30,745 nucleotides of DNA from positions 1 to 30,745 of the IMG/VR virus record IMGVR_UViG_3300031951_000833. One strand, given 5' to 3'. Positions 1 to 30,745 of this stretch are shown one piece after another (positions within the stretch are counted from its first letter, which is position 1; the number at the start of each line of letters is the position of its first letter). The position numbers and the translations under genes were made by a program. The DNA comes from a virus. The notes below the pieces were generated by a model. That model searched no databases. It was not told the origin of the DNA and saw only the letters and a program-made list of their open reading frames with translations.

Positions 1-123
1 CAATTAGGTGTTCTCCGTCTGGGAAATTCATGTTATATTTAGTTAATTGGTTACTTAATTTCATTCCCAAAAAACCCTCGATGCTAAAGCCTAGTTGTTC
101 GTCTTTTACTAGTTTATTGTAGT
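1..123. repeat. Terminal direct repeat, left copy (contig overlap)
   Basis: This stretch is repeated at the right end of the window (30623-30745). By eye 122 of 123 bases match; the single difference is T at base 5 against A at base 30627. A coding frame runs straight through the repeat, so it is best read as the overlap left when a circular or circularly permuted genome was assembled, not as a natural chromosome end. The unit genome would be about 30,622 bp. Confidence 0.9.
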
Positions 124-589
124 ATTCAGCGTCGGTAATTTGCGCCGTTAACATTAACGTCCCTTTAGGAACTTCGATGCCGTAGGTAGTATAGGCTTTA
201 TCTTGCGTTGGGTTTTCAACTATCCACGCTTCAAGAATGTACGCGGGTACTTCTTTACTTTGATCATGCTCTAAGTTAAACACGTTCCTATTCTGTAGGT
301 CGCGCATAAACTTAACGTAGATTTGTTCGATAGTTTCTTCTTCGAATTGTACGTAGTATTCGCCCGCTTCGTCGTCGCGTCTGTATATTTCCATAGGAAT
401 CATAGCGGGTGCAGTTACGCGGTACTTTAATTCATCAGAAAAGAAACGCTTGGTAACGTTTGAGAATGCCATGCCCTTAACTTTGATAGCGGGGTTTGAC
501 GTAAAAGCAATTTGTTCGATGCCTAAGTCTTCGCCGTCTGAGTATTCGGGGTCGATAGTTATTTTGTAAATGGGTAAGTCGTTTACCAT
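1..589 (-). CDS. XkdF-like capsid maturation protease, N-terminal part (gene wraps round contig ends)
   Basis: This is the first ~196 codons of a protein of about 326 residues; the rest lies at 30231-30622 once the contig is closed. The protein resembles the XkdF-type phage serine protease family, which trims scaffold and capsid proteins during prohead maturation. Visible signatures are a histidine at residue 108 in an LEHDQS context, a PKGT stretch near 141-144, and GFSIEG at 167-172 with Ser169 as the likely nucleophile. I chose the ATG at 589, not the in-frame ATG two codons earlier (595), because 589 sits at the usual distance from the TTTAATATNGTTATG motif seen before other late genes. 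It is the first gene of the late block containing the capsid gene and diverges from the plus-strand pair. The family call rests on motifs only. Confidence 0.75.
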   Translation of the reverse strand, partial: MVNDLPIYKITIDPEYSDGEDLGIEQIAFTSNPAIKVKGMAFSNVTKRFFSDELKYRVTAPAMIPMEIYRRDDEAGEYYVQFEEETIEQIYVKFMRDLQNRNVFNLEHDQSKEVPAYILEAWIVENPTQDKAYTTYGIEVPKGTLMLTAQITDAEYYNKLVKDEQLGFSIEGFLGMKLSNQLTKYNMNFPDGEHLI

Positions 590-601
590 AACCATATTAA
601 A
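587..601 (-). promoter_or_regulatory. Late-gene start motif before protease
   Basis: The minus-strand reading is TTTAATATGGTTATG, one of six near-identical 15-base sequences that end in a start codon. It decides the start of the protease at 589. The other sites are at 4727, 7217, 11489, 13883 and 28590. Confidence 0.55.
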
Positions 602-608
602 AAACGCT

Positions 609-616
609 TATATTTG
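609..616 (+). promoter_or_regulatory. Candidate -7 promoter element for the plus-strand gene pair
   Basis: TATATTTG matches the Bacteroidota -7 consensus TAnnTTTG and lies 12 bases before the ATG at 629, so the leader would be very short. I see no TTTG at the ideal -33 spacing, so support is partial. It lies in the short divergent gap between the protease gene and the two plus-strand genes. Confidence 0.4.
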
Positions 617-628
617 TTCAAAAAAACT

Positions 629-1174
629 ATGGTAACAATTTGTAACAAAGACATTCCGAACGAGTTAAACGAATTAACTATTCAACAATTCGAAGACATT
701 ACTAGTATCCACGCTAACGCTGACATGGATCACGTAGAAAAACACCTAGAAGTATTTAAGTACATGGGCGTTCCCGAAGTAGAAGACATGGACTTTGAAG
801 ACTTTAAAGAGGCTATTCGTGTTTTTAATACGGCAAAGAACCCCGACGGCGTACTACTTAAACGATTTGAAAACGACGGCTACACCTACCAAGCCTACGA
901 CCAAGACTTTAAGCTTACGGCTAAAGACACAAAGCATATTGAAAAGATACTAGCGCACAAACATAAAGGGTATGTTTCGGAAGCCCTAGCAGTTTTGTTC
1001 AAACGTACCGACCTAAGTAAAACAGAACACTACACCGACGCACACATTAAACTAAAGTCTAAAATTATTCGTGAACTACCCGCCGAAGTAGCAGTTCCTT
1101 ATTTAGTAGCTATTGCCGAAACAATTAACAAACAAGTTCAAAGCTTAAATGAAAGTACCGAAGGGGTGGCATGA
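629..1174 (+). CDS. Putative tail assembly chaperone-like protein (first of pair)
   Basis: The product is an acidic, soluble protein of 181 residues with no signal peptide, membrane segment or enzyme motif. I start it at ATG 629; a TTG five codons earlier is open but overlaps the candidate promoter. The N-terminus (IPNELNELTIQQF) and the helical second half have the same layout as the next gene, suggesting the two are distant paralogues. Two overlapping genes of this kind among structural genes suggest the GpG/GpGT-type chaperones that coat the tape measure protein. Here they lie apart from the tape measure gene and on the opposite strand. Its last 26 bases overlap the next gene, in a different frame. 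The assignment is inference from context and architecture. Confidence 0.45.
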   Translation: MVTICNKDIPNELNELTIQQFEDITSIHANADMDHVEKHLEVFKYMGVPEVEDMDFEDFKEAIRVFNTAKNPDGVLLKRFENDGYTYQAYDQDFKLTAKDTKHIEKILAHKHKGYVSEALAVLFKRTDLSKTEHYTDAHIKLKSKIIRELPAEVAVPYLVAIAETINKQVQSLNESTEGVA

Positions 1175-1931
1175 AGTTAAGCTATACCAGTTTAAAGAAC
1201 TTCGTGAACTCAAAGACGCTGAGGGTTTTTTTAACACGCAACTAGAAACGCTTGCTATTCTTTTAGACGTACCTAGCGACGAACTAGAAGAACTATCTCT
1301 AGTCGAACTATCCGAACTATTCAAGTCGGTTAAGTGGGTTCTTAGCGAGCCTAAAAAGGGCCTCAAAAACGAACTAATTCTAGAAGGTGAAACGTACATT
1401 CTAAAGCCGTTTAAAAAACTAACCCTAGACGAGTTCATAGACTTGAACTATTTCGTGTCAAACGACTACTTAAAACACATTTCGCATATAGTTTCTATCT
1501 TTTACAGGCGTATTAAGTCCGACGAGTGGGGGCACATCGAGTTTGAGCCGTATGTATTTAGTCCGTTTGAAGCTTACGACAAGTTTGAAGACTTGAATAT
1601 TACGGAAATATACGGGCTTATTCCTGAGTTTTTGAAGTGGCGTGAAGACTTTCTTAAGAAATACGAAAACCTTTTTAACCAAGACGAAGACGAAGACCTA
1701 GAAGAACCCCTAGACGTTAAAGAATTTGATAGCTTAGAAGCTTACAAGGCAGAACTTAAGGCCCAAGAACAAGCCAAGAAGTCTAAGAAGTGGGGCTGGG
1801 AAAGTCTTTTGTTTGACCTTTGCGAAGGTGACATAACAAAAATAAAGGCAGTCGGTGAACTGCCCTTAATCTTCGTGTTTAATATGCTTTCAATGAGAAA
1901 GGAAATGGGCTACTTAGAAACCCCTAAATAG
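1149..1931 (+). CDS. Putative tail assembly chaperone-like protein (second of pair)
   Basis: The product is a protein of 260 residues. Residues 1-170 parallel the preceding gene (VPKGWHEVKLYQF at the start, then a helical region). A Glu/Asp-rich linker follows (DEDEDLEEPLD), and then a C-terminal helical domain beginning WGWESLLFDLCEGD. That layout, with an extra C-terminal domain opening with paired tryptophans, recalls the GT form of tail assembly chaperones. The ATG lies inside the previous gene. A GGGG run at 1163-1166 in the overlap would allow a +1 slip between the frames, but the gene has its own start, so coupled translation is simpler. The 3' end overlaps the convergent neck-protein gene by 18 bases, and I see no hairpin terminator between them. 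Confidence 0.5.
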   Translation: MKVPKGWHEVKLYQFKELRELKDAEGFFNTQLETLAILLDVPSDELEELSLVELSELFKSVKWVLSEPKKGLKNELILEGETYILKPFKKLTLDEFIDLNYFVSNDYLKHISHIVSIFYRRIKSDEWGHIEFEPYVFSPFEAYDKFEDLNITEIYGLIPEFLKWREDFLKKYENLFNQDEDEDLEEPLDVKEFDSLEAYKAELKAQEQAKKSKKWGWESLLFDLCEGDITKIKAVGELPLIFVFNMLSMRKEMGYLETPK

Positions 1932-2345
1932 TAGATCGTCGGTAAACGAACCGCCTATAGGTTCGAACGTGTAAATAACGCTTTTCTTTTGTCCTAAAAT
2001 ATTAGCTACTTCTAAGATAGGGTAACGTTCTGCCATCCATTCGGTATACTGCTGAAAGATTTCGGCGGTTGTGCCGTCAGCGTTTAGGGCCTCAGTAAGT
2101 TTTGCGCACAATTCAAAGGCTGCCATGTTACGCGTCCCATTGTTCAAGAACCCGAAATAGTACATAGCTAGAATTTGAATTTCTAGTTCACCTAAAGCGG
2201 GTATTTGCGCATTAATACGTATCGAATCGTATAAACTTCCCGTGTCGATTAAGGCCTCAGACGCTATAATTTTCTTTAGCGTGCGGGCTATCTTGTTACG
2301 CGTCTTGTATTTAATATTGAATACGCCGTTATTCTTGTACGCCAT
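1914..2345 (-). CDS. Putative neck or tail-completion protein (HK97 gp10-like)
   Basis: The product is 143 residues. It has the look of the HK97 gp10 / minor head-tail joining family: a basic N-terminal helix (KTRNKIARTLKKI), then a turn with DTGSLYDSI, a beta-rich segment, and the typical YFGFLNNGTR stretch near residues 72-81. Such proteins sit at the head-tail interface. It is the last gene of the tail block, overlaps the previous gene by 17 bases and converges with the plus-strand pair. No catalytic motif is visible. The family call is moderate: the DTGxLxxSI ... GT pattern is what supports it. Confidence 0.55.
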   Translation of the reverse strand: MAYKNNGVFNIKYKTRNKIARTLKKIIASEALIDTGSLYDSIRINAQIPALGELEIQILAMYYFGFLNNGTRNMAAFELCAKLTEALNADGTTAEIFQQYTEWMAERYPILEVANILGQKKSVIYTFEPIGGSFTDDLLFRGF

Positions 2346-2691
2346 TTGCTAAAAAGTTAGGTTCGTAAGGAAACTCTTCTTTAACACTATGCCCAGCGAA
2401 TGCGTGCTTTGGGTTCTTTGGTTCGACAAGGTTTGACCCGAAGTCGTATGTCTCGGAACTCATAACGTCGTAGTGGTAACCGTCAGCGTAAACGGGTGGG
2501 GTTACTATTTCCATTCCATCCATTACGGGAGGGGTTACCATAATCAATCCTATCTCTACAACCGCTTGAACTCCGTTTCCGTATGCTTCGTGTTTCTCTC
2601 CGTTGAATTCTACTTCGATGAGAATACCTTTGGCTTTAAGGTCTGCGGTTGCTTGTTCCTTGTTTTCGTATGTCAGTTTAAATACGTTCAT
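2329..2691 (-). CDS. Hypothetical structural-region protein
   Basis: The product is 120 residues and I do not recognise a family. The N-terminal 45 residues look like a small alpha/beta unit (NVFKLTYENKEQATADLKAKG). A central repeat-like pair (MVTPPVMDGMEIVTPPVYADGYHYDVM) and an acidic C-terminus follow. There is no signal peptide or membrane segment. Its stop overlaps the start of the neck protein, and its start overlaps the stop of the tail fibre gene, so the three are probably co-translated. The position directly after a receptor-binding fibre would suit a fibre-associated protein or chaperone, but nothing in the sequence proves that. Confidence 0.6.
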   Translation of the reverse strand: MNVFKLTYENKEQATADLKAKGILIEVEFNGEKHEAYGNGVQAVVEIGLIMVTPPVMDGMEIVTPPVYADGYHYDVMSSETYDFGSNLVEPKNPKHAFAGHSVKEEFPYEPNFLANGVQE

Positions 2692-4361
2692 TAGATAGTT
2701 GTTAAGGTTGCTAATTGAGTATCACTTAAAGCGGTTGCCCAAGTAGCAGATGCGTTAAAAAATACATTCCCAAATTCTACGTTGTTAAAACGAGCACCTA
2801 AATTAATTTGTGACGGGTTCGTGTTTGCGTAGGTTATAGATGCTTCTTGACTACCGTTAGCAAAGATTTTTACATTTGTTCCGTTCCAAACTATTGCCAA
2901 TTTGTTTCTTGTGTTGGCATTGATTGTTATAGTTGTACCCGTATTTGTAAAAAGTTGGTAAGAATTTGAAGTCAATTTGTAGAACGCAAGTCTATTTGTA
3001 GTTCCATTTACACCGTCACTAACGTCAAAAATATATTGAGTATTTGACGAGTCTGTGCTTGGTGCTATAAAGTCGCAAAAGAACGTACCTTGATTTGTAC
3101 CAAAAAACGAACTAATACCCGTCTTTGATATTACGTCTGCGTTGCGTGTTACACTTGCAGAGGTTGTAGGAATGTATGAAGTTGGATAAGAACCCGCTTC
3201 GAGTTGTGCACCCCAAGCATAGAATGAAGCTGAAGTGCTGAATACAACCCTACCTCTATTTGCTCCAAAAGACGGGCTTAAAGAGTTTGCGATGCCATAC
3301 ATACAAAACAAGTTGACATCCGTTGTTGATACGCTCAAAGTAATTCGACGCCACCCGTTGCCCTCGTCTGAAATTGTAGCTACTTGGTTCGTAACCCCAC
3401 CACTTTGAAAGGTTGCAGTTGTTAGGTTGTCAAGGTCATAAACACCCGTTGCCCAATCCGTACCCGTTCCTTGATGATTAAGTGAAATGTAAACAAATTG
3501 TGCGGTGTTCTTTTTTACGTAGATACTTGAAGTGGTAGTTGAACCACCCGTAAACGCTTGGTAAAAGTCGTGGATTGTATTAGTGCCATCTCCAGCCCAT
3601 TGTTCTGCGGTTGTGTTGCCATCGGGTGCAGTTGTGGCATTGGCGGTCATTGTTCCGTTTATCTTATCCCAAGCCGCATTGTCAAAAGACGAACTATAAA
3701 GAGCGAGGTTTGTTCTTTGCGGTTCTACAAGTAAACTTGGACAAGTTCCGTTTGAGTAGTCAAGTCGTGGTATGTTAAGTCTTGTTTCCGTCTTTTGGTA
3801 GTCTTTAGCGGTTGAACCCTCGACTACTTGACCACCCCAAACTTCTATATCCGTTGCGGTTGAACTAAAGGTATCAATAAAAATAAAATCTATTGTTCCT
3901 ACTGCCGTAACACTATACCTATTCCAACCACTTTGTAGTGTTACAACATTGTCAGTACCTCCGTATGAGATAGCTATTGTTTGACCAGCAACTCCTTTTA
4001 TCCAAACTGAAAAAGTACCATTTAGATTTGTTAGTCCACTAATAGCTTTTGCCCAAATTTGATTGATTGCAGTAAATAAAATCCTTGTACTTGTGTTAGT
4101 TCCATTAGGAGCAATTCCATAATTTGCGGTGGCAGTCACACTACCTAAATAAGCGTACCAACCATTTGTAAAATCTTGCGACCAACTCAACAAATTGTAA
4201 GGCACTAACTCCACCAAGCCAGCAGAGTTTACTCGTGTTGCGGTGGTTGCTCGGGTTACTGACAAGTCGCCACTTCCGTCCGACGGAATAACGGAATATA
4301 ATTTACCCTCCTTATATCCGTTTGGCGTTACAATTAAAGAGGCAGTATCTAATAGGCTCAT
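2691..4361 (-). CDS. Tail fibre / receptor-binding protein with lectin-like domains
   Basis: The product is 556 residues and rich in Thr, Ser, Asn and Gly, as adhesive beta-structured phage fibres are. Residues ~1-50 would attach to the tail. Two jelly-roll-like modules follow (~55-195 and ~215-405). Each opens with an NL..(W/Y)S..F.N..W pattern and closes with WG(G/A)Q near the module end, so they look like an internal duplication of a carbohydrate-binding module. Residues ~410-556 resemble a concanavalin A/LamG domain (KLAIVWNGTNVKIFANG). It probably recognises host surface glycans. Base usage differs from the neighbouring tail genes: I found no CTAG tetranucleotide here, while it is frequent in the tape measure gene. 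That is consistent with recent exchange. Confidence 0.7.
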   Translation of the reverse strand: MSLLDTASLIVTPNGYKEGKLYSVIPSDGSGDLSVTRATTATRVNSAGLVELVPYNLLSWSQDFTNGWYAYLGSVTATANYGIAPNGTNTSTRILFTAINQIWAKAISGLTNLNGTFSVWIKGVAGQTIAISYGGTDNVVTLQSGWNRYSVTAVGTIDFIFIDTFSSTATDIEVWGGQVVEGSTAKDYQKTETRLNIPRLDYSNGTCPSLLVEPQRTNLALYSSSFDNAAWDKINGTMTANATTAPDGNTTAEQWAGDGTNTIHDFYQAFTGGSTTTSSIYVKKNTAQFVYISLNHQGTGTDWATGVYDLDNLTTATFQSGGVTNQVATISDEGNGWRRITLSVSTTDVNLFCMYGIANSLSPSFGANRGRVVFSTSASFYAWGAQLEAGSYPTSYIPTTSASVTRNADVISKTGISSFFGTNQGTFFCDFIAPSTDSSNTQYIFDVSDGVNGTTNRLAFYKLTSNSYQLFTNTGTTITINANTRNKLAIVWNGTNVKIFANGSQEASITYANTNPSQINLGARFNNVEFGNVFFNASATWATALSDTQLATLTTI

Positions 4362-4729
4362 ATTTCAAATGAATTTAAAGTTTCTTCAAGGCAGACTTCG
4401 GCTTCAAACGTACCGCCGTCCGTGTTTATGCGTGCTAAAAATAAGTCGATTAAGTCAGCGCTTTGCTGAATCTGTAGGGCTAGGGCTTCAATCCATGATC
4501 CGTTTACAGGACCTGTAGCGCCAAAGTCTAAAGCTAGCGCCTGAATCCATGCTTCGCCGTCGGCTTTATTTACGTTGAAAAAGTCGCATAGTGCTTCTAG
4601 CCATGTGCCGTTTTTTGTTTGTGTTATTCCGTAGTGCTTACAGATTGATTGCCAAAGGTTGCCGTCTACGTCGGGGGCTTGTAAGTCGTGGGCTATTGTG
4701 TGTAGCCATGAGCGGTTATAGATTGCCAT
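4358..4729 (-). CDS. Tail-region protein with five ~19-residue W-repeats
   Basis: The product is 123 residues. Residues ~5-90 are five imperfect tandem repeats of about 18-20 residues around a core like NGxW(L/I)xAL: NRSWLHTIA, DGNLWQSIC, NGTWLEALC, DGEAWIQALA and NGSWIEALA. The C-terminus (~95-123) carries TDGGTFEA followed by a cysteine, a short motif also found at the N-terminus of the large protein at 7234-10077. No enzyme motif is visible. The start has the TTTAATATNGTTATG late-gene motif, and the stop overlaps the fibre gene by 4 bases. The position suggests a baseplate or fibre-attachment component; the function is unknown. Confidence 0.65.
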   Translation of the reverse strand: MAIYNRSWLHTIAHDLQAPDVDGNLWQSICKHYGITQTKNGTWLEALCDFFNVNKADGEAWIQALALDFGATGPVNGSWIEALALQIQQSADLIDLFLARINTDGGTFEAEVCLEETLNSFEI

Positions 4730-4741
4730 AACTATATTAAA
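4727..4741 (-). promoter_or_regulatory. Late-gene start motif before W-repeat protein
   Basis: TTTAATATAGTTATG on the minus strand, ending in the ATG at 4729. It lies in a 13-base gap, so the motif fills nearly the whole intergenic space. Confidence 0.55.
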
Positions 4742-4742
4742 T

Positions 4743-5192
4743 TTAGTTCGGTTCTTGTTTAAGTGGCACGGCGCAGTCTGTCCAATTGTTTACGGCAAAG
4801 GTAGCAGTCATAACCCAACCCGCTGCATAGTCTAGTAAGTCGTTGTTTAACGGGTTAAAACTAGGTGTATCTACTAGGTCGAAGTTGTAGTTATTCGAGT
4901 TTATGAAGTACGTATAAAGGTCGTAAAGAATTTGCTGGCAGTCGGACAAAATTACGTTAATATTTGCGCGGTCTTTTTGAATAATATCAAAGCAATAAAT
5001 TTCTAGAATAAAGTCGTTCGTGTTTTCGGTGGCCAAAGCTGAAACAGGTACTATATAAACTATAGGGTACTTTTCATCCTTAGTTGCGAAGTTAAACATT
5101 TGTTCTTTAAAGTCAGACCCTACCTTCTTAACCTGAATATGGTTGTCGTAGAAGTCAGTAATTTCATTAATAAGCGCTTGGTAACTTGTCAT
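4743..5192 (-). CDS. Putative tail terminator-like structural protein
   Basis: The product is 149 residues and mixed alpha/beta. It begins with a helix (TSYQALINEITDFYDNH), has central beta strands (YPIVYIVPVSAL; FILEIYCFDII), a long helix, and a C-terminal strand with DYAAGWVM and NNWTDC. Length and secondary-structure order fit tail terminator / tail-completion proteins, which cap the tail tube. It directly follows the tape measure gene, whose stop it overlaps by 4 bases. No motif fixes the function, so the call is by shape and context. Confidence 0.5.
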   Translation of the reverse strand: MTSYQALINEITDFYDNHIQVKKVGSDFKEQMFNFATKDEKYPIVYIVPVSALATENTNDFILEIYCFDIIQKDRANINVILSDCQQILYDLYTYFINSNNYNFDLVDTPSFNPLNNDLLDYAAGWVMTATFAVNNWTDCAVPLKQEPN

Positions 5193-7219
5193 AGTTCAGA
5201 CCCTTTCTTTATTTTATCAATTTTGTTTTGTGTGTTTGTTATGTCGGTTTCACTTACGACCGCCTGAACGACGAAGTTTTGTGAAGTGTTAACCGATGCA
5301 GTAGCGCCCGCAGTATTTAAGTTGTTACCTTGTCCAAATAGATTGACTTGCGGTACTACAGACGCAGCACTTGAACCGCTATCCGAAGAACTAGAACTAG
5401 AAGAACTTGCGGACGCTGACGAATTTGGACTAGATAAAATTTGTTTTGCCTTTGCTATGTTTGTGGTAATTTGTAGAATACCGCTAGCGAACTGCGCAAT
5501 TCCCGCAATACCACCTGTCGGCCCGTTCAATGGGTTGGCTTGCGACGCAGCAACCAAAGACGAAATAGCTTTAGCTGTGTCGATACCAATTTGAACCAAC
5601 GCTGTAGCCTTGTTAAAGTTTTCTAGTTTCTTTTGATCCTTAATAAAAGCATTACCTAAAGCACCGACTCCGTTTACTACGTCACTAGCTAGAGTTAGTT
5701 TTGCGTCGCGTTCGGCCTTCGCCTTTTCGATGCTATCTAGTCTAGCTTGCTTTTCTTTCTCGTCGTACTTTTTATTAATTTCAGCTTGTTCGTTTCTTTG
5801 CTTTTCAATAAGCTCAGCGGTATCTAGGCCGTATTGTTCAGCTAGTGCAATAAGCTCAAAGTAACGCGTTTGAACTTCTTCTAGTTCGCGTTCTTGGTCC
5901 GACATTGTTAGCTGTCTGTATTGTTCTTGAAATTCTTCTTCGCGCTGAAGTTGGGCGTTTTGGTTGTCTTTAATTGCTTGCGCTATTTGTGCTTGTCGTT
6001 TTGCTTCGGCGTCTACTTGAACTTGCGCGGCTTTGTCTAGTTCGGCTTGCTTTTGGCTTTCGTATAGCTTGGTAAGTTCGACCTTTTCTTTGCCTGTTAG
6101 GTTTTCGTTTTTCTTTACGTCTTCGATTAGGCGCTTATACTTTTCGTTGGTCGTAGCTATTTCGCGTTCATTGTCGTTTTCTATTAAAGCTATTTCTAAG
6201 TCCTTAATAGTACGCGCTGCGTCTAGTCTATTCTTAGCGTAGGCCTTTTGGTTTTCTAGTCTTTTGGCTGCGGCTTCTTTTTGTTTCTGCGCTTGTTCTT
6301 GGTCGTCGGCAATTTGTAGAAGTCTTTGTTCTTTACGTCCGTTTGCTAGAATATCTTTTTCAGCTTGCATCTGTTCGCGTAATTTCTTACGGCGTTCAGC
6401 GTTGTCTTTGTTCGCTATCTTTTGAAGCATAGCGTATTCTTGTTGCGCAGCTCTTAAACGCTTTTCCGCTTCCTTGTTTATGGCTTTAGACTTAGCTATT
6501 TCTAGGTCGGTGGTATCTTTGCCCGCAGCTTTCGCTTTCGCTATTTCTATTTCGTAGGCGTTACCTATTTTTTCTACTCGTTTCTTAGAACTTTCGGCGG
6601 CCTTCTCGTTTGCCTTTTGCATCTTAGCTGCGTTTTCTTCGGCAGCATATTGTGTTAAACCTAGCCAGTCGGTAAGTTTTTTAAACGCGTCAATAATAGC
6701 ATTAACGGGAATCATTAAAAAGTCGAACGCTTTTTGAAGTATTCCCAACTTAGACAAAAATACGGCTATACCCGCGACTATTGCAACAATAACCGCGACC
6801 AATAAAAAGATAGGGTTAGCGAGTATCTGTATACCTAACTTAACAAAAGCCCCGCCAAGTGTTTTAATCGTTCCTGTAATGCCTTTAATTGCGCCCGAAA
6901 TGTCAGCTTTACCTATCTTACCTAAGTTACTCGCGAAGACTTTAGACTTTTCGCTAGCTTCTTCGAAGTCCAAAGACATCAAACTTGACTTAATGCCGTC
7001 GAACGAGTTACTAATTTGTTCGAATTTAGACCCTGAGGCAAAGACATTCACGGCGTCGTTAGCGTCTTTTATTCGGTCCGTAAGTTCACCCGCTTTCTTT
7101 GCAAGTTCTTCTACTTGTGCGGGGTCTGTAGCGGCGGCTATTTCAGCTTTCAGGCTTCGTAATTCGGCCTTCATTGAGCCAATGCCCGTAAGTTTTAAAG
7201 GAATTTGTACTTCGTTCAT
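5189..7219 (-). CDS. Tape measure protein
   Basis: The product is 676 residues. It is the longest coiled-coil protein in the genome and sets tail length in siphoviruses. Residues 1-120 are helical. A strongly hydrophobic stretch lies at ~123-160 (ILANPIFLLVAVIVAIVAG), as tape measure proteins often have for membrane passage of DNA. Residues ~195-530 form long Lys/Glu/Gln/Ala-rich coiled coil. A second small-residue helix region lies at ~540-590, followed by a serine-rich linker near 600-620. At about 0.15 nm per residue it would suit a tail near 100 nm. The start has the late-gene TTTAATATTGTTATG motif. CTAG is unusually frequent here. Confidence 0.85.
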   Translation of the reverse strand: MNEVQIPLKLTGIGSMKAELRSLKAEIAAATDPAQVEELAKKAGELTDRIKDANDAVNVFASGSKFEQISNSFDGIKSSLMSLDFEEASEKSKVFASNLGKIGKADISGAIKGITGTIKTLGGAFVKLGIQILANPIFLLVAVIVAIVAGIAVFLSKLGILQKAFDFLMIPVNAIIDAFKKLTDWLGLTQYAAEENAAKMQKANEKAAESSKKRVEKIGNAYEIEIAKAKAAGKDTTDLEIAKSKAINKEAEKRLRAAQQEYAMLQKIANKDNAERRKKLREQMQAEKDILANGRKEQRLLQIADDQEQAQKQKEAAAKRLENQKAYAKNRLDAARTIKDLEIALIENDNEREIATTNEKYKRLIEDVKKNENLTGKEKVELTKLYESQKQAELDKAAQVQVDAEAKRQAQIAQAIKDNQNAQLQREEEFQEQYRQLTMSDQERELEEVQTRYFELIALAEQYGLDTAELIEKQRNEQAEINKKYDEKEKQARLDSIEKAKAERDAKLTLASDVVNGVGALGNAFIKDQKKLENFNKATALVQIGIDTAKAISSLVAASQANPLNGPTGGIAGIAQFASGILQITTNIAKAKQILSSPNSSASASSSSSSSSDSGSSAASVVPQVNLFGQGNNLNTAGATASVNTSQNFVVQAVVSETDITNTQNKIDKIKKGSEL

Positions 7220-7231
7220 AACAATATTAAA
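7217..7231 (-). promoter_or_regulatory. Late-gene start motif before tape measure gene
   Basis: TTTAATATTGTTATG on the minus strand, ending in the ATG at 7219. It fills the 14-base gap after the large baseplate gene. Confidence 0.55.
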
Positions 7232-7233
7232 CC

Positions 7234-10077
7234 CTAGTAGGTTCGAATTTCTAAAGTTGTGTTATTAAGTATGTCGTCGTTGTGTTGGTGGTTCTGGGTG
7301 TTCGTGGTTTTAACTACTATATTCCCGTCCGTGTTTATGTACGCACTATTCAAATGATCATGCTCATTACTATTAATCATTACGTAAGTATAAAGCGCGT
7401 CGAAAGGGTTTGTAGGTGTGCCTAGATAGTTGCCTTTTAAAGTTCGTGTCCATGTTACCACCCCTATGTTATTGCTTAAGTCGATAGCCGTAGGGTCGTT
7501 AGTTCCAACCTGTGAAAGATTAACGACGTAGGTTTGACTTTGAACAGCCGCCCCGTTTATTTTAGGTGTAATTAGTCCGTCTTCGTTTAGCGTTTTATTG
7601 TCGCCAATTATTACCCCTTTAACTGACTGCGCTACAATGTTACCTTGTCCGTATATTGCAGCGTTCGAACCTTGCAAAGCTACGTTACTAGAAATAGCCA
7701 TAGACTGCAATACTGAAGCCGCGCTACCTTGCGTTGTTGGGCTTGGTGCAGTCGTACCTGTGTTAGTTATGAAAGGCGCTAGTTCTTGTTCGCTATCGAC
7801 ACTAATAAGTTCGACCTTTGTTAAACCTTCCGTGTTTGCGTTGTAGTCGATTACGCGGTTAATATTCCACCATGAGTTGTCGATGCGTATCTTGTCGTTT
7901 AACTTTAGGTTGTGAATGTCGCCTTCGTCTAAATAGAAGTAAGCGCTTAACATTTTACCCTCGTTAATTTGGTTAATGGTACGACGCCAATATAGATTGT
8001 AAAGGGTGTTATTCGTTAAGACCTGAGGGCTGTAGTAATAGAAGTCACACGTGCCGAAGTTAATGTCGTAGCTAGGTGTAATAGGGTCGTCGAAGTGGGT
8101 AATAGCTGGGTACGTGTTTACGTTGTAAGTTCCCGTTGTGCCGCTGTCAATTATATTATAGATACCGCATGAAGTTGAACCCCCGTCGTAAAGAATACGA
8201 ATGTTTGTTTTTGGCGCTTGTCCGTCTATCATGGGAACGACAGCCCCGAATGTAGTCTGAGCTATCGGTGTAGGACTGAAAAGAATTTCTTTTGTTTCTA
8301 TGTCGCGGACGTACTCAGAATTAAAGATATATTCCTGTTGCCCGTAAATTTCTTTTGTGGCCCCGTAATAAAGCGTGTTAGGTGTGTCGTCGTCTTGTTT
8401 GTAAGTTAAGATTAAACGCTTACTTGAAACGTCAGGTAAAAACTCTAGGTTTTGTTCTCGGTCTTTTGCTAGCTTATAGGTCCAGTCCTTTTCTGCGCCG
8501 TTGTCGTAATACTCGTCGCGGTGCGTTAAGATTATATTTGTAGGGTTGTCGGGGTCTATGTCCGCAAATAAGTTGAACATAGTAAAGATAGCCTTCACAA
8601 AGTCGGACTGCTTAACCTTTTGCGGTACGTATTCGTTCATTAATAAGTTACCACTTACAGGTTGAACGTTGCTATTCGGTACTATTTCTAGACTTATGTC
8701 AATGATGTCTATGTTAATGTCTACTTTAACAGGTGTACCCGCAGCGGTTCGCCATTGGTAAGTACCGAAAGTCATGTTCGAGTTTAGACCTACACGCGTC
8801 CTCAATTGGTTACCTGTAGAAATATAACCCGAAGGCGTTGTTATTCCCGTGTTTGAGTACGTGCCGAATATAGTAGTTCCTGACGCTAAAGGTGAGGAAA
8901 TGATTATAGGGGTTAATGTACTAGACGCACCTGTGCCCGCTGGGTTTACTGCTTGAATGTAAGGGGTAAATGTTCTAGGTTGTGGTACGTATTGCCCTAC
9001 TTGGCTATTGAATATGTTCGGCTGTACGGGGTTAGCGTTAGGGTTAAAGAAACTTACTTCGTAGGTTACATTAAACTTAAATTCGTAAGACTGCGAGGCG
9101 TTCGGGTCTACGTCTGTAGGCGCGGTATAGATACCTGTAACAGGGTTAAAAATGTTTTGTAAGTCAAGTGTTTCAGTCCACGCCGTTAAGTTCTCAAAGA
9201 ACGCCACAAAGTTACCACTTGTCGGTTGGCTAAAGGTAGTAATATGCGAGGCATTTGCCTTAACCTTGTAGTCGGTCCAGTCTATTTGGTTTGCTTCGCC
9301 GTTGTAAGGAATAATTAGTTTGTCAAAGCGTGCGTCTTGTAGCCCCGCCCATTCGTAAGTAAAACCAGCATTTGCAAATATTCTATCAAAGTACGTCTTT
9401 GCGTAGATAGCGGGCTTGAACTGACTTGCGTTGTAGCTATTTGATCCAGCATTTGCGTAAGGCATAACGTATTTAAACCCGTTTGCTTCCGTGTTTGTAA
9501 AGGTCGAAACAATTACACCTGAGTTTGTAAAGTGGTTAAGGTCGCTAAAGTCTAGGTCTGTAAGTTCAGCGTTTGTAATAGACGTAAATAGTTCGGCCTT
9601 TGTGTCTTTTATTAACACCTCGTAGTTAACAACTTGCTCATGGGCGTCGGTGCTTTGTGACTTGTTAACCGAAATGAGTTGTAAGATAGCGTCTTCTAAA
9701 ATGATTACGTCATTCTGTAGGACTTGGCAATAGGTAAGTTTACTAACGTCGAACGTACCCGCCTGAATGTTTACGTCGTAGTAATGGTTAAGGATGCGGT
9801 TGTTATTGTCGGTCGAAGGTAAGACGATAGTCTTTGAGAACGTACCCGTGCGCTTAGTTATGTCGCGTATTTCACCAACTGAAAAAGTCAAAGGCACGTT
9901 TACGTCGGGTCTAACGTCTAGAACCCCGCCTAGAACTTCGTCGGTGGTTAATGTCTTTAAGAATGAAGTACAGCAGTTAGGAGCTTCGAAAACACCGCCG
10001 TCTGTTATTACTCTATTTTGAAACGTGCCTACTTGTCCGCTTACGCTAGTAGTCCCTTGTAATACAATTTTAACCAT
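7234..10077 (-). CDS. Large distal tail / baseplate protein
   Basis: At 947 residues this is the largest protein of the genome. The N-terminus carries a TDGGVFEAPNCC motif shared with the repeat protein at 4358-4729. The segment at ~65-95 (PLTFSVGEIRDITKRTGTFSK) reads like the entry domain of baseplate hub proteins that open with a beta domain. The rest is beta-rich with many aromatic and Asn/Thr residues. A late segment (~850-947) is full of Asn and His, ending HNDDILNNTTLEIRTY. It lies between another tail protein and the tape measure gene, the usual place for distal tail and tail-associated proteins. No lysozyme or peptidase motif was recognised. It overlaps the upstream gene by 8 bases. 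Confidence 0.6.
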   Translation of the reverse strand: MVKIVLQGTTSVSGQVGTFQNRVITDGGVFEAPNCCTSFLKTLTTDEVLGGVLDVRPDVNVPLTFSVGEIRDITKRTGTFSKTIVLPSTDNNNRILNHYYDVNIQAGTFDVSKLTYCQVLQNDVIILEDAILQLISVNKSQSTDAHEQVVNYEVLIKDTKAELFTSITNAELTDLDFSDLNHFTNSGVIVSTFTNTEANGFKYVMPYANAGSNSYNASQFKPAIYAKTYFDRIFANAGFTYEWAGLQDARFDKLIIPYNGEANQIDWTDYKVKANASHITTFSQPTSGNFVAFFENLTAWTETLDLQNIFNPVTGIYTAPTDVDPNASQSYEFKFNVTYEVSFFNPNANPVQPNIFNSQVGQYVPQPRTFTPYIQAVNPAGTGASSTLTPIIISSPLASGTTIFGTYSNTGITTPSGYISTGNQLRTRVGLNSNMTFGTYQWRTAAGTPVKVDINIDIIDISLEIVPNSNVQPVSGNLLMNEYVPQKVKQSDFVKAIFTMFNLFADIDPDNPTNIILTHRDEYYDNGAEKDWTYKLAKDREQNLEFLPDVSSKRLILTYKQDDDTPNTLYYGATKEIYGQQEYIFNSEYVRDIETKEILFSPTPIAQTTFGAVVPMIDGQAPKTNIRILYDGGSTSCGIYNIIDSGTTGTYNVNTYPAITHFDDPITPSYDINFGTCDFYYYSPQVLTNNTLYNLYWRRTINQINEGKMLSAYFYLDEGDIHNLKLNDKIRIDNSWWNINRVIDYNANTEGLTKVELISVDSEQELAPFITNTGTTAPSPTTQGSAASVLQSMAISSNVALQGSNAAIYGQGNIVAQSVKGVIIGDNKTLNEDGLITPKINGAAVQSQTYVVNLSQVGTNDPTAIDLSNNIGVVTWTRTLKGNYLGTPTNPFDALYTYVMINSNEHDHLNSAYINTDGNIVVKTTNTQNHQHNDDILNNTTLEIRTY

Positions 10078-11491
10078 TGATATTGTCGTTATTTGCTAGT
10101 TTGACTACTATAGTGTATTTGATTAGGTTCTTGTTTCGTTGTCTAAAGACTTCGTAGTTATTCGTGGTTAAGATTACAGGAACGTAAGGTTCGCTTGCTA
10201 CGTCGTCGCAGTCATAGATAGCGCGCTTCATGTAGCATTGTGGCGAAGTAAGTAACTGCTCAAAGTACTGGCTCATGTCGTCGTTCATCCAGTTGGTTGT
10301 AAGCTCTAGCGTTTTGGTTGCACTTACAAAGTAGGTATTGAATCCGTATTCGTGTGGGTTGTATTTCCATTCACCCGCCTGAACGTAGCCCTGAACGTCT
10401 TTGTTATATTCGTCACGTTGCACGTCACCACGTTCGTAAGCTTTAAGCTGAAAGGCAAAGCTAGACATAGAGCCCATGCGATCAAGAAAAACCAGGTCGT
10501 ATTCAGTAATAGAAATACGTCGGTCTAGGTTTACGCGGTATTCTATCGAGTCTTGCCCAGAGTCTTCATAGTAAAACGTGTAATAGGTTGTGTCGGGTTT
10601 GATTAGTGGCAACGTTCCTACAATAGGCGTAAGCACCCCCAAGTTGTTAGGACCTACAGCAATACCCGTAATGCTCGACAATGCACTTAATGTTTTTGAG
10701 AAAGTTTCACCTTGCGAGTTGGTAAAAATGATTTTCTTATTTGGTTTTGGTTTAGCGTTAAGCCAAATGTCCTGTGCTAAGGTAGAATAAAAGTTAGTCT
10801 TTGGTTGGTCTGTAAGCCAAAGTTTCGTAGCTGAGTTAAGCGTGTAGTCTGTAGCTTCGTAGTTCGGGAAGTTAACCCACTTGAAAGCGCCGTTGAATAC
10901 TTGGCCGCTTAAGTCCGTTATTCCATAGGTTACTATTTTGCGGTTGTCCGCGTAGGTAACTGAGCCGTCTATATTGGCATTGGTAACACTTGCCCAAGCC
11001 ACGCCTATTTCAAACCACGTACCACTTGAAGCGGTAACCGAATGTAAGCCTTCGACTAAAGGGTTAGCTACGCCGCCGTCAGCTTGTAATATATTCACTT
11101 GGTCGCCTACCAGGAACGTGTTTGTAACGTTAATACGGACGTTGCCGCCTGAGTTGGTTAGGGCTGAGGTGTAGGTAAATTCGGCTAGATATTCTTCGCC
11201 TACTTCTAGGGTGTAGTTAAAGAAGCAATTTACAGCCGCATAGTCCGTTGTTACGCTGGGTTCGAAGTCAAACAAGACGTAAGAATTTAAGAACCTACTT
11301 AGGTCTAGTTCGCCTAGTCCGTCATTGATGCGCGGTAATGCTTTGAAACGTCCTATTCTAATCGAGCCGTCGTACACGTCAAAGATATACTTGAAGCCTG
11401 TAAGGTTCTTGTTCGTTGAATCTATTAGGTACTTGATAGGGTTGTAAGCGGGTGTAAAGCTTTGCGGTTGTGCTATTGTAGTTTGTGCCAT
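10070..11491 (-). CDS. Tail structural protein, probably baseplate-associated
   Basis: The product is 473 residues and largely beta structure, with Tyr, Phe, Asn and Thr enriched and no cysteine-based or catalytic pattern that I recognise. The N-terminal ~70 residues (NPIKYLIDSTNKNLTGFKYIF; ELDLSRFLNSYV) look like a folded attachment domain. The C-terminal third contains WKYNPHEYGFNTYFVS and an LTTNWMNDDMSQYFEQLL segment. It is the first tail gene after the terminase and is preceded by an AATAATATTGTTATG start motif. Proteins of this size and position are common in flavobacterial siphoviruses without a fixed role. Confidence 0.55.
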   Translation of the reverse strand: MAQTTIAQPQSFTPAYNPIKYLIDSTNKNLTGFKYIFDVYDGSIRIGRFKALPRINDGLGELDLSRFLNSYVLFDFEPSVTTDYAAVNCFFNYTLEVGEEYLAEFTYTSALTNSGGNVRINVTNTFLVGDQVNILQADGGVANPLVEGLHSVTASSGTWFEIGVAWASVTNANIDGSVTYADNRKIVTYGITDLSGQVFNGAFKWVNFPNYEATDYTLNSATKLWLTDQPKTNFYSTLAQDIWLNAKPKPNKKIIFTNSQGETFSKTLSALSSITGIAVGPNNLGVLTPIVGTLPLIKPDTTYYTFYYEDSGQDSIEYRVNLDRRISITEYDLVFLDRMGSMSSFAFQLKAYERGDVQRDEYNKDVQGYVQAGEWKYNPHEYGFNTYFVSATKTLELTTNWMNDDMSQYFEQLLTSPQCYMKRAIYDCDDVASEPYVPVILTTNNYEVFRQRNKNLIKYTIVVKLANNDNING

Positions 11492-11503
11492 AACAATATT
11501 ATT
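11489..11503 (-). promoter_or_regulatory. Late-gene start motif before first tail protein
   Basis: AATAATATTGTTATG on the minus strand, ending in the ATG at 11491. It lies in the 28-base gap after the terminase large subunit gene. Confidence 0.55.
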
Positions 11504-11519
11504 TTAAGTCCGTGTTTAA

Positions 11520-12671
11520 TTAGAAAGCGAAGTAGGCATCGTCGGTGAAGTATTGCTCTTTTATGTAGGTCGTCGCGTACCTAGTTGCATCGAGCGCATC
11601 ATCGTAAAGCTTCACGGGTTCGTCTGTTATTGTGTCGCCTATCTTTTTCCACTTGTAGTTCTGATATTCCTTCTTTAGGTATTCGTTTTCCAGGCAGAAC
11701 ACCCCGAACGTCTTAACGTTGTCGATGCCTTTCTTTACGACCTTGTTCGCGTTTAGAACATTGTAGCCCGCTTGGTTCATTTCGGCTATGATCTCAGGGC
11801 GTGCGTAGTCGGCTATTATTTCGACTTCCTTTTCGATGTTTAGTTCAGCTAGGCGGTCGATGAGGTTTGAGGTGGTTAGGTAGCTTTCATATATTACGGG
11901 TTCTATGAATATGTCTTTTTCGTGCCAGTAGACGCGCATTAACGCCGTCGGGTGGTTGTACCCAAAGTCACACCCGTAAACGAACTGAGTAAAGCGTGCG
12001 GGCCTGTGCGGTAAGAATGTAAAGTTTGAGTAGATATTCGACTTGCTTATAGCCTTTTCACCTAGCGCGTAAATTTGGTAAAGGGCTTCGTCCGTTCTTT
12101 TGAGGTCTTCTATCTGTCGTTTGATACTATCAGGTAAAAACGGGTTGTCGCGGTAAGTGGACTTTATTAGAATGCTTTCGTCTTTTGGTAGGTCGTAAAG
12201 CCAGCTTGTCGAGTCTGAGGGGTTGTAGTCAAAGATTAGCTTTTGTTCTGTCCTCATGTTTAACTGCGTGAAGTCGTCGTAAAATAGTTCGTTTGCTTCA
12301 TTACACCACGCTAGGTTACGTTTACGCCCTCGAATCTTTTGTTCGTCGTCCACACTAAAGAACTCAACCATAGACCCATTTGGAAAGGTGTAGATATGCT
12401 CAGACATATTGTGGCTAGCCTTGTCGTAGATACCCGACTCTTTTAGGACCTCAAAGAAGTCACGCATAGCGGTAGCCCTAAGCGCTGGGAATGTCTTACG
12501 AATAATAGAAACGACCACGCCTTTATTCTGTAGGCAATAGACTAGAATAAGCTGGCAAAGTGAATAGGTCTTACTTGAACGGCTGCCACCCTCGTTAATG
12601 ATAAAACGCGCCTCGTTATTGTAAAGCGCGTCATAGTTAAGTTCAAAGACTATTGTACTCTTTAGTTCCAT
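11520..12671 (-). CDS. terL: Terminase large subunit (packaging ATPase/nuclease)
   Basis: The product is 383 residues, short to typical for PBSX-type large terminases. The N-terminal ATPase domain shows Walker A GGSRSSKT at 28-35 and a Walker B-like strand NLAWCNEAN near 119-127. The RNase H-like nuclease domain shows acidic residues in YGCDFGYNHP (Asp235), IIADYARPE (Asp288) and YDDALDATRY (Asp357/358/361). It cuts concatemeric DNA and drives it into the prohead through the portal. The start follows the small subunit's stop by one base. The portal gene is far away on the circular map, although terminase and portal genes are usually adjacent. Confidence 0.92.
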   Translation of the reverse strand: MELKSTIVFELNYDALYNNEARFIINEGGSRSSKTYSLCQLILVYCLQNKGVVVSIIRKTFPALRATAMRDFFEVLKESGIYDKASHNMSEHIYTFPNGSMVEFFSVDDEQKIRGRKRNLAWCNEANELFYDDFTQLNMRTEQKLIFDYNPSDSTSWLYDLPKDESILIKSTYRDNPFLPDSIKRQIEDLKRTDEALYQIYALGEKAISKSNIYSNFTFLPHRPARFTQFVYGCDFGYNHPTALMRVYWHEKDIFIEPVIYESYLTTSNLIDRLAELNIEKEVEIIADYARPEIIAEMNQAGYNVLNANKVVKKGIDNVKTFGVFCLENEYLKKEYQNYKWKKIGDTITDEPVKLYDDALDATRYATTYIKEQYFTDDAYFAF

Positions 12672-12672
12672 G

Positions 12673-13101
12673 TTACTCTAGTTCCTTAGTGTCAGGTCGA
12701 ATAATGCTTATTTTAATTTCGTTTATGTTTTCGCCGTTCGAGGTTACGTCCGTCTTTTCGGTTAACGCATTTAGTCGGGCTACGATATTCTGTTGGTACT
12801 GCCCAACAAGCGCCCCTTCGACTTGGTCGTTTCGAATTTCTTCTTTAATACGCGTAACGATACTAATATACTCGGTGAACCCTCCCCCAACGTTGTACCA
12901 ATAATTATTTATTTCTTGGCCTTGCTTATTGCAGAACGTCTTAAACCCGTCTATAGTTAACGGGGGTACGTGTTCTTCATATAGGACGCCTTTGTTTGTT
13001 GCTTTGGGTACTTTGCGTGTACGTCCTTTGGTTTCTATTGCGTATTGCTCAAATAAGCTATATAGTTCTTCGGGGTCTTTTATGTTTCTAGGTCTTGCCA
13101 T
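12673..13101 (-). CDS. terS: Terminase small subunit
   Basis: The product is 142 residues. It opens with a basic stretch (ARPRNIKDPEELYSLFEQY) and has LTIDGFKTFC near 48-57, like DNA-binding domains of small terminases. A helical segment with YISIVTRIKEEIRNDQVEGA and GQYQQNIVARLNALTEK follows, resembling gp3-like DNA-packaging proteins. The subunit binds the packaging site and loads the large subunit, which lies immediately downstream. Its start overlaps the end of the upstream small gene by 14 bases. Confidence 0.8.
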   Translation of the reverse strand: MARPRNIKDPEELYSLFEQYAIETKGRTRKVPKATNKGVLYEEHVPPLTIDGFKTFCNKQGQEINNYWYNVGGGFTEYISIVTRIKEEIRNDQVEGALVGQYQQNIVARLNALTEKTDVTSNGENINEIKISIIRPDTKELE

Positions 13102-13279
13102 TGTTCGTCTTTTTATAGTGGTCTAGAAATTCGTCTTCCGTTATGTACTCTAAACATAGGAGTCCGTCGGCGTCTGTCAAGTAAATAATCATGTGCGCGC
13201 CTTCACTTTGTAATTGGTTTAGAATTACCTGTGCGGTGTCTACCATGTCTTTGCCATAGTCAAGAATTGCGTACTTCAT
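13088..13279 (-). CDS. Hypothetical 63-residue protein
   Basis: This is a short acidic protein without a recognised family. It reads like a small alpha/beta unit: helix KDMVDTAQVILNQLQSEG, strand HMIIYLTD, turn, strand LLCLEYI, and a C-terminal helix. There is no signal peptide or membrane segment. It overlaps its neighbours on both sides (20 bases upstream, 14 downstream), so it is probably co-translated with the terminase small subunit. It is accepted as a gene because the reading frame is tightly tiled in the operon and uses the same codons as its neighbours. Confidence 0.55.
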   Translation of the reverse strand: MKYAILDYGKDMVDTAQVILNQLQSEGAHMIIYLTDADGLLCLEYITEDEFLDHYKKTNNGKT

Positions 13280-13451
13280 TTTTAAGGCTTTTAACGTAGG
13301 CTTTCATAGCTTCGCGGCTGTGTGTTTCCCATACTCGGTTACAAACGGCGTAGCGCTGGCTTTCGTCAGGGAATGCGCCTACACTTTCTTCGTCACCCAT
13401 GCAACGATTAATGAAGGTGTCTTTCTTTTCTCCTTTAATTGGCTGAGGCAT
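13260..13451 (-). CDS. Small protein with FPDxxQRxAVC motif
   Basis: The product is 63 residues. The segment from ~9 to 42 (KKDTFINRC... FPDESQRYAVCNRVW) matches a short module I know from phage head and packaging-region proteins, built round FPDxxQRxAVC; here the motif is at 27-37. Cys17 and Cys37 could bind a metal or pair, but that is a guess. It usually occurs as an appendix to larger head proteins; here it stands alone. It overlaps the genes on both sides by 17-20 bases. No specific function is known to me. Confidence 0.6.
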   Translation of the reverse strand: MPQPIKGEKKDTFINRCMGDEESVGAFPDESQRYAVCNRVWETHSREAMKAYVKSLKNEVRNS

Positions 13452-13722
13452 TTGTTTTGCGTTTACGTGTTTTTGTAGCGGGTTTCTTACGTGCTGGTTT
13501 CGGTTCGACTGCCTGAGGTTCTTCGACTGCGTCAGCTTCTTGAACTTCTTGGTCTATTCCCGTGTAGGAAATAGTCGATTTTTCGAATAAATAGCCTAGT
13601 CCGATAGTATTGTAGTAGCTAAAACGCTTCGGGTCTATCTTGTCGACTTCTACTTTGCGTTGTCCTAGAATTGAGTCGTAGGTAATTATAGTCTTGCCTT
13701 TGTATTCTTCTTTAATTTTCAT
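13435..13722 (-). CDS. Hypothetical protein with basic C-terminal tail
   Basis: The product is 95 residues. The first ~55 form a compact beta-type domain (EYKGKTIITYDSILGQRKVEVDK). A Glu/Val/Ala-rich linker follows, and the tail at ~74-92 is dense in Lys, Arg, Pro and Thr (KPARKKPATKTRKRK), suggesting nucleic-acid contact. I do not recognise a family. Its ATG lies inside the end of the small membrane-protein gene upstream. Confidence 0.55.
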   Translation of the reverse strand: MKIKEEYKGKTIITYDSILGQRKVEVDKIDPKRFSYYNTIGLGYLFEKSTISYTGIDQEVQEADAVEEPQAVEPKPARKKPATKTRKRKTNASAN

Positions 13723-13885
13723 CTTGTTTCGTGTTTAGTTCTTCGTCTAGACGGCCTAAAATGAGCGCAACTGCACCAACCCCTAGAACTTTTAGATAAA
13801 TTGTGTCACCTTCATAAGCCAAAGCTATGCCAGCCGCCATAAAAGACAGCGTAGAAACGACGTATAGTAATTTATAGGTGTTCAT
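13712..13885 (-). CDS. Small two-helix membrane protein
   Basis: This short gene encodes 57 residues, beginning MNTYKLLYVVSTLSFMAAGI and ending in a charged tail (GRLDEELNTKQDEN). Two hydrophobic segments at ~5-24 and ~30-44 suggest a hairpin inner-membrane protein. The start is well supported: the ATG carries the late-gene motif TTCAATATAGTTATG. The frame overlaps the sigma-like gene by 14 bases upstream and the next gene by 11 bases downstream. The size could suit a holin-like or exclusion protein, but a holin is better placed in the lysis cassette, so I give no function. Confidence 0.65.
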   Translation of the reverse strand: MNTYKLLYVVSTLSFMAAGIALAYEGDTIYLKVLGVGAVALILGRLDEELNTKQDEN

Positions 13886-14444
13886 AACTATATTGAATTT
13901 TTTTGATTTTATGTTTTAAGTCTCTGATCATGTAATGAGCTGACGTTCGACTTACGTTAAAGTAGTCGGCCATAGCTTCGGCGGTCTGTTTCTTTAGGTC
14001 AAAGTAGACTTTTGCTATTTCCTTTTCGACGGGGTTCGTTATTTCGTCGCGGTATTTCTGAATGCACCACATTTTGAAGTTAAATTCGTTTTCAAAACGT
14101 ATCTTTTCGAGTACTTCGTCGTCTTCGGGTTCGTCTAATAGGTCAGGGTACTGACTATTTATGTCGTCTTGTTTGTGGCTTAAAGACGTGTTCCAAATAA
14201 TTTGGTATTTGATTGTGTTTAGTAGGTAGCTTTTTACACTATTTTGGTCCGTCTTTGCGTCTGTAATAGTCAAAACGTGCAAATAGGCGTTATTTATACA
14301 GGTGTCAGCGTTCAGCATCGAACAGACTAGCTTCTTACTATTGACATAACGAGTCAGAAAGTAATTAGCGTAAGCCCTTACTTCTTCGTAGTTTTCACTT
14401 ACGTACCTGTCAAGCGTTCGCTTCAAACCATTGTAAGAACTCAT
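13872..14444 (-). CDS. Putative phage sigma factor-like transcription regulator
   Basis: The product is 190 residues and has the size and layout of an ECF-like sigma factor. Residues ~18-85 are helical and recall sigma region 2 (YEEVRAYANYFLTRYV ... NSVKSYLLNTIKYQIIW). An acidic linker lies at ~100-118. Residues ~138-183 form a region 4-like helix-turn-helix (KKQTAEAMADYFNVSRTSAH) ending in a basic helix. It would bind host RNA polymerase and redirect it. It stands at the boundary between early genes and the terminase/tail block, as a late-gene activator would. Divergence in region 2 leaves room for a plain DNA-binding regulator instead. Confidence 0.55.
   Translation of the reverse strand: MSSYNGLKRTLDRYVSENYEEVRAYANYFLTRYVNSKKLVCSMLNADTCINNAYLHVLTITDAKTDQNSVKSYLLNTIKYQIIWNTSLSHKQDDINSQYPDLLDEPEDDEVLEKIRFENEFNFKMWCIQKYRDEITNPVEKEIAKVYFDLKKQTAEAMADYFNVSRTSAHYMIRDLKHKIKKIQYSYEHL
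13883..13897 (-). promoter_or_regulatory. Late-gene start motif before small membrane protein
   Basis: TTCAATATAGTTATG on the minus strand, ending in the ATG at 13885. It lies inside the end of the sigma-like gene, and supports the small gene that follows. Confidence 0.5.
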
Positions 14445-14613
14445 TGTAAAATTGTGTTCGTTCCTGAGGGGCGCACAAACAACGGCGGTCGTATTGCCCT
14501 GTTACCCTATTTTTAATTGTTTGCAACTTACGTAAGTGCATTTTACTAAGCCTTTGCGGGTTTAAGTTGCCTAGTATTCCGTTTATTTCTAGTAATTCAT
14601 CCTCGCTAAACAT
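14410..14613 (-). CDS. Hypothetical 67-residue protein
   Basis: This is a short, mainly helical protein. The N-terminus is acidic (FSEDELLEINGILGNL). A basic middle (LSKMHLRKLQTIKNRV) leads to a Cys pair in CLCAPQER and an aromatic C-terminal helix (FYNEFLQWFEA). I do not recognise a family. It overlaps the membrane-protein gene by 25 bases and the sigma-like gene by 35 bases. The long overlap with the sigma-like gene suggests coupled translation of the two, which could hint at a regulatory link. Confidence 0.5.
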   Translation of the reverse strand: MFSEDELLEINGILGNLNPQRLSKMHLRKLQTIKNRVTGQYDRRCLCAPQERTQFYNEFLQWFEANA

Positions 14614-14840
14614 AAGTCAACAACGTAAGAACATAAAGAAACAAGGCACGCCGTAAGAAATTCACCGCTTAAAGCCCACGTAGTCCAGAACCCCATGCAC
14701 TTAGGACAACCAAAGAACCCGTGTAAATAGATTGTAAGGCGATTTAAAGGCACTTCGGTAAAGACTCGGTCTATCAGGTCCTGTAATGGCTCAAAGTTCG
14801 TTAGAAACCAAGCTAAAGCCGTGTAAAGTAGTATTTCCAT
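14589..14840 (-). CDS. Small membrane protein with CPKCMGFW motif
   Basis: The product is 83 residues with a hydrophobic N-terminus (~1-20) and a second hydrophobic region (~48-76). Between them lies GCPKCMGFWTTW, a CxxC pair followed by aromatic residues that I associate with small phage membrane proteins of unknown role. It is the first gene after the early terminator and has a TATATTTG box 17 bases upstream of its ATG, so it likely opens a middle operon leading to the sigma-like gene and the terminase. Confidence 0.6.
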   Translation of the reverse strand: MEILLYTALAWFLTNFEPLQDLIDRVFTEVPLNRLTIYLHGFFGCPKCMGFWTTWALSGEFLTACLVSLCSYVVDLCLARMNY

Positions 14841-14856
14841 GTGGTTAAATTCTAGT

Positions 14857-14864
14857 CAAATATA
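14857..14864 (-). promoter_or_regulatory. Candidate -7 promoter element for middle operon
   Basis: Read on the minus strand this is TATATTTG, a match to TAnnTTTG. It lies between the early terminator and the gene starting at 14840, exactly where a new promoter is needed. A TTG occurs 15 bases upstream, closer than the usual ~19-base spacing. The transcript leader would be about 10 bases. Confidence 0.55.
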
Positions 14865-14896
14865 AGTTTAATTTTTAAACAAGACATATTTTAAAC

Positions 14897-14921
14897 AAAA
14901 AAGCCCCTTTTTACGGGGGCT
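14897..14921 (-). terminator. Intrinsic terminator at end of early operon
   Basis: Read on the minus strand, AGCCCC and GGGGCT form a 6-bp stem around an 8-base loop, followed by a run of T. It lies just after the stop of the HTH-like gene and before the promoter box of the next block, so it separates early from middle transcription. Confidence 0.75.
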
Positions 14922-14926
14922 AGTTA

Positions 14927-15133
14927 CTAGTGTAGGTGTTTATATAAATACTCGTCTAGTTTAATGAGGGTCGAAAGGGCTACGTCTTTGCCGTCTAAGA
15001 AATTGTTTATTTGAAAGTGGTGAAACTTGCCAGTCCGTTCTTTTATTTCGGTTACTATTTGGTTTCGTGTTCGTGTTTTCAACAATTCTTTAAGCCCACG
15101 CCTTAGCGCTTCGTCTTGAATAAACATGATCAT
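14927..15133 (-). CDS. Small HTH-like DNA-binding protein
   Basis: The product is 68 residues, mostly helical and basic. The run KTRTRNQIVTEIKERTG ... HHFQINNFLDGKDVALSTL has the helix spacing of a Cro/C1-type helix-turn-helix, with NNFLDG as the turn into the last helix. Two ATGs (codons 1 and 3) are possible starts. It is the last gene before the early terminator. It may be a small transcription regulator, perhaps shutting down early genes. No true repressor domain or cleavage site is present. Confidence 0.55.
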   Translation of the reverse strand: MIMFIQDEALRRGLKELLKTRTRNQIVTEIKERTGKFHHFQINNFLDGKDVALSTLIKLDEYLYKHLH

Positions 15134-15136
15134 GCT

Positions 15137-15364
15137 TTAAAAGGGTAAGTCGTCGTTTGAAACTAGGGGCGCAGTTTGTGGGGATACGTAAGGTTCAGAA
15201 AAAGACGCGCTAAAATAACTATTTCCGTTACTAGACGTCTTAACCCAAAGGGCTATTTCCATTTCTTTGCCGTTTACGTTCACTTTGCCCCTGTAGTCGG
15301 GTTGGTTCTGGCTCGTTTTCTTGTCGTTCTTGAAAATTGCACCCGTGTTTGTTTTGTTCTCCAT
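15137..15364 (-). CDS. Small DNA-metabolism protein with SSB-like DDLPF tail
   Basis: The product is 75 residues. The core (TGAIFKNDKK ... DYRGKVNVNGKEMEIALWVK) matches the general shape of the small DUF736-like proteins seen near replication genes: short strands with a GKE/ALWVK core. The protein ends SNDDLPF. An acidic end with a final Pro-Phe is the hallmark of bacterial SSB tails, which recruit replication and repair partners. It could therefore be a mini SSB-like or partner-recruiting protein working with the ERF and exonuclease genes nearby. The family link is from memory of motif shape. Confidence 0.55.
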   Translation of the reverse strand: MENKTNTGAIFKNDKKTSQNQPDYRGKVNVNGKEMEIALWVKTSSNGNSYFSASFSEPYVSPQTAPLVSNDDLPF

Positions 15365-15371
15365 GTTATTT

Positions 15372-15794
15372 TTAGTTAAAGTTAGTAATAATTGAATAAA
15401 TAATAGCCGTCAGGACTGCGCCTAATAAGAAGGCCGTACCTATGGCAGCCATTTGGTTGCGCTTTTGTTCTTTATTCACGGGTTTAGGTTTAGGGTTTGA
15501 GAATTTAATTTTAATTTGGGTGTCCTTTACGTCTTTTTTGTCCTTTTTGCTAGAGTCCCAGCTTTTTCTATACTCGATAGTCAAGATAGCGACGCGTTTT
15601 GCAGTTGCTAGGGTTGGTTTTTTAGCTACCCACGTGTATACTGCGCGGTCTACTTTCTTAATGTAGCCGTGTTCTTGTAATACTCTAAAAACGTCAAAGC
15701 GTGTTTGGCTTAGTTCATCAAAGCGAAACGTAGGCTTTTCGTTCATTTCTGTTAATAGGTCCTTATAGGCCGTTAGGTTTGTTTTCTTATTCAT
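15372..15794 (-). CDS. Winged-helix-like protein with C-terminal membrane anchor
   Basis: The product is 140 residues. Residues ~20-60 look like a small winged-helix unit (FDELSQTRFDVFRVLQEHGYIKK). A long Lys-rich hydrophilic stretch follows (~78-108). A single hydrophobic helix at ~114-135 (AAIGTAFLLGAVLTAIIYSII) ends the protein, so it would be tail-anchored with the DNA-binding-like domain in the cytoplasm. I know of no standard family with this layout. Possible roles are anchoring replicating DNA to the membrane or host takeover; both are guesses. It overlaps the upstream gene by 4 bases. Confidence 0.55.
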   Translation of the reverse strand: MNKKTNLTAYKDLLTEMNEKPTFRFDELSQTRFDVFRVLQEHGYIKKVDRAVYTWVAKKPTLATAKRVAILTIEYRKSWDSSKKDKKDVKDTQIKIKFSNPKPKPVNKEQKRNQMAAIGTAFLLGAVLTAIIYSIITNFN

Positions 15795-16018
15795 TGTTCT
15801 TGTTGTTTAAAGGTTTTTACTTCGTCTTTCAAACGCTCGACATACAAAGTCGCGTCCATAAGTTCTTCTTGTAAGTGGTTTATCCAGTCTGTTAACGTTA
15901 GGTCTTCACGTGTTAATGGCGTGCCGTATTTTTTTAGCCCCGTGTTTGAGCGTTCGACGTACTTCGCTAGCACGCTTTTTACTATCTGGTCTTCTACTTC
16001 TTGTTTCATCTTTTCCAA
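15791..16018 (-). CDS. MazG-like helical protein (putative nucleotide pyrophosphohydrolase fragment)
   Basis: The product is 75 residues and all helical. The stretch LTDWINHLQEELMDATLYVERL places EELMDA in a helix, like the metal-binding EExxD motif of MazG/dUTPase-type all-alpha NTP pyrophosphohydrolases. GLKKYGTPLTREDL before it is typical of short phage versions. If active it would trim unwanted NTPs or modified dNTPs. It is shorter than full MazG domains, so it may only be a homologue without activity. Two ATGs, at codons 1 and 4, are possible. It overlaps the upstream gene by 13 bases. Confidence 0.5.
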   Translation of the reverse strand: MEKMKQEVEDQIVKSVLAKYVERSNTGLKKYGTPLTREDLTLTDWINHLQEELMDATLYVERLKDEVKTFKQQEQ

Positions 16019-16215
16019 CTATTTTTATTTATTAAATACAATTCGTAAAGTTCCTCATTTGTAAGGTTATCTAAATTGCTCCAACTTGTACTTCCGTATG
16101 GCTCACAAAATGAATGTCCAGCTTTTTTAACTAACGGGTGGTTAAATACGTCATAATAAGGCGACCTACCTTGTACCATAGCTTGCAGTTCTTTTGTTGT
16201 TAGTTCTATTTTCAT
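16006..16215 (-). CDS. Hypothetical 69-residue protein
   Basis: No family was recognised. The N-terminus is helical (TTKELQAMVQG). A central aromatic stretch follows (SPYYDVFNHPLVKKAGHSF), and the C-terminus is a leucine/tyrosine-rich helix (NEELYELYLI). There are no membrane segments or metal-binding pairs. The 4-base ATGA overlap with the exonuclease gene ties its translation to the recombination genes. Confidence 0.55.
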   Translation of the reverse strand: MKIELTTKELQAMVQGRSPYYDVFNHPLVKKAGHSFCEPYGSTSWSNLDNLTNEELYELYLINKNSWKR

Positions 16216-16892
16216 AGGAAATTGTAAAGGGTGTTAAAATACTCACGGCATAGTTCTACGCGGTCTTTTATTTCGTTTATTACTTCGTCGTCACGTTCGA
16301 CCTCAAAGACTTTCACACGGCGGTTGTCGGGTATATGGTCGAAGTTGTGTCGTTTCTGTACTTCGTCGATTAGGTTTAGATCTTCTTCTAGCAAATGAGC
16401 GTTCCAGTGCGCGCGTCTTATTTCGTCTTGAACCATGTCTAGCGGTGTATTGACTAGGCAGTATACTAGTAAACTTTTTTGTTTACCTGTAAGCCACATA
16501 TAGCCCTGTAATTGGTAGTAATAGTCTTTAGTCGGTATTTCTGTAGCGAAAAACGGGAATGTAGTAGCATCCCAAGAACTTTTTACGTCTAGAACATAGT
16601 TAGCCGTGTTTACGTCGGGCGTACCTGTTACCCAGTCGTTACTAAAATGTTCGTCGTTCTTTAAGATGAAGCCTAACTCTAGGACTTCGCTAGCTAGTTT
16701 AATGCTTTCGTCTTCTACTAGGTTACCTTTGTCGGTGTAACGTGAGTTAAACGTCTTGACTATTCCGTATTTTGCTAGTAAAACTTGTTCTTCTACGTAG
16801 GTCTTAGCCGTTTGGCTTAGTATTTCGCTTTTTGAACGCGGTGACGTCATTACTTTACCAAGTGCCGAGCATCGAACTTTAAAAGCAGTCAT
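16212..16892 (-). CDS. YqaJ-like phage recombination exonuclease
   Basis: The product is 226 residues, the usual size for the lambda exonuclease / YqaJ family of PD-(D/E)xK nucleases. Motifs are in order: RCSALGKVM near the start, an acidic GNLVEDE at ~57-62, VTGTPDV at 88-94 with the first catalytic Asp, LDVKSSW at 101-107 with the DxK pair (Asp102, Lys104), and YYYQLQGYMWL at 124-134. It resects double-stranded ends to give 3' single strands for the annealing protein encoded just upstream. ATGA overlaps on both sides show a coupled recombination cassette. Confidence 0.8.
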   Translation of the reverse strand: MTAFKVRCSALGKVMTSPRSKSEILSQTAKTYVEEQVLLAKYGIVKTFNSRYTDKGNLVEDESIKLASEVLELGFILKNDEHFSNDWVTGTPDVNTANYVLDVKSSWDATTFPFFATEIPTKDYYYQLQGYMWLTGKQKSLLVYCLVNTPLDMVQDEIRRAHWNAHLLEEDLNLIDEVQKRHNFDHIPDNRRVKVFEVERDDEVINEIKDRVELCREYFNTLYNFL

Positions 16893-17398
16893 AGGGCTTC
16901 GAGCATTTCGGTTTGTGACTCAGTCAAAGTGAAGCTTGAAGTTATCTTTTCCTTAGTTACCTTACCTTCTACAATAGCTTTGCATGCGTCTTGAAAGCGT
17001 TTGTTATCAATAGCGGGTAATTTCTTTACTTGTTCACCGCTTGCGTCCGTGTCTTTGTCGGTAACTAGGCCTAAAGCCGAACTGAGGGCGTAACGTCGAA
17101 CGTAAGTAATAGCAGACCCCATAACTTGAAAGTCGTTCATGCCTTTGAGTTGTACGCCTTGCGGTATTGCCGTAGTGCTTTCGATAGTTTCGCCGCTTTC
17201 TACGTGGAAAATGCACGTTACTAAGTCTGTGCCGTTAATTAACTGAGTAAAGCCTAGCCCGTGTTTCTTTAGTAGCGGGTTAATCTTGTCGAAAATAGCG
17301 GGTAAGTCGGCGTAAGAATAGCCGAACCCCTGAGTTCCTTTGTGAATTACTGGCACTTCTTGTTGGAAATTAGCCAACGCTTTAAATAAATTTTTCAT
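16889..17398 (-). CDS. ERF-family single-strand annealing protein
   Basis: The product is 169 residues. The ERF signature is clear: FGYSYADLPAIFDKINPLLKKHGL (~25-48), a strand with HVESGE, and GSAITYVRRYALSSALGL at ~94-111 followed by TDKDTDA. ERF proteins form rings on single-stranded DNA and anneal complementary strands, serving recombination-dependent replication. The exonuclease downstream supplies the substrate. A TATATTTG box and a short AT-rich gap lie ahead of this gene, so it may start its own transcript within the early operon. Confidence 0.85.
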   Translation of the reverse strand: MKNLFKALANFQQEVPVIHKGTQGFGYSYADLPAIFDKINPLLKKHGLGFTQLINGTDLVTCIFHVESGETIESTTAIPQGVQLKGMNDFQVMGSAITYVRRYALSSALGLVTDKDTDASGEQVKKLPAIDNKRFQDACKAIVEGKVTKEKITSSFTLTESQTEMLEAL

Positions 17399-17422
17399 AG
17401 CTTGTTTTTAAATTGTTATATG

Positions 17423-17430
17423 CAAATATA
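17423..17430 (-). promoter_or_regulatory. Candidate internal early promoter box before ERF gene
   Basis: The minus-strand reading is TATATTTG, matching TAnnTTTG. It sits 25 bases before the ATG of the annealing protein, in a 36-base gap within an otherwise tightly packed operon. No TTTG is found at the ideal -33 spacing. Confidence 0.45.
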
Positions 17431-17434
17431 ATAC

Positions 17435-17953
17435 TTATTTTAATTCCTTGCACTTTTTTTTGTACGTCGATATAATTTTTTTTAGTTCGTCGGTGGTATA
17501 CTTACGCACCTCATGAGCCTCAGTATGTAATTTTATCAGTCGTTCAGCGCCTATTCGCTTTTCAATGCCTATTTGATATTCTAAAAGGTTGCCGTGTTTA
17601 TATCGGTTACATGTTACGCATTGTGCATGAACGTTGTCTTCGTTGAATGTAACGGCTTTGTGTCCGCCCATGCTGAAATAATGGCCAGCGTCATACTTTT
17701 CACCTAAAGAACCGCTGCAACTTACGCAAGGTTTACCTTGATCCCTTAGGCGTATGTATGTATTGAATACTTTTTGGGCTTCTTTAAGCCAGTCTGAGTT
17801 CGTTTTTATTTCGTTCTTAAGCTTGGCCTTAGTCTTTTTCCATTCCTTAGCCTTAACTTCTTCTACAAACGCTTTAATACATTCGTCTTTTAGGCAGTGC
17901 TTTTGATTGAATTTAATAGGATCAAACTTCTCCTTGCAGTTTTTACACCTCAT
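17435..17953 (-). CDS. ninG: NinG/Rap-like recombination endonuclease
   Basis: The product is 172 residues. The N-terminal zinc ribbon has Cys3, Cys6, Cys20 and Cys25. A basic helix (KEWKKTKAKLKNEIK) leads to an HNH-like core: CVSC at 76-79, DAGHYFSMGG at 88-97 and CVTC at 112-115, with NEDNVHAQ between. This matches lambda NinG (Rap), which nicks and resolves Holliday junctions and D-loops. It lies beside the ERF and exonuclease genes, completing a recombination set. Its ATG overlaps the stop of a small zinc-ribbon gene (TAATG). Confidence 0.85.
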   Translation of the reverse strand: MRCKNCKEKFDPIKFNQKHCLKDECIKAFVEEVKAKEWKKTKAKLKNEIKTNSDWLKEAQKVFNTYIRLRDQGKPCVSCSGSLGEKYDAGHYFSMGGHKAVTFNEDNVHAQCVTCNRYKHGNLLEYQIGIEKRIGAERLIKLHTEAHEVRKYTTDELKKIISTYKKKCKELK

Positions 17954-18087
17954 TAGTTTAGTTTTATTTTAATCGTTTTGACCTTGCATTTTTTATTTTG
18001 ACAGATATATAAGGATTGAACTTCTCCATTAGAACTATCTATTTCCGACATCCAGATTAATAGCTTATTACATTTTTTACATTTCAT
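17953..18087 (-). CDS. 44-residue zinc-ribbon protein
   Basis: This very small gene encodes a protein beginning MKCKKCNKLLIW and ending in a lysine-rich tail. Cys3/Cys6 and Cys29/Cys34 form two knuckles of a zinc ribbon, and the design resembles the Com translational regulator that accompanies Mom in phage Mu: a short zinc-finger protein beside a mom gene. The Com parallel is inference from size, cysteines and adjacency only. It starts two bases after the stop of the Mom-like gene and overlaps the NinG start by one base (TAATG), so it is firmly built into the operon. Confidence 0.65.
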   Translation of the reverse strand: MKCKKCNKLLIWMSEIDSSNGEVQSLYICQNKKCKVKTIKIKLN

Positions 18088-18089
18088 GA

Positions 18090-19037
18090 TTAAAATAATT
18101 GTGTTTGAATAACGGGTGCATAATTAGAGTCATAATTTTTATTCTCGCCTTTTGGATATGGGAGTGACTCATATTTCATCGTTTTAATAATTTTATTCCT
18201 TGTTTTCTTACATGCACAAATAAAGACATATCTATTTTTTGGGAGTATTTCTATTTTTTGCAACTCCAATTTTTTTATGATTTCGTTAGAATCAGCTACC
18301 ATTTCATAGTTCAACATTTCTTTATCGTGTTTATCATCAAAATTTAATATTTTTTTGAGTGCAACCCAATCATCAATATTTGGAAAACTAAATCCAGAAT
18401 CTGTACGAAACCAATGAGAACAAGTGTCTTTGTAACCGAATATTTTATCTAAGTCTTTGTATTTAAAATTTCCTTTGTATTGTTTTAAATAATTTGCTAT
18501 GTCAATTCTGTTAATCTTATGCTCGTCTATTCGTCTTTTAATCATTGACACATTGATTTTATTATTTTTTTGGTAATGACCAATATTTCGAAAATGAAAT
18601 TCTTTGCCTTCTTTGTCAATTAATTTGGTTGTGTTTGACGTTGTCCCAGTATAAATAAAATTACACGCTTGGTATATATAGCCGTAATGACTCATGTTTA
18701 GATCACTAAAAGAAACTACTATTTTGGGTTTAGGTAACATATTCAAGCAACTCGAAACAAAAAAAGAAAGTACATTTTTTTCTAAGTTATTATTTACCAC
18801 AAGTCTATTTAATTCTATGACAATGTCCTTGTATTCTTTTCCGCATATGCTTTCACAAAGAGTTGGACTAGGTGGCATGCCAAAGGTACACACACCTTGT
18901 AAAATTAAATTTTCATTGTATAATCCAAAAGAATATGAAATGCTACATAGTCTTTTAGCATAGTGTTTATTTAATAGCCAATCATTACACAAATAAGAGT
19001 CAATCGATTTTATTGTATATTTTTCTTTTATACTCAT
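18090..19037 (-). CDS. Mom-like DNA-modification protein with C-terminal HWFR domain
   Basis: The product is 315 residues. Residues ~10-130 match the GNAT-fold Mom family (phage Mu Mom modifies adenines to escape restriction): NKHYAKRLCSISYSFGLY, a GVCTFG strand, VIELNRLVV near 73-81, KNVLSFFVSSCLNMLPKP, then VVSFSDLNMSHYGYIYQA ending at ~124. Residues ~178-235 form a second domain centred on SHWFRTDSGFSFPNIDDW, a pattern I know from the C-termini of phage and bacterial DNA methyltransferases, probably used for DNA recognition. The gene is clearly AT-richer than the flanking recombination genes. It has a 4-base overlap with the zinc-finger gene upstream. Catalytic chemistry and target base are not readable from the sequence. 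Confidence 0.65.
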   Translation of the reverse strand: MSIKEKYTIKSIDSYLCNDWLLNKHYAKRLCSISYSFGLYNENLILQGVCTFGMPPSPTLCESICGKEYKDIVIELNRLVVNNNLEKNVLSFFVSSCLNMLPKPKIVVSFSDLNMSHYGYIYQACNFIYTGTTSNTTKLIDKEGKEFHFRNIGHYQKNNKINVSMIKRRIDEHKINRIDIANYLKQYKGNFKYKDLDKIFGYKDTCSHWFRTDSGFSFPNIDDWVALKKILNFDDKHDKEMLNYEMVADSNEIIKKLELQKIEILPKNRYVFICACKKTRNKIIKTMKYESLPYPKGENKNYDSNYAPVIQTQLF

Positions 19038-19282
19038 AAGTCATTTTTTAAAAATTTTAAGGCTTGGTTTTTATTCTTGAAGTGGTGTACTATAAACTTT
19101 CGTTCTCCGAAGTCGTATCTAACGGCTCGTAGTTCACGTAGCATTCTAGCGCGTGTGCATCTTTTACAACTAAATAGTTTACCTTTTCGTTCTGGTCGTC
19201 CGTATTCGCGTCGGTTTTCGTCGTAGCTTGTAAGGGGTTTAAACTTGAAACAGGTAAAGCATTGTATTTTATCATTGTTCAT
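19034..19282 (-). CDS. Small zinc-finger protein
   Basis: The product is 82 residues. Cys8/Cys11 and Cys39/Cys42 bracket a basic loop (SYDENRREYGRPERKGK) and form a likely four-cysteine zinc finger of the kind found in small HNH-like or DNA-binding phage proteins. No histidine or Asn nuclease core is evident. The C-terminus is basic. It is sandwiched with coupled overlaps between the methyltransferase-like and Mom-like genes (TAATG and ATGA), so it may serve the same modification module as a nucleic-acid adaptor. Confidence 0.6.
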   Translation of the reverse strand: MNNDKIQCFTCFKFKPLTSYDENRREYGRPERKGKLFSCKRCTRARMLRELRAVRYDFGERKFIVHHFKNKNQALKFLKNDL

Positions 19283-20007
19283 TATATTTTTTCTATTTTA
19301 AAGTAAACTCTAGAAATGTTTTGCCAATTTCTTATATAAATAGGTGTCAATTTTTTTCTATTACGGACACCAATTTTTAACACTACATTGACTAAGTTTT
19401 CGATAGTAAATTGTTCGAGCGTTTCAATGCCGTAAAATTTATTTACGTAGTCAGTTCTTTTAAAACGCAAATGTCCCATTTCGCCAAATGTAATAATCAA
19501 ACCTTTTTTAGCCATTTTAACAGACAGATCAAAACAATCAAAGGCGCTACCAAAAGGGTCTATGTCAATTAAATCAAAACTGCAATTTTCATAGTACAAT
19601 TTGCAAACTAATTTTTCCGCCTTATCGTTGTAGTAAGTATTAAATTTGCTTTCTATGTCGTTAGTATATACTTCATCCACCTTGTCTAAATAATAAGAAT
19701 GCGCTCCAGCAAATAGATCTAGTACGCTTTTAGGTTTTATTTCAGACAAAAACAATTCATTGTGAAAATATTTGTCTTCAAGGTGCTTTTCATTGTATGT
19801 ATTACTTTTTTTTGCAATACGTTTCATTTTAATTTGTACCTGTAAAACATCCCTGTCTATAGACTCGGCAATAGCTTTTATTGAATGGCCTTTTTCTTTT
19901 AAATCTATGCACCATTCTATCTCTTTTTGAGTCCATTTTCTAGGTTGGTTTAATGTAATACCACCATTTTTTAAAAGTTTTCCTTTGTATTCATTTGGCA
20001 TTTTCAT
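19282..20007 (-). CDS. Class I methyltransferase-like protein with N-terminal HTH and DPFG motif
   Basis: The product is 241 residues. Residues ~22-66 look like a Myb/HTH DNA-binding unit (RKWTQKEIEWCIDLKEKGHS, then IKAIAESIDRDVLQVQIKMKR). A Rossmann-type SAM domain follows: motif I SVLDLFAGAHS at 94-104, acidic TNDIE at 115-119, and motif IV LIDIDPFGSAFD at 146-157. DPFG in place of the DPPY/NPPY of amino-methylating DNA enzymes recalls the Trm1 tRNA guanine-N2 methyltransferase family. With an HTH attached and a Mom-like gene two genes downstream, DNA is a plausible substrate, but tRNA is possible. The gene is AT-richer than its surroundings and overlaps its neighbours by 1-4 bases. Confidence 0.6.
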   Translation of the reverse strand: MKMPNEYKGKLLKNGGITLNQPRKWTQKEIEWCIDLKEKGHSIKAIAESIDRDVLQVQIKMKRIAKKSNTYNEKHLEDKYFHNELFLSEIKPKSVLDLFAGAHSYYLDKVDEVYTNDIESKFNTYYNDKAEKLVCKLYYENCSFDLIDIDPFGSAFDCFDLSVKMAKKGLIITFGEMGHLRFKRTDYVNKFYGIETLEQFTIENLVNVVLKIGVRNRKKLTPIYIRNWQNISRVYFKIEKI

Positions 20008-20300
20008 AGTTCTATGTCTTTAAATTTAAGTTCGTTTTTTAGTTCCTGATAAGCTACTCGAAGTTCAGCGTTACGTCTAGCCAGTTGGTTAAGTTCGCGG
20101 TTTAGTCCTTTTATTTCGTTTTCCATTTCGATTATTACTAGTTCGGTTTTTAGAAGTTGTTCTTCGCTTTCTTTACTTCCTTCTATGTAGTCCTTTGCGT
20201 CTGGTTTGTCCTTTTCTAGCTTCTCGCGTACGTTTTTAATTCGTTCACGAACGCACCAAATGACATTCTTAGCCCATAGTATTTTTAAGTTTAGATCCAT
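20004..20300 (-). CDS. Coiled-coil protein
   Basis: The product is 98 residues, almost entirely helical with heptad-like spacing. The stretch at ~50-95 (ELVIIEMENEIKGLNRELNQ and onward) would form a coiled coil, so it probably oligomerises. No DNA-binding or enzymatic motif is visible. It sits one base after the helicase-like gene and overlaps the methyltransferase-like gene by 4 bases. It could be a scaffold or helicase partner; the sequence does not decide. Confidence 0.6.
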   Translation of the reverse strand: MDLNLKILWAKNVIWCVRERIKNVREKLEKDKPDAKDYIEGSKESEEQLLKTELVIIEMENEIKGLNRELNQLARRNAELRVAYQELKNELKFKDIEL

Positions 20301-20301
20301 T

Positions 20302-21186
20302 TTAAAAAGGTGTTTTTGTTTGTATTTCTTTTGGTCGGTGTTTACGTAGTGGGTCGACTCCGTACACTTCGAAGCCTAAACCTTTGTTGAAGTCAAGCAT
20401 TACAGGTTCGTTTATAGGTGTGTGACGCCCGCCTGTTTCCATGTCTTTAACTTTTTCGACGTTTACCCAAGTTTTGAATTTCATTTCAGGATGTTTAATT
20501 AGTCGGTGTATTACAAACATATCGTCACACCTATTTAAGAAACTTTTACCGCCTTCGATGTGGTCTTTCAAGGGGGCTTTAAGGTGTCCTTTGTATTCGC
20601 CCTCAGTATATAAATTCCCATTACGTCCGCTTTCGCTATTCGGGTGCGTGTTTATGTAAATAGTCATGCCTGTACTATTGACAAACTGACGTGCTTTATT
20701 CATAAAGTCGTAATTCCCAGCAAATGACATTTCCCTATCTAGGCCCGTGAATGGATCAATAAGACCAACCTTAGCCCCGCTTTTCTCAAATAGCTCTAAA
20801 ATATCTTCGGGTTTGTATAGTTTCGAGTTGTCTATGAATGTAAAGTATTGCTCTAGGTATGCAACGTCACCGCTAATTTGCGAATGGCTTAGTTCCCTGA
20901 ATGGCTTACCCCTGTACATTTGAACCATGTCGCGCAATATTTGGCCCTTTTGGTTTTCACCCGACCAAATGCAAAAGGTTAAGTCGTGTTTAAGGGCTAA
21001 CGCTAGGAAGTACCAATTTATGAAGTAAGTTTTTCCGACGTTGTCATGTCCTAAAATAATATTAAGTTGTTTAGGTTTGAATTTTAAGTGTTCGTCTAGG
21101 TAGCAGTCAAGCCCAAGACCTTGTTTTATTTTGCCGTCTCTTACGTCTAGTAAGTATTGTAAGGCGTCACCTTGTTTTGTTAGCAT
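20302..21186 (-). CDS. RecA/DnaB-type replicative ATPase (helicase-like)
   Basis: The product is 294 residues. Walker A is GHDNVGKT at 46-53 and a Walker B-like strand VGLIDPFTG lies at 140-148. A sensor-type strand MTIYINTHPNSES (near 173-185) and a helix with EGGKSFLNRCDDMFVIHR follow, as in the RecA fold of DnaB C-terminal domains and RepA-like helicases. There is no DnaB N-terminal domain, so it may be loaded by the replisome-organiser-like protein encoded just upstream, whose end it overlaps by 20 bases. It likely unwinds the phage replication fork; an ATPase with another replication role is the alternative. Confidence 0.7.
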   Translation of the reverse strand: MLTKQGDALQYLLDVRDGKIKQGLGLDCYLDEHLKFKPKQLNIILGHDNVGKTYFINWYFLALALKHDLTFCIWSGENQKGQILRDMVQMYRGKPFRELSHSQISGDVAYLEQYFTFIDNSKLYKPEDILELFEKSGAKVGLIDPFTGLDREMSFAGNYDFMNKARQFVNSTGMTIYINTHPNSESGRNGNLYTEGEYKGHLKAPLKDHIEGGKSFLNRCDDMFVIHRLIKHPEMKFKTWVNVEKVKDMETGGRHTPINEPVMLDFNKGLGFEVYGVDPLRKHRPKEIQTKTPF

Positions 21187-21757
21187 ATTCTAGTTCTCTT
21201 TTACGCATATTGTATGCTATTTGTTCGCCGTCTGTCATGTCTTCGTAACGCTTTTCCTTTTTACTTTCGTCTTTAGGTAGGTAGGTTAAGGTGTTTATTA
21301 GTGAACTTTTCCAATTTACAATTTTACTCATTTTACCTTTTCGGTTAATACTCCAGTCATTAACTACCCAACTTTCATACTTCAAACCAACGGCTTCTTT
21401 TAAGACGTCAGGCATTTTCTCCAAAGCAAAAGCTATAAATTCGTCTTTACTTGGTATATAGCCTTTCTCTTTCCCTTTCTCTTTCTCTTGTACCGAAGGC
21501 CCTTGCGTACCCCCTTGCGTAGGGTCTTGGCTAGGGTATTGTAAAGGTCGTTTTGTCTTGTCTTCGTAACCCTTTATTTGCTTGTCTATTGAATGCTTTT
21601 GCGAAAGATACGCGAATTTAACTAAGCCTTTTAGTTCTGTTTCTTCACCTGTAAATTGACGCGTAAGTAATGCGTCGTAAAATGCTAAACGATCTTTGTC
21701 GTTCAGTTCTTTTGCTACGTCCCAGTAGCTTCGATAAAAGTTAAATGCTTGCCTCAT
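21167..21757 (-). CDS. Replication initiation / replisome organiser-like protein (DUF6291-like)
   Basis: The product is 196 residues. The N-terminal ~70 residues (AFNFYRSYWDVAKELNDKDR, LAFYDALLTRQFTGEE) match the pattern of DUF6291-type phage replication proteins. A Pro/Gln/Gly-rich linker with KEKGKEKG lies at ~72-100. The C-terminal region has SWVVNDWSINRKGKMSKIVNWKSSL, typical of helicase-loading ends of replisome organisers. It should bind the origin or load the ATPase gene that follows. The gene has an unusual 5' leader with a terminator-like hairpin and possible pseudoknot (see those entries), suggesting controlled expression. Confidence 0.65.
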   Translation of the reverse strand: MRQAFNFYRSYWDVAKELNDKDRLAFYDALLTRQFTGEETELKGLVKFAYLSQKHSIDKQIKGYEDKTKRPLQYPSQDPTQGGTQGPSVQEKEKGKEKGYIPSKDEFIAFALEKMPDVLKEAVGLKYESWVVNDWSINRKGKMSKIVNWKSSLINTLTYLPKDESKKEKRYEDMTDGEQIAYNMRKRELEYANKTR

Positions 21758-21762
21758 ATTTT

Positions 21763-21825
21763 ACTGCCTTAAAATAAAAAACCCCTTCAACGTTCGCAAG
21801 GCAGTGCTACTAGTCGAAAGGGTTT
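21763..21825 (-). promoter_or_regulatory. Possible RNA pseudoknot leader upstream of replication gene
   Basis: On the minus-strand RNA, the 13-bp hairpin (21779-21791 with 21813-21825) has a 21-base loop containing ACTGCCTT (21798-21805). That loop sequence is exactly complementary to AAGGCAGT at 21763-21770, which ends six bases before the ATG. The two helices interlock as in an H-type pseudoknot, or could compete. Two of the 13 stem pairs are G.U on this strand only, which argues for function as RNA. It may control termination or ribosome access; no ligand is implied. Confidence 0.5.
21776..21825 (-). terminator. Hairpin followed by U-run in leader (terminator or attenuator)
   Basis: The 13-bp stem AAACCCTTTCGAC / GTTGAAGGGGTTT is followed on the minus strand by TTTTTTATTTT. 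It could end the transcript of the DnaA-like gene or act as an attenuator for the replication gene 20 bases further on. A promoter box at 21859-21866 lies just upstream, so a short RNA of roughly 70 bases could also be made. Confidence 0.65.
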
Positions 21826-21858
21826 CAATAATGTTTTACGTGGGTCTGCCTACCCGTA

Positions 21859-21866
21859 CAAATATA
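21859..21866 (-). promoter_or_regulatory. Candidate internal early promoter box
   Basis: TATATTTG on the minus strand matches TAnnTTTG and lies in the gap after the DnaA-like gene, about 100 bases ahead of the replication gene. The -33 element is not evident at the standard spacing. If used, the transcript would begin with the hairpin leader. Confidence 0.45.
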
Positions 21867-21872
21867 GACGTT

Positions 21873-22304
21873 TTAATTCGAAATAAGTTGCGTAGGTTCT
21901 TCTTTTTTTTCGTAAAAACCCATTTTAATACGTCTTTGCACCCGTTTAAATTGCTTGTAGTTTGATGCGTCTAAAACGTCTTGTCTTAAGTCGTACTCCT
22001 TAGGGCGTTTAAAAAACGTTGAATTGTAAAGAAACTTAGCTTCACCTAAATAGTCCGCTAGGCATTTCGTTTCTGCGACATAGTCCGCATCTTTGTAGCT
22101 TAACAATTCTTTGTGAACACGTAGCCCGTGAATAATTGTAGCGTGGTTCTTACTAAAGATTTCGCCTATTTGCATAAGGTTTAAGCCAGCTTCCCTTAGT
22201 TCATTGAATAGGTAGTAACGTTTAAACAAGACTTCGCGTCTTCGTGTTTTTGCAGTCAGTTGGTGTATTTCGATTAGTTCATGTATTAAAGCTAGTCTAC
22301 TCAT
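21873..22304 (-). CDS. DnaA domain IV-like DNA-binding protein
   Basis: The product is 143 residues. Residues ~24-75 resemble the C-terminal DNA-binding domain IV of DnaA: RREVLFKRYYLFNELREAGL, LMQIGEIFSKNHATIIHGLRVHKE, where IGxxFxxxHATIxH parallels the DnaA signature that reads DnaA boxes. The ATPase domain is absent. The C-terminal ~60 residues are basic and helical. It may bind origin sequences or interfere with host initiation. It shares an ATGA overlap with the short gene upstream and precedes the two replication genes. Confidence 0.7.
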   Translation of the reverse strand: MSRLALIHELIEIHQLTAKTRRREVLFKRYYLFNELREAGLNLMQIGEIFSKNHATIIHGLRVHKELLSYKDADYVAETKCLADYLGEAKFLYNSTFFKRPKEYDLRQDVLDASNYKQFKRVQRRIKMGFYEKKEEPTQLISN

Positions 22305-22447
22305 ATTTCCGTTAGTTTAAATTTACCGCTTTCGTAATTACCTGTGCTTAGTAGTTCGTGTTTTGCGTAGTAGGCTAGGCTTTTAGAATAGAACCGCCAT
22401 TCTTGAACGGGTCTTGATCCAATGTAATAGGTAAGTAAATATTTCAT
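22301..22447 (-). CDS. Small 48-residue hypothetical protein
   Basis: This short gene encodes a protein starting MKYLLTYYIGSRPVQEWRFY and ending SGKFKLTEI. It is aromatic-rich and may form a small beta-type fold. Its stop overlaps the ATG of the DnaA-like gene (ATGA), and its start overlaps the stop of an upstream open frame in the same way. Clean overlaps on both sides are the main reason to accept it. The function is unknown. Confidence 0.6.
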   Translation of the reverse strand: MKYLLTYYIGSRPVQEWRFYSKSLAYYAKHELLSTGNYESGKFKLTEI

Positions 22448-22596
22448 AGTTGAGTCATTTTGATTTCACAAATTCGGTCGTACAATTCAAAGTTAAAGTT
22501 ATCCCAGTACCTAGAAAGTCTGTAGTCTCTAAATGAACCAATAATTCCCGTCGGTGTGGTAGTCTTCGTCTTCGTGGCATCGGTTGGCGAAGTCAT
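22444..22596 (-). CDS. Doubtful 50-residue open frame
   Basis: The last ~34 codons (GSFRDYRLSRYWDNFNFELYD and onward) fill the 81-base gap between two genes, look protein-like and end with an ATGA overlap to the next gene. The first ATG in frame (22596) lies inside the previous gene, and the early codons look like an out-of-frame shadow. It could begin at a non-ATG codon or be reached by a frame change at the end of the upstream gene. I report it because the stop overlap and amino-acid pattern favour real coding. Confidence 0.3.
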   Translation of the reverse strand: MTSPTDATKTKTTTPTGIIGSFRDYRLSRYWDNFNFELYDRICEIKMTQL

Positions 22597-22840
22597 GAAA
22601 TTCGTCGTTTGCACGTCGAAGAAGTTCGTCCAGTGCTTCGTCTGCTTCGTCGATTGTAATTGTGGGCTCGAAGTCTGTGCTTTCGATTTTCCAATTTTGT
22701 TTGTCGTTGATTTTGTCATAGTTGTAAAAGATTTCTACTACGCCTATAAGTTCGTCGTCTGAGGCGCGGTAAATTAAAATGTCTAGTGAACGGCTATAGG
22801 TACTGCCGTCGCCTTCTTCAAAGTAAAATTTATTTTCCAT
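22529..22840 (-). CDS. Hypothetical acidic early protein
   Basis: The product is 103 residues when started at ATG 22840, which lies inside the last codons of the previous gene; a longer frame reaches 22894 but would overlap far more. The N-terminal part is beta-rich (DILIYRASDDELIGVVEIFY). A strongly acidic helix follows (IDEADEALDELLRRANDEF) and the end is acidic and aromatic. The high negative charge resembles DNA-mimic or host-inhibitor proteins of early phage operons, but that is a guess. Confidence 0.55.
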   Translation of the reverse strand: MENKFYFEEGDGSTYSRSLDILIYRASDDELIGVVEIFYNYDKINDKQNWKIESTDFEPTITIDEADEALDELLRRANDEFHDFANRCHEDEDYHTDGNYWFI

Positions 22841-23072
22841 ATTTTCTAGTATATACTCCTTGTGCATACTTAGCCCAATCTCCTTTGAGTTCATAGTTAG
22901 GTTTTATTTCAGTTTGTGGGTTCTTTACTTCCGTCTCTACAACGGGCGGTGTGTTGGTTGAAACAAGCCAAACAAAGATTGAAGCTATCGGAATAAAGAA
23001 TATTACAATGTGCTTAAAAAAGTCTTTGTCGTAGTCGGGCAATTCGCGCCATTCTTGAATAATTGCTTTCAT
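22830..23072 (-). CDS. Small single-pass membrane protein
   Basis: The product is 80 residues. A short basic/acidic N-terminus (MKAIIQEWRELPDYDKDFFK) precedes one hydrophobic helix at ~21-38 (HIVIFFIPIASIFVWLV). A Pro/Glu/Lys-rich segment and a small C-terminal patch with GDWAKYAQGVY follow. The N-terminus is probably cytoplasmic, with the C-terminal part periplasmic. No family was recognised. The ATG overlaps the previous stop (TAATG). Early membrane proteins of this kind can act in superinfection exclusion or host takeover, which is unproven here. Confidence 0.6.
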   Translation of the reverse strand: MKAIIQEWRELPDYDKDFFKHIVIFFIPIASIFVWLVSTNTPPVVETEVKNPQTEIKPNYELKGDWAKYAQGVYTRKYGK

Positions 23073-23239
23073 TATTTACTTGTTATATGGTTTAACATTT
23101 CGTTTACTTCTTGCCACACGGCGTAATGTCTTTTTGTTACCGCGTGTAAGTTGCCGTTTGCGTCGCGTGCTTCAAGGTACTCTTCCCAAAGCTGACGTTC
23201 GCGTGCTTGGATAAATTGGATGATTTCTGTTGCTTTCAT
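23072..23239 (-). CDS. Small 55-residue early protein
   Basis: The protein begins MKATEIIQFIQARERQLWEE and is helical throughout, with alternating Arg/Glu, then DANGNLHAV and a final helix with WQEVNEML. No family was recognised. The start is supported by a 21-base leader nearly identical to that of the first early gene (23609): ACATTAAAACRAAACRCTATG. It overlaps the next gene by one base (TAATG). Confidence 0.6.
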   Translation of the reverse strand: MKATEIIQFIQARERQLWEEYLEARDANGNLHAVTKRHYAVWQEVNEMLNHITSK

Positions 23240-23257
23240 AGTGTTTCGTTTTAATGT
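23237..23257 (-). repeat. Shared early-gene leader sequence, copy 2
   Basis: Read on the minus strand, this sequence (ACATTAAAACGAAACACTATG) differs from the leader at 23607-23627 at two positions. The two copies precede the first two early genes and include their ATGs. A shared leader suggests a common translation signal or control site. Confidence 0.6.
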
Positions 23258-23274
23258 GCGTTACCGAGTCGCAC
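23256..23274 (-). other. Small intercistronic hairpin
   Basis: GTGCG and CGCAC form a 5-bp stem around a 9-base loop in the 46-base gap between the first two early genes. No U-run follows, so it is more likely an RNA processing or stability element than a terminator. Support is modest because the stem is short. Confidence 0.35.
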
Positions 23275-23285
23275 CCCTCGTTTAA

Positions 23286-23609
23286 TTAAGATTTATAGCC
23301 GCACAAGATTTCTACAACTTTGTCTTTGATTTTAAACGTGTAATGTTTTCTATCAAGTGAAATATCAACTCCGTAAGTTCTCCAATCAAAGTACAAAGCA
23401 TTTTCATTAATCAATTTAAGATATGCGCTTTGCACAATGCAAAATAGTGTGTGACTTACTAAATTCTTATCGCCGCCTTCGATTGAGCATTGACGAGTTT
23501 TCTTATCGATTACATTGTAATAATTTCCTCTATTTACTATCTCGTATTTTTGAGATACCTCTAAAGCAATTTGCTTAACTTGACCTAATGTAATTTGTTT
23601 TTTGTTCAT
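23286..23609 (-). CDS. First early-operon protein, unknown function
   Basis: The product is 107 residues. The N-terminal helix (TLGQVKQIALEVSQKY) is followed by short strands (YYNVIDKKTRQCSI), a helix with SHTLFCIVQSAYLKLI, and a C-terminal beta-hairpin region. No family was recognised. As the first gene behind the main early promoter it may be a host-takeover protein. Its leader matches that of the second gene. Its codons are AT-richer than those of the structural genes. Confidence 0.6.
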   Translation of the reverse strand: MNKKQITLGQVKQIALEVSQKYEIVNRGNYYNVIDKKTRQCSIEGGDKNLVSHTLFCIVQSAYLKLINENALYFDWRTYGVDISLDRKHYTFKIKDKVVEILCGYKS

Positions 23610-23627
23610 AGCGTTTTGTTTTAATGT
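23607..23627 (-). repeat. Shared early-gene leader sequence, copy 1
   Basis: Read on the minus strand as ACATTAAAACAAAACGCTATG, it precedes the first early gene and lies just downstream of the strong early promoter. The second copy is at 23237-23257. Confidence 0.6.
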
Positions 23628-23645
23628 TGTGCCTTATTGACCTTA

Positions 23646-23676
23646 CAAAGATATACACAAATATAAACATACCAAA
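23646..23676 (-). promoter_or_regulatory. Main early promoter (Bacteroidota type)
   Basis: On the minus strand TTTG (23673-23676) is followed after exactly 19 bases by TATCTTTG (23646-23653), a full match to the Bacteroidota -33/-7 consensus TTTG-N19-TAnnTTTG. A second -7 box, TATATTTG at 23658-23665, overlaps it and has a TTG (23685-23687) at near-standard spacing, so tandem promoters are likely. The leader to the ATG at 23609 would be about 30 bases. Confidence 0.75.
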
Positions 23677-23809
23677 CTTTTTAACAATTTTTTTTCACAT
23701 TTTTTTAGAATTGTAGTATTTACGGGGGTTACAGACGCAAACTTTTTTACTATGTAATGTGAAGTAAATGGCATTAAGTCGGAATTTTACCGATTATGTC
23801 CAGTTTTTT

Positions 23810-23823
23810 CAACTATAAAGTTG
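23810..23823. promoter_or_regulatory. Inverted repeat, candidate operator
   Basis: CAACT-ATAA-AGTTG is a perfect 5-base inverted repeat with a 4-base centre. Its right arm overlaps the first AAAGTTGACAAA repeat. It lies about 135-150 bases upstream of the early promoter on the minus strand, too far for simple repression, so an activator or origin-binding site is equally possible. Confidence 0.4.
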
Positions 23824-23861
23824 ACAAATAGTAAATTATTTTTAACCTAAAAGTTGACAAA
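23817..23861. repeat. Direct repeat pair AAAGTTGACAAA
   Basis: Two identical 12-base copies start 33 bases apart (23817 and 23850), about three helical turns, so proteins bound to both would lie on the same face of the DNA. The surroundings are AT-rich. Confidence 0.55.
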
Positions 23862-23864
23862 AAC

Positions 23865-23893
23865 AAAAAAGCCACCCCCGAAAGAATGGCTTT
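23865..23893 (-). terminator. Intrinsic terminator at end of late operon
   Basis: On the minus strand AAAGCCA pairs with TGGCTTT (7 bp, extendable by G.U and one G-C pair) and is followed by TTTTTTG. It lies 31 bases after the stop of the phosphoesterase gene and ends the capsid-lysis transcript before the early promoter. Confidence 0.8.
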
Positions 23894-23923
23894 AAAACAA
23901 GACTATGAATGAATAGCGTAAAG

Positions 23924-24988
23924 TTATTTAAAAAAGTATTCGTTTATGCTCTTTGTTAATAACCCGTAGTTAAAATGAATAAACCCCGAACGTCCTAGCT
24001 GAAAGTTTGTAGCTACCCAATTAGAAGACGGGCTAAAAGCTGGGTAATTGTAGTATTTAAACACGTCGCTAGTTGCTGAGTCAAACAAATAAAGGTGTGA
24101 GTCTCCCTTTTCGAAAATGATTTCGTACCCTTTATTAAGAAGTTGTTGCGTGTTTAAATAGCCTACTATCTTATTTACTTGGTTCGGGTCTATCTTGGCC
24201 TTAAAGCCGTGTTTTAAATTGTGTGTGTCCTTACCATGAGTAGAAACAAAGCAATAATTACCGACTAGTTCCCAGTCTATAAACGACGTTTGATTAATTA
24301 TTTGAACGTTTTTTAGTTGCGTGTTTATGTAGGACTTAACCGCTTGGTTCACGAAGTAAGCAAAGTCGCCAGCATGGTTGTCGTTACATACGTTACGCAT
24401 TACTATAAGTTCATAGTGTGGGGCTAAGGCTTCTAAAAGACGGACCTTAAACATAAAGGCCACGTCGAACGCTTCTTGGTTACTCATGTTCTGAGGCAAC
24501 GAATGTCCGCCCCTAGTAGTATTACCATTAAACCCGTCTAGAAAGTCGCCTAGATCCGAAATATATAGTACCTTACTTTCTTGTTTGGCTAGGGTGAAGT
24601 TTACCATTTCCGTAAGTCTGTAGAAAAGTATAGTTTTGTCCCATTCTGTTTCGTACATATTACGTCCTTTGTCGCTGGCGTCCATGCCTACGTGTACGTC
24701 TGTAAATACTAGCTTGTCAAACTCGCCTTTGTAGTCCTTCTTTTTAACCTTAGTTATTTCAATCTTAGGAACGTCAGTAAACAACTTTTCGAAGTCTACC
24801 TTTTCGATGTCGAACTCAGTTTCAAAATTTGGGTTCTTAAAAAAAAGGCTAGCTTCTTTGTTTTTGAGCCAGCCATGCTTAACGTCTTTGTCGTCGAGTC
24901 CTAAAATATTCGCCTGTTTCTTAATAGCGCGGTATTGGTTTACAATGTCCGCTTCGTGTGGCGTTAGTCTGTACCTGTATTGCTTCAT
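23924..24988 (-). CDS. Calcineurin-like metallophosphoesterase
   Basis: The product is 354 residues. The N-terminal ~55 residues look like a small HTH or helical domain (LTPHEADIVNQYRAIKKQAN). The catalytic domain shows the family motifs in order: FTDVHVGMD (DxH at 97-99), SDLGDFLDG (144-152), NVCNDNHAG (199-207, the asparagine/histidine motif) and STHGKDTH (249-256). Such enzymes bind two metal ions and cut phosphodiesters; phage versions are close to DNA-repair nucleases. It is the last late gene and overlaps the spanin by 4 bases. The substrate is unknown; DNA clean-up or host-genome degradation are options. Confidence 0.8.
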   Translation of the reverse strand: MKQYRYRLTPHEADIVNQYRAIKKQANILGLDDKDVKHGWLKNKEASLFFKNPNFETEFDIEKVDFEKLFTDVPKIEITKVKKKDYKGEFDKLVFTDVHVGMDASDKGRNMYETEWDKTILFYRLTEMVNFTLAKQESKVLYISDLGDFLDGFNGNTTRGGHSLPQNMSNQEAFDVAFMFKVRLLEALAPHYELIVMRNVCNDNHAGDFAYFVNQAVKSYINTQLKNVQIINQTSFIDWELVGNYCFVSTHGKDTHNLKHGFKAKIDPNQVNKIVGYLNTQQLLNKGYEIIFEKGDSHLYLFDSATSDVFKYYNYPAFSPSSNWVATNFQLGRSGFIHFNYGLLTKSINEYFFK

Positions 24989-25413
24989 AGAATTGTTTTA
25001 AAGTTACGTAACAGGTAAGTCGTAAACATTCCTATTACAAAACCCAAAACTAATAATAAAATATTAGGCTTTGCACTTTCACGTTTAGCCGTTTTCCATT
25101 TGACGACCTCAACTTTTTCTATCATTTTAAGCGTATCGCGTTTTAGTTTGTATTCAATACGTGTTTGAAACCTCGTTTTAGGCACGAAAGAACGCTTGTA
25201 ACGAACGATTGTATCTTTTTGAACTAATACCTTTTCAAAGTAAATAGAGTCGTTTAAAACGTACGGAATTGAGTCGATAGAAGTTATCTTAATTGTGTCC
25301 GCTATTTCGTCGCATCTGTAACCCTTTTTAATTGCACGGCGCAAATGGTAGTTTGCGGAGCATGAAGAAATAAACACCGCAAGAAGTGCGGTAATTAATA
25401 CCTTAAAATTCAT
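24985..25413 (-). CDS. Putative u-spanin (lipoprotein with C-terminal membrane helix)
   Basis: The protein starts MNFKVLITALLAVFISSC, a lipoprotein signal with lipobox ISSC (Cys18). It ends with a hydrophobic helix (NILLLVLGFVIGMFTTYLL) and a short basic tail. A lipid anchor at one end and a membrane helix at the other is the layout of unimolecular spanins, which span the periplasm and fuse the inner and outer membranes in the last step of lysis. I chose the second ATG because it gives a compact signal and an 11-base overlap; an ATG at 25434 gives 149 residues. It lies directly behind the endolysin. Confidence 0.7.
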   Translation of the reverse strand: MNFKVLITALLAVFISSCSANYHLRRAIKKGYRCDEIADTIKITSIDSIPYVLNDSIYFEKVLVQKDTIVRYKRSFVPKTRFQTRIEYKLKRDTLKMIEKVEVVKWKTAKRESAKPNILLLVLGFVIGMFTTYLLRNFKTIL

Positions 25414-25978
25414 TAATGAGGCAATACGTGACATATTTCTGAGGTTTAACTAAACGAATAATAGTTTTGTACTTGGCAACGTTGTTTACTACTTGGCAAC
25501 CCGCCGACCACCACCCGACTAAATTACTAGTGGGCCTACTTAAGTCGTACGTGTTAGGGTGAAAGTTAATACCGAAGTAACCCGTGTCTATAACGCCTTG
25601 TTCTTCGCTCGAAGTATCTTTGTCGGTGTCTCTGTAGACTTGAACAGGTGCGCCAAGTTGCAGTAACGCGTCGACTTTGCCGTTATGTTTTCCGTATTTC
25701 CAAACGTCGTAATACCATTGTTCAGACTTAAGGACGGCTGCGCCTTTCTTGTTAACCTTTTCGAATTGCTTTAACGTAGGCGTTCCCGCGTTTGTAGTGG
25801 CGCTAGTAACCTCGATAAACTGACTGCCTTTGAATAGGTATATTTTGTCGTCGAATGCGTTCGGGTTGTCTTCTTTAGAACGAACACCAAGTAACCAATA
25901 ACCAGCGGGAATACCCGAATAGTTATTTAGTTCTTTTACTTTGTTTAGTAGTTCGGTGTCGGTGTAGCTTCTTACCAT
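25403..25978 (-). CDS. Putative endolysin with L,D-transpeptidase (YkuD)-like motif
   Basis: The product is 191 residues. The C-terminal third carries GYFGINFHPN, then WWSAGCQVV: His140, Ser158 and Cys161 with spacing HX17SxGC, the catalytic pattern of YkuD-type L,D-transpeptidases. Lying between holin and spanin, it probably acts on peptidoglycan peptides as the lysis enzyme. It could also cleave cross-links rather than make them. There is no signal peptide, so export depends on the holin. The start overlaps the holin stop by one base (TAATG). Confidence 0.65.
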   Translation of the reverse strand: MVRSYTDTELLNKVKELNNYSGIPAGYWLLGVRSKEDNPNAFDDKIYLFKGSQFIEVTSATTNAGTPTLKQFEKVNKKGAAVLKSEQWYYDVWKYGKHNGKVDALLQLGAPVQVYRDTDKDTSSEEQGVIDTGYFGINFHPNTYDLSRPTSNLVGWWSAGCQVVNNVAKYKTIIRLVKPQKYVTYCLINEF

Positions 25979-26403
25979 TACTTTAGGTCTTCTAGTTGCG
26001 TCTTACTTCTTTTGATAAACTGCATGAATTTTTCCCAAACATTAACCCCTGTAACTGAATAGTAACTTTCGTTAATACTTTTTACTTCGGTTGCCACGCA
26101 AAAGAACGTGAACATTTTGGTTAAAACTAGATCAATAGAAATAAAATGCGCTAGAATGTCAGCGACTACGAACTTTTCCAACAGAAAAACGAACGTAATA
26201 GCCCCCGTATATAGTAAGCTTTTAGAAATTGTATGCGACAAACGTCTAGAACGTATCGAAGCCCACCCGTTTTTCTTAACAGAACGCCATATTCCGAAGG
26301 TGGTATCTAGAATTATAGTAAACACCGCAAGTAAAACAAGGGGTGTAATAGGACTAAGAACCGAAAGGCTAGCGAAAAGGAATGCTTTAACGTTTGTCGA
26401 CAT
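25978..26403 (-). CDS. Holin (phage holin 4-like)
   Basis: The product is 141 residues with three hydrophobic segments (~14-33, ~63-83 and ~88-108). The signature between the first two, DTTFGIWRSVKKNGWASIRSR, and the last part ESYYSVTGVNVWEKF fit the holin family 4 (TcdE/Cph1-like). It forms the inner-membrane hole that releases the endolysin. It heads the lysis cassette and begins one base after the connector gene. It lacks the exact late start motif but has TTTTAATATG ending in its ATG. Confidence 0.75.
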   Translation of the reverse strand: MSTNVKAFLFASLSVLSPITPLVLLAVFTIILDTTFGIWRSVKKNGWASIRSRRLSHTISKSLLYTGAITFVFLLEKFVVADILAHFISIDLVLTKMFTFFCVATEVKSINESYYSVTGVNVWEKFMQFIKRSKTQLEDLK

Positions 26404-26404
26404 A

Positions 26405-26962
26405 TTAAAATACCATTACTGCGTTATTATAGCCGTTGTCATTGTAGCGCTGGCCACAACGTCCCCAACACGTACCCGTGCAGTCGCACGCTTCTATCTG
26501 TGGGCGTAAGTCCGTGTCTTTATTTGTAAGACTAGTAAACTGCGGGTATAGGTTTTTGTTAGCTAGTAGGTATTTAATCAAACGTTGTTCGTAGAAACTA
26601 GCTTTTTGTGCGTAGTGTTCCATACCAAAGGCAACCTCAGTACGTGAAACGCTACCCGAATAGTCGCCGAATTGTGTTTGAAGACCTTTGTTTTTAAGTT
26701 GGTAAGACAAGCCAAAGACGGAATCCTCAGCACTACGCCAAGCCACTACAGGTTGAATAAACTCTACTAGCGTTTCTTCGTCAGGTGTTAGGGTCTGTGT
26801 GTTGTACGCGTTAAGCATATACTTGTAAAACGTAGTTCCTAGAATTGGCTGAACTCTGAGGTCGCTTTGTGTAGCAATATATGGCGTTACGTCTGTTACG
26901 TCTACGTTAGCAGTAATAGGCGTGTTCGTCTTTAGGTATGTTTCAGTAATAAAGTAGATCAT
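26405..26962 (-). CDS. Putative head-tail connector / adaptor protein
   Basis: The product is 185 residues. The N-terminal half (residues ~30-60, PYIATQSDLRVQPILGTTFYKYMLNAYN) has the TQxxxVxPxLGTxxY pattern of head-tail adaptor proteins (DUF6712-like) in Bacteroidota phages. It is followed by a helical region, and a Cys-rich tail CDCTGTCWGRC that is unusual and may bind metal or form disulfides. It lies directly after the portal gene (4-base overlap), the common place of connector genes. Confidence 0.65.
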   Translation of the reverse strand: MIYFITETYLKTNTPITANVDVTDVTPYIATQSDLRVQPILGTTFYKYMLNAYNTQTLTPDEETLVEFIQPVVAWRSAEDSVFGLSYQLKNKGLQTQFGDYSGSVSRTEVAFGMEHYAQKASFYEQRLIKYLLANKNLYPQFTSLTNKDTDLRPQIEACDCTGTCWGRCGQRYNDNGYNNAVMVF

Positions 26963-28236
26963 GGCGCGGGTGTTTCTAAAGGTGGTAAACCAGCTAAGGC
27001 TCTAATTTCGTTAGGTGTCATTTGTTCGATTACCTTTTGCGCTAGGCTAGCTTCTAAAGCGTTTAACGAGTCAATGATATAAGACGTTTTTTCGTCACGT
27101 TCTACGATAGCGTCGTTAATGATTTGGAAATTCTTAATAGTAAAGTCCGCCTTTAGTCTAGCAATATTAAGCAGTTCGCTAAATATTTCGGTAACCTGTT
27201 CGCGCAACGGAATTACGACGTTCTTTTCAAAGATTACGTAAGCTTGTTTAATGTCAGCGCCGTTACCTAAACTTCCCGTAGTTCTAACCCCCATTAAGAT
27301 AGGGTCGATTGTATGGGCAAAACAAATTTGCTCCGTGTTTAACCCGCTAGCTTCTTGAAATAGTTTGTCGTTTTGGTTTGTAGGTATGCTTTCGATTTTC
27401 GGTAATTGGTCAGGACTATTTGCAAAGAACGCCACACCTTTACCAGCGTTTGCCGCGCCTTTCATTCTGTCGATAGTGTCACGTAGTACCTTCTTTTCTT
27501 CTTCGCTTTGCGGACGTTTAGGAAACATCATGGCGAAAGCTGGGAAAATAGAGTTCTGAATGTTTGATTTTGCAAAGTACGAAAGTTCACCCGACAAAAA
27601 GGCGAAGTTTAAAGCACTTGAATACTGCGGTAACGGGTAGTAGTCTTGTCCAATACTAGGCAATTCGTAGCTATATAGCTGACATTTGTCGCTATTTAGT
27701 GGGTGGTAAGGCTTTACTTCTTCTACGTCTATTCTAGAGGCCCAGTCGTCGCAAAGTGAATACATTGTTTTAGTATTGTTTACGCGGACTTTTTCAGGGC
27801 TGACGTTTTCAATTTTATGAAGCTTACCTTTTTCGTCAAAATGTAGCTTAAAATAAACGCGGTTGTGCATTACTAGTTGTTTAGTAACGGCTTTAACAGA
27901 CTTAGCTAGCTTCATTTTCTTTTCCCAAGTGTATAGGTCTAGAAGTTCCTGAGGCGAAAGCTTGTCCGTCTTTAATTCGTACCCCGCTCCGATAGTTGCG
28001 TTAACCTTAAAGTCTACTATAGCCCCGTGTAAAGGCGAAGTGTAGTAAATTTGGTTAAGGATTTCAGGGTAAAGGTTGTCCTGTCCGAAAGGAACGTAGC
28101 CAGAAACTTGGTAACGTCCGTTAACGTAAGGCAACGACAAGTCACCGCGTCCAATTTTACCGAAAGGCGTTGAAAAGCTTTGATATCCTTCTACTACTTC
28201 GGGTTTTGCTTGTTTGAATCTATCGAAAATTCCCAT
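26959..28236 (-). CDS. Portal protein
   Basis: The product is 425 residues. It opens MGIFDRFKQAKPEVVEGY, typical of portals. LYPEILNQIYYTSPLHGAIVDFKVNATIG at ~57-85 is a classic portal N-terminal segment. A middle with KVRVNNTKTMYSL and the FAHTIDPILMGV stretch follows, then GSLGNGADIKQAYVIFEKNVV and a helical C-terminus. Twelve copies form the DNA entry ring of the head. It sits downstream of the capsid and tail tube genes instead of next to the terminase. Confidence 0.85.
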   Translation of the reverse strand: MGIFDRFKQAKPEVVEGYQSFSTPFGKIGRGDLSLPYVNGRYQVSGYVPFGQDNLYPEILNQIYYTSPLHGAIVDFKVNATIGAGYELKTDKLSPQELLDLYTWEKKMKLAKSVKAVTKQLVMHNRVYFKLHFDEKGKLHKIENVSPEKVRVNNTKTMYSLCDDWASRIDVEEVKPYHPLNSDKCQLYSYELPSIGQDYYPLPQYSSALNFAFLSGELSYFAKSNIQNSIFPAFAMMFPKRPQSEEEKKVLRDTIDRMKGAANAGKGVAFFANSPDQLPKIESIPTNQNDKLFQEASGLNTEQICFAHTIDPILMGVRTTGSLGNGADIKQAYVIFEKNVVIPLREQVTEIFSELLNIARLKADFTIKNFQIINDAIVERDEKTSYIIDSLNALEASLAQKVIEQMTPNEIRALAGLPPLETPAP

Positions 28237-28241
28237 TTTAT

Positions 28242-28592
28242 TTAGTCGTATATACTAGAAATAGAACCGCCCGCAACTACTAAGCGCCCTTCTTCTATTA
28301 AATTAAGTCCGTTTGTATTCGTGTTTTCGTCTACTATAATAGGGTCTACGCTTTCGTAAACCTTGTAAGTATATTGCCCGCGAATAAGCGTAAGGTCTAC
28401 GCCTTCTTCTAAGGTGAATAGGTTGTATCTATTTGGAAAACTAGACGTGTCAGCACCAACCCAAAAAACAGGCTCGGTAGCGGTGTTAAATTCACCCTCA
28501 AACACGAACAAATAATAAGGGTCTACGATTGTAGTAACTTCCGTAAGCGTTAAAGCAAAGGTGTTGACTTCGTCCTTTTGAATGTAAACCAT
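28242..28592 (-). CDS. Small beta-rich structural protein
   Basis: The product is 116 residues. It is beta-rich with an N-terminal strand NTFALTLTEVTTI, then YLFVFEGEFNT, and a segment RYNLFTLEEGVDLTLIRGQYTYKVYES before EEGRLVVAG. I know such proteins from Bacteroidota phage structural regions, but they have no assigned role; a decoration or collar protein is possible. The start carries the TTTAATATTGTTATG motif and it follows the terminator after the tail tube gene. Confidence 0.6.
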   Translation of the reverse strand: MVYIQKDEVNTFALTLTEVTTIVDPYYLFVFEGEFNTATEPVFWVGADTSSFPNRYNLFTLEEGVDLTLIRGQYTYKVYESVDPIIVDENTNTNGLNLIEEGRLVVAGGSISSIYD

Positions 28593-28604
28593 AACAATAT
28601 TAAA
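28590..28604 (-). promoter_or_regulatory. Late-gene start motif before small structural protein
   Basis: TTTAATATTGTTATG on the minus strand, ending in the ATG at 28592. It lies 23 bases after the hairpin of the terminator behind the tail tube gene, where a new transcript may need to begin. Confidence 0.55.
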
Positions 28605-28627
28605 TTAAATTACGGACTTGTTCAAAT

Positions 28628-28652
28628 AGAAAACCCCCTACAATGAGGGGGC
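28628..28652 (-). terminator. Intrinsic terminator after tail tube gene
   Basis: CCCCCT and AGGGGG form a 6-bp stem with a 6-base loop, followed by TTTTCT on the minus strand. It lies 25 bases after the tail tube stop and before the motif of the next gene. Being inside a late operon, it would lower the readthrough to the genes behind it. Confidence 0.7.
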
Positions 28653-28676
28653 TAACTATTCTATGAAACGTAAGAA

Positions 28677-29192
28677 TTAAAGTAAAAGACCAGCGATAAT
28701 AGTAGGGTCTACTTCGTAAGCTAGTGTTTCGTTTTCAGCAACCAAAGTAAGTGAATACTTAGAGCCGTCCGCACGGGTAGTTCCTGAACCTTCGCCGTAA
28801 GCTGAAACTTGCAAGTAAGGGAAGTACCAATATTTGCCGTTTGCGTCACCGATTACCGCGTTCAAGTACTGCTGGCCCGAACCTAATACTTTAATAGCGC
28901 GGCTTTTTTCTTGGTCGCGTCTGTGAAAAACTAAGTTAATAGTTTGAGTAACGTAAGAAGACCCGTTTACTAAGTCAATAGTTCCGTCTTCGGTGTAGTT
29001 ACTAGTGTTTCTTTTGAACTCAAGTTCAACATATGGAGAGGTGTGCGTAATAGCAGTTACTTCCCAATTCGTTCCCGTTTCGAGTGTAGTAATTCCCGTA
29101 ATGTTGTCTTGTTGGTTGATTAATAGGGTGTAAATACCACCGCTATTATTGTCGCATGATTTTAGAATTTCTTCTAGTGTAGCACAAGCCAT
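28677..29192 (-). CDS. Probable major tail tube protein
   Basis: The product is 171 residues. An N-terminal CATLEEILKSCDNNSGGIYTL lead is followed by beta strands (ISSITHT-like alternation), then YVELEFKRNTSNYTED, a central LVFHRRDQEKSRAIKV helix, and a C-terminal domain with AYGEGSGTTRADGSKYSLTL. This order, with a DANGKYW loop, resembles tail tube proteins of Bacteroidota siphoviruses. It follows the capsid gene and is flanked by terminators, consistent with high-level, separate expression. No other tail tube candidate is evident in the genome. Confidence 0.6.
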   Translation of the reverse strand: MACATLEEILKSCDNNSGGIYTLLINQQDNITGITTLETGTNWEVTAITHTSPYVELEFKRNTSNYTEDGTIDLVNGSSYVTQTINLVFHRRDQEKSRAIKVLGSGQQYLNAVIGDANGKYWYFPYLQVSAYGEGSGTTRADGSKYSLTLVAENETLAYEVDPTIIAGLLL

Positions 29193-29213
29193 TTTGATAA
29201 GTTTTATTTAGTT

Positions 29214-29243
29214 AAAAAAAAGGGCGGCGTTTTATGGCCGCCC
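29214..29243 (-). terminator. Strong intrinsic terminator after capsid gene
   Basis: GGGCGGC and GCCGCCC form a perfect 7-bp GC stem around an 8-base loop, followed on the minus strand by a run of eight T. It lies just downstream of the capsid stop codon. It should end or strongly reduce transcription behind the most abundant structural gene. Confidence 0.85.
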
Positions 29244-29270
29244 CGTATGTTTTTAAATTGTCGTTAACGA

Positions 29271-30200
29271 TTAGTCGAAACAAACGTTGTACATAACAAT
29301 TTGGTCAGGGTTCGTATAGTGGAAACCAGCTTTGAGGTTCGCACGTGTACGGATGTAAGGCTCAGCTACTGAGTCAGAAAGGTTAACTGCTTTCAAAGCT
29401 TTAGAGTCACCTTCAGCATCAAAACTATAAATAAGATCGGTCTTTAACGCAAGCACCATAGTGTTAACAGGCATACCCTCAGCGAGAACAATTTTAATTC
29501 CTAAGAAAGTAGGTGCAAGCGGGGCAGTAACGTAAGTCAATGTGTTACCTGAAGCGGCAGCAATTTGGTAGTTTACGAATACGTCAGAAGAAACGAACAA
29601 ACGAAGGTCAGCACGCTTAGATTGAACTGCAGTAGGTGAAGCTTGAAGTACAGCTGTCATTTGAGCCAATACGTTAGACGAAGTAACAGCACCACCATAA
29701 ACTCCGTTTACTGCGTTGTCAGCACACAATTTTTTAATGTAGCCGTCACACAAAGAAAGAACGTCGTCTTGGCTAGCGGTATCACCTTGCCAACGGATTA
29801 ACTCTAGGTCTTGTCCGATTTTACCAGCCATTTCAGTCCAGTAGTAAGACATGAAAGAAGCTACAGAAAAGTCGCCGTTAGAACCTTGTGCCATTTGCAA
29901 AGCTAAAAATGATTGCTCTAGATCGAACTGACAAATTTGGCTCATCGCTGAGAGGGCACACACATCAATGTCAACAGCGTCAAGGTTGTCTGTAGGTGCA
30001 GCAAAGTTACAAGTAGAAGGCGCTAAGATGTTACCGAAAGTAACGTTCGCTAATTTAGTAGCCGACTTAATGCCAGGCAAAGTACGATAGTTATCAGCGA
30101 TGTCCTCAGTTAAATAAGCACGGCTGTAAAACTCGTCTGGGTTAGGACATAACAACGCGTTTGTGTCTACGTCCAAGTCAAATTTAAGGTTTCTAATCAT
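29271..30200 (-). CDS. Major capsid protein (HK97-like fold)
   Basis: The product is 309 residues, the usual size for HK97-fold capsids. The N-terminal ~60 residues (residues 1-12 MIRNLKFDLDVD) lead into a helical stretch (AMSQICQFDLEQSFLALQMA) like the long spine helix. Later segments include MAGKIGQDLELIRWQGDTAS, VQSKRADLRLFVSSDVFVNY and LGIKIVLAEGMPVNTMVLAL, and a final IRTRANLKAGFHYTNPDQIV strand region, all typical of HK97 capsids. It follows the protease gene after 30 bases and is followed by a strong terminator. Codons differ from the neighbours, as expected for high expression. Confidence 0.8.
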   Translation of the reverse strand: MIRNLKFDLDVDTNALLCPNPDEFYSRAYLTEDIADNYRTLPGIKSATKLANVTFGNILAPSTCNFAAPTDNLDAVDIDVCALSAMSQICQFDLEQSFLALQMAQGSNGDFSVASFMSYYWTEMAGKIGQDLELIRWQGDTASQDDVLSLCDGYIKKLCADNAVNGVYGGAVTSSNVLAQMTAVLQASPTAVQSKRADLRLFVSSDVFVNYQIAAASGNTLTYVTAPLAPTFLGIKIVLAEGMPVNTMVLALKTDLIYSFDAEGDSKALKAVNLSDSVAEPYIRTRANLKAGFHYTNPDQIVMYNVCFD

Positions 30201-30230
30201 TGGTGTTGGTTTTTATTTTGTTTTTAATTG

Positions 30231-30745
30231 TTACTTGTTTGATGCGCGGAACGCTTTGAATCTGTCGAAAGCTGACATTTTTGTTTCTTTCGCTAGTTCC
30301 ATTTCGTCTTCGACTTCTTCTTTAACTACGCCGAGTTCTTCGATTTGGTTTTTAAGGTCTGCAACCATTCCGATGATAGCTTTTTCGCGTTCTTCGATTA
30401 ATGGCATAACGATAGCTAAGATAGCCTCAGTGTCAGCGACAGGGTCGATAGCCATTTCAGTAGCTACTTCTTCTTCTACGACTTCTTCTTCGGTTACGCT
30501 TGTGTCTTCCATAGCTACTTCTTCGGTAACTTCTTCAGTTACTTCAGTCATTTCGACTTCTTCTTTTTCTACTTCTTTAATTTCGACTACTTGGCCGTCC
30601 TTAACTACGTAGATTTTACCTTCAATAAGGTGTTCTCCGTCTGGGAAATTCATGTTATATTTAGTTAATTGGTTACTTAATTTCATTCCCAAAAAACCCT
30701 CGATGCTAAAGCCTAGTTGTTCGTCTTTTACTAGTTTATTGTAGT
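30231..30745 (-). CDS. XkdF-like protease, C-terminal part with scaffold-like acidic tail
   Basis: This is the other part of the gene that starts at 589; bases 30623-30745 duplicate 1-123. The frame continues without interruption from the Ser169 region (GFSIEG) through the LGMKLSNQLTKYNMNFPDGE segment. Behind the protease domain lies a long Glu/Val-rich stretch (EKEEVEMTEVTEEVTEEV and similar), then a helix with EEREKAIIGMVADLKNQIEELG. It ends in a basic segment (SAFDRFKAFRASNK). This looks like a scaffold domain fused to the protease, which would be cleaved off during head maturation. The upstream end cannot be seen in this copy. Confidence 0.7.
   Translation of the reverse strand, partial: YNKLVKDEQLGFSIEGFLGMKLSNQLTKYNMNFPDGEHLIEGKIYVVKDGQVVEIKEVEKEEVEMTEVTEEVTEEVAMEDTSVTEEEVVEEEVATEMAIDPVADTEAILAIVMPLIEEREKAIIGMVADLKNQIEELGVVKEEVEDEMELAKETKMSAFDRFKAFRASNK
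30623..30745. repeat. Terminal direct repeat, right copy (contig overlap)
   Basis: This is the second copy of bases 1-123. The single mismatch (A at 30627 against T at 5) changes a leucine codon silently (CTT against CTA) in the protease gene, so it may reflect population variation or an assembly-end error. The matching begins right at base 1, as expected when an assembler stops on a closed circle. Confidence 0.9.

Follow-up and report, generated by a model that had tools for sequence, protein, structure and literature searches.

A predicted helix-turn-helix domain shared with viral DNA methyltransferases is inserted within the Mom fold of a virus protein

The mom locus and its surroundings

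The DNA studied here (the window, 30,745 bases) is an entire IMG/VR virus record, and its minus strand holds a mom-like gene that has an ATG start, encodes a protein of 315 amino acids (P0001) and ends with a stop codon at 18090-18092 (Table 1). A sequence-only reading had described the product as a Mom-like protein of a flavobacterial phage with a putative DNA-recognition domain fused to it; the ORF and the peptides quoted from it (ELNRLVV, VVSFSD, HYGYIYQA and SHWFRTD...DDW) are found exactly at 18090-19037. The best terminase relatives belong to Parabacteroides and Flavobacterium phages and the best portal relatives to Nonlabens phages. Phages of Bacteroidota (Parabacteroides, Flavobacterium, Nonlabens and Cellulophaga) are among the relatives of these two proteins, which makes a Bacteroidota host likely and a flavobacterial one plausible. 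Over the first 25 kb of the window, we found no DNA-level similarity to named phages.

Table 1. Positions of the Mom-family ORF and its parts in the window
Feature	Position	Strand	Evidence
Mom-family ORF with inserted HWFR domain, 315 aa (P0001)	18090..19037	-	PF25680 2.8e-30; phrog_1384 3.8e-54; 8bv8 phmmer 6.9e-9, VIA Z 19.1
Mom catalytic core, residues 7-161, GNAT-fold strands and helices through and past putative beta6 (residues 128-132)	18555..19019	-	Mu Mom alignment; 58-sequence alignment; AF2 model
S91 (position of Mu Mom S124)	18765..18767	-	alignment; invariant in 58 Moms
Inserted HWFR domain, residues 162-250, predicted helical lambda-repressor-like HTH with one strand flanking each side	18288..18554	-	methyltransferase homology; models; empty site in compact relatives
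Predicted recognition-helix region, residues 203-211 (KDTCSHWFR), HWFR = 208-211	18405..18431	-	position-by-position conservation; AF2 helix boundaries
Mom C-terminal part, residues 251-315, including the last GNAT strand (residues 268-274) and the PYPKGxNxxYD tail	18093..18287	-	common to compact Moms; VIA alignment with 8bv8

Just upstream of mom and overlapping its start by 4 bases lies an ORF of 82 aa with a CxxC...CxxC pattern (19034-19282, minus strand). In phage Mu, com, which exerts translational control, overlaps the mom start in the same way. The 82-aa ORF has only weak, endonuclease-like PHROG matches (best E 0.007) and, among the fetched loci, is confined to the near-identical L001 and L018, and we therefore do not claim a Mu-style Com regulation for the window.

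Other ORFs of this neighbourhood differ between close relatives. A 241-aa ORF at 19285-20007 (minus strand) combines an HTH-like N-terminal part (phrog_323, 2e-7) with a Trm1-like methyltransferase part that contains a DIDPFGS motif (PF02005 at 1e-5, below the cut-off); relatives in named phages were not found. L001 lacks it and has the 98-aa and the 82-aa ORF side by side. Conversely, L001 has at about 3951-4622, between mom and ninG, an extra 224-aa ORF resembling C5 methyltransferases (SSPPCPTHS) that is absent from the window. Around mom, modification genes appear to be gained and lost.

P0001 is a Mom-family protein

P0001 matches the Pfam Mom family (PF25680) over residues 7-182 with an E-value of 2.8e-30 and 105.9 bits, against a curated cut-off of 27.1, and PHROG 1384 ("Mom-like DNA modification protein") at 3.8e-54, and phmmer aligns it with the crystallised Mom of phage Mu (8bv8) at 6.9e-9, all far above chance. 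The AlphaFold2 model of the full-length protein (pLDDT 94.2, pTM 0.81) superimposes on 8bv8 with a VIA Z of 19.1 and an rmsd of 3.5 over 192 aligned residues that span model positions 1-296, while the next-best GNATs reach a Z of 11.8. Hence, profile searches and structure prediction both recover Mom and not an unrelated fold, in agreement with the sequence-only reading. In the alignment with Mu Mom and in a 58-sequence Mom alignment, residues H25, Y26, R29, E75-L76-N77-R78, S91, S109, D112, Y122, Q123 and N126 are invariant. S91, constant in all 58 Moms, aligns with S124 of Mu Mom, which is changed in the protein of PDB 8bv8 ("inactive mutant S124A"). By Pfam, PHROG, fold and invariant residues alike, P0001 is a member of the Mom family.

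The identity to Mu Mom is only 22-24%, and sequence does not reveal chemistry. One could thus imagine a Mom-fold enzyme that acts on another base or on RNA, or that transfers another acyl group, with its additional domain serving something besides adenine hypermodification. We regard such a change as very improbable, given the strong Pfam and PHROG Mom matches and the retention of the residues invariant with Mu Mom, the S124 equivalent included.

The HWFR domain is an insertion within the Mom fold

The viral relatives of P0001 are of two kinds, compact Moms of about 203-276 aa and long Moms that carry, in addition, a domain named here for its HWFR motif. In P0001 this domain comprises about 87 residues (about 162-250) and lies inside the Mom fold, ahead of the last GNAT strand. 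The compact Moms match P0001 from residue 1 to about 170 and again from 267 to 315, with the middle absent; in four of them (L145, L146, L148 and L161) the linker is kept on both sides and about residues 168-249 are missing, and these relatives, as read from their sequences, are a natural empty site for the insert. The VIA alignment with Mu Mom reaches model residue 296, which places residues that follow the insert within the Mom fold. The domain had been read as a fusion making up the C-terminal half of the protein; this is ruled out, because Mom sequence resumes after the domain, as seen in the compact-Mom matches, the VIA alignment and the empty site.

The insert is bordered in the AlphaFold2 model by strands 128-132 and 268-274. 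Judging by GNAT topology and by the ranges aligned with 8bv8, we take these as beta6 and beta7, which would put the insert in the beta6-beta7 loop. In many GNATs this loop participates in substrate binding together with alpha1-alpha2, whereas in some, such as NAA40 and NAA80, it has no role in specificity (PMC7790372).

The same domain occurs in DNA methyltransferases

When residues 163-315 were compared with phage records by tblastn, the three matches were all DNA methyltransferases. An HMM built from methyltransferase copies of the domain only, with no Mom sequences, scores residues 162-250 of P0001 at 64.7 bits, compared with at most 12.2 bits in 1000 shuffles; it also matches the HWFR Moms and none of the compact Moms. 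The resemblance to DNA methyltransferases that the sequence-only reading had noticed is therefore real, and chance is ruled out as its source. A 33-sequence alignment of the domain shows the core HWFRxD...P....W..L, with invariant R17, L32, HWFR, D61, P67, W72 and L75. We found no Pfam name for it.

Among the fetched loci, the domain is carried by 63 Mom, 48 C5 methyltransferase and 5 N4/N6 methyltransferase proteins (50, 37 and 4 at 95% non-redundancy); it is homologous across these three chemistries. C5 enzymes have their target-recognition domain in a variable region between motifs VIII and IX, and in those with readable motifs this is where the HWFR domain lies. In the N4/N6 enzymes of L098, L210 and L080, PPY precedes it and FxGxGT follows; the partial sequence of L077 has it ahead of FxGxGT. 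Thus, the expectation that the pattern belongs to methyltransferase C-termini holds for a single case seen, L252, but the domain is mostly internal. A tree of the HWFR domain separates the Mom copies from the C5 copies, and the N4/N6 copy of L098 joins the Mom copies (100/100) on a long branch. The N4/N6 methyltransferase of L210 (1514-3364) apparently has two tandem HWFR-type domains, the second degenerate.

Named phages with an HWFR-insert Mom were not seen: none of 159 Mom-matching records covers 80% of the query, and among the 60 Mom matches listed from these records, all end by residue 195. The counts for Bacteroidota genomes were 1/296 for Mom and 6/395 for HWFR, two of the strongest of the latter being one N4/N6 and one C5 methyltransferase. 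Some Moms have a further domain of about 113 aa before the HWFR domain (L037 at 1691-2962, L039, L041, L042, L131, L132, L134 and L135). It matches phrog_12251 (4e-15) and, below the cut-off, YunG (PF24585, 4e-5), and its GHCYVASE...STHWF...IIDIT pattern resembles a Cys-His-Asp triad.

A probable lambda-repressor-like fold

Modelled alone, the HWFR domain reaches a pLDDT of 82.8, and its VIA fold list is dominated by lambda-like HTHs, among them lambda cI (Z 7.6), P22 c2, C.AhdI and SinR; cyanase and HppE chains are in the list as well. Foldseek E-values against solved HTHs are weak (best 0.27), VIA Z stays under 8, and no solved structure is significantly related to the insert by sequence. 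Individual members of the domain family match HTH families, all weakly (HTH_3 with a best E of 1e-4, HTH_19 with 8e-4, and others); the window copy has no HTH_3 match, and the full-length match seen falls under the cut-off. With the Foldseek and Z values this low, the assignment comes from the near-unanimous fold list together with the weak sequence matches, and these support an HTH of the lambda-repressor (XRE/Cro-CI) type.

Read from the alignments, the HWFR motif lines up with "srWErG" of HTH_3 and probably makes up the last part of the recognition helix together with the turn that comes next. This helix is nearly constant across the Mom inserts, most of which read K-D-T-x-A/S-HWFR; if it is specific, the Moms therefore probably have one shared preference and not diversified ones. 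For the putative DNA-recognition domain of the sequence-only reading, then, a predicted lambda-repressor-like HTH at the target-recognition position of methyltransferases stands, while DNA binding and altered specificity may follow from it.

Some lambda-like HTHs in enzymes, cyanase and HppE among them, are not specificity modules, and the presence of these chains in the fold list is compatible with a structural or protein-interaction module that has no DNA role, like the lambda-like HTHs of cyanase and some oxygenases, and that serves to dimerise the enzyme or to dock it on a protein of replication or packaging. The setting of the genes among replication, recombination and terminase genes would also fit such a module. 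We consider it quite improbable, because every enzyme class that carries the module (Mom, C5, N4/N6) acts on DNA bases and several members match DNA-binding HTH families.

Gene slot and co-occurrence of the two Mom types

In the relatives, the same slot adjoining ninG, near helicase, Erf and exonuclease genes, holds a Mom of one kind or the other, HWFR or compact. On a tree of the Mom core and tail (a quick tree from 180 columns), the presence of the HWFR domain requires five changes, four of which are forced by supported branches. Among 80 sampled contigs seeded on the Mom core, 34 have an HWFR Mom, and 6 of these also have one or two compact Moms; of the other 46, which have a compact Mom but not an HWFR one, none holds a second Mom (Fisher p 0.0045, an optimistic value in view of near-duplicate contigs such as L108 and L136). 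Over all loci there are 13 multi-Mom contigs, each with exactly one HWFR copy. Three consecutive mom genes lie in L122 (2486-4697), one with the HWFR domain and two without. Of the neighbours of HWFR Moms, one matches the TET-associated glycosyltransferases (PF20691, 8.5e-35), two match C5 methyltransferases and one matches N4/N6 methyltransferases.

These patterns bear on whether the HTH is instead a general DNA-holding domain, which would raise activity through affinity or processivity, with little sequence preference and an unchanged target motif. The nearly constant recognition helix of the Mom inserts would agree with this, as would the association of the module with enzymes of very different chemistry. 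Affinity alone explains poorly why some phages with an HWFR Mom retain a compact Mom, and the domain occupies the place of target recognition in C5 enzymes and, in most N4/N6 enzymes, is flanked by catalytic motifs; we find this explanation unlikely on the whole.

Proposed function

The reading that we favour, with reasonable if modest confidence, is that P0001 is a Mom-type anti-restriction enzyme for adenine hypermodification whose inserted HTH docks on DNA and alters either the choice of sites or the hold on DNA relative to compact Moms. By homology to Mu Mom, the enzyme would carry out an N6-carbamoylmethyl-type modification ("momylation") of adenine. Made during infection, it would shield the phage DNA from host restriction, a role that we infer by analogy with Mu Mom as the sole model. 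The HWFR-family HTH, placed in the loop that joins the last two GNAT strands on the acceptor-substrate side, would contact DNA beside the target adenine and so shift the sites modified, or the affinity for DNA. In viral C5 and N4/N6 methyltransferases, the module may have a comparable task.

More tentatively, and at somewhat less than even chances, the HWFR domain may be a transferable target-recognition cassette that viruses use in three unrelated chemistries (m5C, m4C/m6A and Mom-type adenine hypermodification), with some phages pairing a plain and an HWFR Mom for different contexts. A caveat to site specificity is that the near-constant recognition helix of the Moms fits better with one shared preference, or with a non-specific or structural role, than with diversified specificity.

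Comparison with known systems

P0001 shares with Mu Mom (8bv8, PF25680) the GNAT-derived fold, the KHY, ELNR, S, SxxD and YQAxN residues, the last strand and PYPK, but the Mu protein lacks an HTH insert at the corresponding position. The compact Mom-like proteins of phages of Listeria, Proteus and others (phrog_1384) have a Mom core that is about 41-54% identical in named phages, and compact viral Moms share core and tail with P0001; they lack the HWFR domain and have instead 38-66 aa of several types between the core and the last strand. In viral C5 and N4/N6 methyltransferases (for example Pelagibacter phage HTVC134P, Bacillus phage CM1, L098, L210), the HWFR domain is homologous and about 21-34% identical to the window copy, whereas the catalytic domain and the chemistry are different.

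Modular recognition units on one catalytic scaffold are also known from the multi-specific C5 methyltransferases of Bacillus phages, which have arrays of target-recognition domains (PMC12707154); those modules are in C5 enzymes only, whereas the HWFR module of P0001 is in a GNAT-type enzyme and its specificity is putative. In jumbo phages, Mom is likewise part of a larger protein, being fused to restriction-endonuclease-fold domains (PMC7824862); the partner there is a nuclease, whereas the addition in P0001 is an HTH lying within the Mom fold. In the literature that we searched, which did not include the main Mom papers, neither the HWFR domain nor a Mom with an internal HTH was found described, and an earlier description may exist.

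To our knowledge, little is understood of the way in which a Mom enzyme selects its adenines. The two kinds of Mom described here provide matched enzymes with and without one domain, in some cases within a single genome, and this domain is also present in the well-understood methyltransferases. Comparing them would show directly if the target of a hypermodification enzyme is set by a discrete module, and the HWFR domain could flag viral DNA-modifying enzymes that are as yet unannotated.
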